From: Nocardia arthritidis
GTDB lineage: Bacteria; Actinomycetota; Actinomycetes; Mycobacteriales; Mycobacteriaceae
Direction of reading: 5' to 3'
Length of the DNA stretch: 64,000 nucleotides
NCBI RefSeq assembly: GCF_011801145.1
Contig: NZ_CP046172.1
Location: 4,836,001 to 4,900,000 of the forward strand
Shown here: positions 1 to 64,000 of the stretch, in pieces
Position numbering within the stretch: the first letter of the stretch is position 1
Layout: the number at the start of each line of letters is the position of its first letter
Program-made: the position numbers and the translations under genes
The notes under the pieces: model-generated
Databases searched by the model: none
What the model was told of the DNA's origin: nothing
Seen by the model: only the letters and a program-made list of their open reading frames with translations

Positions 1-547
1 CCATATCGCCGACCCGGTTGACCACGAACGCCTTCTTGGCCGCGGTGGCCGCGCTCGGCTTGTGGAACCAGAACCCGATCAGCAGGTAGGACGCCAAACC
101 GACGCCCTCCCAACCCAGATAGAGCACCAGGTAGTTGTTCGCCAGCACCAGCAGCAGCATGGCCGCCAGGAACAGGTTGAGGTAGGCGAAGAATCGCCGC
201 CGCGCCGGATCGTGGCTCATGTAGCCGATCGAATAGATGTGGATCAGCGAACCGACGCCGGTGATCAGCAGCGCGAAACACATTGACAGCTGGTCCAATT
301 GGAGGCTGAAGTCCACGTGCAGCCCGGCCACCGGCACCCAGCTGAACAGATTCTTGCCGATCGCGCGGGCGCTGCCCGTGCGGTCGAGCATGTCGAAGAA
401 CGCGACGGCGGCGATCGCGAACGAGCCGAGCGCGGCGAGGGTGCCGAGAAAATGGCCCCACTTATCGCCGAAACGCCCGATCAGCAGCAGGATTACGGCG
501 CCGGCCAGCGGCACGGCGGGCAGCAGCCACAGCGATGCGGTAACCAC
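1..547 (-). CDS. nuoL: NADH-quinone oxidoreductase subunit L, N-terminal part (runs off window start)
   Basis: Membrane subunit of complex I that takes part in proton pumping. Reading the minus strand from a GTG at 547 gives 182 open codons. They begin [20 protein letters not shown], a first membrane helix, and continue through SQLDQLS-like and HIYSIGYM motifs to [20 protein letters not shown], which is the conserved NuoL antiporter-like core. The gene is cut by the window edge, so only about the first 180 of the usual 600 or more residues are visible. Its GTG lies one base downstream of the nuoK stop, so it is translationally linked to the nuo operon. The identification is secure from sequence and position. 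Confidence 0.93.
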
Positions 548-548
548 G

Positions 549-848
549 TCAGAACTTCAGCAGGTTGGCGTCGTCGACCGAGGTCGAGCGGCGGGCGCGG
601 AAGATGGTCATGATGATGGCCAGTCCGACGACGACCTCGGCCGCCGCGACCACCATGGTGAAGAACGCGTACACCTGCCCGTCCAGGTTGGCGTGCAGGC
701 GGGCGAAGGTGACGAATGCCAGGTTCACCGCGTTGAGCATCAGCTCGATGCACATGAATACGACGATGGCGTTGCGGCGCAACAGGACTCCGGCCGCGCC
801 TATGGTGAACAGCAGGGCGGACAGGAACAGATAGTTCTGGGGATTCAC
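549..848 (-). CDS. nuoK: NADH-quinone oxidoreductase subunit K
   Basis: Small membrane subunit of complex I, 99 residues, the usual length. Three hydrophobic helices are visible. The second carries the buried glutamate in [13 protein letters not shown] and the third one in [12 protein letters not shown]; both are conserved proton-path residues of the family. The start is a GTG that overlaps the nuoJ stop in a GTGA arrangement, which indicates translational coupling. Confidence 0.96.
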
Positions 849-1687
849 CGGGTGCCTTCCTCGTCGCTGTCAGGGCTGTGTTGGATTCCTGGTTGTTCGA
901 TGCCCCGCTGTTCGGATCCCACCGAGATCACCGCGGCCTCGGTGAGCGCCCTGGTGCGGCGGTGCCGCAGGATGGTGCTGACGGACAGTTCCTCGAACGA
1001 ACCGTCCGGCAGCCTGGCCGGAACGTCGACGGCGTTGTGCCTGGCGTAGACGCCGGGGGTGGGCAGCGGGGTGGCGCGGTGCGTGCCGTCGCGGAACCGC
1101 CGCCGCGACATCTCCCGCTGACCCAGCCGCCTGCCGAAGTTCTCCCGGTGCGCGAGCACCATCGCGCCGATGGTCGCGGTGATGAGCAGTGCGCCGGTGA
1201 GCTCGAATGCCCACACGTACCGCACGAAGATCAGCTCGGCGAGTCCGGCGATGACGTCGCGGTACGGGAAACCCGTTGCCGGATAGGTGATTCCGGAATG
1301 CCGGATGCCGTTGGCGATACCGCTGATGAGCAGCAGCCCGAAGCCGAGCCCGACCGCGCCGGCGGCGATTCGCTGGCCGCGCAGCGTCTCTCGCAGCGAT
1401 TCGGCCGAATCGACGCCGACGAGCATCAGCACGAACAGGAACAGCATCATCACCGCGCCGGTGTAGACCACGATCTGCACGACGCCGAGGAACAGCGCGT
1501 CCTGTGCCATGTAGAACAGGGCGAGGGTGATCATGCTCGCCGCCAGGCACAGCGCCGAATGCACTGCCTTGCTGGTGAAGATCATGCCGAGCGCGCCGAG
1601 CACGGCCACCGGGGCGAGTATCCAGAATTGGACGGTCTCCCCGGTGGACGTGCTGGTGAGCGGTTCGGCGGCCAGTAGAGCGTTCAT
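845..1687 (-). CDS. nuoJ: NADH-quinone oxidoreductase subunit J
   Basis: Membrane subunit J of complex I, 280 residues, five predicted helices. The diagnostic stretch is [20 protein letters not shown] (residues about 55-75), the region around the pi-bulge helix of NuoJ. The ATG at 1687 overlaps the preceding stop as ATGA. The hydrophilic C-terminal tail of about 110 residues is rich in Arg and Pro and is longer than in proteobacterial NuoJ, as is common in actinobacteria. Confidence 0.94.
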
Positions 1688-3501
1688 CGTGCGCCTCCCT
1701 GTGCGGCGGCGATCGCGGGTTGTTCGGCCGCGCCGTCGCCATTGCCGTTGCCGCGCAACACCTTCTGATCGGAGGTGACCCGCTCGAGGTAGTAGTCGGC
1801 CTCGGTGCTGCCCGGCGCCATCGCGTGCGGCGGCGCTTGCACGCCCGGCTCGAGCGGTGCGAGCAGCCGGTCCTTCTCGTAGATCAGGTCGGCGCGGTTG
1901 TCGTCGGTGAGTTCGTAGTCGTTGGTCATGGTGAGCGCGCGGGTGGGGCAGGCCTCGATGCACAGGCCGCAGCCGATGCAGCGCAGATAGTTGATCTGGT
2001 AGACCCGCCCGTAGCGTTCGCCGGGTGAGAACCGTTCGGCCTCGGTGTTATCCGCACCCTCGACGTAGATGGCGTCGGCGGGGCAGGCCCACGCGCACAG
2101 CTCGCAGCCGATGCACTTCTCCAGCCCGTCCGGGTGCCGGTTGAGTTGGTGACGGCCGTGGTAGCGCGGCGCGGTCGGCACCTTCTGTTCCGGATAGAAC
2201 TCGGTATTGGGCCGCCGGAACATGGTGGCCGCGGTGACCGCGAACCCGGCGAGCGGTTCGAACAGGCCCGGCTGCGATACGTCGTGTGCCGGCCGCTCGG
2301 GCAGCGGCGGCGTCGGAAAACCAAGGAACACAGCGGAATCCGTGACCGGCTCGGCGGCCGGCGGCGGCGCGCCCTTCCTGCGCCCCGCCCGGATGAACAT
2401 GCCGACCATCGCGCCCGTGATCAGCAATCCGCCCACGACCAGCGCGGGCGTCTCGATGTGGTGGTAGCCCTCGGCGTCGATCACCCGGGCGGCGGCCACC
2501 AGCATCACCCACAGCAGCGAGGTCGGGATGAGCAGCTTCCAGCCCAGGCTCATGAACTGGTCGTAGCGCATCCGGGGCAGCGTGCCGCGCAGCCAGATGA
2601 AGACGAACAGGAATGTCCACACCTTGGCGGTGAACCACAGCACCGGCCACCAGCCGGAGTTCGCGCCCGCCCACAGGCTGATCGGGAACGGCGCGTGCCA
2701 GCCGCCGAGGAACAGCGTGGTGGCGAGCGCGGAAACCGTTGCCATATTCACATATTCGGCGAGCATGAACATGGCGAACTTCAGCGAGGAGTACTCGGTG
2801 TGGAAGCCGCCGACCAGCTCACCCTCGGCCTCGGGCAGATCGAACGGCGCCCGGTTGGTCTCGCCGACCATGGAGACGCAGTAGATCAGGAACGAGGGCA
2901 GCAGCAGGAAGACGAACCAGGTGCCGTACTGCGCCGAGACGATTCCGGAGGTGGCCATGGTGCCCGCGTGCAGGAACACCGCGGCGAAGCACAGCGCCAT
3001 CGCGATCTCGTACGAGATGACCTGTGCCGTCGAGCGCAGGCCGCCGAGCAGCGGATAGGTGGATCCGGATGCCCAGCCCGCCAGCACGATTCCGTATACG
3101 CCGATGGAGGTGATGGCCAGGATGTACAGCACGGCCACCGGCAGATCGGTGAGTTGCAGCGCGGTGCGATGCCCGAGCACCGACACCTCGGGCCCGAACG
3201 GGATGACGGCGAACGCCATGAACGCCGGGATCACCGAAATGATCGGCGCCAGAATGTAGATCGGCTTGTCGACGATGGCCGGGACGATGTCCTCCTTGAG
3301 CGCCATCTTCACGCCGTCGGCGATGCTCTGCAGCGATCCGAACGGGCCCACCCGGTTCGGGCCGATGCGCATCTGCATGCGCGCCACGATCTTTCGCTCG
3401 GCGACCACCGCGATCATCGGGGTGAGCAGCAGGAATACGAAGATCACCAACGATTTCGCGATGACGAGCCAGAGTGGGTCGTGACCGAATACATCACTCA
3501 T
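1684..3501 (-). CDS. nuoH/nuoI: Fused NADH-quinone oxidoreductase subunits H and I
   Basis: One uninterrupted 605-codon reading frame carries two normally separate complex I subunits. Residues 1-403 are NuoH (quinone-site membrane subunit), with [37 protein letters not shown] and the actinobacterial NuoH tail ending FPTPPLP. Residues about 411-605 are NuoI, starting [16 protein letters not shown], with two [4Fe-4S] motifs (C463, C466, C469, C473 and C508, C511, C514, C518). No stop codon separates them. The only in-frame start codon in the junction before the NuoI helix is a GTG at 2331, inside the NuoH tail and with no strong ribosome-binding site. The start at 3501 overlaps the nuoG stop by 8 bases; the stop overlaps the nuoJ ATG. 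In M. tuberculosis, as I recall, the two are separate genes. A lost nuoH stop codon is the simplest origin. Confidence 0.93.
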
Positions 3502-5944
3502 GGCGGTGCTCCTTCATCCTCTCGTCGGCGCGGTGCAGGTGCACGATCGCGCCGGGCTGGGCGGCGAGGGTTTCGTACACCGGGCTGCCCGGCGAGTTCA
3601 GCGGCAACCAGACCACCCGGTCGGGCAGGTCGGTGATCAGCAGCGGCAGCGTGATCATGCCGCGGTCGGTGGCGACGGTGACCGGATCGCCTTGGGCCGC
3701 ACCGATTTCCGCGGCGGTGTTGCGGGACAGCCGGACCACCGGCGGCCTGCCGATACCGGCCAGGTTGGGTTCGCCGTCCTGCATGCGGCCCAGGTCGAGC
3801 AGCATCCGCCAGCCGGCCAGCACCGCGGTGCCCGGCCCCGGCGCCGCGGCGGGAGCGGCGGGCTGGGTCGGCGCGGCGAGCGGCGGTCCGTCCCAGGCGC
3901 CGAGCTCGTCGAGTTCGGCGCGGGCGGCGGCGGTATCGGGCAGGCGCAGTTGGACTTTCATCTCGTCGGCGATGGCCTGCAGCACCCGTTGATCCGACAG
4001 CGGCGCCGAGGTGCGGCGGACCGTGCTGTCGGCGAGCGCGGCATCGAACGGGCGCGGCCTGCCCTCCCAGGTGCGGAAGGTGCCCGCCTTCTCCATCGCG
4101 GTGGCCACCGGGAACACCACGTCGGCGCGGTCGGTGACGGCGCTGTGGCGCTGTTCCAGGCTGACCACGAACCGGGCCGCGTCGACGGCGGCCAGCGCGG
4201 CCGCCGGATCGGGCAGGTCGGCGAGGTCGACGCCGCCGATCACCAGCGCACCGAGATTCCCGGCGGCGGCGAGGATGGCGGCGGTGTCGCGGCCCACGCT
4301 CACCGGCAGGTCCGGCACATTCCAGACCGCTCGAACCTGTTGGCGCGCACGGGGATCGGCGACGGGGCGACCACCGGGCAGCAGCGCGGGCAGCGCACCG
4401 GCCTCGACCGCGCCGCGCTCACCGGCCCGCCGCGGCACCCAGGCCAGCGCGGCGCCGGTCTCCTCGGCCAGCCGCACGACGGCCGACAGCGCACCGGGTA
4501 TCCCCGCCATTCGCTCGCCGACCAGAACCACCGCACCGGGTTCACGCAGCATCCTGGCCGTGGGCGACTGGCCGCCGCGCAGCGCGTCGAGCAGCTGCGG
4601 CTCCTCGCCCGGCGCACAGCGCAGCAGCGTGCCGGACATGCGTTCCAGGCCGCGAGATGCGAAGGGCGCCAACGAATACACCGGCAGTCCGCGTTTGCGG
4701 GCCGCCTTGCGCAGCCGCAGATAGATGATCGGCGATTCCTCTTCCGGCTCGAAGCCGACCAGCAGCACGCCGGGCGCGGCCTCCATGCTCTCGTAGGTGA
4801 CCGTCATCGGCTGCCCGGCGACGCGGGCGGCCAGGAATTCGGCCTCCTCGGCCGAGTGGACCCGGCTGCGGAAGTCGATATCGTTGGTGCCCAATGCGAT
4901 TCGCGCGAACTTGGCGTACGCGTAGGCATCCTCCTCGGTGCCCCGCCCGCCGACGAGCACACCGGCGTTGCCGAATGCCGCGGCCAGCCCCTCCGCGGCC
5001 CGGGCGAGCGCCTCCGACCAGGAGGCGGGAGCCAGCGTGCCGTCCCAGCCGCGGACCAGCGGCGTGGTGAGCCGGTCGCGTTCGGTGGCGTAGGCGAAGG
5101 CCCAGCGGCCCTTGTCGCAGTTCCACTCCTCGTTCACCTGCGGATCGTCACCGGCCAAGCGGCGCAACACTTTTCCGCGTCGATGATCGGTGCGCTGCGC
5201 GCATCCGGAGGCGCAGTGCTCGCAGACATTGGGGCTGGAGACCAGGTCGAACGGGCGGGCCCGGAACCGGTAGCTGGTGCCGGTGAGCGCGCCGACCGGG
5301 CAGATCTGCACCGTATTGCCGGAGAAGTAGGAGTCCAGCGGTTCGGCCTGCGCGGTGCCGACCTGTTGCAGCGCACCGCGTTCCAGCAGTTCGATGAACG
5401 GGTCGCCGGCCACCTGCTGGGAGAACCGGGTGCAGCGCGCGCACAGCACGCAGCGTTCGCGGTCCAGCAGTACGGCCGTGGAGAGCGGAATCGGCTTGGG
5501 GTAGGTGCGTTTTTCGCCGTCGAAGCGGGATTCGGCGCGTCCGTTGGACATGGCCTGGTTCTGCAGCGGGCATTCGCCGCCCTTGTCGCAGACCGGACAG
5601 TCCAGCGGGTGGTTGATCAGCAGCAGCTCCATCACACCCTCCTGCGCCTTGTCGGCCGCGGGGGAGGTGAGTTGGGTGCGCACCACCATGCCGTCGGTGA
5701 CCGTCATGGTGCAGGAGGCCACCGGCTTGCGCTGACCCTCCACCTCGACGAGGCATTGGCGGCAGGCGCCGACCGGGTCGAGCAGCGGGTGGTCGCAGAA
5801 GCGCGGCACCTGGATGCCGATGAGTTCGGCGGCGCGGATGATCAGCGTGCCCGCGGGCACGCTGATGGTGGTGTCGTCGATGGTGACGCTCACCAGATCA
5901 GCGGGCACCACCCCACTGCTGTTCGCATTAACCGTGGCTGTCAT
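3494..5944 (-). CDS. nuoG: NADH-quinone oxidoreductase subunit G
   Basis: Large peripheral-arm iron-sulfur subunit that carries electrons from NuoEF toward NuoI and NuoB; 816 residues. The N-terminal ferredoxin domain has [2Fe-2S] cysteines C50, C61, C64 and C78. Further cysteine and histidine clusters follow ([32 protein letters not shown]). The rest is a molybdopterin-oxidoreductase-like fold. The ATG at 5944 begins [11 protein letters not shown]; the ATGA overlap with the upstream nuoF stop supports this start. Confidence 0.96.
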
Positions 5945-7257
5945 CGAGCCTCCTCTGCCCAGGCGGTCGATCGCGCGGGATCGAATGGGCACCCGTCGAG
6001 TCGCAGGTGATCCAGGTATTCCTCGCGGAAGTACTTCAGCGAGGAGATGATCGGGCTGGCCGCGCCGTCGCCGAGTGCGCAGAACGACTTGCCGTTGAGG
6101 GTGTCGCTGATGTCGAGCAGTTTGTCCAGGTCGGCCTCGCTGCCGTGGCCCGCCTCGAGTCGCTCCAGCAGCTGCACCAGCCAGTAGGTGCCCTCGCGGC
6201 ACGGCGTGCATTTGCCACAGGATTCGTGCGCGTAGAACTCGGTCCAGCGCAGGACGGCGCGCACCACGCAGGTGGTGTCGTCGAAGATCTGTAATGCCTT
6301 GGTGCCCAACATGGATCCGGCGCCCGCGACACCCTCGTAGTCGAGCGGGACATCGAGGTGTTCGTCGGTGAACAGCGGGGTGGACGAGCCGCCCGGCGTC
6401 CAGAACTTCACCCGGTGCCCGTGGCGCACCCCGCCCGCGTAATCCAGCAGCTCGCGCAGCGTGATCCCGAGCGGCGCCTCGTACTGGCCCGGCCGATTCA
6501 CATGCCCGGACAGCGAATACAGCGTGAAGCCGGGCGATTTCTCGCTGCCCATGGACCGGAACCACGCGGTGCCGTGCAGGATGATCGGCGGCACGCTGGC
6601 AATGGATTCGACATTGTTCACCACGGTCGGGCAGGCGTACAGGCCCGCGACGGCCGGGAAGGGCGGGCGCAGTCGCGGCTGCCCCCGCCGCCCCTCCAGC
6701 GAATCCAGCAGCGCGGTCTCCTCACCGCAGATGTACGCGCCCGCGCCGGCGTGCACGGTCAGCTCCAGGTGGTAGCCGGAGCCGAGGATGTTGTGCCCCA
6801 ACAATCCCGCGGCATAGGCCTCGGCGACCGCGGCCTGCAATCGCCGCAGCACCGGAACCACCTCGCCGCGCACGTAGATGAACGCGTGCGCCGCGCGGAT
6901 CGCGTACGCGGCGATGATCACGCCCTCGATGAGGGTGTGCGGTGCGGCCAGCATGAGCGGAATGTCCTTGCAGGTACCGGGTTCCGACTCGTCGGCGTTG
7001 ACCACCAGGTAGTGCGGTTTGGTGATGCCGTCCGGGCCGGGGCCCTGCGGGATGAAGCTCCACTTCATTCCGGTGGGGAAGCCCGCGCCGCCGCGGCCGC
7101 GCAGGCCCGAATCCTTGATGGTCTGGATGATCTGGTCGGGTTCCATCCGCAGCGCTTTGCGCAACGCCTCGTAGCCGTCGTGGCGGCGGTAGGCGTCGAT
7201 GGTCCAGGAGCGCGGTTCATCCCAGTGCTTGGTCAGCACTGGCGTCAATGAGGTCAT
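5941..7257 (-). CDS. nuoF: NADH-quinone oxidoreductase subunit F (NADH/FMN-binding)
   Basis: Electron entry subunit of complex I that binds NADH and FMN, 438 residues. The NADH-binding glycine loop [13 protein letters not shown] is at 51-63, the FMN-region motif [14 protein letters not shown] at 171-184, and the [4Fe-4S] ligands are C347, C350, C353 and C393 in [13 protein letters not shown] and FCALGD. It overlaps nuoE by 4 bases at an ATGA. Length and motifs are all standard. Confidence 0.97.
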
Positions 7258-7951
7258 GCGTCCTCCGGTGCGGGGGCGGACATGTTGTGCTCCTTGGCGA
7301 TTCGCAGTCCGACCACCGTCGCCTCGCCGGGTTCGCCCTCCAGCACGCCGGGCCGCTGGTCCGGGAATCCGGCCAGGATGCGGGCGGTCTCCCGGAAGGT
7401 GCACAGCGGCGCGCCGCGGGTCGGGGTGACCTGTTCGCCCGCGCGCAGCGAATCCACAAGGGCGCGAGCCGATTCCGGCGTCTGGTTATCGAAGAACTCC
7501 CAGTTGACCATCACCACCGGCGCGTAGTCGCATGCGGCATTGCATTCGACGTGTTCGAGGGTGACCTTGCCGTCGGGGGTGGTCTCGCCGTGCCGCACGC
7601 CCAGATGCTCGCTCAGCGTGGCCATGATCGCGTCGCCGCCCATCACCGCGCACAGCGTGTTGGTGCAGACGCCGACGTGGTAGTCGCCGGTGGGTTCGCG
7701 CCGGTACATGGAGTAGAAGGTGGCGACCGCGGTGACCTCGGCGCCGGTCAGATCCAGTTGCTCGGCACAGAATTCGATGCCCGAACCGGTGACGTAACCC
7801 TCCTCGGCCTGCACCAGGTGCAGCAGAGGCAGCAGCGCGGACCGCGGATGCGGGTAGCGGGCGATGATCTCCTTGGCGTCCACCTCGAGCCGTTCCCGCA
7901 CGAACGGCGGATACGGTTCCGGGCGGCTCGTGAGCTTCAATAAAATCTCTG

Positions 7952-7955
<4 letters not shown>
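7254..7955 (-). CDS. nuoE: NADH-quinone oxidoreductase subunit E
   Basis: Thioredoxin-like [2Fe-2S] subunit of complex I, 233 residues. The cluster ligands are visible as C97 and C102 (CTNTLC) and C138 and C142 (CNAAC), the family's C-x4-C and C-x3-C spacing. A C-terminal extension of about 60 residues follows the fold, as in other actinobacterial NuoE. Start and stop overlap both neighbours by ATGA. Confidence 0.96.
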
Positions 7956-9336
<1,381 letters not shown>

Positions 9337-9337
<1 letters not shown>

Positions 9338-10110
9338 TAGTTGTACGCCCTCCGCTCGTCGGGCGGCGGGATGCGCGCGCCCTTGTACTCCACCGGGATC
9401 CCGCCGAGCGGGTAGTCCTTGCGCTGGGGATGTCCGCGCCAGTCGTCCGGCATGATGATGCGGGTCAGCGACGGGTGGCCGTCGAAGACGATGCCGAAGA
9501 AGTCGTAGGTTTCCCGCTCGTGCCAGTCGGTGGTCGGATACACCTCGTACAGCGAGGGGATATGCGGATCGGCGTCCGGCGCGGAGGCCTCGACGCGGAT
9601 GCGCCGATTGTGCGTGATCGACATGAGCGGATACACCGCGTGCAGTTCGCGGCCCGCGTCGTCCGGGTAGTGCACGCCGCTGACGCCGAGGCACAGCTCG
9701 AAACGCAGTGCGGGATCGTCACGTAACGCGCGCGCCACCGCCACCAGCCGTTCGCGGCGCACGTGCAGGGTGAGCTCGCCGCGGAAGACGACCACCTTCT
9801 CCAGTGCGTCCTCGAATCGGATTCCCTTCGCGGACAACGCGTTCCGTAGTGCGGCCACCACCTCGTCGAAGTAGCCGCCATACGGCGCGGGCGAACTGCC
9901 CGGCAAACTGACCGGTTTCACCAACCGGCCGTAGCCGGAGGTGTCACCGGTCCCGCTGACGCCGAACATGCCACGGCGCACGCCGATCACCTCCGCCCCC
10001 TGCGCGGTGGTGTCCTCGGGTACCGTCGCCTCCGGGCCAGCAGTCTCCGCGCCGATCGAATCGGCGTACGTCTCTTCGGTTTCGGTGTTGTTGTTGCTGT
10101 CGAAGGTCAT
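9337..10110 (-). CDS. nuoC: NADH-quinone oxidoreductase subunit C
   Basis: 30-kDa-type subunit of complex I, 257 residues. The signature is the C-terminal [18 protein letters not shown] followed by [20 protein letters not shown]. The first 70 residues are acidic and low in complexity and are not part of the conserved fold. The ATG at 10110 overlaps the nuoB stop by 4 bases. Confidence 0.95.
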
Positions 10111-10661
10111 CGCAGCAGACCCTCCATCCGGATGGTCGGCGTCGCCGCGAGCGCCGCCTGCTCGGCGGCACGGATCGCTTCCTGGCGGTTCACGCCGAGC
10201 GGCATCTCCTGAATCTTTGCGTGCAGTGCCAGAATCGCGTTGAGCAGCATCTCCGGCCGCGGCGGGCAGCCGGGCAGGTAGATGTCCACCGGCACGATGT
10301 GGTCGACGCCCTGCACGATGGCGTAGTTGTTGAACATGCCGCCGGAGGATGCGCAGACCCCCATGGCGAGTACCCATTTCGGCTCGGTCATCTGATCGTA
10401 GACCTGACGCAGCACCGGGCCCATCTTCTGGCTGACCCGCCCGGCCACGATCATCAGATCGGCCTGGCGCGGGGAGGCGCGGAACGCCTCCATGCCGAAG
10501 CGGGCGATATCGAAACGTCCTGCGCCCGTTGCCATCATCTCGATGGCGCAGCAGGCCAGGCCGAAGGTGGCCGGCCACAGCGAACCCTTGCGCAGGTATC
10601 CGGCGAAATCCTCCACGGTGCTCAGCAGAAAGCCGCTGGGCAGTTTTTCCTCGAGACCCAT
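10107..10661 (-). CDS. nuoB: NADH-quinone oxidoreductase subunit B
   Basis: Subunit carrying the terminal iron-sulfur cluster N2 that reduces quinone; 184 residues. Cluster ligands are the adjacent C37-C38 pair in [11 protein letters not shown] plus C103 (GVCASSGG) and C132 (YLPGCPPRP). The ATG start begins [11 protein letters not shown] 55-base gap separates it from nuoA, the only real gap within this part of the operon. Confidence 0.97.
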
Positions 10662-10716
10662 ATCCGACCGACACTCACTTCCACTGTGTTGCTACGGAAT
10701 TCGGCGCTGATCCGGC

Positions 10717-11097
10717 TCAGTCCCAGCTGAGCCCGCCGCGCTTCCATTCGTAGGCGTAGGCCACCGAGACGTTGACGATGAACAGCGCCATCGCGGCCAG
10801 ACCGAAGAGACCGAGCGCATCGAAGTGGACAGCCCACGGATAGAGGAACACGATCTCGATGTCGAAGATGATGAACAGCATCGCGGTGAGGTAGTACTTC
10901 ACCGGAAAGCGTTGTCCGGTAACGTTTCCCGGCCCGCCGGCGACCGCGTGCGGCGTCGCTTCGATACCGCATTCGTACGGCTCGAGCTTGGCCCGGTTGT
11001 ACCGCTTCGGGCCGACGAGGGCCGCGGCGACGATGGAGAATACGGCGAACGCGGCCGCGACCGCGCCCAGGACAAGAGTCGGCACCTCGATGTTCAC
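10717..11097 (-). CDS. nuoA: NADH-quinone oxidoreductase subunit A
   Basis: First gene of the nuo operon: a three-helix membrane subunit of 126 residues. Diagnostic motifs are EPYECGIE and FDIEIVFLYPWAV. I place the start at the GTG at 11097 because an AAGGAGG ribosome-binding site lies about 10 bases upstream and because the protein then begins MNIEVPTL, the family N-terminus. The CRP-like site about 100 bases further upstream may control the operon. Confidence 0.95.
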   Translation of the reverse strand: MNIEVPTLVLGAVAAAFAVFSIVAAALVGPKRYNRAKLEPYECGIEATPHAVAGGPGNVTGQRFPVKYYLTAMLFIIFDIEIVFLYPWAVHFDALGLFGLAAMALFIVNVSVAYAYEWKRGGLSWD

Positions 11098-11192
11098 GAC
11101 TGCACTTCCCCTCCTTGTAAGGACGGCTGTGGGCAGCTGCGGGCGTAGGGCCACCTATGACTGTTGATTGGTCATGCAGCAGCCCGCACTCC

Positions 11193-11208
11193 TGTGAGCT
11201 AGGGCACA
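11193..11208. promoter_or_regulatory. CRP-like palindrome upstream of nuoA
   Basis: The 16-mer TGTGAGCTAGGGCACA matches the CRP-family pattern TGTGA-N6-TCACA at 9 of 10 fixed positions. It lies about 100 bases upstream of the nuoA start codon, between nuoA and the response-regulator-like gene. Mycobacterial CRP (Rv3676) recognises this pattern; its action here is inferred. Confidence 0.55.
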
Positions 11209-11310
11209 GACTACAACCGCACCCCCTGGGTGCATCCCTTTTCCGACCGGCGTTTGATCGAAGTTGCTACTCCGATTTATGACCGAAACGGGGGTAATCG
11301 AGGAGGGGAC

Positions 11311-11730
11311 TCACGCCGCCGAACGGTTGCGCAGCAGCGCGACGACGGCGTCGGTCAGCTCGATCGGATCGATCGGGTGCGAGACCGCGGCCTCGGCGCG
11401 CGACCAATTCGCCAGCCAGGCGTCGTCGGGGCGGCCGGTGAGCACGAGAATCGGTGGGCAGTGCCGGATTTCGTCCTTGAGCTGTTTGGCCAGACCCAGC
11501 CCGCCCGCGGGCACCGACTCACCGTCCAGGATGGCCAGATCGATACCGCCCGCGTCCATCCGCTCGATGACCACCGGCGCGGTGGCGACCTCGAGATACT
11601 CGATGGCGGGCAGTTCGGGATGCGGTTGTCTGCCGAGGGCCAGGGTCACTTGACTCCTGGTGTCGGCATCGTTGCTGTAGACCAGCACCCGCAGCGGGGT
11701 GGAACGCATCGCATCGGCCACGGTGGGCAT
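11311..11730 (-). CDS. Response-regulator receiver-like protein (Rv3143-like)
   Basis: A single receiver-like domain of 139 residues, starting at an ATG at 11730 (MPTVADAMRS) and running through RVLVYSNDADTRSQV, DLAILDGE, PPILVLTGRPDDAWLANWSRA to a C-terminal helix. It has no DNA-binding output domain. The aspartate of DLAILDGE sits where the phosphoacceptor is expected, but the acidic pocket at the N-terminus is weak (SNDAD). M. tuberculosis Rv3143, as I recall it, is a very similar protein next to nuoA, so the synteny is conserved. It is on the same strand as nuo and about 210 bases upstream, so it may be co-expressed or modulate respiration; that is inference. Confidence 0.8.
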   Translation of the reverse strand: MPTVADAMRSTPLRVLVYSNDADTRSQVTLALGRQPHPELPAIEYLEVATAPVVIERMDAGGIDLAILDGESVPAGGLGLAKQLKDEIRHCPPILVLTGRPDDAWLANWSRAEAAVSHPIDPIELTDAVVALLRNRSAA

Positions 11731-11872
11731 GGTACGACGCCGACGCCCGCGCCCGTGGCAGGTTGGCGCAGATTCGCGGTTGTCGGCGCGCCACGTCGCG
11801 ACGCGCGGAAGTGCTTGCGCCGGAAAGCCGATCGCAAGTTGTCTGTAAGAATATGCCGGTAAAGTCCGGAAA

Positions 11873-13408
11873 ATGCGGGGAGACATCACGCAGGCCCTCA
11901 TCGATACCGATGTGTGGACCGATGAAATGCTTGACCAATCGGGAATTCCGATCATCGATGTGCCGCTGGTGTTGATCGGCAGCGGAATCGGTTCCTTCGT
12001 CACCTACGACACGCTTCGGATCTACGGCGTGCCCGCGCAATCGATGGCGGTACTCGGACCGCAGAACGTGCCGTGGCAATCCTACGAGTACCTGGTGAAG
12101 TGCTCGCAGATCCCGCGGATGGAGCGACTGCGCAGCGATTCACAGTCCGCGCCGGACAATATCTGGGGGTTCCCCTCCTACGCGGTGCGGGAGGCGTTCG
12201 CGGAGAAGTCGATCAAACCGCTGTGGAACGTTTTCACCGAGCCCATCTTCAGTAACTATTACACCCCGCGCTCGGGCCAGGCATTCCGCGGTATGGAACG
12301 GGAATTCACCAGAATCGGGTACGCGCAGTCCTTGCACAAGGGGCACGTCCGCATGGTGCGCAAACGTGCGGGCGGCGGCTATTTCACCATACTCACCCCG
12401 CCGGACGGCACCACGCCCACCAAGCGAATCGCCTTCCGCAGCATGTATGTTCACGTGGCCGTCGGCTATCCGGGCCTGAAGCTGCTGCCCGATCTGCAGG
12501 AGTACCGGGAGAAGTATCGCGACCCGTCGCGCGTCGTGAACGCCTACGAACCGCACGAACACGTCTATCAGGCCTTACAGCGCAAACCGGGCACGGTGAT
12601 GATCCGCGGCAGCGGGATCGTGGCCAGCCGGGTGCTGCAGCGGCTCATCGACGATCGGGACAAGCATCGGCTGAACACGCAGATCCTGCACCTGTTTCGC
12701 AACTACGTGGCAAAAGCGCACGGCCCCAACGTCTGGAGTCGCAGGCCTGGTAAAGACGGCTGGGCCTTCCAGGGTTTCAATTATCCGAAATCGGTGTGGG
12801 GCGGACAGCTCAAGGCGAAGATGCGCGGGCTGCAAGGGGAGGAGCGGGCCATCGCGTACAAGGAGATGGGCGGCACGAACACCCCGATCCGGAACAATTG
12901 GCGGGCGCAGTTGAAGCGCGGACGCAAACAGGGGTGGTACCAGGTGATGGCGGGCACCGCGCGCGATCTGCGCCCGGCGCCCAACGGAGTCACCGCCACG
13001 ATCGTGCCGGATCCCACCGCGCCACTGCCGTTTCCGCCGCCGACCCAGCCGTTCGACAACACCGTCGACTACATCATCGACTGCACCGGGCTGGAGGCCG
13101 ACATCCGCGAACACCGGCTGCTGGCCGACTTGCTCGATCACGCGGGCGCGGGCCGCAACCCGGTCGGCAGGCTCGACGTGGACACCACCTTCGAGCTGAT
13201 CGGCACGCGCAGCGGCGCCGGGCGCATCTACGCCTCCGGCAGCGCGACGCTCGGCGGGCCGTTCCCGGGCGTCGACACCTTCCTCGGGTTGCAGATCGCG
13301 GCCCAGGAAATCGCGGACGACCTTGCGGCGCTCGGCTTCTGCAAGCGGATGGGTCCGCTGCGGTCGACCCGGCAATGGTGGTTGTGGGCTACGAACAAGA
13401 AGATCTGA
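11873..13408 (+). CDS. Flavoprotein-like Rossmann-fold protein, function unknown
   Basis: A 511-residue protein with a dinucleotide-binding glycine motif near the N-terminus (VLIGSGIG, residues 33-40) and a second typical region, YIIDCTGLEADIR, where FAD/NAD(P)-dependent oxidoreductases place their conserved second motif. A late glycine-rich segment GRIYASGSATLGGPFPGVD resembles the FAD ribityl-binding end of such folds. I cannot name a substrate. The large middle section is basic and unlike common monooxygenases. It is followed 3 bases later by a membrane protein and then an FHA protein that overlaps it, so the three act as one operon. An N-oxygenase-like or sensory redox role is possible but not shown. 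Confidence 0.75.
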   Translation: MRGDITQALIDTDVWTDEMLDQSGIPIIDVPLVLIGSGIGSFVTYDTLRIYGVPAQSMAVLGPQNVPWQSYEYLVKCSQIPRMERLRSDSQSAPDNIWGFPSYAVREAFAEKSIKPLWNVFTEPIFSNYYTPRSGQAFRGMEREFTRIGYAQSLHKGHVRMVRKRAGGGYFTILTPPDGTTPTKRIAFRSMYVHVAVGYPGLKLLPDLQEYREKYRDPSRVVNAYEPHEHVYQALQRKPGTVMIRGSGIVASRVLQRLIDDRDKHRLNTQILHLFRNYVAKAHGPNVWSRRPGKDGWAFQGFNYPKSVWGGQLKAKMRGLQGEERAIAYKEMGGTNTPIRNNWRAQLKRGRKQGWYQVMAGTARDLRPAPNGVTATIVPDPTAPLPFPPPTQPFDNTVDYIIDCTGLEADIREHRLLADLLDHAGAGRNPVGRLDVDTTFELIGTRSGAGRIYASGSATLGGPFPGVDTFLGLQIAAQEIADDLAALGFCKRMGPLRSTRQWWLWATNKKI

Positions 13409-13411
13409 ACA

Positions 13412-13855
13412 ATGCTGCCGACACTGAACGGGCGGATCCAGACCCGCATTCTGGCGCTGGGCGTCATCGGGCTGATCGTCCTGCTGATCATCACACCATT
13501 TCTGCCGACGGGTTCGCTGAGCCTGCTACAGGCCTACCGGATAACGGTTTCGGTGCTGCTGGCGACGGTCCTGGTCGGGGTGCTGTGGGAGTTGCTCTAC
13601 CATTTCCTGCAGCAGTTCCGTTGGGAGAAGGACTGGCCGACGCTGTTCGGGTTCATCACGATCGTCAACGAGGGGGCGCTGATATGGGTCCTCGTGCGCT
13701 ACACCACGATCGTGCTGCCGGAGAACCTGCATCCCGATCTCACCGCATTTCTCATTCAGTTCATCGTCACCTGGCTCGCCTTCTGGCTCGTGGTCAACGG
13801 GCCCATGCGGTTGATGTTCCACCGGTGGCGATTCCAGGGCGGCAGGTTCCTGTGA
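13412..13855 (+). CDS. Four-helix membrane protein, unknown
   Basis: A 147-residue protein with about four hydrophobic stretches (residues about 15-30, 40-60, 75-100 and 112-130) and basic tails, so it is an integral membrane protein. No recognisable family motif. It starts 3 bases after the flavoprotein-like gene and its TGA overlaps the ATG of the FHA gene (TGATG). It probably anchors or partners the two soluble proteins encoded beside it. Confidence 0.75.
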   Translation: MLPTLNGRIQTRILALGVIGLIVLLIITPFLPTGSLSLLQAYRITVSVLLATVLVGVLWELLYHFLQQFRWEKDWPTLFGFITIVNEGALIWVLVRYTTIVLPENLHPDLTAFLIQFIVTWLAFWLVVNGPMRLMFHRWRFQGGRFL

Positions 13856-15576
13856 TGGATCGACAGATCGAAGTTTTGCCCGGCACCCATCTCGTCGCGG
13901 GTGTCGCGGGCGCGGTCGTGCTGGTCGCGCACCGCGACGGCACGCCGCCGACGGCGAATTCGCCCGCGTGGCAATCGCTTATGGCGCTCACCCAGCTGGT
14001 GCGGCAGGCGGCGGCCAAGGAGCAGCGGCGCACTGGCCGCGCCTTGGCCCGGTTGGCCACCAACTGGCTGATGAGCCTGGACTACGAGGAAGAGGTGGAA
14101 TTCGGGGTGCTGTCCCCGGCCGATTCCGGGCTGGCGGTGTTCCTGCACGGCGGGATCACCGCGGTGCTGGCCGGGCCGGAGCGGGTGGAGGTGCTGCGCG
14201 GGCGCGACGCCGGATTCACCGTCGACCGAGTGGTGATCCCGGCGCCGGGTGTCGGCGCAGGACTGTTCGTCGACGAGGCCGGGCAGAGCACGGAGGTGTT
14301 GCCGCCCAGGGGGATTCACGCGTTGGAGGCCGGTACCGCACCGGGTTCGGGAGCCGTGGTGTGGACCGGGCCCGTTCCAGGTGTTCCGACGGTACCGGCC
14401 GGGCCGGTGCTGGTGAAACAGTTGGATCATCCGGTCGCGCCGCCGGAACCGGTGCTGCCGCAGGCTGATCCACTGGTCGGTCGGGTGGTGCCGCGAGCGG
14501 ACGAGTCCGCCGGGCAGCAGTCGGCAGCGCCGGATTGGCTCGTCCGGCGAACGGAACCGATTGGGCGACAGTCGGATCCGGCGGCCGGTCGGCAGGATTC
14601 GGGGTTGTCCGCGGGTCGATCCGTGTCGCGTCCGGAAGCGGTTGTGCCGCAGGCGGATCCTTCCGTGACGCAGCCGGAACCAGCGCTGCCGCAGGTTGAT
14701 CTATCGGTCATCGGGTCGGAATCGGATTCGCCCGAGGCAGGGCGGCAGCAGGCGATGTCGGCGCAGGCCGATCGATCTGTCGCGCGGCCGTTGCGGCCCG
14801 CCGAGCAGCCGGAGGCCACACAGCTGGACCAGTCCGTCGTGCCGCCGGAACATGTTGTACCGCAGCAGGATCAGCCGTCATCCGGGTCCGGGCCGGGCGG
14901 ACGCGCGGTGCCCAAGCCCGTATTGGGTAAGGCCGCAACCGAACCCGACGATCTGCCGGTTCCGGGCATCCGGGAAGCCGCCGAGCAGCCGACCATGGTG
15001 CACACCGAGCCCGACGAGCACACCCCGGTCGCCCCGGATGGCGAGACGGTGCTCGCCCAACCGACGGTCGCGCCCGAGGCGGCGGTGCACACCGGATCCG
15101 GCACGGTGGTCAAGGGTTTCAAATGCGCGCGTCACCACCTCAACGATCCGCGGGTGTCGTTCTGCGCCGTCTGCGGCATCCGGATGGACCAGCTGACCTG
15201 CGTGCTCACCGACGGTGTCCGCCCGCCGCTCGGCCTGCTGCTGCTCGACGACGGCAATCAGTTCGTCCTCGACAACGACATCGTGATCGGCCGGGAGCCG
15301 GAGCATTCCGAGGCGGTGTCGCAGCGTGGCGCCCGGCCGGTGCGGCTGGAGGATCGGTCCGGCGGTATGTCGCGGGCGCATGCGGAGATCCGGTTGATCG
15401 ACTGGGATGTCACGGTGGTCGACGGCGGATCCACCAACGGCACCCACATCCGGCAGCCGGGCGCGCAGGAATGGACCCGCGCCATTCCGGGGCATCCGGT
15501 GAAGTTGCAGCCCGGCGCGCAGGTCCTGCTGGGCGGCCGGGTGGCGACATTCGATTCGCAGCACGGGCAGCTCTGA
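13855..15576 (+). CDS. Zinc-ribbon and FHA-domain protein with long Pro/Gln-rich linker
   Basis: A 573-residue protein. Residues 1-185 form a globular region of unknown family. Residues about 190-415 are low in complexity and presumably disordered. A treble-cysteine ribbon follows (C424, C437, C440 in CARHH...CAVCGIRM), then an FHA domain at about 455-570 with the phosphothreonine-binding residues G479-R480, SRAH at 506-509 and STNG at 526-529. FHA domains bind phosphothreonine peptides, so the protein should read Ser/Thr kinase signals. The operon with a flavoprotein-like and a membrane protein suggests a phosphorylation-gated redox or membrane complex. The function is inferred; the domains are clear. 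Confidence 0.85.
   Translation: MDRQIEVLPGTHLVAGVAGAVVLVAHRDGTPPTANSPAWQSLMALTQLVRQAAAKEQRRTGRALARLATNWLMSLDYEEEVEFGVLSPADSGLAVFLHGGITAVLAGPERVEVLRGRDAGFTVDRVVIPAPGVGAGLFVDEAGQSTEVLPPRGIHALEAGTAPGSGAVVWTGPVPGVPTVPAGPVLVKQLDHPVAPPEPVLPQADPLVGRVVPRADESAGQQSAAPDWLVRRTEPIGRQSDPAAGRQDSGLSAGRSVSRPEAVVPQADPSVTQPEPALPQVDLSVIGSESDSPEAGRQQAMSAQADRSVARPLRPAEQPEATQLDQSVVPPEHVVPQQDQPSSGSGPGGRAVPKPVLGKAATEPDDLPVPGIREAAEQPTMVHTEPDEHTPVAPDGETVLAQPTVAPEAAVHTGSGTVVKGFKCARHHLNDPRVSFCAVCGIRMDQLTCVLTDGVRPPLGLLLLDDGNQFVLDNDIVIGREPEHSEAVSQRGARPVRLEDRSGGMSRAHAEIRLIDWDVTVVDGGSTNGTHIRQPGAQEWTRAIPGHPVKLQPGAQVLLGGRVATFDSQHGQL
14443..14880 (+). repeat. Degenerate repeats inside the FHA protein linker
   Basis: The linker carries repeated dodecapeptide-like units of the form P-E-x-V-x-P-Q-x-D-x-S/L-V. 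Examples are PEPVLPQADPLV, PEAVVPQADPSV, PEPALPQVDLSV and PEHVVPQQDQPS. They look like an expanded, drifting tandem repeat that lengthens a flexible spacer. Confidence 0.6.
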
Positions 15577-15742
15577 ACGAAATAGCTTCGGCGGCAAGCA
15601 ATTCCGGGCGACACACCGACTCCGGTCCGGCGGTTCGCCCGGATCGCGGGCGGATGATTCGGGTTGGCGAAGCGCGCACCTCGCCAGGCGCGGTCTCCTA
15701 CCATGAAGGGCAGGCACGGAACTCGTGGACGAGGGTGTTGAC

Positions 15743-16555
15743 ATGGCCGATCAGCCGAACACGATAGACCAGAGCAAGCCGAGCATCGCGCGAGTTTACG
15801 ACTACCTACTCGGCGGCAAGGATAATTATCTCGTCGATCAGCAGGTCGGCGACCGTTTCAAGAACGACCTGCCCGGGTCGGTGGCGATCGCGCAGACGAA
15901 CCGTCAGGCCCTGATCCGCGCGGTCCGCGATATGTCGGCCGCCGGGATGCGGCAATTCATCGATTTCGGCAGCGGGTTGCCCACCGCCGACAATGTGCAT
16001 CAGGTCGCGGAACGGCATGCGCCGGGCAGCCGGGTGGTGTACGTCGATATCGATCCGATCGTGCTCGCGCACGCTCGGGCGCTGCTGGCCACGAACAACA
16101 GCACCACCGTGATCCAGGCGGATCTGCGCGATCCGAAGCGGATTCAGGACGATCCGGAGGTCGCGCGGCTGATCGACTTCAGCCAACCGGTCGGGATCGT
16201 GTTCAGTGCCATCCTGCATCACCTCAACGACGAGGAGAATCCCGCCGAGGTCGTGCGCTACTGGACCGATCAGCTGGTGCCGGGCAGCCTGGTCTACATC
16301 TCGCACTTCCGGTCCGGACACAATGCGGAGACCGAGGCGGCCGAGCGCACACTGCAGGACACCTTCGGGCGCGGCCGGTGGCGCGACGACAACGAGATCC
16401 GGGAGCTGTTCGGCGATCTGGAAATTCTCGAGCCGGGCATCACCTACTGCGCCGCCTGGCGGCCCGACGTGCGCGACGCCGCCACCGGTGAGACGGCGCG
16501 GCGGCCGACGGTGTGGGAGCAGCTGATCGTTTCGGGGCTGGCCCGGAAGAACTGA
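15743..16555 (+). CDS. SAM-dependent methyltransferase, DUF574/PF04672 type
   Basis: A 270-residue protein typical of an actinobacterial methyltransferase family. It has the family N-terminus PSIARVYDYLLGGKDNY, the SAM-binding motif FIDFGSGLPTADNVHQVA, a nucleoside-binding acidic end VVYVDIDPIVLAHA, and FSAILHHLNDEENP. The substrate is unknown for most members. I use the ATG at 15743 (MADQPNTIDQ); a GTG 18 bases upstream is an alternative. Separate from the FHA operon by about 165 bases. Confidence 0.9.
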   Translation: MADQPNTIDQSKPSIARVYDYLLGGKDNYLVDQQVGDRFKNDLPGSVAIAQTNRQALIRAVRDMSAAGMRQFIDFGSGLPTADNVHQVAERHAPGSRVVYVDIDPIVLAHARALLATNNSTTVIQADLRDPKRIQDDPEVARLIDFSQPVGIVFSAILHHLNDEENPAEVVRYWTDQLVPGSLVYISHFRSGHNAETEAAERTLQDTFGRGRWRDDNEIRELFGDLEILEPGITYCAAWRPDVRDAATGETARRPTVWEQLIVSGLARKN

Positions 16556-16577
16556 CCGGCGCCCGCGCGCAGCCGTC

Positions 16578-17450
16578 ATGGGCATGGTGAGCGCGGGCCG
16601 GATGGAAACGTTCCTCGCCGTCGCCCGTCACACCAGCATCCGGCGGGCGGCGGCGCAGTTGCACGTCACCGAGGCGGCGGTGTCGGCGGCGGTCGCGCAT
16701 ATCGAAAAACAGTTGGGCGCCAAGCTCATCGCCAAATCCGGCCGGGGGATCACGCTCACCGAGGCGGGCCGGGTCTACGCCGACTACTGCCGCAGCATCC
16801 TCGGTTTGATGGAGGAGGCCCAGGCCGCGGTGCGGCAGGCCGAGACCGGGCGGCTGCGGATCGGGGTGGTCGCGACGGCCGGGGAGTATGTGCTGCTGCG
16901 CCCGCTGGTCTCGTTCCGCAGTCGCTATCCGGATATCGAGCTGAGCCTGTCGATTCATCCGCGCGATGTGCTGTTCCTCGAATTGCGGCATCACGAAACG
17001 GATCTCGTCATCGCGGGGCGGCCGCCGCGCGACGCGGGCCTGGTGACCAGGGCGCGCCGGGCCAGTCAGCTCGTGGTGGTGGGTCCGCCGCACGAGCGAG
17101 ACGCGTTGCGCGCCACCTGGTTACTGCGCGGGCGCGGCTCGGGGACCAGGGAAGCCACGCTGAGCCTGTTCGAACGGCTGCAGATCAACCCGCCGACGCT
17201 GACCCTCGGCACCCACGGCGCGGTGCTGGCGGCGGCGCGAGAAGGGTTGGGCGTCACGCTGATTCACAGCGACGCCATCTCGCAGGACCTGACATCCGGG
17301 GTGCTGCGGGTGCTGGCGGTGCCGGGTACGCCGCTGGACCGGCCGTGGCATGCCACCACCACCCGCAGCCCGGCCCCGACGGCCCGGCTGTTCCTGTCGC
17401 ACATCACCGATCCGGCGGCGGTCGGGAAAGACGCGTTCCAGGCCCTGTGA
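16578..17450 (+). CDS. LysR-family transcriptional regulator
   Basis: A 290-residue regulator with the LysR N-terminal winged helix (METFLAVARHTSIRRAAAQL, then TEAAVSAAVAHIEKQLGAKL) and a C-terminal ligand-binding domain starting LRIGVVATAGEYVLLRPLV. Several starts are possible (16578, 16584, or the Met before ETFL). Its effector domain resembles CbbR-type regulators in general layout, and it is the only LysR gene in the window, yet it lies more than 11 kb from the cbb operon and on the same strand. A link to RuBisCO control is therefore only a guess. The neighbouring flavoprotein/sigma pair is an equally plausible target. Confidence 0.88.
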   Translation: MGMVSAGRMETFLAVARHTSIRRAAAQLHVTEAAVSAAVAHIEKQLGAKLIAKSGRGITLTEAGRVYADYCRSILGLMEEAQAAVRQAETGRLRIGVVATAGEYVLLRPLVSFRSRYPDIELSLSIHPRDVLFLELRHHETDLVIAGRPPRDAGLVTRARRASQLVVVGPPHERDALRATWLLRGRGSGTREATLSLFERLQINPPTLTLGTHGAVLAAAREGLGVTLIHSDAISQDLTSGVLRVLAVPGTPLDRPWHATTTRSPAPTARLFLSHITDPAAVGKDAFQAL

Positions 17451-17537
17451 TCGGTGACACAACGTCGCGGCGTCACGGTCGCGGCGTTCCCGGTGTCCAT
17501 GAGGTATCGGCTTCGAACGAATCGGGAGGTGGTCGCG

Positions 17538-18680
17538 GTGACGCACGTGGTGGTGGTCGGCGCGGGATACGCGGGCGTGATGGCGGCGAATCGGATTGCG
17601 GCCAAAGGTAATTCGGATATTCACGTGACGGTCGTCAATGCGCGGCCGGAATTCGTGGAACGGATCAGGCTGCACGAGCACGCGACGGGCGGTGCGGTGG
17701 CGTGGCGGCCGTTGAGCGAATTGCTGCATCCCTCGGTGCGGCTGCGGGTCGCGACGGCGGAGACGATCGGTGCGCGGTCGGTGCGGCTCGACGACGGTGC
17801 GGTGATCGACTTCGATTATCTGCTCTACGCGGTGGGCAGTATGGCGGCGCCGGGGCCCGTCGGATGCGAACATGCCTGGAGTATCGCGGATTTCGACACC
17901 GCCGAGGCATTGCGCGCCGAACTGCGGCGGCTGCCCGCCGGCGCCAGGGTCGTCGTGGTCGGGGGTGGTCTCACTGGTATCGAGAGTTCCGCGGAGATCG
18001 CTTACCGGTATCCGGCCCTGACAGTCGAATTGGTGTCGGACACGGTCGCGGGATGGCTGCCCGAGGCGAGCCGGGCGAATATCGCGCGCAGGCTGGCGGA
18101 TATCGGTGTGGTGCTGCGTACGGGGTTGCGGGTCAATGGTATTCGCGCGAACGAGGTCGTCACCGACGCGGGGCCGCTGTTCAGCGATTGCACGGTGTGG
18201 GCGGGTTCGTTCGCGGTGCCGGACCTGGCGCGGCGCAGCGGACTTCCGGTGGCCGCCGACGGGCGGCTGCGCACCGATGAAACGCTGGTCTGCGTGGACC
18301 ATCCGCGGATCGTCGGCATCGGTGACGCCGTTGCGCCGCCCCGCGATGTCGGCGATCATTTGCGAATGAGTTGCCAGGCAGCGATACCGTTGGGAGCGCA
18401 CGGCGCGGACACCGTGCTCGCGCTGATCCGGGGCGCGGAACCCGCGCCGATCTCGATCGGCATGGGCGGGCAGGGGATCAGCCTCGGGCGGCGCGACGGG
18501 TTCATCCAGGTCTCGCGCCTCGACGACACCCCGGTCCGGATCGCGTTTTCCGGGAGGGCCGCGGCCGTGCTCAAGGAACGCGTCTGCCGCTACACGCTGT
18601 TCGAGCTCCGGCATCCGCGGCTGCATCGGTGGCTGCGCGGTCCGGCCGTAGCGGCCGACGCGGTCGGTGCGCCGGTATGA
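17538..18680 (+). CDS. NAD(P)/FAD-dependent oxidoreductase, NDH-2-like
   Basis: A two-dinucleotide-fold flavoprotein of 380 residues. FAD motif THVVVVGAGYAGVMAANRI at the N-terminus, NAD(P) motif VVVVGGGLTGIESSAEIA in the middle, and GIGDAVAPP near the C-terminus. The start is a GTG at 17538 with a GGGAGG ribosome-binding site about 8 bases upstream. Its TGA overlaps the ATG of the sigma factor gene, so they are translated together. ECF41 sigma genes are typically linked to an oxidoreductase, epimerase or carboxymuconolactone decarboxylase gene; this is the partner here. Confidence 0.88.
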   Translation: MTHVVVVGAGYAGVMAANRIAAKGNSDIHVTVVNARPEFVERIRLHEHATGGAVAWRPLSELLHPSVRLRVATAETIGARSVRLDDGAVIDFDYLLYAVGSMAAPGPVGCEHAWSIADFDTAEALRAELRRLPAGARVVVVGGGLTGIESSAEIAYRYPALTVELVSDTVAGWLPEASRANIARRLADIGVVLRTGLRVNGIRANEVVTDAGPLFSDCTVWAGSFAVPDLARRSGLPVAADGRLRTDETLVCVDHPRIVGIGDAVAPPRDVGDHLRMSCQAAIPLGAHGADTVLALIRGAEPAPISIGMGGQGISLGRRDGFIQVSRLDDTPVRIAFSGRAAAVLKERVCRYTLFELRHPRLHRWLRGPAVAADAVGAPV

Positions 18681-19564
18681 CCGAAGCGGATGTGTTCGAT
18701 CAGCTGCGGCCGCTGCTGTTCACGATCGCGTACGAGATCCTCGGCAGCGCCGCCGACGCGGAGGATGTGTTGCAGGACAGCTATCTTCGCTGGCGCGACA
18801 CCGATCACGCCGAGGTCGAACACCCGCGCGGCTATCTGGTCCAGATCGTCACCCGCCAGGCGCTGAACCAGCTGCGGACGGTGCGGCGCAGGCGCGAGGA
18901 CTACCTCGGCAGCTGGCTGCCCGAACCGATCCGCACCGAGCACGACGCCAGCCACGATGTGCTGCTGGCCGAATCGGTGTCGATGGCGATGCTGCTGGTG
19001 CTGGAAACGCTCACACCCACCGAACGGGCGGTGTTCGTACTGTCGGAGGTGTTCGGGCACAGCCTCGTCGAAATCGCGGGCATGATCGGCAAATCCGATA
19101 CCGCGGTGCGTCAGATCGCGCACCGCGCCCGCTCACACGTGCAGGCCCGCCGCAAACGCTTCGAACCCGACACCGACACCAGCGAGGCGGTGATCGGCCG
19201 CTTCCTGCTCGCCGCCCGCACCGGCGACGTCCAAGCCCTGATGGACGTCCTCGCCCCCGACGTCGTCCAGATCTCCGACGGCGGCGGCCGCGTCACCGCC
19301 GCCCGCCACCCGATCGTCGGCGCCGAGCCCGTCGCCCGATTCCTCATCCGCCTGGCTCGAAACACCCTGGCGGGCATGGAAATCGAATTCGGCACCTTCA
19401 ACGCCCTACCGGCGGTACTGCTGCGCTCCGAAGGCCGTCTGGATTCCGTACTGATGATCGAGGTGGTGGGGGAACGCATCACCGGGCTCTACGCCGTCCG
19501 CAACCCCGACAAGCTGCGCACCGCGAACGTGGTGCGCACCCTCGAGCGAGGCGGAGACGACTGA
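18677..19564 (+). CDS. ECF41-type RNA polymerase sigma factor with SnoaL-like C-terminus
   Basis: A 295-residue extracytoplasmic-function sigma factor. Sigma region 2 is at about 8-70 and region 4 at about 108-160. A SnoaL-like domain follows (about 170-290). The ECF41 hallmark motifs are present: WLPEP at 80-84, DGGG at 201-204 and NPDKL at 276-280. In this group the C-terminal extension, not a separate anti-sigma factor, tunes activity. No anti-sigma gene is adjacent, which fits. Start ATG overlaps the flavoprotein stop. Probable SigJ-like factor; the target promoters are unknown, though such factors often control the linked oxidoreductase. Confidence 0.92.
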   Translation: MTEADVFDQLRPLLFTIAYEILGSAADAEDVLQDSYLRWRDTDHAEVEHPRGYLVQIVTRQALNQLRTVRRRREDYLGSWLPEPIRTEHDASHDVLLAESVSMAMLLVLETLTPTERAVFVLSEVFGHSLVEIAGMIGKSDTAVRQIAHRARSHVQARRKRFEPDTDTSEAVIGRFLLAARTGDVQALMDVLAPDVVQISDGGGRVTAARHPIVGAEPVARFLIRLARNTLAGMEIEFGTFNALPAVLLRSEGRLDSVLMIEVVGERITGLYAVRNPDKLRTANVVRTLERGGDD

Positions 19565-19632
19565 CCCGCTCGGCAACCGTCCGCCCGCAAATCTGTGGTG
19601 TTTCGGCGGCGAACCTCATAGCTTGTGCGTTC

Positions 19633-20384
19633 GTGACCAGCGACCCGAAGATCCGTCCGAATCGACGCGACCGTGGCCGAGTGTTCAACGAGGTGCCGGA
19701 GCTCTACGACCGAAACCGGCCTGGATACCCCGATGAACTGTTCGCCGACCTCGGTGCCATCACCGGCCTGGACGAACGCTCGGTGGTGCTGGAAGTAGGC
19801 TGCGGTACCGGTCAGGCGACGCGCGCGCTGGCCGCGCTCGGCTGCTCGGTGACAGCCGTAGAGCCGGGCGTCGATATGGCCGCACTCGCGCGCCGGCGGA
19901 TCGCGGCGTTTCGCAACATCGAAGTCGAGACCTCGACGTTCGAGGAGTGGGACGACCGCGGCCGACGCTTCGATGTGCTCGTGGCCGCGTCGTCGTGGCA
20001 CTGGGTTGACCCGTCGGTCGGCTGGCCGCGAGCCCACGAGGTGCTCTATCCCGACGGCTGGATGGCGCTGCTCGGGAATATTGTTGTCCGCAGGCCCGGG
20101 GAACCCGAAGTTTATGCCGAGACCGCCGATCTCCACGAGCAGTTCTGCCCCGGTAACCCCGACTGGGGGCACCCTCCGCTGGAGGACGAGGTGCGTTCTA
20201 CCGACGAGGGCTGGGGCCCGATCAACGATCCAGGACTATTGTTCGGCCCGACGATCGTGCGCTCGATCGCGGCGTACGTGAGCCCCTTCTCGACGCCATC
20301 GCCGAACGCATCCGGACGCGGATGGGCGACCGAGTATCACGGCGTTATCTGACTGTTCTCCGTGTCGGACAGCGCGCTGAATGA
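19633..20384 (+). pseudogene. Class I SAM methyltransferase, disrupted by an internal deletion and frameshift
   Basis: A GTG at 19633 opens a methyltransferase of the type RVFNEVPELYDRNRPGYPDEL with SAM motif VVLEVGCGTGQATRAL and SSWHWVDPSVGW. The open frame ends at 20352 with a non-family tail after LLFGPTIVR. In the -1 frame, from about 20271, the sequence reads DRGVREPLLDAIAERIRTRM and continues GDRVSRRYLTVLRVGQRAE to a TGA at 20382. That is the C-terminus I would expect for this family. So the end of the gene is present but out of frame, with roughly 30 codons missing between the two parts (estimate from memory of the family). The SAM-binding core is intact, but the C-terminal lobe is lost, so the product is probably inactive. 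Confidence 0.8.
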
Positions 20385-20440
20385 GGCCGGAGACCGTCTT
20401 ATGGTCCTGGGGCTGAAGCGTTTTCGGCATCGGGCCGTTA

Positions 20441-21004
20441 TCACTGCGGATTCGACCGCCAGGGGTGGTCCAGCAATGCTTGCCATGCGGCTGCCCAGGG
20501 GAATGCGTTTCTGTGGTCGCCGCCGCTGCGGGGTTCGTGGGGTGGATCCTCGGCTATCACCGTTACACCCCAGTCCGACAGCTTGCGGACTGCTTCCCCC
20601 ACCGGCGGAAAACTCATCAACGCGCGATTCACGAACGGCACGGCCACTACAGGCCGCTGAAGGCCGACGGCTTCCACCAGTAAGCCGAGAGGCAACGTGT
20701 CCGAGATCCCCGCGGCCCACTTCGCCAGCGAGTTCGAGGTAATCGGCGCGACGATCATCGCATCGGCGGGTGGAAGGGTATCCGGCGCGTCAGGTTCCTT
20801 GTAGTGGCTGCGTACCGAGTGCCCTGTCTTGGCGGCAAGCGTGTCGGCATCAATGAACTGATAGCCGGCGGGCGAGGCGATGACGCAGACGTCCCAGCCG
20901 TCGGCCTGCGCGAGGTCGACCAGTTTCCCCACATCTCCCGCGACGGTTGCCCCGGTGACGATCGCGTAGAGGACCGGCGCGCCCTGACCATTCATATGCA
21001 CCAT
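20441..21004 (-). CDS. Flavoprotein of the PPC-decarboxylase-like (HFCD) fold
   Basis: A 187-residue Rossmann-like flavoprotein. The N-terminus APVLYAIVTGATVA is the FMN-binding first strand and loop; the central ADAMIVAPITSNSLAKWAAGI is the conserved region of the family, followed by PVVAVPFVNRALM. It lacks the coenzyme synthesis partner domain, so it is a stand-alone decarboxylase-like protein rather than CoaBC. It starts 12 bases after the XRE regulator gene and is clearly co-transcribed with it. Such XRE plus flavoprotein pairs recur in actinobacteria, function unknown. Confidence 0.85.
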   Translation of the reverse strand: MVHMNGQGAPVLYAIVTGATVAGDVGKLVDLAQADGWDVCVIASPAGYQFIDADTLAAKTGHSVRSHYKEPDAPDTLPPADAMIVAPITSNSLAKWAAGISDTLPLGLLVEAVGLQRPVVAVPFVNRALMSFPPVGEAVRKLSDWGVTVIAEDPPHEPRSGGDHRNAFPWAAAWQALLDHPWRSNPQ

Positions 21005-21016
21005 CGTCTCAGTCCG

Positions 21017-22195
21017 CTAGAGCGCGGCCCCCAACCAGGAGGCGAACCCGAGCAAGCTGTCTGTCTGCCGCCGCTGCGCCGCAGCTATCCCGTACACGGT
21101 TTCGCGGACCGCAGGATGCAGGCGGGTTTGCTGGGGCGCTATAGCGCGAGCCTTGTTCAGCGCGGCCAATGCGCGGTCCGGCTTGCCCGACATCAGCCAA
21201 GCACGAGCATTGTCCTGCCAGTGGTATCCAGCGCGCGGCGGTGCCATGTCCGGTGGTAGTTGCAGCGCAGCACCCTCGCGAGCGGCTTTTCCGGGATCCC
21301 CGGCCTCCAATTCGACCGCACATGCATGAATCTCGACATTCCCCGGACCGAAATCTGTTGTATACAAGTCGCTTTCATGGTTCATCGGTCGCGCGATAAG
21401 CCGCGCCTCCTGGATGTGCGTTTGAGCGAGTTCCAGCCGTCGCCCACGCGCGGCGACAATGGCACCGCGAAGATGCCCGTAGCCGCGGAGCATCTGCTCT
21501 CCCTCACTGCTACCCGGGAGCAGATCAAGTCCCCGTTCCACCAGCGACATCGCTACTTCGGTGGACCCATGCGACATAAGCAGACGGGACCGTTTCATAA
21601 GGCTCCGGACCGCGTAGCCGGGATCCTCGGTGTGCTCAGCGGCCCAATCTAGCCGATCGAGCACCAGTGCCGTCAGGGACGAGTATCCGAGTCGACAGCA
21701 TGCACCCTCGGCAGCGATGAATGCCGCACAGAGCATCTCGTATGCCTTGGTGCGGTCGCGGTCGTGTTGGGCGCTCTGCACTGCTCCATGCAACTGCCGA
21801 ATCAGACCGGGAAGGAGCGCTAAGGCGCGGCGCGTCCGATCATTGTGCAATGCCGACTCGGCCAGCATCAGCTGTGCCGCTAACTCCGGTTGACTTGTTG
21901 GCTCGATTGCTTGCGCATACGCGCCCTCGGCCAGCACCGTCCGGAGCTCGGCAAGTCCCTCCAGCGGCCCATCTTCGGCAAGCGTTTCAACGTAGGGAGT
22001 TCCGTAGAGCCGATCGGGATCGACGCCGAGCGCATTGGCTACTGTCGCGATAAAGCCAGGTGAGGCAACTTCCCGGCCTTGCTCCACCGCCTTGACCATG
22101 CTGAGGCTGTAGCGGGCGCGCGCAGCCAACTGCCGCTGGCTCAATCCGGCGACCTTGCGCTCTGCGGCAATTGCTTGCCCCACGTGCGGACCCAT
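21017..22195 (-). CDS. XRE-family regulator with C-terminal helical repeat domain
   Basis: A 392-residue protein. Residues about 5-62 are a Cro/CI-type helix-turn-helix (AIAAERKVAGLSQRQLAARA, then YSLSMVKAVEQGREVASPGF). The remaining 320 residues are all-helical and TPR-like, as in the large actinobacterial XRE group that senses a signal through the repeats. I chose the ATG at 22195 (MGPHVGQAIA); upstream in-frame starts add only a basic tail. The flavoprotein gene follows directly. Confidence 0.85.
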   Translation of the reverse strand: MGPHVGQAIAAERKVAGLSQRQLAARARYSLSMVKAVEQGREVASPGFIATVANALGVDPDRLYGTPYVETLAEDGPLEGLAELRTVLAEGAYAQAIEPTSQPELAAQLMLAESALHNDRTRRALALLPGLIRQLHGAVQSAQHDRDRTKAYEMLCAAFIAAEGACCRLGYSSLTALVLDRLDWAAEHTEDPGYAVRSLMKRSRLLMSHGSTEVAMSLVERGLDLLPGSSEGEQMLRGYGHLRGAIVAARGRRLELAQTHIQEARLIARPMNHESDLYTTDFGPGNVEIHACAVELEAGDPGKAAREGAALQLPPDMAPPRAGYHWQDNARAWLMSGKPDRALAALNKARAIAPQQTRLHPAVRETVYGIAAAQRRQTDSLLGFASWLGAAL

Positions 22196-22389
22196 GCTCC
22201 GAGCGTAGATCGATGTCCGCACCGCGGTGCCTTTCTGTCCCTCGTCTGTCCCTCGCCGAGCTTGCGAACGGCGAAGCTTAAGGCGGGTGCTTTCCACATG
22301 GGTAACCGACCGAAGGTGGGGGACGATGGGGCAATCAGGAATCGGCGCTGTGCGGCAAGCGATTTCAGCTGGAATCGGTATTTGTTGCG

Positions 22390-22581
22390 ATGAGTAGCAC
22401 TCTGCCGCAACGAATTCCGGGAAAGAGCGCTTTCCCGGCAGTATTCACCGATCGCGCATCAGCCGAACTGGTGGCCCGTGTCGCCGCTGGGGTCCGGCAA
22501 TGGAGCGGTGCCTCCGAAACTCCGAATCCTTATCAAATCCACTACATCAGAGGATGGTTCATACGATGCCCACTGAATTGA
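22390..22581 (+). CDS. Possible small protein, 63 residues, unknown
   Basis: An open frame beginning MSSTLPQRIPGKSAFPAVF, divergent from the XRE gene. The composition (W, Y and H spread through the C-terminus) looks protein-like but there is no clear ribosome-binding site and no family I recognise. It could be a genuine small gene regulated with the XRE system or chance. Confidence 0.3.
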   Translation: MSSTLPQRIPGKSAFPAVFTDRASAELVARVAAGVRQWSGASETPNPYQIHYIRGWFIRCPLN

Positions 22582-22646
22582 CGACGACCTTGATAGTACT
22601 CGGGTTCGCTATCACCCCCGGACCGGCGGACGCATGAAGGACGCTG

Positions 22647-22871
22647 ATGACGATGAGCGAGTGGGATACATGGAAGGAAGCGCTGAAAACCCTGGCCACT
22701 CAACAGGGATACAGCTTGGAGGTGCGAACCTCCTCCGAACCGTACTGCTGGCATCTGCTCGACCACGACCGTGCCGAGATCGCTTCCGGCTCGCTGAAAG
22801 ATCTCGAGGGGTATCTGAATGCGATTGGCCGTCGCCAGGATTCGGACGGTCCGTGTGGTGATGTTCGGTGA
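22647..22871 (+). CDS. Small conserved-looking protein, 74 residues, unknown
   Basis: Begins MTMSEWDTWKEALKTLATQQ, followed by a beta-strand region around CWHLLDHDRAEIASGSL and a final helix. The amphipathic pattern is that of a compact alpha/beta protein. An AAGGA ribosome-binding site lies about 6 bases upstream, and the TGA overlaps the GTG of the next gene, which supports both being real. An overlapping frame at 22634 gives a less protein-like product and was not chosen. No function can be assigned. Confidence 0.6.
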   Translation: MTMSEWDTWKEALKTLATQQGYSLEVRTSSEPYCWHLLDHDRAEIASGSLKDLEGYLNAIGRRQDSDGPCGDVR

Positions 22872-23254
22872 TTGATCAGGATCGGGACTGGCTGCCCGGC
22901 CGCACCGGCGGATACGGTGCTGCCATGGAATCAAAGCTGGGCAAGGGTGACGTATGCGAACTGCCCGCCACCGCGTCCGTATGGCTCACCGACGACCCGC
23001 AACCCGGGTTGGTTCTGGTCGAGTTCACCGACGCCATCGGTCGACCTCACCAACTGGTCGATAAGAGCGCCATCTTCGGCAGCGATCTGCATCCGACCTC
23101 GGCCTACCCCCGCCCCACTGCCGTCCGGTGCACGATCGAAGACATCAACGGCGAAATCGCAACGGTCAGCGTGCACTGGGTGCCCAGCCGCGTCACCGAC
23201 ATGCCGTTCACCTTCGAGGTTCGGCTGGATACACTCGGCCCGGTTGCCGTCTGA
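22868..23254 (+). CDS. Hypothetical beta-rich protein, unknown
   Basis: 128 residues from a GTG that overlaps the previous stop (GTGA); an alternative ATG at 22925 starts MESKLGKGDVCELPATASVW. The body alternates short hydrophobic strands (LVLVEFTDAIG, ATVSVHWVP, TFEVRLDTLG), so a small beta-barrel or sandwich is likely. It pairs with the preceding 74-residue gene. Pairs of small genes like this are often immunity or accessory proteins, but nothing here shows it. Confidence 0.65.
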   Translation: MIDQDRDWLPGRTGGYGAAMESKLGKGDVCELPATASVWLTDDPQPGLVLVEFTDAIGRPHQLVDKSAIFGSDLHPTSAYPRPTAVRCTIEDINGEIATVSVHWVPSRVTDMPFTFEVRLDTLGPVAV

Positions 23255-23467
23255 ACATCCGATCAGTATGCCCCCGATTCCCTTGTGCGACTGGGGATCT
23301 TACGTGGTAGCGGGTCAGCCCGATGCTATGCGGCGGAGCCGCGGGTCGATCTCGGGCGAGCATTGGGGTCGGCGACTGTGCGGCAGGTCATACCGGTGTG
23401 GTGTCACGGTGAGCGCTCGACCGGTGTCTGCGAGGTATTCCGAACTATGTGTGGGAGGGCGAATCGC

Positions 23468-23911
23468 ATGGAGACCTTTACTGTCGAGCGGGTTATCGCG
23501 GCACCGGTCGAGCGGGTATTCGATTGGTGCTCGGTGACGTCGAACTATGAGCGCAGCGGGTGGGTGGTGCGTGACGTGCTTACCCGGCCCGGCGAGGGCG
23601 CGCCGTACGGGCTGGGCGCGGTCCGGCGGCACACCTGGGTGATCGGCCGGTTCGTGGAGCGCATCACCCGGTACGACGCGCCGAATGCGTTCGATTACGT
23701 TGTGGAACAAAGCTTTCCGCCGGCCCGCCACGAGGGTGGAACCATGACCTTCGAGGCGGTACCGGGTGGCACCAGGGTGGTGTGGAGCACCACCGTCGAG
23801 GTGCCGTTCGGCGGCGCGTTCGTGACGCGCCGAATCGCCGGGCCCGTCATCACTTACGTGTTCGGGCGGATCCTGCGGGCCTGCGAGAGGGAGCTCGTCG
23901 CAGCGAACTGA
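23468..23911 (+). CDS. SRPBCC-fold (polyketide cyclase-like) protein
   Basis: 147 residues starting METFTVERVIAAPVERVFDW, the typical first strand and helix of the START/SRPBCC fold, with RRHTWVIGRFVERITRYDAP and GTRVVWSTTVEVPFGG later and a long C-terminal helix ending at 23911. It binds a hydrophobic ligand by analogy; the ligand is unknown. Its last 62 bases overlap, tail to tail, the exporter gene on the other strand. Confidence 0.82.
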   Translation: METFTVERVIAAPVERVFDWCSVTSNYERSGWVVRDVLTRPGEGAPYGLGAVRRHTWVIGRFVERITRYDAPNAFDYVVEQSFPPARHEGGTMTFEAVPGGTRVVWSTTVEVPFGGAFVTRRIAGPVITYVFGRILRACERELVAAN

Positions 23912-25052
23912 GCCGTGATCCGGCCGTTGTCGCGTACGGGAAAACGCAGGCGGCGCAGGTGAATACGGCGCTGGTCCACAGTGCCGCCGTGGATCGGCCG
24001 GTGTGATCGACGACGAGTCCGGCGAGCGCGGGGCCGAGGACCGCGCCGATATTGAGGGCGGTGGTCGCCAGCGCACCGGCGATATGCGGTGCGCTCGGGG
24101 CCGCGGTGCGCACGATCGTCGCGATGAGGGTCGAGCCGACGCCGAATGCGACCGCGCCGGTCACCACGGCCAGCGCGGATACTCCGGCGAGCGTGTGGGC
24201 GGTGATCGCTGCGAGCACCCAAACCGCCACGAGCGCAACGGTTCCCGTGTCGATGATAATCCGGCCGTAGCGGTCGCCGTAACGTCCGGCGAGCGTCACA
24301 CCGGCGAACGAGCCGAGCCCGAACAGGGCCAGCACCAACGGAATCCACCGCTCGTCCGCACCGGTCGCCGCGGTGATGGCGCCGAGGTAGGTGAACCCGG
24401 CGAACGTCGCGGCATTGACGAGCACCCCGAGCGCGACCGGGGTACGGATTTCGCTGCGGCCCAACACCATCCATTCTCGGCGAATGGGCGATTCCGGCTG
24501 CTGAGCGCGATCGGATCCGGTCAGCGCCCACACCGGGATCAGGACGACCGCGCTGAGAACCGCGACGGCCCAGAACGCCGAACGCCAGCCCCATATCTGT
24601 CCGAGCAGCGTGCCCGCGGGCACACCCGCGATACAGGCCACCGTCACCCCGGACACCACCACCGAGGTGGCGCGCCCGAGCCTGGCCGGGTCGATCAATC
24701 GGGGCAGCGCCGCCAGCGCGATGGCGAGGAATCCGGCATTGGACACCGCGGCGAGTACGCGCGTCGTCAGCAGTACGGTGAAATCAGTTGTGACAGCGCC
24801 GATCACGTGCGCCACACAGAACAGCGCCAGGAACGCGGCGGTCGCGACGCGGACCGGCAATCGGCCCGCCGCCATCGCCATGACCGGCGCACCCACCACC
24901 ATGCCCGCCGCGAACAGCGAGGTCAGCAGGCCTGCGGCGCCGACAGAAACGCCGATATCGGATGCGATCGGTGCCAGCAGACCGGACACCATGAACTCGG
25001 ATGTACCCTGCGCGAAGACCGCGACAGCGAAGACGAAAACCACTATGGGCAA
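23850..25052 (-). CDS. MFS exporter, Cmx/CmlR (chloramphenicol efflux)-like
   Basis: A 12-helix drug:proton antiporter. I place the start at a TTG at 25052, because it yields MPIVVFVFAVAVFAQGTSEF, the canonical N-terminus of this family, with a GGGAG ribosome-binding site 5 bases upstream; product 400 residues. Longer in-frame starts at 25208 or 25253 would add a basic, non-conserved tail. Family features: GTSEFMVSGLLAPIA in helix 1-2, SLFAAGMVVGAPVMA, and the helix-4/5 region RVLAAVSNAGFLAIALAALP. Likely expels a small drug such as a phenicol, but specificity cannot be read. It is convergent with the SRPBCC gene and divergent from the APH-like gene. Confidence 0.85.
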   Translation of the reverse strand: MPIVVFVFAVAVFAQGTSEFMVSGLLAPIASDIGVSVGAAGLLTSLFAAGMVVGAPVMAMAAGRLPVRVATAAFLALFCVAHVIGAVTTDFTVLLTTRVLAAVSNAGFLAIALAALPRLIDPARLGRATSVVVSGVTVACIAGVPAGTLLGQIWGWRSAFWAVAVLSAVVLIPVWALTGSDRAQQPESPIRREWMVLGRSEIRTPVALGVLVNAATFAGFTYLGAITAATGADERWIPLVLALFGLGSFAGVTLAGRYGDRYGRIIIDTGTVALVAVWVLAAITAHTLAGVSALAVVTGAVAFGVGSTLIATIVRTAAPSAPHIAGALATTALNIGAVLGPALAGLVVDHTGRSTAALWTSAVFTCAACVFPYATTAGSRLSSLRRAPSRRPAGSARTRK

Positions 25053-25436
25053 GACAACTCCCGGAATACCTGGCGCCGCGGTCACATTCGCGGCGCCGAG
25101 ATGGTTGCGGAGTCGGGCGAACCCGACGACAGGTAACCAACGGCGTCCGGCGTTGTGAACGGCACGAACAGGAGCAACGGTCCGGCGGAGCAGATGCGCG
25201 GTGTGCATGCTCACGACTGCGCCGCGCGGGGCGCTCGGCTCCGTCGCGGGCAAGGCCGCTGTGCCTATGGCTCGCTCACAACGCCGCCCGGCACAGCGGC
25301 CGAGCGGCTAACGTCTGGACGACTCCGGGGAGCTCATGGCCGCCACCATAACAAGCCCATTGGATGCGGCCAAATGATTTGTGGCATGGTCGAAATTCGC
25401 TGGCGACAGCCGCGACGGGGGCGAGACGATGGTGGC
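25053..25436. other. Intergenic region between divergent exporter and kinase genes
   Basis: About 380 bases that should hold both promoters. The minus strand stays open upstream of the exporter to 25253, so part of it could be coding if a longer start is used. I see no clear operator palindrome or terminator. Confidence 0.4.
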
Positions 25437-26360
25437 ATGCCTGACGACCGACCACATCGCACGCGCTGGGAGCAATTGCCCGACGCGGTGCGCGACGCCG
25501 TCCAGCAACAGTTGTGCGACAAGGTCATCGCGGTGCTGACGCCGCAGGGTGGTTTCACGCACGGTATGGCGGCGCTGCTCGAACTAGGTAGTGGCCGAAC
25601 GGTTTTCGCCAAGGCCATCGAGTGCGCCGATCCGTTGGCGGCGATGTATCGCGCCGAAAGCGCAACGGTCGCCGGGCTTCCGGTGCGGGCACCGGCACCG
25701 CGGCCGATCGGCACGCTGGAAACGGACGGCTGGCTGGTGCTGTTGTTCGAGGCGGTGGCCGGTCGCCATCCACAGCTCGACGACCCGGCCGAACTGTCAG
25801 CGGTCCTGCGCACGGTCGAGAAACTGGCCGGAGTGCTCACCCCGAACCCGCTGCCGGACGCGCCGACCATCGAGCACGCGTACGGTGTTGCCTTCACGGG
25901 ATGGCGGGGATTCGCCGAACACGGCCCGCCCACCGACCTCGACGAATGGTCGCTGCGCAACCTGGACCGCCTCGCCGGTCTCGAGGCCGGATGGTGCCTA
26001 CAAGCAACTGGAAATACGTTGCTGCACACCGATCTTCGCCCCGACAACATGCTGATCCGACCCGACGGCCGGGTGCTGGTGGTCGACTGGGCCTGGCCGT
26101 GTCGCGGTGCGGCCTGGGTGGATCTGGTGCTGCTGTGCCCATCGATGTTGGCGGCCGGAGTCGACCCGGAACCGATCCTCGCCGCCCATCCGCTCACGGC
26201 GGACGTCGACCCGGCCGCCATCCTCGCCGTGATGTGCGCGATGTACGGCTTCTGGGCCCGCAACAGCCGACAACCCGCACCACCCAAATCGCCGGGCCTG
26301 CGCGCCCATCAAGCCTGGCATGCCGATCTCACCCGGGATTGGCTGAAGCGACGGCTCTGA
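25437..26360 (+). CDS. Aminoglycoside phosphotransferase-like (APH) kinase
   Basis: A 307-residue protein kinase-like fold. The catalytic loop is LLHTDLRPDNMLI with H197, D199 and N204, and the metal-binding aspartate is D217 in VVDWAWP. An N-lobe lysine candidate is in TVFAKAIE. APH-fold enzymes phosphorylate aminoglycosides, macrolides or small metabolites; the substrate is not evident. It precedes a nucleotidyltransferase gene by 25 bases, so the pair may be a resistance cassette. The ATG at 25437 is chosen because it starts just before the conserved N-lobe. Confidence 0.82.
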   Translation: MPDDRPHRTRWEQLPDAVRDAVQQQLCDKVIAVLTPQGGFTHGMAALLELGSGRTVFAKAIECADPLAAMYRAESATVAGLPVRAPAPRPIGTLETDGWLVLLFEAVAGRHPQLDDPAELSAVLRTVEKLAGVLTPNPLPDAPTIEHAYGVAFTGWRGFAEHGPPTDLDEWSLRNLDRLAGLEAGWCLQATGNTLLHTDLRPDNMLIRPDGRVLVVDWAWPCRGAAWVDLVLLCPSMLAAGVDPEPILAAHPLTADVDPAAILAVMCAMYGFWARNSRQPAPPKSPGLRAHQAWHADLTRDWLKRRL

Positions 26361-26385
26361 CGCGCGGCTCGTACGCTTTTCCGGC

Positions 26386-27030
26386 ATGGACGACGATCTC
26401 CCAACGGGCGGCCGCCCAATCGACCCGGCCGAGTGCGAGCGCCGATGGAAAGCGTGGACACCGGCTCAGGTGGCCGCCACGCTCGCGGGCGTCCGCGCAC
26501 CCTGGTGCGTGACCGCTGGATGGGCGCTGGACCTGTTCGCCGGTGCACAGACCCGCGACCACGGCGATATCGAAATCACCGTTCCCCGAGCCGCATTCGG
26601 CGAAGTGGCCGCCGCATTGCCGGGGTACGAATGGGATGTCGTCGGAGCGGGCATGGTATGGCCCTACGCCGATGTCGCCGACCACCCCGAACTGCACCAG
26701 ACCTGGCTGCGAGACCCAGCCACCGGCGAATACCACCTGGACGTCTTCCGCGAACCGCACGACGGCGACCGCTGGATCTGCCGCCGGGACAACACAATTA
26801 CCCTGCCTTACGCGGAATTGATCGAGACCGGACCGGCGGGCATCCCGTACGTGATCCCGGAGGTGGCGCTGCTGTTCAAGGCCAAGGCCCGCCGCCCGAA
26901 GGACGACGGTGATTTCGCGCGAATCCTGCCGCTGCTCGCCGAGTTTCGCATCGCGCGACTGTCGGAATGGCTCACTCGCCTGCACCCCGGCCACGAATGG
27001 CTGGCCGCGCTGGCCGGCGGGACCGCGTGA
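26386..27030 (+). CDS. Aminoglycoside nucleotidyltransferase-like protein
   Basis: A 214-residue protein with the ANT(2'')-like signature: GWALDLFAG at 45-53 followed by RDHGDIEI (R57, H59, D61, E63), which supplies the metal-binding acidic residues, then EYHLDVFREPHDGDRW and YVIPEVALLFKAKARRPKD. Family members adenylylate aminoglycosides, although many environmental homologues have untested roles. Twenty-five bases downstream of the APH-like kinase and probably co-transcribed. Confidence 0.8.
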   Translation: MDDDLPTGGRPIDPAECERRWKAWTPAQVAATLAGVRAPWCVTAGWALDLFAGAQTRDHGDIEITVPRAAFGEVAAALPGYEWDVVGAGMVWPYADVADHPELHQTWLRDPATGEYHLDVFREPHDGDRWICRRDNTITLPYAELIETGPAGIPYVIPEVALLFKAKARRPKDDGDFARILPLLAEFRIARLSEWLTRLHPGHEWLAALAGGTA

Positions 27031-27068
27031 CCGTCGCGCACGCGCAAACCTGTGCCAGACTGGCGGTC

Positions 27069-27920
27069 ATGGCAGACCGGACAGTACCGACGAATGTGTC
27101 CGACACCGCCCGCTGGGTGGCCGCGTATCGGGCGCGGGAGACCGCTCGACCGGATGCGGTGTTCCGTGATCCGCTGGCCGACCGGCTGGCCGGGCCGCAG
27201 GGGTATGCGATCGCCGATGCGGCGCCGTCGCTGATGCGCAACGGTTGGCCGGTGGTGACGCGCACCAAGCTGATCGACGACCTGATCGCGAAATCCATTG
27301 CGGCGGGCTGTGATCGGGTGTTGAACCTGGCCGCCGGACTCGATACCCGTCCCTATCGGCTGGAACTGCCGCCGGGGTTGTTGTGGATCGAGGCGGACCT
27401 GCCGGAGATGGTGGCCGAGAAGGATGCCGCGCTGGCCGGTGAAACCCCGCGCTGCGTGCTGCGGCGCCACAGCGTCGACCTGGCCGACGACAGCGCGCGC
27501 AAGGCGTTCCTGGACGAGGCGCTCGGCCCGCACGACCAGACCGGCGCGGCGAGCAAAGCGCTGGTGCTCACCGAGGGGCTGCTGGTCTACCTCGACAACG
27601 CCACCGTGACGCGGCTCGCACAGGATCTCGCGCGCCCGGAAATCGCTTGGTGGATAGCCGATCTGGCGACAAGGATAACGAGGGGCCGGGCCGGCTCGGT
27701 GTTCGAGAACGCGCCGCTGCGCTTCGAACCGTCGAACGGCGCCGGATTCTTCGAGGAATTAGGTTGGCAGATAACGGATCTCGAGCAGCTCATGGTGTGG
27801 GCGCGCAAGCTGCGGCGGCTGCCGTTGGTGCTGCGCCCGTTCAGCTATCTGCCGCAACCGAATCCGCGTCAACCAGGCCGCACCCCGTGGTCGGCCGTAA
27901 TTCGTTTCCAGCACCGCTAG
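27069..27920 (+). CDS. SAM-dependent methyltransferase, leucine carboxyl methyltransferase-like
   Basis: 283 residues of the PF04072-type family. Motif RVLNLAAGLDTRPYRLELPP binds SAM, LLWIEADLPEMVAEKD follows, and ALVLTEGLLVYLD matches the EGLLxYL hallmark. ATG at 27069. Its TAG is shared with the TAG of the convergent regulator gene (ctag), an extreme tail-to-tail overlap. Natural substrate unknown. Confidence 0.87.
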   Translation: MADRTVPTNVSDTARWVAAYRARETARPDAVFRDPLADRLAGPQGYAIADAAPSLMRNGWPVVTRTKLIDDLIAKSIAAGCDRVLNLAAGLDTRPYRLELPPGLLWIEADLPEMVAEKDAALAGETPRCVLRRHSVDLADDSARKAFLDEALGPHDQTGAASKALVLTEGLLVYLDNATVTRLAQDLARPEIAWWIADLATRITRGRAGSVFENAPLRFEPSNGAGFFEELGWQITDLEQLMVWARKLRRLPLVLRPFSYLPQPNPRQPGRTPWSAVIRFQHR

Positions 27921-28231
27921 AGCTCATCCATCTCGGCCGCGTTGCGTGCGTTCATGGCGGCGATTTCCTGTAGTGCCGCAAGGTGGGCGGCGAGCCGCGC
28001 CCGGCCGGAGCGAGTCAGCGACAACCAGGTTCGGGGCCTGCGACCGATATACCCCTTGCGGACCTTGACGTGACCCTCGGCCTCCAGCGCGGTCGCCAGT
28101 TTGCTGAGCGTCGGTTCGGAGATCCCGCAACTCTCCCGGACAGCGCGGAATTCGGCCTCCGTGCAGCCGGAGAGGAAGGCGACCACCGCCAATCTGGTCG
28201 GATGGTGAAATCCCGGTTCCAGCCCGGTCAT
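27917..28231 (-). CDS. Winged-helix DNA-binding protein, MarR/PadR-like
   Basis: 104 residues: HPTRLAVVAFLSGCTEAEF, then a recognition region ISEPTLSKLATALEAEGHVK, a wing KGYIGRRPRTWLSLT and a C-terminal helix that should dimerise. It matches the small winged-helix regulators annotated as transcriptional regulator in many actinobacteria. Its ATG overlaps the stop of the upstream membrane protein gene. The pair is divergent from cbbL, so it is the nearest candidate regulator of the Calvin operon. A second such pair lies at 51.0-51.8 kb. Confidence 0.85.
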   Translation of the reverse strand: MTGLEPGFHHPTRLAVVAFLSGCTEAEFRAVRESCGISEPTLSKLATALEAEGHVKVRKGYIGRRPRTWLSLTRSGRARLAAHLAALQEIAAMNARNAAEMDEL

Positions 28232-28587
28232 CGGTGCATCCGAGCCAAACGGAACCATCCCGATGCGCCCCCCAGGACACCGGCGACGATGAAGGCCCAG
28301 CCGACGCCCGCGGTGAATCCGACCGCGACGACCGCCATATCGGGCGCATTGTCGATCCAGCGTTGAGCTTTCGGCCGCATGGACGGCCGGCGCACGACGC
28401 CGCCGTGCCGGACCATCACCACGGTGAGCGCGATCATCGCCACCCACGCGACCGCCCACACCCCGTTGAGCAGCCCGAACCATGCCGCGTCCCGGCCGCG
28501 CAGGACCGAAATCCCGAATGCCTCCGCGCCGATGGCCCACAGCGCCCCGAACAGCGGGGGATACCAACCGGGGCGATCGATACCCAT
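28228..28587 (-). CDS. Four-helix membrane protein paired with winged-helix regulator
   Basis: 119 residues from an ATG at 28587 (MGIDRPGWYPPLFGALWAIG); an upstream start at 28668 is possible. Hydrophobic segments lie at about 10-28, 38-58 and 85-107. The stop overlaps the regulator ATG (ATGA), so the two are translated together. This regulator plus membrane protein arrangement suggests a membrane-sensed signal, but that is inference. Confidence 0.7.
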   Translation of the reverse strand: MGIDRPGWYPPLFGALWAIGAEAFGISVLRGRDAAWFGLLNGVWAVAWVAMIALTVVMVRHGGVVRRPSMRPKAQRWIDNAPDMAVVAVGFTAGVGWAFIVAGVLGGASGWFRLARMHR

Positions 28588-30156
<1,569 letters not shown>

Positions 30157-30175
30157 AATCCCTTGGAGCACAGTC

Positions 30176-30598
30176 ATGTATCTGCGTCACGGCACCTTCT
30201 CGTATTTACCCGAGCTGACCGACGCCGAGATCGCCGCCCAGGTGCGCTACGCACTGCTGAACGGGTGGCCGGTGTCGATCGAATACAGTGACGACCCCCA
30301 TCCGCGCAACGCGTACTGGGAGATGTGGGGTCTGCCGCTGTTCGATCTCGACGAGCCCGACGGCGTGCTCGCCGAAATCGATTCCTGCCGAGCCACATTC
30401 CCCAACCACTACGTCCGTGTGCTGGCATACGACGCCCGCTACACCCGTCAGACGACCGCGCTGAGCTTCCTGGTGCAGCGTCCCGCCGAGGAGCCGGGCT
30501 TCCTGCTCACCCGCGTCGAGGGCGCGGACCGGCGCCAGCGCTACGGTGTGCACTCCTATGCCACCGATGTGCCGCAGGGGCGCCGGTATGGCGGTTGA
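30176..30598 (+). CDS. cbbS: RuBisCO small subunit, red type
   Basis: 140 residues starting [20 protein letters not shown], with [24 protein letters not shown] small-subunit core (here [19 protein letters not shown]), and a C-terminal extension [14 protein letters not shown] that forms the beta-hairpin typical of red-type small subunits. It lies 19 bases after cbbL and overlaps the cbbX start by 11 bases. Confidence 0.95.
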
Positions 30599-31586
30599 CG
30601 GGGGAGCGGCCGGCTTCCGGATGCACCGGCCGGGCGGCGAGGGTCCCCGATCGGTGCTCGCCGAAACGGCGCCGGAACCCGAGCCGCCGCTGGATGATGA
30701 TGCGCTGCTGGACCTTTCGGCCGATATCGCCGGTGACCACGTGGCCGCGACGCTGGACCGGCTCGACGCCGAACTGGTCGGCCTGACGAATGTGAAGCGC
30801 CGGGTGCGGGAGATCGCGGCGCTGCTGCTGATCGATCGGGCCCGGCAGCGGTTCGGGCTGAGCGCCTCGCGCCCGACGATGCACATGTCGTTCACCGGTG
30901 GACCCGGCACCGGTAAGACGACGGTGGCGCTGCGCATGGCCGAACTGCTGCACGCGCTCGGTTACATTCGTAAACCCAAGGTGCACACCGTGACCCGCGA
31001 CGATCTGGTCGGCCAGTTCATCGGCCACACGGCGCCGAAGACGAAGGAGGCGCTGGCCAAGGCGGCGGGCGGGGTGCTGTTCATCGACGAGGCCTACTAC
31101 CTGTTCCGCCCGGAGAACGAGCGGGACTACGGCCAGGAGGTCATCGAAATACTGTTGCAGGAAATGGAATCCGAGCGGACCAGCCTGGTGGTGATCTTCG
31201 CCGGATACCCGGACCGGATGGAGCGGTTCTTCTCCGCGAATCCGGGGCTGTCCTCGCGGGTCGCGCACCATTTGGAGTTCGCCGATTACAGCCACGCCGA
31301 GCTGATGGCCATCGCGGATCTCATGGTGGCGCGGGAGAATTTCCGGTTCGACGCGGCGGGCCGGGCGGCATTCGCCGAATACCTGACGTTGCGGATGACG
31401 CGGCCGCGGTTCTCGAATGCCCGCAGTGTGCGGAACGCGTTGGACCGCTGCCGATTACGGCAGGCCAAGCGACTGGTCGAGGCGCGGCGCCCGCTGTCGA
31501 AGCCCGATCTGATCACGTTGACCGAGCGAGATGTGTTGGGCAGCAGTGTATTCGCCGCGACGGACGGCGAACGGGCATCCCCGTGA
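30588..31586 (+). CDS. cbbX: Red-type RuBisCO activase (AAA+), CbbX
   Basis: 332 residues from an ATG at 30588. AAA+ ATPase that remodels inhibited red-type RuBisCO by pulling the CbbL C-terminus. Walker [10 protein letters not shown] at 104-112, Walker [11 protein letters not shown] at 163-172, and pore/sensor regions typical of CbbX ([34 protein letters not shown]). The N-terminal 40 residues are acidic and unconserved. Its presence confirms the red-type assignment. Confidence 0.95.
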
Positions 31587-31602
31587 GGAGTTGAGCGCAC
31601 CC

Positions 31603-32670
31603 ATGCCGGAAGGTTTGAAGACCCTCACCCGCTACACCATCGAGGAGGAGCACCGGCATCCCGGATCCTCCGGTGAGTTCTCCGCCCTGGTGAATGTGGT
31701 CGCGACGGCCACGAAGATCATCGCGAACCAGGTGACCAGGGGTGCGATCGTCGGCTCGCTCGGCGCGCACGAGGCCGATAACCTGCCCGCCACCGTGCAC
31801 CGCAGGATGGATGCGATCGCCAACGACATCATGGTGGGCGAAACCCAGTGGACGGGCCACCTTTCGGCACTGCTGTCCGAGGAACTGCCGCAGGTGCATC
31901 CGGTGCCCGACACCCATCGCCGGGGCAAATACCTGCTGGCCTTCGACCCGTTGGACGGCTCGTCGAATATCGACGTCAACCTGCCGGTGGGCACCATCTT
32001 CAGCGTGCTCCGAACGCCGGGCGAAACGGGTGGCGCGGCAACAGAACAGGACTTCCTGCAACCCGGAGAGCGGCAGGTGTGCGCCGGATTCACCCTCTAC
32101 GGCCCGGCGACCATGCTGGTGCTCACCACCGGCAGCGGCGTCGACGGGTTCACCCTGGACCGGGAGATCGGGGCGTTCGTGCTCACCCATCCGCGGATGC
32201 GAATCCCCGACGACACTTCGGGTTTCGCGATCAATGCCGCCAACGAGCGGTTCTGGGAGCGGCCGGTGCGCCGCTACGTCCACGAATGCCTCGACGGCAC
32301 GGAGGGCCCGCGCGGACGCGACTTCAATATGCGCTGGGTGGCCTCCCTGGTGGCCGACACCTTCCACATCCTCACTCGCGGTGGGGTTTACCTGTATCCG
32401 CACGACACTCGCTCGCCGGGACGGGTTTCGCTGCTCTACGGCGCGAACCCGATCGCGTTCATCGTCGAGCAGGCGGGCGGTGCGGCAACGACGGGTCACG
32501 AGCGGGTGCTCGAGGTGCGGCCGGATCGGGTGCACCAGCGGGTTCCGCTGATCTTCGGTTCGCGCAACGAGGTAGAGCGCATCGAGCGCTACCACCGCGA
32601 ACCGGAGGAGGGGCCCAGCTTCGACAGTTCGCTGTTCGGCACCCGGTCCCTGTTCCGCCCGTTGAAGTGA
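31603..32670 (+). CDS. cbbF/fbp: Fructose-1,6-bisphosphatase, class I
   Basis: 355 residues. Hydrolyses fructose-1,6-bisphosphate (and possibly sedoheptulose bisphosphate) in the regenerative phase of the Calvin cycle. The metal site is FDPLDGSSNIDVN with D115 and D118, and GGVYLYPHDTRS with NPIAFIVEQAGG gives the C-terminal substrate region. ATG at 31603, 16 bases after cbbX. Class I is not the class usually used for actinobacterial gluconeogenesis (class II GlpX), so this copy is likely dedicated to CO2 fixation. Confidence 0.93.
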   Translation: MPEGLKTLTRYTIEEEHRHPGSSGEFSALVNVVATATKIIANQVTRGAIVGSLGAHEADNLPATVHRRMDAIANDIMVGETQWTGHLSALLSEELPQVHPVPDTHRRGKYLLAFDPLDGSSNIDVNLPVGTIFSVLRTPGETGGAATEQDFLQPGERQVCAGFTLYGPATMLVLTTGSGVDGFTLDREIGAFVLTHPRMRIPDDTSGFAINAANERFWERPVRRYVHECLDGTEGPRGRDFNMRWVASLVADTFHILTRGGVYLYPHDTRSPGRVSLLYGANPIAFIVEQAGGAATTGHERVLEVRPDRVHQRVPLIFGSRNEVERIERYHREPEEGPSFDSSLFGTRSLFRPLK

Positions 32671-32677
32671 GGTGCCC

Positions 32678-33556
32678 ATGTCGGTCAAACATCCCGTTGT
32701 CGCGATCACCGGATCGTCCGGCGCCGGAACGACCAGTGTCACCAGGACATTTCAAGAGATCTTCCGGCGTGAGGGGATCAATGCGGTGATCGTGGAAGGG
32801 GACTCGTTCCACCGCTACGACCGCAACGAGATGAAGCTGGCGATGGCCGAGGCCGAACAGCATCGCAACCACCGGTTCTCGCATTTCGGCGAGGAGGCGA
32901 ATCTGCTGAAGGAGTTGGAGACGCTGTTCCGCGACTACGGTGCGAGCGGGGTCGGCACGGTGCGCCGGTATCTGCACGACGACGCGGAGGCGAAACCCTA
33001 TGGGCAGCAACCGGGTACGTTCACCCCGTGGGAGGAGTTGGCGCCCGGCAGCGATCTGCTGTTCTACGAGGGACTGCACGGGGCCGCGGTGACCGAGACG
33101 GTGGATGTGGCGCGGTATGCCGATCTGCTGGTCGGGGTGGTGCCGATCATCAACCTCGAATGGATCCAGAAGGTGATCCGGGACAAGACCGAGCGCGGGT
33201 ATTCCAGTGAGGCGGTGATCGATACGATCCTGCGGCGGATGCCCGACTACATCACCTACATCTGCCCGCAGTTCTCCCGCACCTACGTCAATTTCCAGCG
33301 GGTGCCGACCGTCGACACCTCCAATCCCTTCATCGCGCGGACGATTCCGACCGCCGACGAGAGCTTCGTAGTGATCCGGTTCGCCGATCCGAAGGTGATC
33401 GACTTCCCGTATCTGCTGTCGATGCTGCACGATTCGTTCATGTCGCGGCCGAATTCCATTGTGGTGCCGGGCGGGAAGATGGAATTGGCGATGCAGTTGA
33501 TCTTCACGCCGCTGATCCTGCGGTTGATGGACAAGCGTCCCAAGCGCAGCCGTTGA
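32678..33556 (+). CDS. cbbP/prk: Phosphoribulokinase, bacterial class I
   Basis: 292 residues. Phosphorylates ribulose-5-phosphate to the RuBisCO substrate. P-loop AITGSSGAGTTSVTR with the core G12-T19, substrate-binding IVEGDSFHRYDR, and LLFYEGLHGAAV. Length and motifs match bacterial octameric enzymes rather than plant ones. The ATG at 32678 is preferred over a GTG 6 bases upstream. Last gene of the operon; the convergent epimerase-like gene ends 13 bases away. Confidence 0.95.
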   Translation: MSVKHPVVAITGSSGAGTTSVTRTFQEIFRREGINAVIVEGDSFHRYDRNEMKLAMAEAEQHRNHRFSHFGEEANLLKELETLFRDYGASGVGTVRRYLHDDAEAKPYGQQPGTFTPWEELAPGSDLLFYEGLHGAAVTETVDVARYADLLVGVVPIINLEWIQKVIRDKTERGYSSEAVIDTILRRMPDYITYICPQFSRTYVNFQRVPTVDTSNPFIARTIPTADESFVVIRFADPKVIDFPYLLSMLHDSFMSRPNSIVVPGGKMELAMQLIFTPLILRLMDKRPKRSR

Positions 33557-33569
33557 CGCGACAACTGGA

Positions 33570-34361
33570 TCACAACTTTCGCCAGCTCCAATTCGTCCGC
33601 ATCGTCAGCGGACTTTCCGGAGTGACCGGGCGGGGCAGTGTGTTGATACCGTTGGGCGGGCCGGATTGCGGCTCGACGCAGACGGCGGCCTCCTGTTCGT
33701 CGAAGACCACGACCCATTCGGCCGGGCTGGTGACCGTCAGTTCCAGCACGCCGGGCCAGCTGAGGGTGACCTCGACGCCGCCCGGCATACCGAAGCAGTC
33801 GTCCCACGGTCCCGGTCGTGGGGCGATGCGGCGGCCGGTCGGCAGGTGGTCGGCGCCGCGTTCCTCCTGCCACGCCGGGGTGAATTCGATGCGCGCCGGT
33901 GCGCCGGCGCCGAGGTCGCGGTTGAACCACGGATGCCAACCGGCTTGTGCCGGAAAGGATTCCGCGGCCGATTCCACCCGCATGGTGAGGGTGAGCGAGT
34001 CGGCGGACAGTTCGACGGACTGGGTGACGCGCCCGCGATACGGCCAGGGGTCGGTGAGTTCGTAGGCGAAGGCGGCCGAACGGTCGTCGCGGCGCAGCAC
34101 GGTCCAGGCGGTGTCGCGGCCGGTGCCATGGATCGCGTGCGGCGGGCTGTTGATCGGCAGTTGTACGACGGTGCCGCGATTGTCGAAGCGGCCCAATGCC
34201 GTTCGGCCGCACCACGGCACCATCGGGAAGGCGCCGTAGCGCGGGCCCTGGCGCAGCAGTTCGATATCGCCGACGCGCAGGCTGCTCAGACGGCAGCCGT
34301 TGGCGGGGTCGACGGTGAGGTCGGCGTCTCCGGCGTGCAGCACTACGCGCTCGTCGATCAT
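33570..34361 (-). CDS. Aldose 1-epimerase-like protein
   Basis: 263 residues of the galactose-mutarotase beta-sandwich type. PMVPWCGRTALGRFDNRG carries the conserved Arg, SPPHAIHGTG the first His, GWHPWFNRDLG the second His, and EPQSGPPNGIN the catalytic-base Glu region. It interconverts sugar anomers or acts on hexose-6-phosphates. Convergent with prk, so not part of the Calvin operon although sugar-related. Confidence 0.85.
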   Translation of the reverse strand: MIDERVVLHAGDADLTVDPANGCRLSSLRVGDIELLRQGPRYGAFPMVPWCGRTALGRFDNRGTVVQLPINSPPHAIHGTGRDTAWTVLRRDDRSAAFAYELTDPWPYRGRVTQSVELSADSLTLTMRVESAAESFPAQAGWHPWFNRDLGAGAPARIEFTPAWQEERGADHLPTGRRIAPRPGPWDDCFGMPGGVEVTLSWPGVLELTVTSPAEWVVVFDEQEAAVCVEPQSGPPNGINTLPRPVTPESPLTMRTNWSWRKL

Positions 34362-34426
34362 GGACCGACGATACGGCGGGATGGGCTCGCCTGTGCGGGC
34401 GGCCCGGCGTACAGTGAGTTAAGTTA

Positions 34427-34447
34427 ATCGTGATTCACATCGTGATT
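34427..34447. promoter_or_regulatory. Repeat-containing operator candidate upstream of thiolase gene
   Basis: ATCGTGATT occurs twice (34427-34435 and 34439-34447). It overlaps the inverted repeats GTGA-T-TCAC and TCAC-ATC-GTGA. An adjacent TTAAGTTAA gives an AT-rich promoter-like patch. It is 24 bases upstream of the thiolase ATG and would suit a TetR- or IclR-type repressor; no cognate regulator is adjacent. Confidence 0.45.
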
Positions 34448-34470
34448 GCCGAAACCCGCAAGGAGCGCCC

Positions 34471-35637
34471 ATGACTTCCGCCGTCATCGTCGACGTCGTC
34501 CGCACCCCGTCCGGGAAGGGTAAACCCGGTGGGGGACTGTCGGATGTCCATCCGGCGACGCTGCTCGCCGGGGTGCTCGGGAACCTGGTGGAGCGCAACG
34601 ACCTGGATCCGGCGCTGATCGACGATGTGATCGCCGGTTGCGTCACGCAGAGCGGTGAGCAGGCGTTCAATATCGCCCGCACCGCGGCGCTGGCCGCGGG
34701 TTTCCCGGAATCGGTGCCCGCCACCACGGTGGACCGGCAGTGCGGATCCAGCCAGCAGGCCGCGCATTTCGCCGCACAGGGCGTGCTCGCGGGCGCATAC
34801 GACATCGTCATCGCCTGCGGCGTCGAATCGATGAGCCGCGCGCCGATGTTCTCCAACGCGCAGGGTAAGGACGCCAACCGCGCACCACTGGCCCACCGCT
34901 ACCCCGGCGGGCTGATCCAGCAGGGTATCGCCGCCGAAATCATCACGCAGCGTTGGAAATTGGATCGCGAGGCGCTCGACGCGTTCGCGGCGCGCTCGCA
35001 TCGGCTCGCCGCGGAAACCGCCGCCGCCGGCGGCTTCGCCCGCGAACTCGTGCCCGCGGGCGGCCTGACCGCGGACGAAACCATTCGTCCCAGCACCACA
35101 GCCGACGGATTGGCCGCGCTGAAACCGGCATTCGTCGACGAGTCGATGAAACAGCGCTTCCCCGAGATCAATTGGTCGATCACCCCCGGCAACTCCTCAC
35201 CGCTGACCGATGGCGCCTCGGCCGCGCTGATCATGAGCGAGACCGCGGCGAACCGGCTGGGCCTGCGCCCGCGCGCCCGCTTCCACGCCTTCGCCGTCAC
35301 GGGCGACGACCCGACATTGATGCTCACCGCAGTGATCCCCGCCACCCGCAAGGCCCTCGCCAATGCGGGGCTGTCCATCGACGATATCGACGCCTATGAA
35401 GTGAACGAGGCATTCGCCCCCGTCCCGCTCGTCTGGCAACACGAACTCGCCGCCGACCCGGCCCGCCTCAACCCCCGCGGCGGCGCGATCGCCCTGGGCC
35501 ACCCCTTGGGCGCCTCCGGAACCCGCCTGCTCGCCACCCTCGTCAACCACCTCGACCAAACCGGCGGCCGCTACGGTCTGCAAACCATGTGCGAGGCAGG
35601 CGGACTCGCCAACGCCACCATCATCGAGCGGCTGTAA
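34471..35637 (+). CDS. Thiolase (acetyl-CoA acyltransferase)
   Basis: 388 residues, the usual length. Transfers acyl groups between CoA thioesters in fatty-acid or steroid degradation or in acetoacetyl-CoA formation. Nucleophile Cys in VDRQCGSSQQAAHFAA near residue 90, VNEAFAPVP, GGAIALGHPLGASGTRL with the catalytic His, and the second catalytic Cys in MCEAGGLANATI. It stands alone here with no beta-oxidation partners, so the pathway cannot be fixed. Confidence 0.92.
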   Translation: MTSAVIVDVVRTPSGKGKPGGGLSDVHPATLLAGVLGNLVERNDLDPALIDDVIAGCVTQSGEQAFNIARTAALAAGFPESVPATTVDRQCGSSQQAAHFAAQGVLAGAYDIVIACGVESMSRAPMFSNAQGKDANRAPLAHRYPGGLIQQGIAAEIITQRWKLDREALDAFAARSHRLAAETAAAGGFARELVPAGGLTADETIRPSTTADGLAALKPAFVDESMKQRFPEINWSITPGNSSPLTDGASAALIMSETAANRLGLRPRARFHAFAVTGDDPTLMLTAVIPATRKALANAGLSIDDIDAYEVNEAFAPVPLVWQHELAADPARLNPRGGAIALGHPLGASGTRLLATLVNHLDQTGGRYGLQTMCEAGGLANATIIERL

Positions 35638-35681
35638 GCGGTTGCGGCCCATGATCGCCGCGACACTCGACCGGCCGCGGA

Positions 35682-37241
35682 TCACGCGGAAGGTGGTGGC
35701 AACTGGACTATTTCGGGTTCGGTGAAGGTGGCGGTGAATGCGACGTCGTCGCCGGAGAAGGCGAACAGGGCGAGTTCGATCGGTGGATGTGGTGCGTTCG
35801 CCTTTCCGATGATCTTGATGATGGGCTGGAATGTCACCCCGTCGGTGCTGAACCTGAGCAATACCGAGCCAGTGCCATGGACGACCATCTGTAGATGAAT
35901 GGTGTCGGCGTCGAACGGTTTCGGGAAATCAACCGTTGGCGCGGTGCCGTCCAGGGTGCCGAGCAGCTGGACGACATGTTTTCCGGTGGCGTCGATGCAC
36001 TTGGAGATCGCCTTGTATCTGTTGAGGCTCGGGGTGAGAATCGCGATTCCGGCGTGCCGTTGCGCGCTGATCGCCGGTTCCGGATAGTGCACCGTCAGCG
36101 TGGTGGTGATCTGGCAGTGGTCCGGGATATCGCGCAGGATCCGGGGGAACAGTGCCGTGGAATTCGGTCCGGCGAAGATGCCGAGGCCGCCGGTCACCGG
36201 GCCCGTGCTCTGAATCCGCTGCGGCAGCCGCGGCGCGGTCACCTTCAGGTTCGTCGGGAACTGCGCATTCTTCGGGGTATCGATCGCCTGTGACGCCGCG
36301 GCGGCGATGGCGTTCATATCGGCGTCGATATCGTTGCGCAACTGATCGAGCGCGGCGGGATCCGGGTCGATGAATTCACCCGGATTGCCGTCGATGTAAT
36401 CGAGGTCGTTGAGCCACTGCTGATGCAGGTTGCGCAGCCGTGCGCATTCGGTGAGCACATCCTGTTGATGTTGCAGATCGGCGAAGTTCGGTCCCTTCGG
36501 CAGCGGCAGCACACCGTAATCGTCGAGCAGCGCCAGATAGGGAACGGCGTGGCCCTCTAGTTCCTTCGGGAAGCCGACCGCGCGTTTGGTCATCGTGTCG
36601 ACCCCGGTCGGCAGTTCGAGATTCTGTCCGCCCTCGACGAAACAGGTGACCTTGGTGCGATGGCTGCTCACCGTATCGGTGAAGGTTTTGTCGAAGGTGC
36701 CCGAGGCGCTGAACGCCGCATAGCTGGCCGACAGGCCCGCGGCGATCTTCTTGGCATCCGTCTGGTCGCGGGTCGCGACCTCGACGACCCCGAAAAACTG
36801 TCCGCCGGAAAGGATTCCGCGAACGAACAGGTCGCCGAACTCCTCCCGGAACCGATCGGTGTCGCCGTTGGCGAGCAGCGCCGCCGCCTCGGGTTTGATA
36901 CCGGGGCTGAGCACGCTCTGGAACGCCTCGGTGACCTGCACCGCGACGATCAGGAACACCGAACTGGAATGCACCTTGCAGCTCTGTGCGAAATCGAATC
37001 GGGCCGAGGCCGAGAACAATCCGATGCCTCCGCTGGCCTTGGCCGAGACACCGACCGAGTTCAGCAGATCCTCGACCGTCTCCACCTGCTCCATATGAAA
37101 TGAGATGGTCGATCCGCCCGCGTTGGGCACCGTGCTCGGGGTGCCGGTGGCCGCCGCGTTGCGGGCCGACCCGCTCGCGGAATCGACGCCGACCGTGAAA
37201 TCCATGCCGTGTACGAAGGGAATTTCGCGACTGGTGACCAT
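35682..37241 (-). CDS. MACPF/perforin-like protein with C-terminal beta-sandwich
   Basis: 519 residues, no signal peptide visible. A degenerate perforin signature FGDLFVRGILSGG lies at 135-147, matching the family pattern (Y/W)-G-x-x-(F/Y)-x6-GG with Phe in place of Tyr. Two Ser/Ala-rich segments (about 63-84, VSAKASGGIGLFSASARF; about 168-186, AAGLSASYAAFSASGTF) flank it, like the membrane-inserting hairpin regions of this fold. Residues about 255-335 are helical. Residues about 340-515 look like a jelly-roll or lectin-like sandwich (HLQMVVHGTGSVLLRFSTDG). Likely a pore-forming or membrane-binding protein. It follows a broken gene by 9 bases in an apparent operon. The MACPF call is motif-based and should be treated as probable. 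Confidence 0.6.
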   Translation of the reverse strand: MVTSREIPFVHGMDFTVGVDSASGSARNAAATGTPSTVPNAGGSTISFHMEQVETVEDLLNSVGVSAKASGGIGLFSASARFDFAQSCKVHSSSVFLIVAVQVTEAFQSVLSPGIKPEAAALLANGDTDRFREEFGDLFVRGILSGGQFFGVVEVATRDQTDAKKIAAGLSASYAAFSASGTFDKTFTDTVSSHRTKVTCFVEGGQNLELPTGVDTMTKRAVGFPKELEGHAVPYLALLDDYGVLPLPKGPNFADLQHQQDVLTECARLRNLHQQWLNDLDYIDGNPGEFIDPDPAALDQLRNDIDADMNAIAAAASQAIDTPKNAQFPTNLKVTAPRLPQRIQSTGPVTGGLGIFAGPNSTALFPRILRDIPDHCQITTTLTVHYPEPAISAQRHAGIAILTPSLNRYKAISKCIDATGKHVVQLLGTLDGTAPTVDFPKPFDADTIHLQMVVHGTGSVLLRFSTDGVTFQPIIKIIGKANAPHPPIELALFAFSGDDVAFTATFTEPEIVQLPPPSA

Positions 37242-37250
37242 GACGCGCTC

Positions 37251-37853
37251 TCAATTGGATCCGGAGCCGGGCCAGACCGGTCCGCACACGTTGGAAGTCA
37301 AACCCACTCGGCACACCAGGGTTTCGAGGTGTTCGTGGCCGCGCCAGTCGTTGATGGCGTCGGCGTAGCGGTCGCGTTCGGGTCCGCTCCAGTAGCCGTC
37401 CTGGGTCGCACCGACCTCCAGCATCGGGTGGTCCGCGCGCGGGCACATCGCCAGATATTTGTCGTTCGGTTGGTCGACGGGGCCTTCCCAATCCGGTTCC
37501 AGCGGCGTGAGCATGGTGTCGCTCGGTATCTGCACCACCGATGCGACCAAGGCGATCAGACCGCCGACCTTGCCGAAAATATCGTGCAGAACAACATGTC
37601 CCGCGGCATGTAGCCCGAATTCGGTGGCCAAGAACGGGAATTCGGATTCATCGGATTTCTCTCCACCCCGGTCGGCCGGCAGGGCGATGCGTTCGGCGCG
37701 TCCGGTCGCGACGCCCTACTGGTAGATATCCAGCAATTCCGGTGAATACGGTGGGAGATGTTCTTCGTCGGGTAACCGGAAACCCGCGAGCAATCCCTGC
37801 TCCCACACATCGCCCTTGACTTCGTCGCTTTCGAATGGATTGACCGTGGCCAT
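37251..37853 (-). pseudogene. Unknown gene interrupted by an in-frame TAG at codon 46
   Basis: Reading from an ATG at 37853, with an AAGAAGG ribosome-binding site, gives 45 codons (MATVNPFESDEVKGDVWEQG to SPELLDIYQ), then TAG at 37718-37716. The same frame continues without a stop for 155 further codons (GVATGRAERIALPAD to PVWPGSGSN). The reading suggests a CAG-to-TAG change in an original 200-residue protein (YQQGVATGR is a natural continuation). The downstream half has only a TTG as possible restart at 37631. Function unknown; Cys, Trp and Tyr in the second half look protein-like. It is 9 bases upstream of the perforin-like gene. A sequencing error is the main alternative. Confidence 0.65.
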
Positions 37854-38005
37854 GAAAAACACCTTCTTGTTCCCACCCGAGGTTCGCACTGATCGAACCC
37901 GATGGATAAAAGTCTGGCGAGCGCGTCGTCCGAAATACAGCGAATCGAGGCATTATCGGGAAAGCGGGGACCTGGGCAGTCGTCCGGGTGGTTTATGCCC
38001 TCGAT

Positions 38006-39214
38006 TCAATCGGGCAGCAGCGGCACCGAAAGTCCCTCGCCGCGGCCGAGCAGCGCCGCGCGGGTGACCGCGCCGGAACCGAAGCGCTCCCGGAGGCTGT
38101 CCAGGGTGGCGTCGAGGGTGTTGGTGGCGCGCGGGGTGAACGGGAGGGTGAGTTGGATGTGGTCGGCATCGTCGAGGTTGGTCAGCGCGAGGCCGATGAG
38201 GGTTATTCCGCGTTCCTGGATGAGCGGCATGGCCGCGGCGAGCAGCAGCAGGGCGGCATGCAGCAGGGCGGCGGTGTCATCGGTGGCGGCGGGCAGGGTA
38301 TGTGAGCGGGTGGCGCGGGCGAAATCGTCGAAACGCAAGCGCAGCACCACCGTTCGGCACACTCGGTCGGCGGCGCGCAGGCGGCGGCCGAGCCGGTCGA
38401 CGAGCCCGTGCAGGTAGGCCTCGATCTCGTCGGGCGGGCGGTAGCGGGTGCCGAGCGCGCGCTGGGCGCCGATGGAGCGGCGGCGGCGTCCGGTCTCCAC
38501 CCGGCGCGGATCCCTGGCCCAGGACAGTGCGTGCAGATGCCGTGCCGCGGCCGGACCGAGGATGCCGCGCAGCGGCCCCTCGCCGAGTTCGGCGAGCTGA
38601 CCCACCCGGGTGATGCCGTGTTCGTGCAGCGTGCGGGCGGTGACATCGCCTACGCCCCAAAGCCTTTCGACCGGCAGCGGATGCAGGAAGTCGAGTTCGC
38701 GGTCGGGTTCGACCAGGCGCAGCCCGTCGGGTTTGGCGACCGCGCTGGCCACCTTGGCGAGGAATTTGTTGCGGGCGATGCCGACCGAGATCGGCAGCCC
38801 CACCTCGCGGCGGATCCTGGCGCGCAGCCGATGCGCGATGGCCTCGGGCTCGCCCGCGATGCGACGCAGCCCGCGCACATCGAGGAAGGCCTCGTCGATC
38901 GAGATGCCCTCCACCAAAGGCGTTGTGTCCCGGAATATTTCGAATACCGCCCGGCTCGCCTCCGCATAGGCCGACATGCGCGGGCGCACCACGATCGCCT
39001 GCGGGCACAGCCGCCGCGCCTGCCCGCCGTTCATCGGCGTCCGCACCCCGAACGCCTTCGCCTCATAACTGGCCGCCAACACCACCCCGCCGCCGACGAT
39101 CACCGGTTTCCCGCGCAACCGCGGATCGTCCCGCTGCTCCACCGACGCATAGAACGAATCCAGATCCGCATGCAGGATCGAGGCATCCGAGCGCGCGACT
39201 ATCCGCTCTCGCAC
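38006..39214 (-). CDS. dinB: DNA polymerase IV (Y-family), DinB
   Basis: 402 residues from a GTG at 39214. Translesion polymerase. Catalytic acidic residues D17 and D19 in ILHADLDSFYASVEQ, the second site GISIDEAFLDVRG, then the fingers/thumb HhH region LWGVGDVTARTLHEHGI and a little-finger domain. A longer start at an ATG at 39241 would put the start codon inside the LexA box, so the shorter start is preferred; the box then lies 21-34 bases upstream. No clear beta-clamp motif other than the terminal LLGRGEGLSVPLLPD region was identified. Confidence 0.92.
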   Translation of the reverse strand: MRERIVARSDASILHADLDSFYASVEQRDDPRLRGKPVIVGGGVVLAASYEAKAFGVRTPMNGGQARRLCPQAIVVRPRMSAYAEASRAVFEIFRDTTPLVEGISIDEAFLDVRGLRRIAGEPEAIAHRLRARIRREVGLPISVGIARNKFLAKVASAVAKPDGLRLVEPDRELDFLHPLPVERLWGVGDVTARTLHEHGITRVGQLAELGEGPLRGILGPAAARHLHALSWARDPRRVETGRRRRSIGAQRALGTRYRPPDEIEAYLHGLVDRLGRRLRAADRVCRTVVLRLRFDDFARATRSHTLPAATDDTAALLHAALLLLAAAMPLIQERGITLIGLALTNLDDADHIQLTLPFTPRATNTLDATLDSLRERFGSGAVTRAALLGRGEGLSVPLLPD

Positions 39215-39234
39215 ACCCTCTCCGCCTCCGGACA

Positions 39235-39248
39235 CGAACATATGTTCG
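39235..39248. promoter_or_regulatory. LexA (SOS) box upstream of dinB
   Basis: CGAACATATGTTCG is a perfect palindrome that fits the actinobacterial SOS box core CGAAC-N4-GTTCG. It overlaps the longer possible dinB start and precedes the preferred GTG by about 20 bases, so LexA binding would block dinB transcription until DNA damage. Confidence 0.85.
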
Positions 39249-39366
39249 CATAGATCCGGAACTGGCGCGTCGAACCTTCTGGCAGCCCCTGTTCCGCGAC
39301 GCCATCGCCGACGGCGCGCCCGTGCACGACCGAGTGCCCGGCACGGCCTTCATCGACCAGGAATAA
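39242..39366 (+). other. Possible gene remnant divergent from dinB
   Basis: On the plus strand, from the LexA box, an open frame reads YVRIDPELARRTFWQPLFRD and then AIADGAPVHDRVPGTAFIDQ-E to a TAA. Codon choice looks coding, but there is no start codon, so it is either the tail of a lost gene or chance. The rest of the 240-base gap before the next gene shows nothing clear. Confidence 0.25.
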
Positions 39367-39486
39367 GCGCTCGATAGGCGGCAAGTCCGTGCCTTCGGGA
39401 AGATGCTGTCCGGCAAGGATTTGGGGTTGTGGACTGACTGGGAAAATCGGGTGACTGTCCGGGCTCGGCGACTCTAAGGTCGCGTC

Positions 39487-40815
39487 ATGTCTATGGACGA
39501 GGGTGACGACGATACGGACGACCCGGAGTCCGGCGAATCGTCGTGGGCGGAGCCGAGTACGTTGCTCGGGATGATCCAGCGCGGGCGCGGAGCCTGCCTG
39601 CGCGACGCGCGGGCGCAGCCTGCGGTGGCAGGCCAGTTCGTGGTCGACTGCATCGTTCGCGATCCTCGATGGGACCGTCAGGTCGAGCAAAGGGGTTGGC
39701 TGTACGCGACTCTCGTCGCCGACCTGGGGGTCGATCTTTCCCGGTTGTGCGCGGCATACAGCGGCCCGGCGGACCCGTACGGAGACGCCGACGCCTGGCT
39801 CGCCACAGGCGTTCTCGGGCTGCTTGCCCGTCGCGGTGTCGATGGCGCTGTCACCGAGCTGCGGCACTACCTGCGATCGGGGCGTGACCTCGACCAGGCG
39901 CTGGACGCACTGATTCCGTTCATCGATCATCCCGAGGCCGAGGGATTGCTCGACGAAGTACTGGAGGTGGCCGACGACGAGCAGCTGGAGTCGGCGCTCA
40001 CTTCGTACCGTTGGTTCGATTTGTCCAGGCCGCCTTGGCCGGACTGGCGGGGTGCGAGCGCGCGCATCGAACGGGTCATCGCAGTGGCCGAGCAGACGCG
40101 GGCAGCGCGTGAACGACCAGTGTTCGATCGCGCCGCACGGGAGGCCGCAGCACGCGAAAGGGTGCTGCGAGCCGCGATCGAGTCCGACCTCATCACCGCG
40201 GCATCGGCGTCGGAGTTGACCGAGGAACGCTGGGAGACAACGCTTTTAGCCATCGCACCGGACCTGCTCCAGGAATCTCCGAGCGTCATTCGGATCGCGG
40301 TGCGCAGATGTCTGAAGAAACTACGTTCACCGCACGCACTGACTTGGGCGCGGGCGAACGCCGCCCTCGACGGCGCCGTGGCGTGGGCTGCCTTGCGTCT
40401 GTTCGCTGACGTTGCCGAAACGTCAGACGCTCCTTGGCTGCTCGAGCTCCTGACCGAGGCCGTAGCTCGTGGCAACGACTACCTCTACCAGCAATACGAC
40501 CTCGTCGCCGCGCTCGGCCGCCTGGATCATGTCGCCGGCCTCGCGACGGTCGAAGGGATCTTCGACAACACCGTCTACTCGGTTCTCCGCAAACAGTGCG
40601 CGATGACGTTGAGCCGCCTGGCACCGGATTTCGCCGAAGGTCGGGCAGTCGAATGCCTCGACGACTGCGAATCCGAGACGCGGGAATTCGCCGTCGCGCA
40701 CGCGGACATGTCGGCTCCCGAGGTCTGTGAGCGCATCGGCCGGATGGCCGACGATCCCACAGAGGATGACGACAACCGGCGAGCCGCCGCGGCTCGAATT
40801 CTGCAGCGACGCTGA
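39487..40815 (+). CDS. HEAT/ARM-repeat-like protein, unknown
   Basis: 442 residues, acidic, almost entirely helical. Repeated Ala/Leu-rich helical pairs with conserved DxxAVAWAALRLFADVAE-like units (residues about 290-430) suggest HEAT-type scaffold repeats. No catalytic motif or membrane segment. Starts MSMDEGDDDTDD, a charged tail. Stands alone between dinB and a convergent oxidoreductase. Function unknown; perhaps a binding scaffold. Confidence 0.72.
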   Translation: MSMDEGDDDTDDPESGESSWAEPSTLLGMIQRGRGACLRDARAQPAVAGQFVVDCIVRDPRWDRQVEQRGWLYATLVADLGVDLSRLCAAYSGPADPYGDADAWLATGVLGLLARRGVDGAVTELRHYLRSGRDLDQALDALIPFIDHPEAEGLLDEVLEVADDEQLESALTSYRWFDLSRPPWPDWRGASARIERVIAVAEQTRAARERPVFDRAAREAAARERVLRAAIESDLITAASASELTEERWETTLLAIAPDLLQESPSVIRIAVRRCLKKLRSPHALTWARANAALDGAVAWAALRLFADVAETSDAPWLLELLTEAVARGNDYLYQQYDLVAALGRLDHVAGLATVEGIFDNTVYSVLRKQCAMTLSRLAPDFAEGRAVECLDDCESETREFAVAHADMSAPEVCERIGRMADDPTEDDDNRRAAAARILQRR

Positions 40816-40965
40816 GACGTTGATGGTGACTCGCGACATCAATCCACCGGACCGTCTTGAACCGCACGGGGCAGCGGCACCAGAATTCGCACCGCAGCCC
40901 GTCGGGATCGTCATACTGAGGCCACAGCGAGGTGGAACGATGGCGGATTCGTGCGAACGCCTCGG

Positions 40966-42402
40966 TCACCGTGCGCTGATCGACTGCGGGTGGCGGAAGA
41001 AGCCGTCGGGGTCGTAGCGGTGAGCGATCTCGGCCAGTCGGGGGTAGTTCGTGCCGTAATACGCTGTGCGCCAGTCGATCAGTGCCGGGTCCGGCAGGTT
41101 CTGGTAGGTGTATGGCGAGGACCAGCGGCGCAGGACCGGGTGGCAGGTGTCGATCCAGGCGGAGCCGTTGGCGCGCAGTTCGTCGGTGATCTCGCCGTGC
41201 GCCTCCACCACCAGACCGGCATAATACAGATGGTCGCGGTGCACGAAAGCGGTTGCGTCGGAGGGGATTCGATTGCATGCCCCGCCCATCGCGCCCAATT
41301 CGAGGGCGCGAATCTGATCTCCGGCGCGTCCGTCGGCGAACGCGGCGAGGATTTGTTCGATGCCTTCGGCGGGGATCGGTTCGGGGACGAAATGCCCGCG
41401 CTCCCTGTGCCATCCATCGCGCGGCAGCCTCGCCTCGGGATTGGTGCCGACTCGATGTGCCTGCGCGCGAGTGAGTTCCGCGCATCCCATCCACGTGCGC
41501 AGCGTGTCGTAGTACGAACCGGTGTGCCGGAAACCCGCTTCCGGTTCGCGGTCGACGCGCCGCCGCAGATCGTCCAGCAGCGCGGGTAGTTCGCTTGGAT
41601 CGCCGAGCCACGCCCCCAAGACCAGCACCTGCGGCTGCCCTCCGGCTTCCGGATGCTCCAGGGCGAAGCGGACATTCGACGCGAGGTCGTCGGGTGCGTG
41701 CGGCGCCCATTCCTGCCACGCGGCCCATACCTGCGGGGCGGCGGACCAGTCCCAGCTCAGGCTGTAACTGGTGACGGGGGTCGCCGGGACCGCCTCCAGC
41801 ACCAGTTCGGTGACGATGCCCAGGTTGCCGCCGCCGCAACCGCGCAGCGCCCAGAACAGGTCGGGGTGCCGCTCGTCGTCACAGGTCAGCACGCTGCCGT
41901 CGGCGAGCACCACCTGTATCTCGCGCACCCGATCGCAGGTCAGCCCGTATTTGCGGGTCGCGATTCCGATTCCGCCGCCGAGCGTCAGCCCGGCCAATCC
42001 GACGGTGGCGCAGGTACCGGCGGGAACCACCCACCCGCCGGGCGCGGTTTCCTCGAGCAGATCGATGGTCTGAATTCCCGCTCCGGCGCGGATCAGCGTC
42101 TGTTCGCGCCGGACTCCGGCGATCCCACTGACATCGATGACCAGCCCTTCGGTGGTGGAGTGCCCGGCGCAACTGTGCCCGCCGGATCGCGCGGCCACGG
42201 GAAGCGCGTGCGTCCGGGCGAAGAGCACCGTCTCGCGGACATCGTCCACGGTCACGCAGTAGGCCACCGCGGCGGGCCGGACCGTGTCGAATTCCCGGAT
42301 CTGCAGGGCACGCGCGTCGTCGTAACCGGGATCCCCGGGTCGCACCAGCCGACCCGCGATCCGTGCAGTCAACCTCTGCCACGCCTTCTCGGGAATGACC
42401 AC
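40966..42402 (-). CDS. FAD-linked oxidase, berberine-bridge-enzyme type
   Basis: 478 residues. PCMH-type FAD-binding domain followed by a C-terminal BBE segment (YYGTNYPRLAEIAHRYDPDG). Bicovalent FAD attachment is likely: H76 in RSGGHSCAGH and C131 in PAGTCATVGLAG, with LGGGIGIATRKYGLTCD next. Oxidises alcohols, sugars or secondary metabolites with O2; the substrate is unknown. GTG start with a GGGAGGAG ribosome-binding site 9 bases upstream. Convergent with the HEAT-like gene. Confidence 0.92.
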   Translation of the reverse strand: MVIPEKAWQRLTARIAGRLVRPGDPGYDDARALQIREFDTVRPAAVAYCVTVDDVRETVLFARTHALPVAARSGGHSCAGHSTTEGLVIDVSGIAGVRREQTLIRAGAGIQTIDLLEETAPGGWVVPAGTCATVGLAGLTLGGGIGIATRKYGLTCDRVREIQVVLADGSVLTCDDERHPDLFWALRGCGGGNLGIVTELVLEAVPATPVTSYSLSWDWSAAPQVWAAWQEWAPHAPDDLASNVRFALEHPEAGGQPQVLVLGAWLGDPSELPALLDDLRRRVDREPEAGFRHTGSYYDTLRTWMGCAELTRAQAHRVGTNPEARLPRDGWHRERGHFVPEPIPAEGIEQILAAFADGRAGDQIRALELGAMGGACNRIPSDATAFVHRDHLYYAGLVVEAHGEITDELRANGSAWIDTCHPVLRRWSSPYTYQNLPDPALIDWRTAYYGTNYPRLAEIAHRYDPDGFFRHPQSISAR

Positions 42403-42498
42403 CGCGCCGTTCTCCTCCCATACCTCACCTCGAACCGAAGGAGCATACGGTCAGCAAATCCAGGCGGCCAGTGGTTTTTCCGGCTGAACGGGTGGAGC

Positions 42499-42999
42499 TC
42501 AGGCGTTTTCGCGTTCGGCTCGCTGCCGCATCAGCTCTTCGACCGCGGTGGGGAGGGTGGTGTCGAAGTCGATGAGTTTGGCCCAGGTCGGGGTGATGAC
42601 GATGCGGACCATGCCGTCGTAGAGCGAACGAACCTCGGCCTCCCACACGACGCGCTGCTCGGGCGTCATCTCATAGCCGCTGCCACTCATCTGCAGGTAC
42701 TCCTCCGGAATGCCGTCGACCACGTCCAACTCCGCCCGGCCGCGGATGAGCAGGATCTTCGGCGGATGCACCTCGGTGTCGATCGTCAACGCCACCATCG
42801 GATTACGCCGCAGCGAAGGCAGTTTCGGCGCGTTCTTCGAGGTGCACACCACGATCTGCGAACCGTTCCAGACGAAGCCGACCGGAACGTTGCGCGGCGT
42901 GCCGTCCTTGGCGACATACGCCATCCGCAGCAGGTCACGGTTCAGCAGTTCCCGGCTGATCGGCAGATTCAGGATCGCGTTGATCTCATTCGGTCCCAT
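42499..42999 (-). CDS. Pyridoxamine 5'-phosphate oxidase-fold protein
   Basis: 166 residues of the split-barrel flavin/F420-binding fold: LLRMAYVAKDGTPRNVPVGF, IVVCTSKNAPKLPSLRRNP, VALTIDTEVHPPKILLIRG, and a C-terminal VRIVITPTWAKLIDFDTTLP. Actinobacterial members often bind F420 or heme rather than FMN. ATG at 42999 with GGAG upstream. About 115 bases separate it from the SET gene on the same strand; this gap has a short AT-rich palindrome (AAATTC-GCG-GAATTT near 43087-43101). Confidence 0.82.
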   Translation of the reverse strand: MGPNEINAILNLPISRELLNRDLLRMAYVAKDGTPRNVPVGFVWNGSQIVVCTSKNAPKLPSLRRNPMVALTIDTEVHPPKILLIRGRAELDVVDGIPEEYLQMSGSGYEMTPEQRVVWEAEVRSLYDGMVRIVITPTWAKLIDFDTTLPTAVEELMRQRAERENA

Positions 43000-43115
43000 G
43001 ATGGCTCCTTCATATCGTCGAGGCCCGTTCGGCCGCTCGTACTCCTGGGACGGAGCCGCCCGACCGTTCTCGACATCGCCGACACAAAATTCGCGGAATT
43101 TTTTTCCGGAGCCGA

Positions 43116-43613
43116 TCAGCCGATGCGGCGGGCAAGATACCGAGAGAAGTAACCGCGGTACTTGGCCTGCAGATCGGGCCGCTGCCAGTCGCGGCCGTCG
43201 ATCACCCGGCGGCATGTCGAACGCCCGCAGGAGCAGTCCATCGAACCGTCGTAGTCGTCGAACAGCGCATAGTCCGTGGTCAGCTCCTCGCCCCGGGCGA
43301 TATCCCGCATGGCGACCAGCAGAATATTTCCGGCGAACCCGACGTTGGGCTCGCAGGAGTGGTTGATGAAGAGCATCACGCGTTCGTATTCGTCATCGGT
43401 CTTCGCGACGAGGTGCAGGTTGTCGTCGATCTGAATCTCCGAATTCTGCAGGTGATTCGGCAGTCGGCGCAGATCGTCGGTGGTGACGATATGGCCGCCC
43501 TTCACCGCGACGGTCTCGCCCGCGGCGATCGGTGCGACGGCGACGAGGCCCCGGCCGGAGATGGTGCTGTCCGCACCCTTGACCGCTTTCGGGGTGATCC
43601 AGGATTCCACCAT
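43116..43613 (-). CDS. SET-domain protein lysine methyltransferase-like
   Basis: 165 residues from an ATG at 43613 (a TTG 15 bases upstream is possible). Core SET motifs: an N-terminal RGLVAVAPIAAGE, the SAM/substrate motif LFINHSCEPNVGF (NHSCEPN at 84-90) and GEELTTDY at 108-115, followed by a post-SET cluster CSC at 127-129 with C134. It is small but complete. SET proteins are mainly eukaryotic; bacterial ones methylate proteins or have unknown targets. It follows the Hsp70 gene by about 18 bases and is likely its last co-transcribed partner. Confidence 0.85.
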   Translation of the reverse strand: MVESWITPKAVKGADSTISGRGLVAVAPIAAGETVAVKGGHIVTTDDLRRLPNHLQNSEIQIDDNLHLVAKTDDEYERVMLFINHSCEPNVGFAGNILLVAMRDIARGEELTTDYALFDDYDGSMDCSCGRSTCRRVIDGRDWQRPDLQAKYRGYFSRYLARRIG

Positions 43614-43631
43614 GGCTCCATCATTCAATGG

Positions 43632-46124
43632 TCAGGCGCCGCGGATTGTGCTGAAGGGGTCGGGCTCGGCGGGTGGTTCGGCGAACAGTTGGCGCAGTCT
43701 GGCGTTGATCATGCGCAGGCGGGTGACCTCGCCGGCTCGGACCGCGGTGTTGCCCTGTTCGATCAGATCGTCCGCTTGCCGGAGGTCGATCATTTGGTTG
43801 CGGTCTCTGGCCAGGCTTTCGAAGATGAGGATGGGCAGTTCGCCGGTGTGGTCGAGGATTTGGCGCCACAGCAGGCTCAGCTCCGCGGTGCGCTGGCGCA
43901 GCAGATCCGGCGCCCGGCTCTCGATCGCGTCGCGCACCGCGACCTCGAGGTTGTCGAACTGTCTGCGGTAGATCTCGTCGCGCACCTCGTCGACGGCGCG
44001 GCGGACGTAGGCGAGCAGTTCTTTGGCCCGGACCACCAGGCTCGGCCACAGCAGCTCGTCTTCGGCCTCATCGATCGCGGCCCGCAGGTCACGCAAGCGC
44101 TGCTGCGCGGCGACGGCGGCGTCGGGATCGGCCGCGGCGGCCTCGACCAGTTGCTGGGTGTCGGTGGCGGTCTGCTCGTCGTCGATGCGGGCCAGCAGCA
44201 GCTCCGAGGTCGGGTTGCCGATATCGCGGTGCCGCTGCCGGACCGTGGCCAGTCGCTCCAATTCCTGCTCGGTCTCGCGGCGCAGGACGGCGGCGTCGGG
44301 CAGGGTTTCGGTGTGCAGATCGATGACGTTCTCGAATTCGGCGTCCAGATACGGAATGTAGGCGCGCGCCACCATGATTCGGGACGCGTCGATCTCGAGC
44401 GTCACCTCGATCTCGCTGCCCTCCGGGATGCTGCGCTCGACTTGATCGGCGGTGATGTCGAGGCGGCCGATCGTGCGATTGCGGTCGCCCCGAGCGTGTT
44501 CACCCTCCAACACCGGAATCCGGATGAGGCCGGTGCGCCCGCCACCGCGATGCACGGGTGCGGCGGTGCGCAGCCGCTTGCGTGCGCGAGCGGGCAGCGG
44601 GGTGCCGCGCTCGATCAGCCGGACGGTCGTGTTGTCCGCGAGGCCGACATTGAGCGAATGGATCAGCGGCGGTTGAGTTTCCACCGCGCCGACGGTGTAG
44701 GTCAGCGTGTTCGGCGTGAGTTCGCGGCGGGTGCCGCTGGCGTCGGCGAGTTCGATCTCGAAGGTATTCGCGGCCCCGGCCTGCGCCCACAGCGTGGTGC
44801 TGAATACGCCGGTCTCGGCGACGGCGACCTTGCCGCCGCGCCACGGTGGCCGCGATGTCGAATTCACCAATTCCACTGTGAGCCCGGCCGGTACGGTGCC
44901 GTCGGCGGCGGCGATGCGGCCGATGATCAGCGGTTCGGTATCGGGGCCGACGGGGGAGTACTCCAGCTGGACGGTGAATCCGCCCGGTGCGGCCACCGGT
45001 GCCGCCCCGCCCGGAATCCGTTGTGTCCCAGCGAAGATCGCCGCACCGCGGGCGACGACGGTCAGCGGGTCCTGGCTGAAATCCAGCGGGATGCCGAGTC
45101 CGTGCTCGGGATGGGTGAGATGTTCCCGCAGATACGGCGACAGGGTCGGTCCGCCCACCAGGATCAGTTTGGCGATATCGCCTGCCCCCAGCCGCGCCTC
45201 CTCGAGCGCCTTGCGGCACAGGTTCACCGACCGGGTCAGGAACGGTTCGGCCAGCCGCTGGACATCTTCGCGGCGCAGTTCGTAGTAGAACTCGAAGCGC
45301 CGCCCGGCGCCGTCGTCGAGGTCGATCTCGATATCGGCGGACGTGCCGCGCGACAGCGCGATCTTCGCCTTCTCCGCGTGCAGCTTCAGCTTGTTCACCA
45401 CCGGCCGCCAGCGCGCGGCGCCGCGGGCCAGATCGGTGAGCCCGAATTCCGCACGCACCGCGGGGATCAGCAGCTCCTCGACGATGCGCCAGTCGATCTG
45501 CTTGCCGCCCAAATGATTATCGCCGCGGTGGTTCAGCACGGTGAACTCGCCGTCACGCAACTGGATCACCGCGGCGTCGAAGGTGCCGCCGCCGAGGTCA
45601 TACACCAGCCAGCGGGCGTTCTCGTCCGCGGACTGGAAGCCGTAGGCCAGCGCCGCGGCGGTCGGCTCCTGCAGCAGCGGGGCGAACCGCAGCCCGGCCG
45701 CCTCGGCCGCGACCCGCGTCGCCTCGCAGGAACTCATATCGAATGCTGCGGGAACCGTGACGACGGCCGCCTCGATATCCTCACCGAGCCGCTGCGCGAC
45801 ATCGGCGCGCAGCGATTTCAGTACCTCGGCCGAGAGCTGGGGTGGGGTGAGTTCCCGGCCGCTGGCCGCGAATCGCACCTTCTCCTGGGCGGTTCCCATG
45901 CGCAGCTTGAATTCCGCGGCGGTGTTGTCCGGGTCGGATTCGGCGCGCTCCTTCGCGGCCCGGCCGACGCGCAGCTTGTCCCGCTTGTCGATCCAGACGG
46001 CGGACGGCGTGGTGTCGGCGTCCTCGTTGTTCTTGATCACCTCCGCGTCGACACCGCGTAGCACGGCGACGGCGCTGTTGGTGGTGCCGAGATCGATGCC
46101 GAAGTCGACGGTCGTGCGGCTCAT
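43632..46124 (-). CDS. Divergent Hsp70 (DnaK-like) chaperone with inserted domain
   Basis: 830 residues, far longer than DnaK's about 620. The ATPase domain (1-370) has phosphate motifs FGIDLGTTNSAVAVL at 8-22 and VYDLGGGTFDAAVI at 174-187 and the adenosine motif LILVGGPTLSP at 320-330. Residues about 375-480 form an extra beta-rich domain absent from DnaK. Residues about 485-600 recall the DnaK beta substrate-binding domain (LNVGLADNTTVRLIERGTPL; VTLEIDASRIMVARA). A long helical tail of about 230 residues follows and has no EEVD-type end. The ATG overlaps the GrpE-like stop. Specialised rather than housekeeping Hsp70; its clients are unknown. Confidence 0.9.
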   Translation of the reverse strand: MSRTTVDFGIDLGTTNSAVAVLRGVDAEVIKNNEDADTTPSAVWIDKRDKLRVGRAAKERAESDPDNTAAEFKLRMGTAQEKVRFAASGRELTPPQLSAEVLKSLRADVAQRLGEDIEAAVVTVPAAFDMSSCEATRVAAEAAGLRFAPLLQEPTAAALAYGFQSADENARWLVYDLGGGTFDAAVIQLRDGEFTVLNHRGDNHLGGKQIDWRIVEELLIPAVRAEFGLTDLARGAARWRPVVNKLKLHAEKAKIALSRGTSADIEIDLDDGAGRRFEFYYELRREDVQRLAEPFLTRSVNLCRKALEEARLGAGDIAKLILVGGPTLSPYLREHLTHPEHGLGIPLDFSQDPLTVVARGAAIFAGTQRIPGGAAPVAAPGGFTVQLEYSPVGPDTEPLIIGRIAAADGTVPAGLTVELVNSTSRPPWRGGKVAVAETGVFSTTLWAQAGAANTFEIELADASGTRRELTPNTLTYTVGAVETQPPLIHSLNVGLADNTTVRLIERGTPLPARARKRLRTAAPVHRGGGRTGLIRIPVLEGEHARGDRNRTIGRLDITADQVERSIPEGSEIEVTLEIDASRIMVARAYIPYLDAEFENVIDLHTETLPDAAVLRRETEQELERLATVRQRHRDIGNPTSELLLARIDDEQTATDTQQLVEAAAADPDAAVAAQQRLRDLRAAIDEAEDELLWPSLVVRAKELLAYVRRAVDEVRDEIYRRQFDNLEVAVRDAIESRAPDLLRQRTAELSLLWRQILDHTGELPILIFESLARDRNQMIDLRQADDLIEQGNTAVRAGEVTRLRMINARLRQLFAEPPAEPDPFSTIRGA

Positions 46125-46501
46125 CGCTGCGCCTCCGAATCGGTCTGCGCCGCACCGTTTTCCGGAACGGCGACGATGATCTGGCCGCGCTGGGAGAGGT
46201 GACCGTCGATATACACGGTCGGCGTGATGGTCTCGGTGACCGTCTCGTGGGTCACCGCCGCCGAGGGTGCGAAGGCGACCACCTCCACCGACTGTCCGGC
46301 GTCGAATCGGTCACCGGTGTGCGTCTGCACGACGACACCGGCGTCGGCCAGCGCGTCGCTGAGCGAGTTCACCTGCCGGGTAATGGATTTCAGCAGCTTG
46401 CCGGGATCCTCGGCGTGATGGTCGGCGCCGAGTTTGTCCCGCAGCCGCCAAACGCCGGTGGCCAGATCCACCAGCAGTGGGCGGAAATCCTTGTCTTGCA
46501 T
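46121..46501 (-). CDS. GrpE-like nucleotide exchange factor
   Basis: 126 residues. An N-terminal helical part (KDFRPLLVDLATGVWRLRDK; LLKSITRQVNSLSDALADAG) leads to a beta domain (VVVQTHTGDRFDAGQSVEVV; ETITPTVYIDGHLSQRGQII) that matches the GrpE C-terminal half (G-x-FDP/A-x-H, then a Y-x-G-x-x-x-R-G-x-I-x-V strand). It is shorter than GrpE, lacking the long N-terminal coiled coil. Directly overlapping the Hsp70 start, so it should serve that chaperone. The call rests on fold pattern and context. Confidence 0.72.
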   Translation of the reverse strand: MQDKDFRPLLVDLATGVWRLRDKLGADHHAEDPGKLLKSITRQVNSLSDALADAGVVVQTHTGDRFDAGQSVEVVAFAPSAAVTHETVTETITPTVYIDGHLSQRGQIIVAVPENGAAQTDSEAQR

Positions 46502-46526
46502 GCATTCTCCCCGTTACCGGCGGCCG

Positions 46527-49394
46527 CTACGGCCGCTCGCCTTTGCGCCAGCCCTCGGCCAGCAGTTGTTGGACGCGTGGATATTCGAAGGCGCGATTGG
46601 GCGCCTCGGTCGCGGTCTGCGACTTCGACATCGCGACACCGATGAGGATCGCCGCGACGCCGAGGACCGCGGCGCCGATCGCCCCCGGCGGGTGGCTGGC
46701 GCCGAGTGCGGCGATACCGCCGATGAACGCGGCGAGGAATCCGATGAAGCCGAGGAACCCGCCGAATCCGCGCAGCCGCGCACCCGGCGCGTGCTCGATG
46801 CGGCACTGCTCGCAGCGCGGCACGTCGATGTGCAACGACTGCCAGCGCGTGGTGTTTCCGCGGCGGGTGACGTTGTTGTGCAGGCCGACACGGTATTTCG
46901 CCGGGTCGGCTCCCGGCTGTCGCCCACAGAACCAGCAGAAGGTGCGGAGTCGTTCGGCCTGTTCCCGCTCGGCTCGGATGCGGGTGAGCACGGTGTCCTG
47001 TTCGCGCAGGTAGTCCAGCGCGTCCTTACCCCGTACCGTCGGCCGGATCCGATCCATCAGTTCCACGGTGGCGTCCAGGTCGCCGGTTTCGTTGAAATAT
47101 CCCACCACGCAATGGATTACGGTGGTGGCGATCCGGTCGTGGGCCGCGTCGACGGCCTCGGTGTTCGGCTGGGGCGCCGAGCGCATGCGCGCCAGCGGTT
47201 CCTGGGTGTCGGCGAGCAGGTCGCGGGCCACCTGGGCGCCTTGCTTGGGAGCGTTGGCGGTCTTCTCCCGAGCGAGGGTGCACTGGTGCGCGACGTTCGC
47301 GCTGGAGGTGGCCGCCCATTCGGCGGCGAGCCGGTCCAGGATCGAGCGGGTGGTGGCAAGCGGGGCGAGGCGTTCGAGGATGTTCAAACTCGTAGGTACC
47401 GAACGTGTTTCGTTGAACTGGGCGATATCGCAGGAGATCGCCGTGCGAACCAGGTCGTCGTGGGCGCCGCTGCCGATCGGATCGGTGGCGGGCTGCAGCC
47501 TATCGATGATCAGCAGCGGGAGCTTGGCGTTGTCGAGCAGTCGGCCGGCCACCGCACCCGCGTCCTTGGGATCCTTCTGGACGGCCCGGGACGCGTCGTC
47601 GGCGAGTGTTCGGGTGTGCGCGGCCAGTTTTCGGACCGCGAGGTCACGCGCGCTGTCGACGGCGGCCGGGTCGAAGCTGCTCGGGCGGCCCGCGATCTGC
47701 TCGGCGAACCGGGTGAGCACGTCGGTGTGCAGGTCGGCGGCCGGGCGGTCACCGGCGACGGCCGCGCGGACCAGCAGGTCGGTGTGCAGACGCAGCAGCG
47801 CGGCGGGTAGGGCGGCGCGCAGTTCGGCCAGCGCGGCGGTGCCGACCCGGCTGTCGCCGATGGCTTCGGTCCTGGCGCGCAACCACTCCCATGAATCGGC
47901 GGCGCAGATGGCGGCGTCCCAGGCGGTCAGGGCATCGAGCCAGGTTTCGGCATGGCGCCCGAGCGGTGACTCCATCGCCTGAATGTGGCGCACGACGGCG
48001 AGGTTGTGCGCGGCGATGCCGGCCCGCGGCAGCCGTTCCAGCCAGATCCGTTCCAGACCGGCGAGATCACCCGGGCGCGGACCGTCCTCGCCCGGCCATA
48101 TCCAGAACAGCTCCTGGATCAATCGCTGTGCGGGCTCACGCAATTGGTTCAGTGCCGTCTTCGCCTCGCCCGGCTCCGGTTGCGACGGCGTCGGGAGCAG
48201 CGGTGTGAGCGCCAAGGGCGCGCCTAGTCGTTCGGCGGCCTCCAATTCGGTGACCCGCTTGCGAATTCGGCGGCCGTCGGCGTCGGTGGGCAGGTCGGCG
48301 AGGCGGAAAGCGTTGCGCCGGTAGGGCGAGTCATCGATGGCCGCGTCGAGGGCGGCCGTCACACCGGTCGGCGAGCCCGCCGCGGCGAACCCGAGGGTGG
48401 CCAGCGACACCGGCGCCCGCACCACCTCGGGCGGGATACCGCGCGGGGGCGCGGATTCGTCCGGCGCCGCGACCACACCGATTTTCACGAGGTTCGACTT
48501 GGCCGTCTCGAAACCGTTGGCGGCGCTGCGTTCGAACCAGGCGGTGGCGGCCGCCTCGTTGCGCCCGGACGGCCGCATCCACAGCCGATGCCCGAGGTAG
48601 TTCATCGCGGCGGCGCTGCCCGCGGCGGCGGCGCGCTCGTACAGCACGATGAACATCGGATCACCTTCTCGCTCAGCGAGTTCGGCGAGCGCGTAGTCGG
48701 CGCGGGAGTCGCCGTGGGCCGCGGCCTTCTCGTACCAGCGGCGGGCTCCGATCGGATCGCGCGGCTCGATGCGCTTGTCGAGCAGGTTCCCCACCGTGAA
48801 ATCGGCCTTGTCGTAGTTCGCCTCGGCCGCCTTCACGAACCAGGGCAGCGCCGAGGCGTAGTCCGGTGGGTCCATGGCCTCGAACAGGCAGCCGATATTG
48901 AACATGGCGATGCCGTCGCCGTTTTCGGCGGCCTTCTCATACCAGTGGCGTGCGCCGGCGAAATCGCGTGGGGTAGTCCACTGGTCGAGGACGAATGCCA
49001 ACCGGAAGTAGGCGTCGGCGTATCCGGCGGTCGCGGCCCGCTCGTACCAGTGGCGCGCGGACCGGTAGTCCGGCGGGTCGAGCCGGTACTGGCAGATGAT
49101 CCCGATATTGAACATCGCGACCTCGTCGCCGTTTTCGGCGGCCTTCTCGTACCAGCCGATCGCGGTGCGGTGATCCCGCTGATCCCGGCTGTCGTCGAGC
49201 AGATAGCCGAGCCGGAAGTACGCTGCGGTATGCCCGGCCGCCGCTGCTCGTTCGTACCACTCGCGGGCCCCGGAACGGTCGCGCGGCGACGACGTCTCCA
49301 AGAAGTAGCCGAGGTCGTACATCGCCTTCGCGTCACCCGAGGCGGCCGCCTGCTCCAGACCGGCACGGTTCGACGGATCGTAGGTGGTGCTCAC
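46527..49394 (-). CDS. Sel1-repeat, zinc-ribbon, membrane-anchored protein with possible J-like segment
   Basis: 955 residues from a GTG at 49394. Residues about 10-305 are 7-8 Sel1/TPR units (WYERAAAAGHTAAYFRLGYL; WYEKAAENGDEVAMFNIG). Residues 358-392 (YRRNAFRLADLPTDADGRRI and RKRVTELEAAERLG) resemble the start of a J domain but have no HPD motif. Two tandem copies of a helical unit follow (645-690, ISCDIAQFNET; 752-797, IHCVVGYFNET). A CxxC...CxxC ribbon (C820, C823, C861, C864) precedes two membrane helices at about 878-898 and 905-922. Predicted membrane-tethered cochaperone or adaptor of the neighbouring Hsp70; inference from order and domain content. First gene of the operon. Confidence 0.8.
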   Translation of the reverse strand: MSTTYDPSNRAGLEQAAASGDAKAMYDLGYFLETSSPRDRSGAREWYERAAAAGHTAAYFRLGYLLDDSRDQRDHRTAIGWYEKAAENGDEVAMFNIGIICQYRLDPPDYRSARHWYERAATAGYADAYFRLAFVLDQWTTPRDFAGARHWYEKAAENGDGIAMFNIGCLFEAMDPPDYASALPWFVKAAEANYDKADFTVGNLLDKRIEPRDPIGARRWYEKAAAHGDSRADYALAELAEREGDPMFIVLYERAAAAGSAAAMNYLGHRLWMRPSGRNEAAATAWFERSAANGFETAKSNLVKIGVVAAPDESAPPRGIPPEVVRAPVSLATLGFAAAGSPTGVTAALDAAIDDSPYRRNAFRLADLPTDADGRRIRKRVTELEAAERLGAPLALTPLLPTPSQPEPGEAKTALNQLREPAQRLIQELFWIWPGEDGPRPGDLAGLERIWLERLPRAGIAAHNLAVVRHIQAMESPLGRHAETWLDALTAWDAAICAADSWEWLRARTEAIGDSRVGTAALAELRAALPAALLRLHTDLLVRAAVAGDRPAADLHTDVLTRFAEQIAGRPSSFDPAAVDSARDLAVRKLAAHTRTLADDASRAVQKDPKDAGAVAGRLLDNAKLPLLIIDRLQPATDPIGSGAHDDLVRTAISCDIAQFNETRSVPTSLNILERLAPLATTRSILDRLAAEWAATSSANVAHQCTLAREKTANAPKQGAQVARDLLADTQEPLARMRSAPQPNTEAVDAAHDRIATTVIHCVVGYFNETGDLDATVELMDRIRPTVRGKDALDYLREQDTVLTRIRAEREQAERLRTFCWFCGRQPGADPAKYRVGLHNNVTRRGNTTRWQSLHIDVPRCEQCRIEHAPGARLRGFGGFLGFIGFLAAFIGGIAALGASHPPGAIGAAVLGVAAILIGVAMSKSQTATEAPNRAFEYPRVQQLLAEGWRKGERP

Positions 49395-49462
49395 CGGATT
49401 GTTCTCCCCATCCCCATATTTCCCGCCCAGGCCGCCGGGACCTCTCCCGACTGAACTCTACA

Positions 49463-49476
49463 ATGGCACATGCCAT
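49463..49476. promoter_or_regulatory. Palindrome upstream of the Sel1/Hsp70 operon
   Basis: ATGGCACATGCCAT is a perfect inverted repeat (ATGGCA-CA-TGCCAT) about 70 bases upstream of the GTG. It does not match the HspR site HAIR. Candidate operator of unknown regulator. Nothing else distinct is seen in the 257-base gap to the next gene. Confidence 0.4.
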
Positions 49477-49651
49477 CCCGCGCACACACCTCCGGAAACT
49501 CCGCCAGGCTCCGCCGTGCGGGGAACTGGCCTGCGGCGTATCGGCCGCTACGGCAACGGGATTCGCCGCCAACTCGGAATCGCCGACGGCAGAGCGTTTT
49601 TCTCGGCATCGGCCGATGCCGGTCGCAATCGCCGGGAGCTTGCCGAGGCGG

Positions 49652-50086
49652 CTAATCGACAGGCGCGCTGGGCTGGCGGGATGTGCGGCCCCGGATCAAC
49701 GCGAGCAAGTTGGGGCCGCCGCGTAGGCACCAGAGCGCGATCACGGGATCGCAGACCGCGCAGCCGAGCGAGGAATTGTGCGCGAAGGGGACGATCGGAT
49801 GGCCTTTGAGGTGATGTAGCACGTCGACGGCGCTGTGCAGCAGCCAGGCGATTCCGATGAACGTCCACGAATTCAGGCCGCGGAACGCGCAATACGTGAT
49901 GAGGGCGGTGAACAGATATTCCCAGCCGCCCAGGCCGCCGCCGCTGAGATAGGCGGCTCCGGCTCCGGCGATCATAATCGCGTTGAACGTGCGTCGATGC
50001 GGTTCCCGGATCAGTGACATCAGCAGGGCGTACACGGCGCCGATCAGCAGCGGCGCAACAACATTGGCGATGACGGACGGCGTCAT
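49652..50086 (-). CDS. DUF6010-like membrane protein
   Basis: 144 residues. Starts MTPSVIANVVAPLLIGAVYA and has about four helices. Recognisable family segments: LIREPHRRTFNAIMIAGAG, YLSGGGLGGWEYLF, IGIAWLLHSAVDVLHHLKG and SSLGCAVCDPVIALWCLRGG. Conserved H, D and C residues in the last two suggest a metal site. Function unknown. Its 5' end overlaps the divergent AraC-type gene by about 17 bases. Confidence 0.8.
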   Translation of the reverse strand: MTPSVIANVVAPLLIGAVYALLMSLIREPHRRTFNAIMIAGAGAAYLSGGGLGGWEYLFTALITYCAFRGLNSWTFIGIAWLLHSAVDVLHHLKGHPIVPFAHNSSLGCAVCDPVIALWCLRGGPNLLALIRGRTSRQPSAPVD

Positions 50087-50987
50087 ACCGTTCGACTTGT
50101 CCACTCCCATCGAGGTTTTCGACCGCACTCGGATACCGGACGGCCGCCGCGCCTATCGGGTCCGCATCTGCGCCGAGCGACCGGAGGTGGATGCGGGCGC
50201 ATTCGCCCTGCGGGCGCCATGGGGTCTGGACGCGGTGGCCGAGGCGGATACCGTGATCGTCCCCGGGGTCGCCGATCCGACCGCTCCGCTCTCGCCGAAC
50301 GTGCGCGACGCGCTCCGGGCCGCCGCCGCTGCGGGCACCAGGATCGCCTCCATCTGCACCGGGACGTTCCCCCTCGCGGCCACCGGACTCCTGGACGGGC
50401 TGCGGGCGACCACCCACTGGATCGTGGCGGACCTGTTGGCGGCCACCTATCCCCGGATCGAGGTCGATCCGGCGGTGCTGTATGTGGACAACGGCCAGAT
50501 CCTGACCTCCGCGGGCGCCTGCGCCGGACTCGACCTGTGTCTGCACCTGATCCGTCGCGACTACGGCTCGGCCGTGGCGGCCGACGCCGCCCGCCTGTCG
50601 GTGATGCCGCTGGAACGCGAGGGCGGGCAGGCGCAGTTCATCGTCCAGCCGCATCCGCCCGCGCCGCGCGGCGCCACCCTGGAGCCGCTGCTGCTGTGGT
50701 TGCAGGACAACATGTCCGGTGATCTCACCATCGCCGATATCGCGGCCCAGGCGGGCACCAGCACGCGAACTCTGCTGCGGCAGTTCCGGACTCAGGTCGG
50801 CACCACACCGCTGCGCTGGCTGCACCGCGCACGGATCCGTCGTGCCCAGCATCTGCTGGAGACGACCGAGCACACGATCGAACGCATCGGCGCGCGAGTG
50901 GGTTTCGGCTCACCGACCGCGTTCCGCGACAACTTCAAGCGCACCGTCGGCGTCACCCCGAATGCGTACCGCCGCGCCTTCCGGTGA
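50070..50987 (+). CDS. GlxA/AraC-family regulator with DJ-1/PfpI-like domain
   Basis: 305 residues. The N-terminal class-I amidotransferase-like (DJ-1/PfpI) domain runs from DGVIPFDLSTPIEVFDRTR to TLTSAGACAGLDLCLHLIR, with GTRIASICTGTFPLAATGLL holding the usual Cys position. A C-terminal double helix-turn-helix follows (LTIADIAAQAGTSTRTLLRQ; GVTPNAYRR). The ATG at 50070 leaves the first beta strand short, and the upstream frame is open to 49983, so the true start may be earlier, perhaps a TTG. It overlaps the divergent gene. Confidence 0.82.
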   Translation: MTDGVIPFDLSTPIEVFDRTRIPDGRRAYRVRICAERPEVDAGAFALRAPWGLDAVAEADTVIVPGVADPTAPLSPNVRDALRAAAAAGTRIASICTGTFPLAATGLLDGLRATTHWIVADLLAATYPRIEVDPAVLYVDNGQILTSAGACAGLDLCLHLIRRDYGSAVAADAARLSVMPLEREGGQAQFIVQPHPPAPRGATLEPLLLWLQDNMSGDLTIADIAAQAGTSTRTLLRQFRTQVGTTPLRWLHRARIRRAQHLLETTEHTIERIGARVGFGSPTAFRDNFKRTVGVTPNAYRRAFR

Positions 50988-51010
50988 GGGTTCGCGAAAG
51001 ACGTTGCGGG

Positions 51011-51328
51011 TCAGTCCGATGCTGTGGTTTCGCCCGCCTTGCGGGTGAGCTCGGTGAGGGCGGCGAGGTGGGCGTGGTAGGCGGCGCGGCCCTTGTAGGT
51101 GAGGGCGAGCCAGGTTTTCGGTTTGCGGCCGTCGTAGCCCTTGGTGACGGCGATGTATCCGGCGGACTCCAGCAGGGTCATCGCTTTGGAGAGGGTGGAT
51201 TTGTTCAGGCCACAGATATCGGTGATGACCAGGAATTCGGCTTCGACGCAGCCGTCGAGGAATGCGACGAGCTTCAGCCGCGGCAGGGAGGCGAACAGCT
51301 CGTTCAGTTCTTCCATCGGGCCTTCCAT
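51011..51328 (-). CDS. Winged-helix regulator, second copy of the small paired type
   Basis: 105 residues, starting MEGPMEELNELFASLPRLKL; an inner Met at 51316 is possible. Same layout as the regulator at 27.9-28.2 kb: LVAFLDGCVEAEFLVITDI, GLNKSTLSKAMTLLESAGYI, KGYDGRKPKTWLALTYKGRA, and a similar terminal helix. Its start overlaps the stop region of the membrane protein gene just upstream. Control target unknown; it is convergent with the AraC-type gene. Confidence 0.85.
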   Translation of the reverse strand: MEGPMEELNELFASLPRLKLVAFLDGCVEAEFLVITDICGLNKSTLSKAMTLLESAGYIAVTKGYDGRKPKTWLALTYKGRAAYHAHLAALTELTRKAGETTASD

Positions 51329-51768
51329 GGTGTGAGCCGCGGCCGGGCCTGGTCGAACCAGATCCATCCGCCCATGATGGCGCTGCTGAGGATTTGTAGC
51401 CACAGGTCCCACCGCGAACTCTCGAGACCATGGGGCGGCATCAGCGCAATCGACAGTATCAACACCAGATAGAACTTCCACGACGGCTGCGGAAGTGGCA
51501 TGATGCCGCGCGCCCGCCGGGTTCGGCGCAGCCATTGCAGAAGTTTGTAATACACGAAGCCCGAGGCGATTCCGGGGATTCCGAAGATCGATGCGCGCAA
51601 CGGATCGTCGCTGTGATCGATCGCCGTACTCAGCAGGAATACGGTGAGCGCCGTCATGAAACCGGCCGCTATGGGTCCCCACATCGGCAAAGCAGTGGCA
51701 TCCTTCGCCTGCCGAGTGGTGGCGGCGGCGATATCGAGCGCCTCCTGCGGTGTCTGTGCGTCGTGCAT
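51304..51768 (-). CDS. Membrane protein paired with winged-helix regulator, second copy
   Basis: 154 residues from an ATG at 51768 (MHDAQTPQEALDIAAATTRQ). A soluble N-terminal helix, then about four hydrophobic stretches (MWGPIAAGFMTALTVFLLS; ASIFGIPGIASGFVYY; FYLVLILSIALM; LWLQILSSAIMGGWIWF). It overlaps the regulator gene by about 25 bases. The arrangement repeats that at 28.2-28.6 kb, with different sequence. No function known. Confidence 0.7.
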   Translation of the reverse strand: MHDAQTPQEALDIAAATTRQAKDATALPMWGPIAAGFMTALTVFLLSTAIDHSDDPLRASIFGIPGIASGFVYYKLLQWLRRTRRARGIMPLPQPSWKFYLVLILSIALMPPHGLESSRWDLWLQILSSAIMGGWIWFDQARPRLTPWKARWKN

Positions 51769-51823
51769 GAGCTGACCGTATATCAACAAGTTTCCATTCG
51801 CCAACCAGTTTCTGCTGGTACTT

Positions 51824-52969
51824 CTAGGGGCGTAACAACTGCCGTACCCGGGCCGCCTCGCGGGTGAGGTGGTCGCGCTCGGGCCCGCTGGTGGCCGCGC
51901 GAGATGCCTTGGCGTACAACGCGGCCGCTTGTTCGAGGTCGCCGTCGCGTTCGAGGAAATAGGCGCGGGCCGCGGCGTGGCGGGGCAGCTCCGGATCCAG
52001 TTCGGCCAGCGCGGCCAGTCCGGCCCGGGGTCCGTCGGCCTCGCCGACCGCGACGGCGCGATTGAGCCGCACCACCGGGCTGTCGGTGCGCAGCAGCAGT
52101 TCGTCGTACCACTCCACGATCTGCGGCCAGTCCGTCTCGGCGGCGCTCGGGGCATCCGCGTGCAGGGCGGCGATCGCGGCCTGGGCCTGGTATTCGCCGA
52201 GCCGGTCGCGGGCCAGCGTGGTCCGCAGAATCGCCACGCCCTCGGCGATAAGGCTTGCGTCCCAACGGGTTCGGTCCTGTTCGGCGAGCGGCACCAGGCG
52301 ACCCCCCGGTCCGGTGCGCGACGCGCGGCGCGCATGATGCAGCATCATCAGCGCGAGCAGCCCCGAGACCTCGGGCTCATCGGTCGAGGCGGCGAGCTGG
52401 CGGGTGAGACGGATGGCCTCGGCCGCCAGGTCGATATCCCCGCCGTAGCCCTCGTTGAAGACGAGGTAGAGCACGCGCAGCACGGTCGCGAGGTCGCCGG
52501 GCCGGTCGAGCGGCAGTCCCGCGATCCGCCGCTTGGCCCGGCTGATCCGTTGCGCCATGGTCGCTTCGGGGACGAGATAGGCCGTCGCTATCTGCCGGGT
52601 GGTCAGGCCGCCGACCGCGCGCAGCGTCAACGCGACGGCCGAGCTAGGGGACAGGCTCGGGTGAGCGCACAGAAAATAGAGCCACAGCGAGTCGTCGGAT
52701 GCGGGCACCGCACCGGCGGGCGGCTCGATCTCCACGGCGAGTTCCCTTCCCCGCCGGGATGTTTCGGCGCGGACAGCGTCGAGGAACTTGCGCCAGGCGG
52801 CCGCGACGAGCCATGCCTTGGCATCGCGCGGCGGATCGTCCGGCCAGGTCTCCAGAGCCCGGATCAGGGCCTCCTGCACGGCATCCTCGGCCGACGCGAA
52901 ATCGGCTCCGCGCCGTAGCAGCACACCGATCACCGCGGGGACGAGTTCGCGCAGCAGCGATTCGTTCAC
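51824..52969 (-). CDS. ECF42-type sigma factor with TPR-like C-terminal domain
   Basis: 381 residues. Region 2 (SLLRELVPAVIGVLLRRGAD; EDAVQEALIRALETWP) and region 4 (GLTTRQIATAYLVPEATMAQ; RISRAKRRI) are followed by a conserved helical repeat domain (VLRVLYLVFNEGYGG). ECF42 factors have this layout and are encoded with a YCII/DGPF protein, as here. The GTG at 52969 overlaps the stop of that gene. No anti-sigma factor is adjacent; the C-terminal domain is thought to regulate activity. Confidence 0.92.
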   Translation of the reverse strand: MNESLLRELVPAVIGVLLRRGADFASAEDAVQEALIRALETWPDDPPRDAKAWLVAAAWRKFLDAVRAETSRRGRELAVEIEPPAGAVPASDDSLWLYFLCAHPSLSPSSAVALTLRAVGGLTTRQIATAYLVPEATMAQRISRAKRRIAGLPLDRPGDLATVLRVLYLVFNEGYGGDIDLAAEAIRLTRQLAASTDEPEVSGLLALMMLHHARRASRTGPGGRLVPLAEQDRTRWDASLIAEGVAILRTTLARDRLGEYQAQAAIAALHADAPSAAETDWPQIVEWYDELLLRTDSPVVRLNRAVAVGEADGPRAGLAALAELDPELPRHAAARAYFLERDGDLEQAAALYAKASRAATSGPERDHLTREAARVRQLLRP

Positions 52970-53373
52970 TCGGTCACCGTTGGCCAGTCGGTGAGCAGCG
53001 GTCGTAACTCCAGCCATTCCTGGATTGGTTTCCCGCCCGCGCCCGGAGCCGCGGACAGCTCGCCGGCCAGTTCTAGCGCCCGCTCATAGGTTTCGACATC
53101 GATAACCATCCACCCGGCGATCAGATCCTTGGTCTCGGCGAACGGACCGTCCGTGACGGGCGGGCGCCCTTCGCCATCCGAGCGAACGAACGTGCCCTGC
53201 GGCGACAGCGCCCGATGGTCGACGAATTCGCCGGTGGCCTCGAGTCGCGCGGCGAAATCCTGCATATATCGCAGGTGGGCCGTCAGCTCCTCCGGTGTCC
53301 AGCGGTCCATCGGCACGTCGTTGGTCGCTGCCGGCGCGCCCCGATAGTGTTTGAGCAGCAGGTATTTCGGCAT
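52966..53373 (-). CDS. YCII-related (DGPF) protein, ECF42 partner
   Basis: 135 residues. MPKYLLLKHYRGAP at the start, and DGPFAETKDLIAGWMVIDVE, which is the DGPF-box hallmark, near residue 75-95. A ferredoxin-like fold often with a catalytic His-Asp pair; physiological role unknown. It is cotranscribed with the sigma factor, which probably controls this operon. Confidence 0.92.
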   Translation of the reverse strand: MPKYLLLKHYRGAPAATNDVPMDRWTPEELTAHLRYMQDFAARLEATGEFVDHRALSPQGTFVRSDGEGRPPVTDGPFAETKDLIAGWMVIDVETYERALELAGELSAAPGAGGKPIQEWLELRPLLTDWPTVTE

Positions 53374-53692
53374 GATGGTCTCCTCGGTTCGTTGCGGCCA
53401 ATTCTGGCCGAGTTGATCTCCGGACCGAGACTGGGTCGTGTCTCCCGATCAGGGTTGGTTGATCGGCTCGCTGTGCGAGGCTGATCATGCATCATGTTCG
53501 CCGTGGTGACGGTGGCTGGTGATCGGTAGCGGGTGCTGACGGACAAGCCTGTGGGAGTAGAGCATTCGGCCGGGCGTACTCCGCAGGTAGCAGGCGCGAA
53601 TCAGCTTTCCGGGTGAAGCCGGGGCGGCATCCGGCTCGGTAGCGTTGCACCGCGAAGACTCCGCTGGGCGTCGAGCGACGAGGTGTTGGGAA
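53374..53692. other. Intergenic region, divergent YCII and DoxX promoters
   Basis: About 320 bases between two divergent genes. It should hold both promoters, including the ECF42-dependent one, but no motif stands out by eye. Apparent open frames in it are shadows. Confidence 0.4.
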
Positions 53693-55036
53693 ATGACCGC
53701 CACGGAAACGGATCTCGCACCGGACACCGGCAGGCATGCGGACCACGCCTGGAATCCGGTCACTCGCATCGTGTTCCGATTCTGCTTCAGTTACTTCGGG
53801 CTGTTCTGCCTGTTCTTTCCGTGGATGTGGTTCAGCTACCTGATTGCCTTCCGCCGAGTGCTGCCCGATGACGCGACGGTCTGGTCGGCACGGCCGGTGG
53901 CCCCGATCGTCGGCTGGGTGGGGCGTCACCTGTTCGGCGTCTCGGCGGTGCCGAATCCGTACTCCCAAGGCGACGACCCGTTCGAGTGGGTGCTGGTGTT
54001 CTGCATTCTGGTCGCGGCCGTGGCGGTCACGGTGATGTGGTCGCTGCTGGACCGGCGTCGCACCGAGTACCGCGGTCCGGCGGACGGTTTTCTCCTCGCC
54101 ATGCGGCTGGCCCTGGCCGGGCAGATGTTCTATTACGGTGTCGCGAAACTGATCCCGAACCAGATGCCCGAGCCCCCGCTCGCGACCTGGCTGCAGCGGT
54201 TCGGGGACTTCAGCCCGGACATGGTGCTGTGGAATCAGGTCGGCTACTCCCAACCGTACGAAATGCTGCTCGGGGCGGCGGAGGTGCTGGGCGGCGTACT
54301 GCTGTTGCTGCCGAGGACCGCGGTGCTGGGCGCGATGCTGTGCCTGGCGGACATGGCACAGGTTTTCGTGCTCAACATGACCTTCGGTGTGTCGGTGAAA
54401 CTGCTGTCGGCACACCTGATTCTCTTGTCGGTGGTGCTGCTGGCACCGCGGACGCGGCAGCTCCTGGACGCCGTCGTGCTGGGCCGTGCGACCGCCGCGG
54501 TCCCAGGCGGCCGACGGTCCCGGCGGACGATCACCACCCTGCAGGTGGCCGCCCTGATCTGGCTGGCCGTCGGCAACGGATACCAGAACTGGCGCCTGTG
54601 GTACGAAATCGGCGGCGGCCGACCGGTTTCGGCGTTGTACGGAATCTGGGAGGTGACATCCTTCGACCGCGACGGGCAGTCGCGCCCGTTACTGCTGACC
54701 GATCGGGACCTCTGGCGGCGCATCGTCTTCGACGACCCGGACACGATGACCTACCAACAGACCGACGACCGGCTGGTGCCGGTGATCGCGCACATCGACA
54801 CCGCGGCACACCGCGTGACCCTGTCCCGGCCGGACCCCGGATCAGCACCGAGCGAAGGACCGGACCACCACCCCTCGGGCTCCTCGTTCGCCGTCCTCGA
54901 TTATCAACGCCCTGAGCCGAACCACCTGCGGCTCACCGGCGATCTCGACGGTCACCACGTCACGATCACCCTCGACCTGGTCGACCCCGCCTCGTTCCCG
55001 CTGCGCGCGAGCCGATTCCAGTGGGTGCAACGATGA
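53693..55036 (+). CDS. DoxX-family-like membrane protein
   Basis: 447 residues from an ATG at 53693 (MTATETDLAPDTGRHADHAW). About seven to eight membrane helices: FRFCFSYFGLFCLFFPW, WVLVFCILVAAVAVTVMW, LLAMRLALAGQMFYYGVAKL (the DoxX-like core), MLLGAAEVLGGVLLLLPRT, and LICL-type later helices. A C-terminal soluble beta-rich domain of about 120 residues (ITSFDRDGQSRPLLLTDRD-like) ends at RFQWVQR. Likely a redox-related or respiratory accessory membrane protein; function unknown. Ends at a strong hairpin. Confidence 0.75.
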   Translation: MTATETDLAPDTGRHADHAWNPVTRIVFRFCFSYFGLFCLFFPWMWFSYLIAFRRVLPDDATVWSARPVAPIVGWVGRHLFGVSAVPNPYSQGDDPFEWVLVFCILVAAVAVTVMWSLLDRRRTEYRGPADGFLLAMRLALAGQMFYYGVAKLIPNQMPEPPLATWLQRFGDFSPDMVLWNQVGYSQPYEMLLGAAEVLGGVLLLLPRTAVLGAMLCLADMAQVFVLNMTFGVSVKLLSAHLILLSVVLLAPRTRQLLDAVVLGRATAAVPGGRRSRRTITTLQVAALIWLAVGNGYQNWRLWYEIGGGRPVSALYGIWEVTSFDRDGQSRPLLLTDRDLWRRIVFDDPDTMTYQQTDDRLVPVIAHIDTAAHRVTLSRPDPGSAPSEGPDHHPSGSSFAVLDYQRPEPNHLRLTGDLDGHHVTITLDLVDPASFPLRASRFQWVQR

Positions 55037-55060
55037 ATCCGAGCTCGGTGGCGGGAGTGA

Positions 55061-55088
55061 GGGTGGCAAGCGTCGGCGCTTGCCACCC
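55061..55088. terminator. Bidirectional terminator hairpin
   Basis: A perfect 12-base-pair inverted repeat GGGTGGCAAGCG (55061-55072) and CGCTTGCCACCC (55077-55088) with a 4-base loop TCGG. It sits exactly between the convergent DoxX-like and IF-1-like genes. No long T tract, as is usual in actinobacteria. Confidence 0.85.
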
Positions 55089-55099
55089 ACCCGACCCGG

Positions 55100-55324
55100 T
55101 TATGTCCGGTATCGGAAGAGGATCCGGCCACGGGTCAGGTCATACGGGCTGAGCTCCAACAAGACCCGATCGAACGGCATGATCTTGATGTAGTTCCGCC
55201 GTACCTTTCCGCTGATGTGCGCGAGCACGATGTGCTTGTTGGCGAGCTCCACCCGGAAGGTGGCGTTGCGCAGGCACTCCAGCACGGTGCCCTCGATTTC
55301 GATGCCCTTGCTCGTCTTGGTCAT
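55100..55324 (-). CDS. infA-like: Translation initiation factor IF-1 paralogue
   Basis: 74 residues, single OB fold: [40 protein letters not shown], and [20 protein letters not shown]. This is unmistakably IF-1, but diverged from the housekeeping actinobacterial version as I recall it (no MAKKDGAIEVEG start, and CLRNATF in place of PLPNAMF). Normal infA sits in the ribosomal alpha region; this one is coupled instead (ATGA) to a GNAT gene. Likely an alternative IF-1 made under particular conditions. Confidence 0.92.
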
Positions 55325-56109
55325 CGCAGCACCAGTTCCAGGTTGCTGCCGACGCGCCGGGCGCCGATGCTGTCGAAGAGTGCCGTTGCGGCGGTGTTGG
55401 ATTCGTTCACTTCGGCGTACGCCGGGCCGCGACCGTCCCGGTGCAATGCGCCGAGCGCGTGCGCCAGGAGCGCCCGCGCCACACCGGTGCGTTGCTCCGC
55501 GGCCAGGACCGCGATAAGGCCGATGCGCGGCTGCCGGATCGCCCGCACCACGCGAATCAACCCGATATAGCGGCCCGATCGCACCGCGACAGCGTATTTC
55601 GACGGGTCGACGACGGTGTCGCCGTCGCGGCGGGGCAGCACTTCGGCGGGCATACTGTGCCAGCCGACGGTGGCTTCGACTTCATCGCGGATGGCCCGGT
55701 CCAATGCCCGCAGCGGATGGTCCGCGGCGGCCGTGATCGTGACCCCCGGCGGCGGTGCGGTGGCGTCGAGTCCGGTGATCGCCGGATCGGTGGGCACGGA
55801 ATACTCCCACTCGCGGCGGCTGGGCGCGAAGCCCGCCCGCCGCCAGCCCGCGATCAGGTCGGATTCGACCTCGTCCACCACGGTGTAGAGCGGCCGTGGC
55901 AGTTCAGCCCGCACGGCCGTGGCGAGTTGGTCGAATACCGTTGCGTGCCAGGCGTCGACGCTGACGAAGCGCCGCCCGTCCGGCCTGCGGGCCACATCGG
56001 CGCTGCCGACCACCCGGCCGTCCACCGCGGCATGCCACTCGGTGTCGGTGACCCGCGTGATGATGGCGGCGGGCTCGCCTGTTTCGAATGTGAAAGGTTG
56101 TGCGTACAT
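55321..56109 (-). CDS. GNAT-family N-acetyltransferase
   Basis: 262 residues from the ATG at 56109 ([14 protein letters not shown]). The C-terminal half (about 145-262) has the GNAT acetyl-CoA core: [20 protein letters not shown] with the Q/R-x-x-G-x-A loop, then [20 protein letters not shown]. The N-terminal half may be a second degenerate GNAT lobe. Substrate unknown; many such enzymes acetylate antibiotics, ribosomal proteins or small amines. Its start codon and ribosome-binding site lie in the stem of the hairpin described separately. Stop overlaps the IF-1-like ATG. Confidence 0.85.
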
Positions 56110-56110
56110 G

Positions 56111-56158
56111 GTTGTCGCCTTTCGGGATTGCCTTTGTTCAGGCGCTCCCGGCGACAAC
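56111..56158 (-). promoter_or_regulatory. Hairpin covering the GNAT ribosome-binding site (putative translational attenuator)
   Basis: In the minus-strand RNA a 9-base-pair stem GTTGTCGCC (56158-56150) with GGCGACAAC (56119-56111) is perfect. Nested inside are GGGA/TCCC and GCCT/AGGC, closed by loop GAACAA, for about 17 paired bases. The 5' arm begins at the last base of the leader stop codon; the 3' arm ends one base before the GNAT ATG and includes the GG of its AAAGG ribosome-binding site. A ribosome paused at the leader's end would open it. Confidence 0.7.
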
Positions 56159-56217
56159 TACGACGTTCGCCCAACCGTGACGACGAGGGGGAGCACCCAC
56201 TTCGATGCAGTGTTCAT
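56158..56217 (-). CDS. 19-codon leader peptide upstream of GNAT/IF-1 operon
   Basis: ATG at 56217 followed by 18 sense codons and TAG: MNTASKWVLPLVVTVGRTS. It has a near-perfect AGGAGGT ribosome-binding site 8 bases upstream, far stronger than that of the GNAT gene, so it must be translated efficiently. Its stop codon touches the hairpin 5' arm. A weaker alternative partner for that arm, GGCGAAC, lies within codons 16-18. This is the layout of resistance-gene leader peptides such as those of erm and cat genes. Confidence 0.7.
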   Translation of the reverse strand: MNTASKWVLPLVVTVGRTS

Positions 56218-56295
56218 GGGTCTCACCTCCTGGGACGATGTCACGGTCCCGGTAGGTTACCAACAGTGCCGGTTTGTGGGCCACTTCTTTTTCCG

Positions 56296-56553
56296 TCAAT
56301 GCACGGACTGCTGGTAGCAGGCCACGTCGTACTGCGATTGGGATGCGTAGTGCTGGCCGCCGGTGCCGCCGTCGGCGCTGTTGATCCCCGGCTCATTGAA
56401 CGCTGAGCCCGGGCTGTTCGCCGAGTGACCGGGTGTATTCGGCTCGACCTGTTGACACGATTGGTTCGGTTGCCCGGTATTTCCGGTCGGATTCGCGGCC
56501 GCGGGCGCGGCGAACAACACACCCGCGCCGATGGTGATTGCCACGAGGGCCAT
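56296..56553 (-). CDS. Small secreted protein, unknown
   Basis: 85 residues. A hydrophobic N-terminus MALVAITIGAGVLFAAPAAA is a signal peptide with an AxA-type cleavage site, leaving a mature part of about 64 residues rich in Gly, Ser, Asn and Gln with two Cys (TGQPNQSCQQVEP; YDVACYQQ), probably disulfide-linked. An in-frame TAA just upstream limits the start. It follows the methyltransferase gene by 21 bases. Function unknown. Confidence 0.7.
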   Translation of the reverse strand: MALVAITIGAGVLFAAPAAANPTGNTGQPNQSCQQVEPNTPGHSANSPGSAFNEPGINSADGGTGGQHYASQSQYDVACYQQSVH

Positions 56554-56574
56554 AACCTTGCGCCGCCCGAATAG

Positions 56575-57525
56575 TTATTGCCCGTTGCCGAGGGTGCCGC
56601 TGACGTAGAGCACATCGCCCATGCGCATATCGTCCGTCAGGGGCGGAAGATCGTTGGCGGAGAACAGGTCCCGGACGTTGATGCCGGTCAGCGCCCAACC
56701 GCGCGCGGTCAGGTAGGGGGCCGCTTCGTTGCGGGCGCCGTAATATCGCAGCCTCGCCATGTCGGTGTCGAAACCCTGCGCGCGCCAGCGTTCTGAGATG
56801 CGCCGCAGGCTTTCCTTCGTCTTGTCCTCCTCGCCGGGGCGCGGGTTGGGCCTGCTTTCGGTGGCCACCCGGCTGCCCGGCGCGCTGAGTTCGGTGATGG
56901 TGTCCAGCAGGCGGTCCTGCACCTCGGGTGGCAGGTAGCCGAGCAGCCCCTCGGCGCTCCACGCGGTCGGCCGGGACGGGTCGAATCCTTTGTCGCGCAA
57001 TGCGTTCGGCCAATCATCACGCAGATCGACCGCGACCACCCGGCGTTCGGCGGTGGGTGCGGCGCCGAACTCGGCCAGCGTGCGGGTCTTGAATTCGACG
57101 ACCTGCGGCTGGTCGATCTCGTACACCACGGTGCCGGGCGGCCACGGCAGCCGGTACGCGCGGGAATCGAGTCCCGAGGCCAGGATCACGACCTGGGTGA
57201 TGCCGGCGTTCGTGGCGTCGAGGAAGAACTCGTCGTAGAACTTCGTCCGCACCTTGGCCGCGTCGATCCAGATCTGCCCGACCAACTCGTCGGGTGGCGC
57301 TTCGCCGGTCGCCAGCCGGGTGAGGAGGTCGACGCCGACCGCCCGGACGAGCGGTTCGGCGAACGGGTCGTCGATGAGCCGACGGTCCGCGCGAGTCGCT
57401 ATCGCCCGGACCGCCGCGGCCATGGTCGCGGTCGCGCCCACACTGGATGACAGGTCCCAGGCGTCGCCCTCGTATCTGCTGGACTGCCTTGAACTTTCGT
57501 CGCTGGATGACGAGGTCTCGGTCAT
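56575..57525 (-). CDS. SAM-dependent methyltransferase, leucine carboxyl methyltransferase-like, second copy
   Basis: 316 residues of the same PF04072-type family as the gene at 27.1 kb, but nearer the classical form: [20 protein letters not shown] at the N-terminus, [36 protein letters not shown] (SAM motif) and [23 protein letters not shown] at 57525. Family members are numerous in mycobacteria and nocardiae; substrates are mostly unknown. Ten bases after the preceding gene. Confidence 0.93.
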
Positions 57526-57535
57526 GGTCGGCAAT

Positions 57536-58414
57536 CTACGCGCGGCCACCGACAGTCGGCGCGGTCGAGAACGATTCGAGGTTCAGGATCGCGATGTGAT
57601 CCTGCTGCGCGATGGCGAGGCGCGTTCCGTTCGGATGCGCGGCGGCTACCGGTGTCGGTATATGTGTGACGCCGTAGCTGCTGTCCTTCGCTCCCGCATC
57701 CACATCGGGCCACTCGGCGAGCAGCCGTCCCGACCCGGGGTCGATCAGCCTCGGGTGACCGTGCAGGGACATGATGCGCGCACCGCAGGCGATCATCGTG
57801 CCGACCGGGTGGGTGACCGTCGAGCGGTGCAACCAGCGAGCCGAGCCGACGGACCAGATTCCGAGCTGCCCTGGCCCGAGCACATCGGAATCGCTGTCTT
57901 TGTTGTCGAGTGGATCGTCGTTCGATGCGGCGACCGCCACCCGGTCGTCGTCGAGCCAGCACGCGGATTCGACCTCGGCGTAGATCGCGTCCAGCGGCAG
58001 AACTCCGGGTCCGTCGAGCACCTTCGCGTCTTCGGCGGCAGCGGCGAGGTCGAAGATCATGGCGATCCCGTAGGGATGCCAAACCCAGCCCGCGACAAGG
58101 AGATAGCGCCCGCCCGGGCTGATCGACAGCCTGGAATGGAAGACATCCGTCGGTGACCGTGGTCCCTCGGTTATGCGCCGCCCGGTCTCGGCGTCGTCGA
58201 TCTGCAGCACGTTGTACTCGTCCGGGCAGTGTACGACGACCTCGCGCCCGTCGGGCAGTGCGCCGAGGGTGATCGGATAGTCGAAATCCTCTGCATCGTC
58301 CCCCCTACGTACGGCCAACGCTACCGCATTCCCGGGGCGGCGTGCACGCTCAGAACGGGGTTCTGTTCGGGTTCCTGCCCATTCGGTGCAGTAGCCGATT
58401 CTGTTGTGTCGCAT
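57536..58414 (-). CDS. Beta-propeller-like (WD40/YncE-type) protein
   Basis: 292 residues. Repeating strand units with ends such as [57 protein letters not shown] and [20 protein letters not shown] indicate a propeller. No signal peptide, so cytoplasmic. The N-terminal 40 residues lack repeat features and overlap the previous gene, so the true start may be further in. Function unknown; perhaps a binding or sensing scaffold. Confidence 0.7.
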
Positions 58415-58970
58415 CGTGTTCGGGCGTGCCTTCGGGGGCCGCGAAGAAGCGGTGCGTTGTGTCGGCAGCGGTGGGGGTTTCGGACAGTCCGGCGTAGATC
58501 TCGTCGAGGTGGTGGTCGATCCACGAGATCAGGGAGGTGTCGAGGGTGTCCGCCGTGTCGATGGCGCGCGCGAGATCCCAGGTGTGGATGGTGTTGTCGG
58601 TGGTCCGGACCGCGAGCGCCTGTTCGCCGGTCACCCGGCCCAGCGGGTAGTCGAGGATCTGCCGCAGCGCGCCGGGACGGGTGAACGCCTCGGCACACAG
58701 CCGCACGGATCGGGTGTAGGCGTCCGCCGGGTCCGAGCCCAGCGCGTCGGCGTCGCGCAGCCGCAGGAATTCCGCGCGGGTGCCTCCGTCGACGAGCCCG
58801 ACGTAGTTGAGGTTCCCGCGGGTCACGTGATTGACCAGCTGGCGCACATTCCACGCCGAACACGGAGTCGGCCAGCACCACTGCTCGGGCCGGATCGCGC
58901 GCAATTTCTCCCCGAACTCGTTGCTGGACAGCAGGAACCGAGCGACGATTCCCTCGAAACAGTTGGTCAC
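58350..58970 (-). CDS. DinB/MDMPI-fold (TIGR03086-like) protein
   Basis: 206 residues from a GTG at 58970 (an alternative is 58991). Mycothiol-dependent maleylpyruvate-isomerase-like fold: WCWPTPCSAWNVRQLVNHVT is the metal-binding region with the conserved Trp-x-Val/His pattern, DNTIHTWDLARAID supplies the other His. Many members bind zinc or nickel and may act in thiol-dependent detoxification. Its 3' end overlaps the propeller gene by 65 bases. Confidence 0.85.
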   Translation of the reverse strand: MTNCFEGIVARFLLSSNEFGEKLRAIRPEQWCWPTPCSAWNVRQLVNHVTRGNLNYVGLVDGGTRAEFLRLRDADALGSDPADAYTRSVRLCAEAFTRPGALRQILDYPLGRVTGEQALAVRTTDNTIHTWDLARAIDTADTLDTSLISWIDHHLDEIYAGLSETPTAADTTHRFFAAPEGTPEHDATQQNRLLHRMGRNPNRTPF

Positions 58971-59318
58971 GCCGGATAGCGTCTCCCACACCGCAGACCG
59001 CGGCTGGCGGGAATCGGACCTCGCGCTATGCGGTGCAGGTTCTGGTCACGTGGCACAGCTTGGCCGAGCTGACCGCCGCACCATCATGCGCCCGCTGACG
59101 GTTGAACGCACACCGATCGCGCTCACCGTACCGTCATCGCCGAGCCGCTACGATCAGCAGATCTTGCATGCGGTGCCGAATCGCAGTGTGTGCGGATTCG
59201 AGCGTTGGATGGTCCGAATGCGGCGGAAACACATTGCAATCCGGCACGGGATGGCGGTATCGGGCGATCTTCGGCGATGGTGTGGCCACAGTGTCGCCTC
59301 GGCGTCGAGGCTGGTGTC
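58971..59318. other. Intergenic region between divergent genes
   Basis: About 350 bases between the MDMPI-like gene and the LLM oxidoreductase. Both promoters should be here. I found no convincing gene, palindrome or repeat. Confidence 0.4.
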
Positions 59319-60176
59319 ATGAAAATCGTCATCGGCCTGCCGAATCACATCGCCGGTGTGCCCGGCCCGGTCATCGGTGAATGGGTCCGCCGCGCCGGGC
59401 GGCGCGGGTTCGCGGGTGTCGGCACCATCGATCGTCTCGTATATCCGAGTCTGGACTCGATCGTCGCGTTGGGGATCGCCGCCGGAGCCGGTGCGGACCT
59501 CGAATTGGTGACCAATATCCTGCTGGCGCCGCTGTATCAGCCGACGGTGCTGGCCAAACAACTCGCGAGCCTGGCCGATGTCGCGGGGGACCGGCTCGTC
59601 ATCGGTGTCGGCGTCGGTTCGCGGGAAGACGACTATGCCGCCGCGGGCGTCGATTTCGCCGCCCGCGGTCGCATCCTCGACGAACAGATCGCGATCATGC
59701 GCCGGGCGTGGCGCGGCGAACCCGTCGCCGACGGCACGCCGTTGTGTCCCGCGCCGGTGCGGATTCCATTGCTCGTCGGTGGCAAATCGAATGCCACGGT
59801 GCGGCGGGCGACCACCCTCGGTGACGGTTGGGTCGCCGGTGCGCTGCGCGACTATCCGGACCAGTCGGCGTTCGCCGACCGGATCCGGGCCGGTTGGAAA
59901 GAGGCGGGCCGACCCGGTGATCCCGTGATCCACGCTTCGGTGAACTTCGCGATCGGCGACGACGATATCGCTCAGGCGGGACGCGAACATCTGGGCCGCT
60001 ACTACGGATTCAACCCCGCATACGCCCAGCTCAACGTCGACGACATGCTCACCGACGCCGCCGACGCCCGCGAAACCGTCCGCGCCTACCGCGATCTCGG
60101 CTTCGACCGGCTGATCTTCCACCCCACGGTGACATCGGTCGAGCAGGTCGACCGCCTCGCCGACGCGATCCTCTGA
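59319..60176 (+). CDS. LLM-class (luciferase-like, F420/FMN-dependent) oxidoreductase
   Basis: 285 residues of the luciferase-like TIM barrel: MKIVIGLPNHIAGVPGPVIG, FAGVGTIDRLVYPSLDSIVA, DRLVIGVGVGSREDDYAAAG and PVRIPLLVGGKSNATVRRAT (cofactor-phosphate region). In actinobacteria most use F420. Substrate unknown. ATG at 59319, directly upstream of the conserved first strand. Convergent with the CGNR regulator gene and separated from it by a hairpin. Confidence 0.9.
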   Translation: MKIVIGLPNHIAGVPGPVIGEWVRRAGRRGFAGVGTIDRLVYPSLDSIVALGIAAGAGADLELVTNILLAPLYQPTVLAKQLASLADVAGDRLVIGVGVGSREDDYAAAGVDFAARGRILDEQIAIMRRAWRGEPVADGTPLCPAPVRIPLLVGGKSNATVRRATTLGDGWVAGALRDYPDQSAFADRIRAGWKEAGRPGDPVIHASVNFAIGDDDIAQAGREHLGRYYGFNPAYAQLNVDDMLTDAADARETVRAYRDLGFDRLIFHPTVTSVEQVDRLADAIL

Positions 60177-60183
60177 CGGTCGC

Positions 60184-60208
60184 GAATTCGTCTGCGGCGC
60201 AGGAATTC
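60184..60208. terminator. Hairpin between convergent genes
   Basis: GAATTC (60184-60189) pairs with GAATTC (60203-60208), with an inner CTGC/GCAG and loop GGC: about 10 base pairs with a 2-base bulge. Lies between the LLM gene and the CGNR gene end. Probable terminator; weaker than the one at 55061. Confidence 0.5.
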
Positions 60209-60230
60209 TGGAGCTCGGCGAGGGGCGCGT

Positions 60231-60794
60231 CTAGGGGTTCGGGGCGGGCTTGTGGCGTTGGTAGTAGCGGGCGACGCGGGCTCGGTTGCCACAGCGTTCG
60301 GGTGAACACCATTGTCTGCGTGGATGGTTGGGGAGGAACAGCAGGACGCAGTCGTCGGCGGCGCAGCGCCTGAGTTCGGTGATGCGGGGGTCGGTCAACA
60401 GGTCGGCGGCCGCGTCGGCGAGGACCGCGGCGAGGCGGGCGCCGGGTGATCCGTTGCGGCGGACGACGGAGACGACGGATCGGCCGTTCCATTCCAGGTG
60501 CGGGGTGGCGGGTGCGGCGGATCGGGCCTCGTCGAGCGCGCGCAAGGCGGCGGCGGGTGGTCGGCGGGCGTGCAGCAGAGCTTCGAGCGCGGTGGTGGTG
60601 TGCTCGCGCACGGCCCGCACCATCGCCAGGTCGTCCCGGGTCGGGCGGCCGGTGGCTCCGGGTATCCGCTCGGTTTGCAACCGCAGCCAATGTGCCAGTT
60701 GCGCGGGCGTTTCCAGTAGGTCGCCGACGGCGGATCGGGTGTTGACCAGGTCCAGCGCCAGCGGCTCACCGATCAGCGGTTCGGCATCAATCAC
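60231..60794 (-). CDS. CGNR zinc-finger transcriptional regulator
   Basis: 187 residues. An N-terminal helical ABATE-type domain (GEPLALDLVNTRSAVGDLLE) and a C-terminal zinc finger with C144, C149, C163 and C168, the last in CGNRARVARYY. The CGNR motif gives the family its name. It should bind the palindromes in the adjacent intergenic region and regulate the divergent hydrolase. Confidence 0.92.
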   Translation of the reverse strand: MIDAEPLIGEPLALDLVNTRSAVGDLLETPAQLAHWLRLQTERIPGATGRPTRDDLAMVRAVREHTTTALEALLHARRPPAAALRALDEARSAAPATPHLEWNGRSVVSVVRRNGSPGARLAAVLADAAADLLTDPRITELRRCAADDCVLLFLPNHPRRQWCSPERCGNRARVARYYQRHKPAPNP

Positions 60795-60797
60795 GGG

Positions 60798-60852
60798 CTA
60801 ATGGTAACTCGATGAGTTGACGCATTAGAAGAAGATGGTCTAGTACTAATGC
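60798..60852. promoter_or_regulatory. Repeated inverted sequence motifs between CGNR regulator and hydrolase
   Basis: Three copies of the hexamer CTAATG or its complement: 60798-60803, 60823-60828 and 60846-60851, spaced about 25 and 23 bases, the outer pair extending to GCATTAG...CTAATGC at 60822-60852. A separate inverted repeat AACTC-GAT-GAGTT is at 60806-60818. Candidate operators of the CGNR protein. Confidence 0.6.
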
Positions 60853-60881
60853 ATCATCATCTGAAGAAAGCATGTGAAGAA

Positions 60882-61757
60882 ATGGTCGAGCTGCCTCGGG
60901 TCCGGTACGGTCGCGTCGATGTCGACGGCGTCGATGTGTTCTACCGGGAGTCGGTGCCGGAGCGCCCGGACGCGCCGGTGTTGTTGCTGCTGCACGGTTT
61001 TCCGTCCGCCTCACACCAGTTCCGCCGGCTCATCGACGTGCTCGGCGCCGAATACCGGCTCGTCGCACCCGATTACCCGGGCTTCGGAAATACCGTCGCG
61101 CCAACGGATTTCGAGTACAGTTTCGACCGTCTCGCCGAGGTCGTGGACGGTTTCGTGCGGCGGCTCGGACTGTCCCGTTTCGCCATGTACGTCTTCGACT
61201 TCGGCGCACCGGTCGGGTTCCGGCTCGCGGCCCGCGACCCGGAACGGATCACCGGCCTGGTGGTGCAGAACGGAAATGCCTACGAGGCCGGATTATCCGA
61301 TGGCGCACGCGAATTCATCGCGCTGCGCCCCGGCCGGGATGGCGCCGAGGACACCATCCGCGGGCTGCTCACCCTCGACGGCACCCGCGGCCAGTACGAG
61401 CACGGCGTCACCGAGACCGCCCTGTTGTCACCGGACGGCTGGACGCTGGATCAGCACTATCTCGACCTGCCGGGCCGCGTCGAGGCGCAGCTCGCGCTGG
61501 CCTTCGACTACCACTCCAACGTCGCCGCCTACCCGCGCTGGCAGTCCTGGCTGCGTCAGCACACGCCGCCCACCCTGATCGTCTGGGGCGCGAACGACCC
61601 CTTCTTCCCCGCGCCCGGCGCCCACGCCTACCTCGCCGACCTGCCCGATGCGGAACTGCACCTGTTCGACACCGGCCATTTCGCGCTCGAAACACATCTC
61701 GCCGAAATCGCCCCACTCATCGCGGATTTCCTCGACCGGCACTCCGTCCGGCCCTAG
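60882..61757 (+). CDS. Alpha/beta hydrolase, haloalkane dehalogenase/epoxide hydrolase-like
   Basis: 291 residues from the ATG at 60882 (MVELPRVRYGRVDV), or 302 from an ATG at 60849 that lies within the CTAATGC repeat. Oxyanion motif LLLLHGFPSASHQF, nucleophile elbow YVFDFGAPVG with D106 as nucleophile (as in dehalogenases and epoxide hydrolases, not Ser), LIVWGANDPFF acid region, and the base His in FDTGHFALETH. Natural substrate unknown. Divergent from the CGNR gene. Confidence 0.88.
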   Translation: MVELPRVRYGRVDVDGVDVFYRESVPERPDAPVLLLLHGFPSASHQFRRLIDVLGAEYRLVAPDYPGFGNTVAPTDFEYSFDRLAEVVDGFVRRLGLSRFAMYVFDFGAPVGFRLAARDPERITGLVVQNGNAYEAGLSDGAREFIALRPGRDGAEDTIRGLLTLDGTRGQYEHGVTETALLSPDGWTLDQHYLDLPGRVEAQLALAFDYHSNVAAYPRWQSWLRQHTPPTLIVWGANDPFFPAPGAHAYLADLPDAELHLFDTGHFALETHLAEIAPLIADFLDRHSVRP

Positions 61758-61796
61758 ATGTCACCGTGGCCGATTCGAAATCCATCCGCGGCGCCG

Positions 61797-63035
61797 TCAG
61801 TGACGCAGCCGGGCGGCCGCGGCGAGGAGTGGGGTGCCCAGGGCGGTGGCCGCGGCGCCGAATGTGGTGTCGGTGGCCAGGATCCATCGGACGGTTCGCA
61901 TGGCCAGGGTGAGGACTTCGCTGCCGCGTCGACGCATGCCCGCCTCGAAGTGCGCCACCGCGTCGGTGAGGGTGGTGGTGCCGTCGGTGGCGGCGCGCAG
62001 GTGCTCGAGCAGGCTGGCGGCGTCGCGGATGGCCGCGCCCGCGCCCATTCCGGCGGTGGGTGGTGTGGCGTGCACGGCGTCGCCGAGCGCGGTGATCCGG
62101 CCCGCGGGCCAGGGCGCGAGATCGTCGGCGCGGGTGGAGGCGGCGTTGAAGCGGAACGCGGCCACGCTGTGCGAGTCGGCCTTGGCGATGACCTCGAGCG
62201 TGTGTTCGGCCCAGCCCCGTGTGCGGAACCGGCCGAGCAGCGCGGCCAGCAGCTCATCTCCGCGCAGGTCACGCAGGGAATCCGTGGCCGCGGATTCGGG
62301 GAACATGGCGCCCCAGATATAGGTGGGTCCGGTGGTGACCGACATTCGCAGGTCCGGAGCGTCGAGCGCGGCGTTGCCTACCGGGTCGAGGAAGCCGATG
62401 TAAAGCGCTGCCGCGCGCGGGCCGATCGCCGTCCCCGAACGTAGCCGCAGCCGCCGCTGCTCGCCGGGGCCGAGGTCGCCCAAAAGGGTGCGGCCGGAGA
62501 ACCCAATGATGCCCGCCGGGCTGTTGGTCGGGCCTCCCGCCAAGTGGCGGGCCACCACCGAGTGCGCGCCGTCCGCACCCACCACGAGATCCGCCGAAAC
62601 CGGTGCCCGGTCGGTGAACAGCACCCGGGGTGCGCCATGGTCGTCGTACCCGACACCGGATACCCGGTGACCCAGGTGCAGACTGTCACCCGCGGCTTCG
62701 GCCAGCAGCAGCCGCAGGGTGATCCGGTCGACGTCGACGCTGCCGCTGCCGCTCAGATCCGGCCCGTGACCGAGCAGCCGTCCGCGGCGATCCCAGAACG
62801 CGTCGCGCTCGCGCAGCCGCAGCGCCGAACCCGATGCCAGCAGCCGCCGCATGATCGCCGGTTCCACCAGTTCTTTCAGCGCGGTCTGCGCCCGCTCGTC
62901 GAGGGTGATGTGGTAGCCACCCGTCGCCGCCACATCGGTATCGCGGTCGAATACCGCGACATCGAATCCTCGGCGCCGCAATCCCGCACCCAGTGCGAGC
63001 CCGCCTATTCCGCCACCGACCACGACCACCCGCAT
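61797..63035 (-). CDS. FAD-dependent monooxygenase, aromatic hydroxylase-like
   Basis: 412 residues of class A flavin monooxygenase. FAD motif MRVVVVGGGIGGLALGAGLR, DG motif DLVVGADGAHSVVARHLAGG, and GRITALGDAVHATPPTAGMG (GD motif). ATG at 63035 with GGAAAGGACGG upstream; a longer start would give an extraneous tail. Oxidises an aromatic or polyketide-type substrate using NAD(P)H. Divergent from the WYL regulator gene, which probably controls it. Confidence 0.92.
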   Translation of the reverse strand: MRVVVVGGGIGGLALGAGLRRRGFDVAVFDRDTDVAATGGYHITLDERAQTALKELVEPAIMRRLLASGSALRLRERDAFWDRRGRLLGHGPDLSGSGSVDVDRITLRLLLAEAAGDSLHLGHRVSGVGYDDHGAPRVLFTDRAPVSADLVVGADGAHSVVARHLAGGPTNSPAGIIGFSGRTLLGDLGPGEQRRLRLRSGTAIGPRAAALYIGFLDPVGNAALDAPDLRMSVTTGPTYIWGAMFPESAATDSLRDLRGDELLAALLGRFRTRGWAEHTLEVIAKADSHSVAAFRFNAASTRADDLAPWPAGRITALGDAVHATPPTAGMGAGAAIRDAASLLEHLRAATDGTTTLTDAVAHFEAGMRRRGSEVLTLAMRTVRWILATDTTFGAAATALGTPLLAAAARLRH

Positions 63036-63126
63036 ACCGACCGTCCTTTCCGTTATCTGCCGAACCGAGGCAACCTTGGCATCGGTAGTGGACACCGAGT
63101 GGCCGCTACCCGGTCATGATGGGACG

Positions 63127-64000
63127 ATGGCGAATACCGCACACCGGGCGTTGCGACTGCTGTCGCTGCTGGGATCGGGACGGTGCTGGCCGCTGCGCGA
63201 GCTGGCCGCCCGGCTCGGCGCCAGCGAACGCACCGTCCGCCGCGATATCGAAACCCTGCGCCTGCTCGACTACCCGATCACCACCGTCCACGGCCCCGAC
63301 GGCGGTTATCGGCTCGGCGCCGGGCACACCCTGCCGCCGCTGCTGTTCGACAACGACCAGGCCCTCGCGGTCGCGGTGGCCCTGCAGACCGCGCCGAGCA
63401 CGGTATTCGGGCTCGGGGACGATGCGGCGCGGGCGCTGGCCACGCTGCATCAGGTGATGCCGCCCGCCCTGCGGGCATCGATGGAATCCCTGCGCCTGAC
63501 CCGGTTGCGGAACTACTGGGAGTTCCCCGCGCCGCCCATCGATCCGGCCGCGCTGACCGTGGTCGGCACGGCGGTGCGGCGCCGTCACCTACTCGTCGTC
63601 GAGACATTGCGGCCCGACGGCACCCGCCCCGAACCCGGAGAACCCGACTTCCTGCCCGCGCATCGGGTCGAGCCGCATCACCTGGTCGTCTGGGCCGCGC
63701 GGTGGTACCTGGTCGCCTACGACCGCACCGACGGCGAATGGCAGGTGCGGCGCGTCGATCGATTGCACGCCCGCCCCACCACGCAGCCTTTCCGAGCCCG
63801 CGACCTACCCGGCGATGACCTCGCCCAGTTCGTGATGAGCACCCACAACCGCGGCGACACACCCGCTCCCTGGCCGTGTACCGGCACCGCCCGGCTCGAC
63901 CTGCCCGCTCATATCGTGGCCCGCTGGGCGCCGGGCGGCTCCGTCGTGGAATATCTGGATGCCGAGCACTGTCGGCTCACGCTCGGCGCCTGGTCCTGGG
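63127..64000 (+). CDS. HTH/WYL-domain transcriptional regulator (runs off window end)
   Basis: ATG at 63127 opens 291 codons to the window edge. The N-terminal winged helix is HRALRLLSLLGSGRCWPLRE, then RLGASERTVRRDIETLRLLD and YRLGAGHTLPPLLFDNDQAL. The WYL-type domain follows with VEPHHLVVWAARWYLVAYDR (here WYLVAYD) and RVDRLHARPT. WYL domains sense a ligand, often linked to stress or defence. Divergent from the monooxygenase gene, a common regulator-target arrangement. Incomplete; the C-terminus is missing. Confidence 0.9.
   Translation, partial: MANTAHRALRLLSLLGSGRCWPLRELAARLGASERTVRRDIETLRLLDYPITTVHGPDGGYRLGAGHTLPPLLFDNDQALAVAVALQTAPSTVFGLGDDAARALATLHQVMPPALRASMESLRLTRLRNYWEFPAPPIDPAALTVVGTAVRRRHLLVVETLRPDGTRPEPGEPDFLPAHRVEPHHLVVWAARWYLVAYDRTDGEWQVRRVDRLHARPTTQPFRARDLPGDDLAQFVMSTHNRGDTPAPWPCTGTARLDLPAHIVARWAPGGSVVEYLDAEHCRLTLGAWSW

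Follow-up and report, generated by a model that had tools for sequence, protein, structure and literature searches.

An Hsp70, GrpE-like and J-like adaptor gene module in Nocardia arthritidis, probably a membrane-tethered chaperone machine whose J-like domain lacks HPD

The window analyzed here is a stretch of 64,000 nucleotides of Nocardia arthritidis DNA (contig NZ_CP046172.1, positions 4,836,001 to 4,900,000), and all coordinates below count from its first letter. It contains a tightly packed minus-strand row of genes, read from the list of open reading frames (ORFs), that encode an adaptor with Sel1 repeats, a GrpE-like factor and a long Hsp70, with a SET-domain gene behind them.

46527..49394, minus strand: adaptor (Sel1 protein) gene, 955 amino acids (ORF; Pfam Sel1; co-conservation)
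48495..49331, minus strand: Sel1 repeats of the adaptor, residues about 22-300, the end set by eye (PF08238, E 1.4e-33, five stretches)
48090..48353, minus strand: J-like (pseudo-J) domain of the adaptor, residues about 348-435, without HPD (hhalign; PDB profile search)
46941..48065, minus strand: alpha-helical, helical-repeat-like domain of the adaptor, residues about 444-818 (AlphaFold2 model)
46803..46937, minus strand: zinc-ribbon-like segment CWFC...CEQC of the adaptor, residues 820-864 (sequence)
46620..46775, minus strand: two predicted membrane helices of the adaptor, residues about 874-925 (hydropathy)
46121..46501, minus strand: GrpE-like factor gene, 126 amino acids (ORF; hhalign to GrpE)
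43632..46124, minus strand: Hsp70 gene, 830 amino acids (ORF; Pfam HSP70)
45027..46124, minus strand: nucleotide-binding domain of the Hsp70, residues 1-366 (Pfam; seven invariant ATPase-site positions)
44670..45017, minus strand: extra beta domain of the Hsp70, residues about 370-485 (alignment to the genome's own DnaK; model)
44307..44666, minus strand: substrate-binding beta domain of the Hsp70, residues about 487-606 (profile match to DnaK 2v7y, E 4e-8; model)
43692..44294, minus strand: helical lid and long helical tail of the Hsp70, residues 611-811 (AlphaFold2 model)
43116..43628, minus strand: SET-domain gene, outside the conserved module (ORF; Pfam SET, E 7.5e-14)

A sequence-only reading of this DNA had described the same tight row, with a GrpE-like gene overlapping the Hsp70 start; the ORFs are present where it placed them, and the overlap of the GrpE-like stop with the Hsp70 ATG is confirmed as ATGA. 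Upstream, 25 bases separate the Sel1 protein stop from the GrpE-like start, which is preceded by GGGGAGA. Downstream, the distance from the Hsp70 stop to the SET start is 3 bases if translation begins at TTG (170 residues) or 18 bases if it begins at the ATG at 43613 (165 residues). HAIR-type heat-shock control of the row was rejected: the pattern that we take to be the actinobacterial HAIR operator had no match in the window with up to three mismatches allowed, and 0.64 matches would be expected by chance.

The Hsp70 carries a recognizable ATPase domain (PF00012, E 1.1e-84, best stretch residues 8-366), in which D11, T14, K73, E153, D176, T181 and D183, presumably the catalytic positions, are invariant in all 60 Hsp70 relatives. 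Its AlphaFold2 model (mean pLDDT 90.4) has a DnaK-like predicted fold and includes the extra beta domain and long helical tail that had been described for this 830-residue protein. The family profile matches DnaK 2v7y in two stretches, and the inserted domain is the gap between them. Alignment to the genome's own DnaK places this domain, with six beta strands in the model, at the position of the VLLLD linker, which is present in that DnaK and replaced here. The protein does not reach the cut-off of either the DnaK equivalog TIGR02350 (287.5 versus 822.55 bits) or the HscA model TIGR01991 (236.5 versus 708.55 bits). Residues close to the J-binding hairpin have changed: 49 of the 60 relatives have Q, R, K or H at position 188, and at position 190 the residue is R in 43 and acidic in 14. 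In what should be the GrpE-signature region, the protein has two residues fewer than the genome's own DnaK and not a longer deletion. R167 of DnaK is a contact residue, and we considered its loss as a cause of the missing HPD in the adaptor; this idea was dropped because an aligned ordinary DnaK also seems to be without that arginine.

Profile comparison indicates that the short protein encoded just upstream is related to GrpE, as had been proposed. Against 17 GrpE sequences (from 17 of 30 loci, chosen by motif patterns), hhalign gave P 1.6e-8 and a probability of 95.5 over 73 columns, and the best of 50 shuffled controls reached P 0.024. The match is confined to the C-terminal part of the protein, the architecture being a short N-terminal part followed by a GrpE beta-wing. 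At E ≤1, Pfam GrpE matched 19 of the 43 relatives scanned, 6.9e-5 being the best value; the window copy (E 0.2) lies below the PF01025 gathering score (11.8 versus 25.8 bits), and no Pfam family was assigned to it at E 0.1. In 85 of 88 loci the GrpE-like gene lies upstream of the Hsp70.

For the adaptor, Pfam, a CxxC pair at residues 820 and 861, and hydropathy (predicted helices at about 874-892 and 901-925) agree with the Sel1 repeats, zinc ribbon and two membrane helices that had been read from the sequence. The AlphaFold2 model of residues 337-955 has a mean pLDDT of 94.9, and fold searches with it listed mostly helical-repeat and other helical proteins. Of 72 adaptors, 58 have a predicted membrane helix C-terminal of the J-like domain and 14 have none, and 43 of the 72 have a CxxC pair C-terminal of that domain. 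Sel1 repeats occur in five of ten long adaptors of other loci given a whole-protein Pfam scan (L033, L036, L039, L040 and the distant L087), which makes them a lineage-specific addition. The exact composition singled out in the sequence-only reading, with Sel1 repeats and a zinc ribbon, is one lineage's version.

The segment of the adaptor suspected of being J-like is, by its sequence profile, a genuine J-domain relative. Its span overlaps the guessed residues 355-470, and the profile evidence opposes the possibility, raised in the sequence-only reading, that it has no J-like fold. Compared with 23 real J domains (from 23 of 31 loci, chosen by the HPD motif pattern), it gave an hhalign P of 6e-6 and a probability of 85; the best P was 0.015 over 50 column shuffles and 0.38 on reversal. 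In a PDB profile search, DnaJ, Hsp40 or Sis1 names stood on 28 of the 31 matches with a passing stretch. By whole-sequence E value, designed armadillo repeats ranked ahead of J domains in that search (best 9e-9 versus 7.5e-4), with armadillo stretches scoring at most 6.5 bits each in the two printed alignments. The helices in the AlphaFold2 model follow in J order (362-365, 374-390, 408-419 and 421-429). Among 70 relatives, N14 is invariant and Y11, F16, R17, R77, E81, W84 and W86 (alignment numbering) are at least 90% conserved. The resemblance is a distant one: Pfam found no J domain in the window copy and one in only 1 of 70 relatives (E 0.26), the profile of 23 real J domains misses the pseudo-J domains at E 1e-3, and no J domain was among the 50 matches listed in each of two fold searches with the adaptor model, where the long helical domain dominates.

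The textbook Hsp70 cycle requires a J protein bearing the HPD motif. No HPD was found in the window's adaptor, and at the canonical loop between helices II and III it is missing from all 73 aligned J-like segments, in which this position is a loop of variable length; the sole HPD string in the set, in L057, lies after helix IV. The genome itself has two Pfam J-domain matches and one Pfam GrpE match, all outside the window. The claim of a complete chaperone cycle was borne out in part: an Hsp70, a GrpE-type factor and a J-like adaptor are present, but the absence of HPD from its canonical place in all 73 segments leaves the ATPase-triggering step unaccounted for.

The neighborhood analysis indicates that the Hsp70, the GrpE-like gene and the J-like adaptor form a real conserved module; the row is more than chance because the genes co-occur and colocate in other genomes, and this speaks against the possibility, named in the sequence-only reading, that they are not co-conserved. 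Of the 64 loci whose flanking DNA was long enough, all have the GrpE-like gene and 63 have a J-like adaptor on the same strand, as counted with profiles built partly from these loci themselves; L088, a copy of L026, was left out of the counts. A search of the window's genus, which covered the Hsp70 and the J-like domain (GrpE-like co-occurrence rests on the flanked loci), found both in the identical 17 of 150 genomes, absences being among the candidates scored (up to 11 per genome in the Hsp70 search and 35 in the J-like co-occurrence search) and Hsp70 being counted only at E <1e-100. At 17 of 18 Hsp70 places in these genomes the J-like match lies 2.9-3.5 kb away, and at the remaining one it is fused. 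At E 1e-10, 142 of the 150 genomes were listed for the Hsp70; matches beyond the 17, with E near 1e-11 to 1e-13, start at model position 116, as expected of the shared DnaK substrate domain, and were therefore left uncounted. In a draw from the order, 8 of 150 genomes, including the window's own, carry the Hsp70. In a draw of 396 genomes from the phylum, the window's own genome alone passed E <1e-100, a lower bound with up to four candidates scored per genome. Relatives, taken as the best 80 of 344 loci and including many metagenome bins, have record titles spanning 12 phylum-level groups.

The SET methyltransferase, which had been proposed as an added part of the chaperone system, was rejected as a module component. 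Its nearest solved structure is a KMT2A-type SET domain (E 4.3e-13), a search of 148 genus genomes at E 1e-20, in which more distant SET proteins would go uncounted, found the gene in one, and no homologue was found among the called ORFs of other loci. Many other loci have in addition a Ser/Thr kinase and a protein of the TPR/OmpA type, both absent from the window's version: Pkinase was matched in 17 of 50 neighbor proteins scanned (17 being the number chosen as kinase-like), and OmpA and TPR_2 in 18 and 19 of 28 downstream proteins. A phage or plasmid origin of the Hsp70 was also set aside, since residues 380-830 had no phage match and, among plasmids, a single weak match to Haliscomenobacter, at 25% identity with 44% of the query covered.

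We favor, with a probability of about 0.6, the reading that the three genes encode a specialized, membrane-tethered Hsp70 machine whose pseudo-J adaptor lacks HPD. The predicted C-terminal helices would hold the adaptor in the cytoplasmic membrane, while its helical and Sel1 repeats would collect clients or partner proteins. The J-like domain would dock on the cognate Hsp70 and so set place and specificity, and could not fire hydrolysis by the HPD route; hydrolysis might instead be driven by client binding, by a non-HPD surface of the J-like domain, or by one of the two ordinary J proteins that the genome encodes. The Hsp70 would hydrolyze ATP and clamp peptides with its DnaK-type beta domain, and the domain at the linker position would retune crosstalk between its two halves. 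The GrpE-like factor, a relative of GrpE by sequence, would reset the Hsp70 by opening the ATPase cleft. Docking of both the J-like domain and the GrpE-like factor on the Hsp70 is putative. The general job is likely client handling at the envelope, placed under signaling control in many lineages.

Other explanations bear mainly on how hydrolysis is driven. It is unlikely, but deserves weight, that the pseudo-J domain acts like Pam16 as an inhibitor or assembly partner, pairing or competing with HPD-bearing J proteins that stimulate the ATPase. The two J-domain proteins encoded elsewhere in the genome could serve as such partners, and Pam16 is itself an HPD-altered J protein paired with Pam18, as excerpted from a recent review (PMC13254874). 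However, what the adaptor goes with across the genus is its cognate Hsp70 rather than a J protein, and a search of 89 loci with the profile of 23 J domains at E 1e-3 found no J domain bearing HPD. We hold it similarly improbable that the J-like domain stimulates ATP hydrolysis itself through other residues, for example, its YxxNxFR stretch or FWFWP end. The invariant asparagine and the seven further conserved residues would fit such a surface, as would the changed residues near the J-binding hairpin of the cognate Hsp70, and a designed J analogue is described in excerpts of the same review as stimulating Hsc70 (PMC13254874); yet the conservation may serve folding, and a loop of variable length has replaced the HPD loop. 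These two explanations overlap with the favored reading, as each spells out one route to hydrolysis.

Two further explanations rank lower. That the system is a variant of the predicted GAP1-N2 GTPase conflict systems, and hence a defense system, appears very unlikely. Kaur et al. (2020) described HSP70 and GrpE, together with fusions of DnaJ/TPR, from actinobacteria and firmicutes (PMC7159879), and the patchy distribution in the genus would suit a conflict system. However, PADLOC matched none of four window proteins at E 0.1, so the defense role raised in the sequence-only reading found no support; no GTPase or GAP1 family was among the 25 of 57 neighbor families listed (50 neighbors); no FNIII was found in 11 whole adaptors scanned with Pfam (the window's and ten others); and the near absence of phage and plasmid matches argues in the same direction. 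Least probable, and scarcely credible on present evidence, is an ordinary duplicated DnaK system for general protein folding. The DnaK fold and conserved catalytic residues are what it would predict, but the score far under the DnaK cut-off, the extra domain, the absent linker, the membrane-bound HPD-less adaptor and the patchy distribution all speak against it.

Whether J proteins with altered HPD motifs arise by accident or positive selection is described as unsettled in excerpts of a 2026 review (PMC13254874). Retention of an HPD-less J-like domain beside its own Hsp70 and GrpE-like factor in records whose titles span 12 phylum-level groups argues for selection. We tentatively suggest, at somewhat less than even odds, that such machines make up a bacterial Hsp70 class of their own, membrane-held, selected over long evolution across many phyla and often accompanied by a Ser/Thr kinase and an envelope protein of the TPR/OmpA type, with an HPD-less J-like domain in place of the J protein. 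If this is true, HPD-independent recruitment or activation of Hsp70 would be a standing mechanism and not a decayed accident. The module also offers a small, purifiable three-protein system for testing whether altered-HPD J proteins are selected, and the beta domain at the linker position a natural test of Hsp70 allostery.

No published description of the three-gene module was found in our literature search, and bacterial J-domain surveys could contain one. Among known systems, Escherichia coli HscC is likewise a specialized Hsp70 encoded near a membrane-anchored J-type partner, DjlB/DjlC, with a proposed role at the plasma membrane (excerpted from PMC8215388). HscC is, however, only 550-580 residues long, is without the GrpE signature and is thought to be GrpE independent (excerpted from PMC8215388), in contrast to the 830-residue Hsp70 with its own GrpE-like factor, and DjlB/DjlC retain a working HPE motif (excerpted from PMC13254874), whereas the adaptor has no HPD-like motif. 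Myxococcus xanthus MxDnaK2 is a second Hsp70 described as having a GrpE-type gene, MXAN_6672, directly upstream, as the window's Hsp70 does; excerpts of that report mention no pseudo-J adaptor (PMC11019930). The HSP70/GrpE theme of GAP1-N2 systems, as excerpted, also combines HSP70 and GrpE with a DnaJ/TPR-fused protein and is partly actinobacterial and membrane-linked (PMC7159879); the module differs in lacking GTPase and FNIII domains among the proteins scanned, in its HPD-less J-like domain, and in having kinase and TPR/OmpA-type neighbors instead. Pam16, a type IV J protein, shares a J fold without a working HPD, a membrane setting and an Hsp70 machine (excerpted from PMC13254874), but it pairs with the HPD-bearing Pam18, a type of domain not found in the 89 loci. 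With DnaK-DnaJ-GrpE the module shares the Hsp70 ATPase domain, the substrate-binding beta domain and a GrpE-family factor; it departs from that system in that an HPD-less membrane adaptor replaces the J protein, a beta domain replaces the linker, and GrpE is shortened.

The row of four minus-strand genes claimed by a sequence-only reading is borne out by the ORF coordinates:

46527-49394, minus strand: J-like adaptor with Sel1 repeats (955 residues)
46121-46501, minus strand: GrpE-like factor (126 residues)
43632-46124, minus strand: Hsp70 (830 residues)
43116-43628, minus strand: SET-domain protein

Among the four proteins, Pfam assigned the Sel1 repeats, the Hsp70 ATPase domain, and the SET domain, the Pfam scan gave no family for the 126-residue GrpE-like protein, and PADLOC returned no match to any of them. 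The ATPase residues of the Hsp70 are conserved, and its NCBIfam score falls far under the DnaK and HscA cut-offs. In the host genome (10.0 Mb, one contig), an ordinary DnaK-GrpE-DnaJ locus occurs once, near 9.476 Mb and outside the window, and a profile search located a second J protein encoded elsewhere. Hsp70-type matches in this genome number 15, in 10 ORFs, with eight extra ORFs on G000 C1 (the window's own genome) besides DnaK and the window Hsp70, for example:

9490944-9491753: Hsp70-type match
1375465-1376055: Hsp70-type match
positions 2757204, 9524429, 8718674, 6885621, 2751362, and 1643493: Hsp70-type matches

Elsewhere in the window, a DUF6010 gene (49652-50128, minus strand) and an AraC/DJ-1 regulator gene (49983-50987, plus strand), both with strong Pfam matches, overlap at their starts by 146 bases on opposite strands, and 39487-40815 (plus strand) encodes a 442-residue protein that appears HEAT-repeat-like by eye, with no Pfam match at 0.1.

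Linkage of the Hsp70, GrpE-like, and J-like genes extends well beyond Nocardia. Of 150 genomes from the order, own genome counted, 8 have the C-terminal half of the Hsp70, and scanning a single genome for each species with residues about 197-830 gave 344 relatives, the best 80 of which were kept; the nearest relatives among the matches listed are from Nocardia. By their titles, the 60 Hsp70s placed in a tree, many of them from metagenome bins, fall into 12 phylum-level groups, with 10 rows in none. Six-frame translations of 88 loci (the window, 8 others, and 79 from the species scan, one duplicate dropped) were searched with profiles made partly from the same loci. A GrpE-like match resulted in 85, upstream of the Hsp70 every time, while 78 had a J-like match on the same strand (upstream in 66, downstream in 12). 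Where at least 3.5 kb upstream and at least 4.5 kb downstream were available, the counts were 64/64 and 63/64, the sole miss (L101) having its J-like domain on the opposite strand. With the first-round profiles, which drew on 10 and 6 sequences, 73 called proteins were matched as J-like and 45 as GrpE-like at 1e-10.

Independent of the choice of loci, a test of 150 genus genomes found 17 that carry the Hsp70 at E below 1e-100, and the J-like domain, sought at E up to 1e-5, turned up in the identical 17, one set among 1.08e22 possible. The J-like match lies 2.9-3.5 kb from the Hsp70 match at 17 of 18 Hsp70 places; the remaining one (genome G297, L172:5668-8031) is a 788-residue in-frame fusion of the J-like part with the Hsp70 C-terminal part. 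Since most of the ATPase domain is missing and no GrpE-like match occurs in the surrounding 16 kb, the fusion sequence looks like a decayed copy produced by in-frame deletion. Gene order also varies: in seven loci of Actinomadura and related genera (L041, L043, L046, L047, L050, L051, and L052) the adaptor follows the Hsp70 rather than preceding it, and in several it also comes after a TPR/OmpA-type gene; two Chloroflexota loci (L058 and L074) have tandem Hsp70 genes of this family, the first in L074 being a shorter frame.

The adaptor domain is related to J domains and lacks their HPD motif. Its profile matched that of 23 real J domains with P 6e-6 and probability 85, compared with a best P of 0.015 in 50 column shuffles and 0.38 for the reversed alignment. 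Against PDB sequences it gave 62 matches, 60 of them listed, and 31 of these had an individually passing stretch: 28 named DnaJ, Hsp40, or Sis1, one PARP-1, and mL77 and mKIAA0962, which count as J proteins, in part by their sister entries. The other 29 were Sec63 and 28 designed armadillo proteins, the latter with better E-values (best 9e-9), each a sum of weak repeats. An AlphaFold2 model of adaptor residues 337-955 (mean pLDDT 94.9) predicts, past one leading helix, helices at 362-365, 374-390, 408-419, and 421-429, whose order and break points by eye are those of aligned J sequences, followed by a long alpha-helical domain. Across 73 aligned segments (consensus YxxNxFRxxGLxxxA...RRR...L...G...AxxxLxDPxxRLxxExFWFW), a variable loop occupies the HPD site and none has HPD at the canonical place; the sole HPD string, in L057, lies beyond helix IV. 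At 1e-3, the profile of 23 real J domains found nothing in any of 89 loci; in these the module thus comes with no HPD-bearing J gene, as the sequence-only reading had held for the window.

C-terminal to the J-like domain, 43 of 72 adaptors carry a CxxC...CxxC pair and 58 of 72 a predicted membrane helix. Sel1 repeats occur in 5 of 10 long adaptors scanned whole, and since four belong to the Nocardia/Pseudonocardia group (L033, L036, L039, and L040) and the fifth to a distant Syntrophaceae locus (L087), they probably joined the adaptor more than once. In that last locus (L087:500-6783) two long J-like adaptors stand side by side, with nine Sel1 stretches in the second. The GrpE-like factor is shorter than GrpE on the N-terminal side; a profile of 43 relatives matched GrpE over the beta-wing (P 1.6e-8; shuffles reach 0.024), its best PDB match was GrpE, weakly (E 0.08), and Pfam GrpE was found in 19 of the 43 at E up to 1.

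Other operon members vary. Pfam detected Pkinase in 17 of 50 operon-side neighbours scanned, 17 also being the number picked beforehand as kinase-like, and among 28 downstream proteins OmpA in 18 and TPR_2 in 19. A kinase on the same strand is found near 39 of 88 loci and a TPR/OmpA-type protein near 54; the window's own locus has neither. AAA families were found in 2 of the 50 neighbours, and a Clp/Hsp100-type AAA+ gene follows the module at L060:4800-7136, L069:2724-5105, and L083:10917-13385 (Bacteroidota, Acidobacteriota, and Nitrospirota), forming one BLAST cluster. The SET protein, initially counted as part of the system, did not hold up as a member: its gene occurs in only 1 of 148 genus genomes and thus looks like a lone neighbour.

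These relations suggest a mechanism in which the J-like domain would dock on the module's own Hsp70, the GrpE-like protein would reset it, the adaptor repeats may bind clients, and the machine may act at the envelope. One review (PMC13254874) states that HPD changes abolish stimulation, the sole tolerated one being HPE of DjlB/DjlC, and leaves undecided whether J proteins without HPD arose by accident or under selection. Tight linkage of an HPD-less J-like domain with an Hsp70 argues for its retention by selection rather than accident.

A literature search excluding most subscription journals found no published account of the module. Three described systems come closest: HscC with DjlB/DjlC, pseudo-J proteins of the Pam16 type, and the HSP70/GrpE theme within GAP1-N2 conflict systems (PMC7159879). 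Judged by the available parts of their descriptions, the make-up of this module sets it apart from all three.
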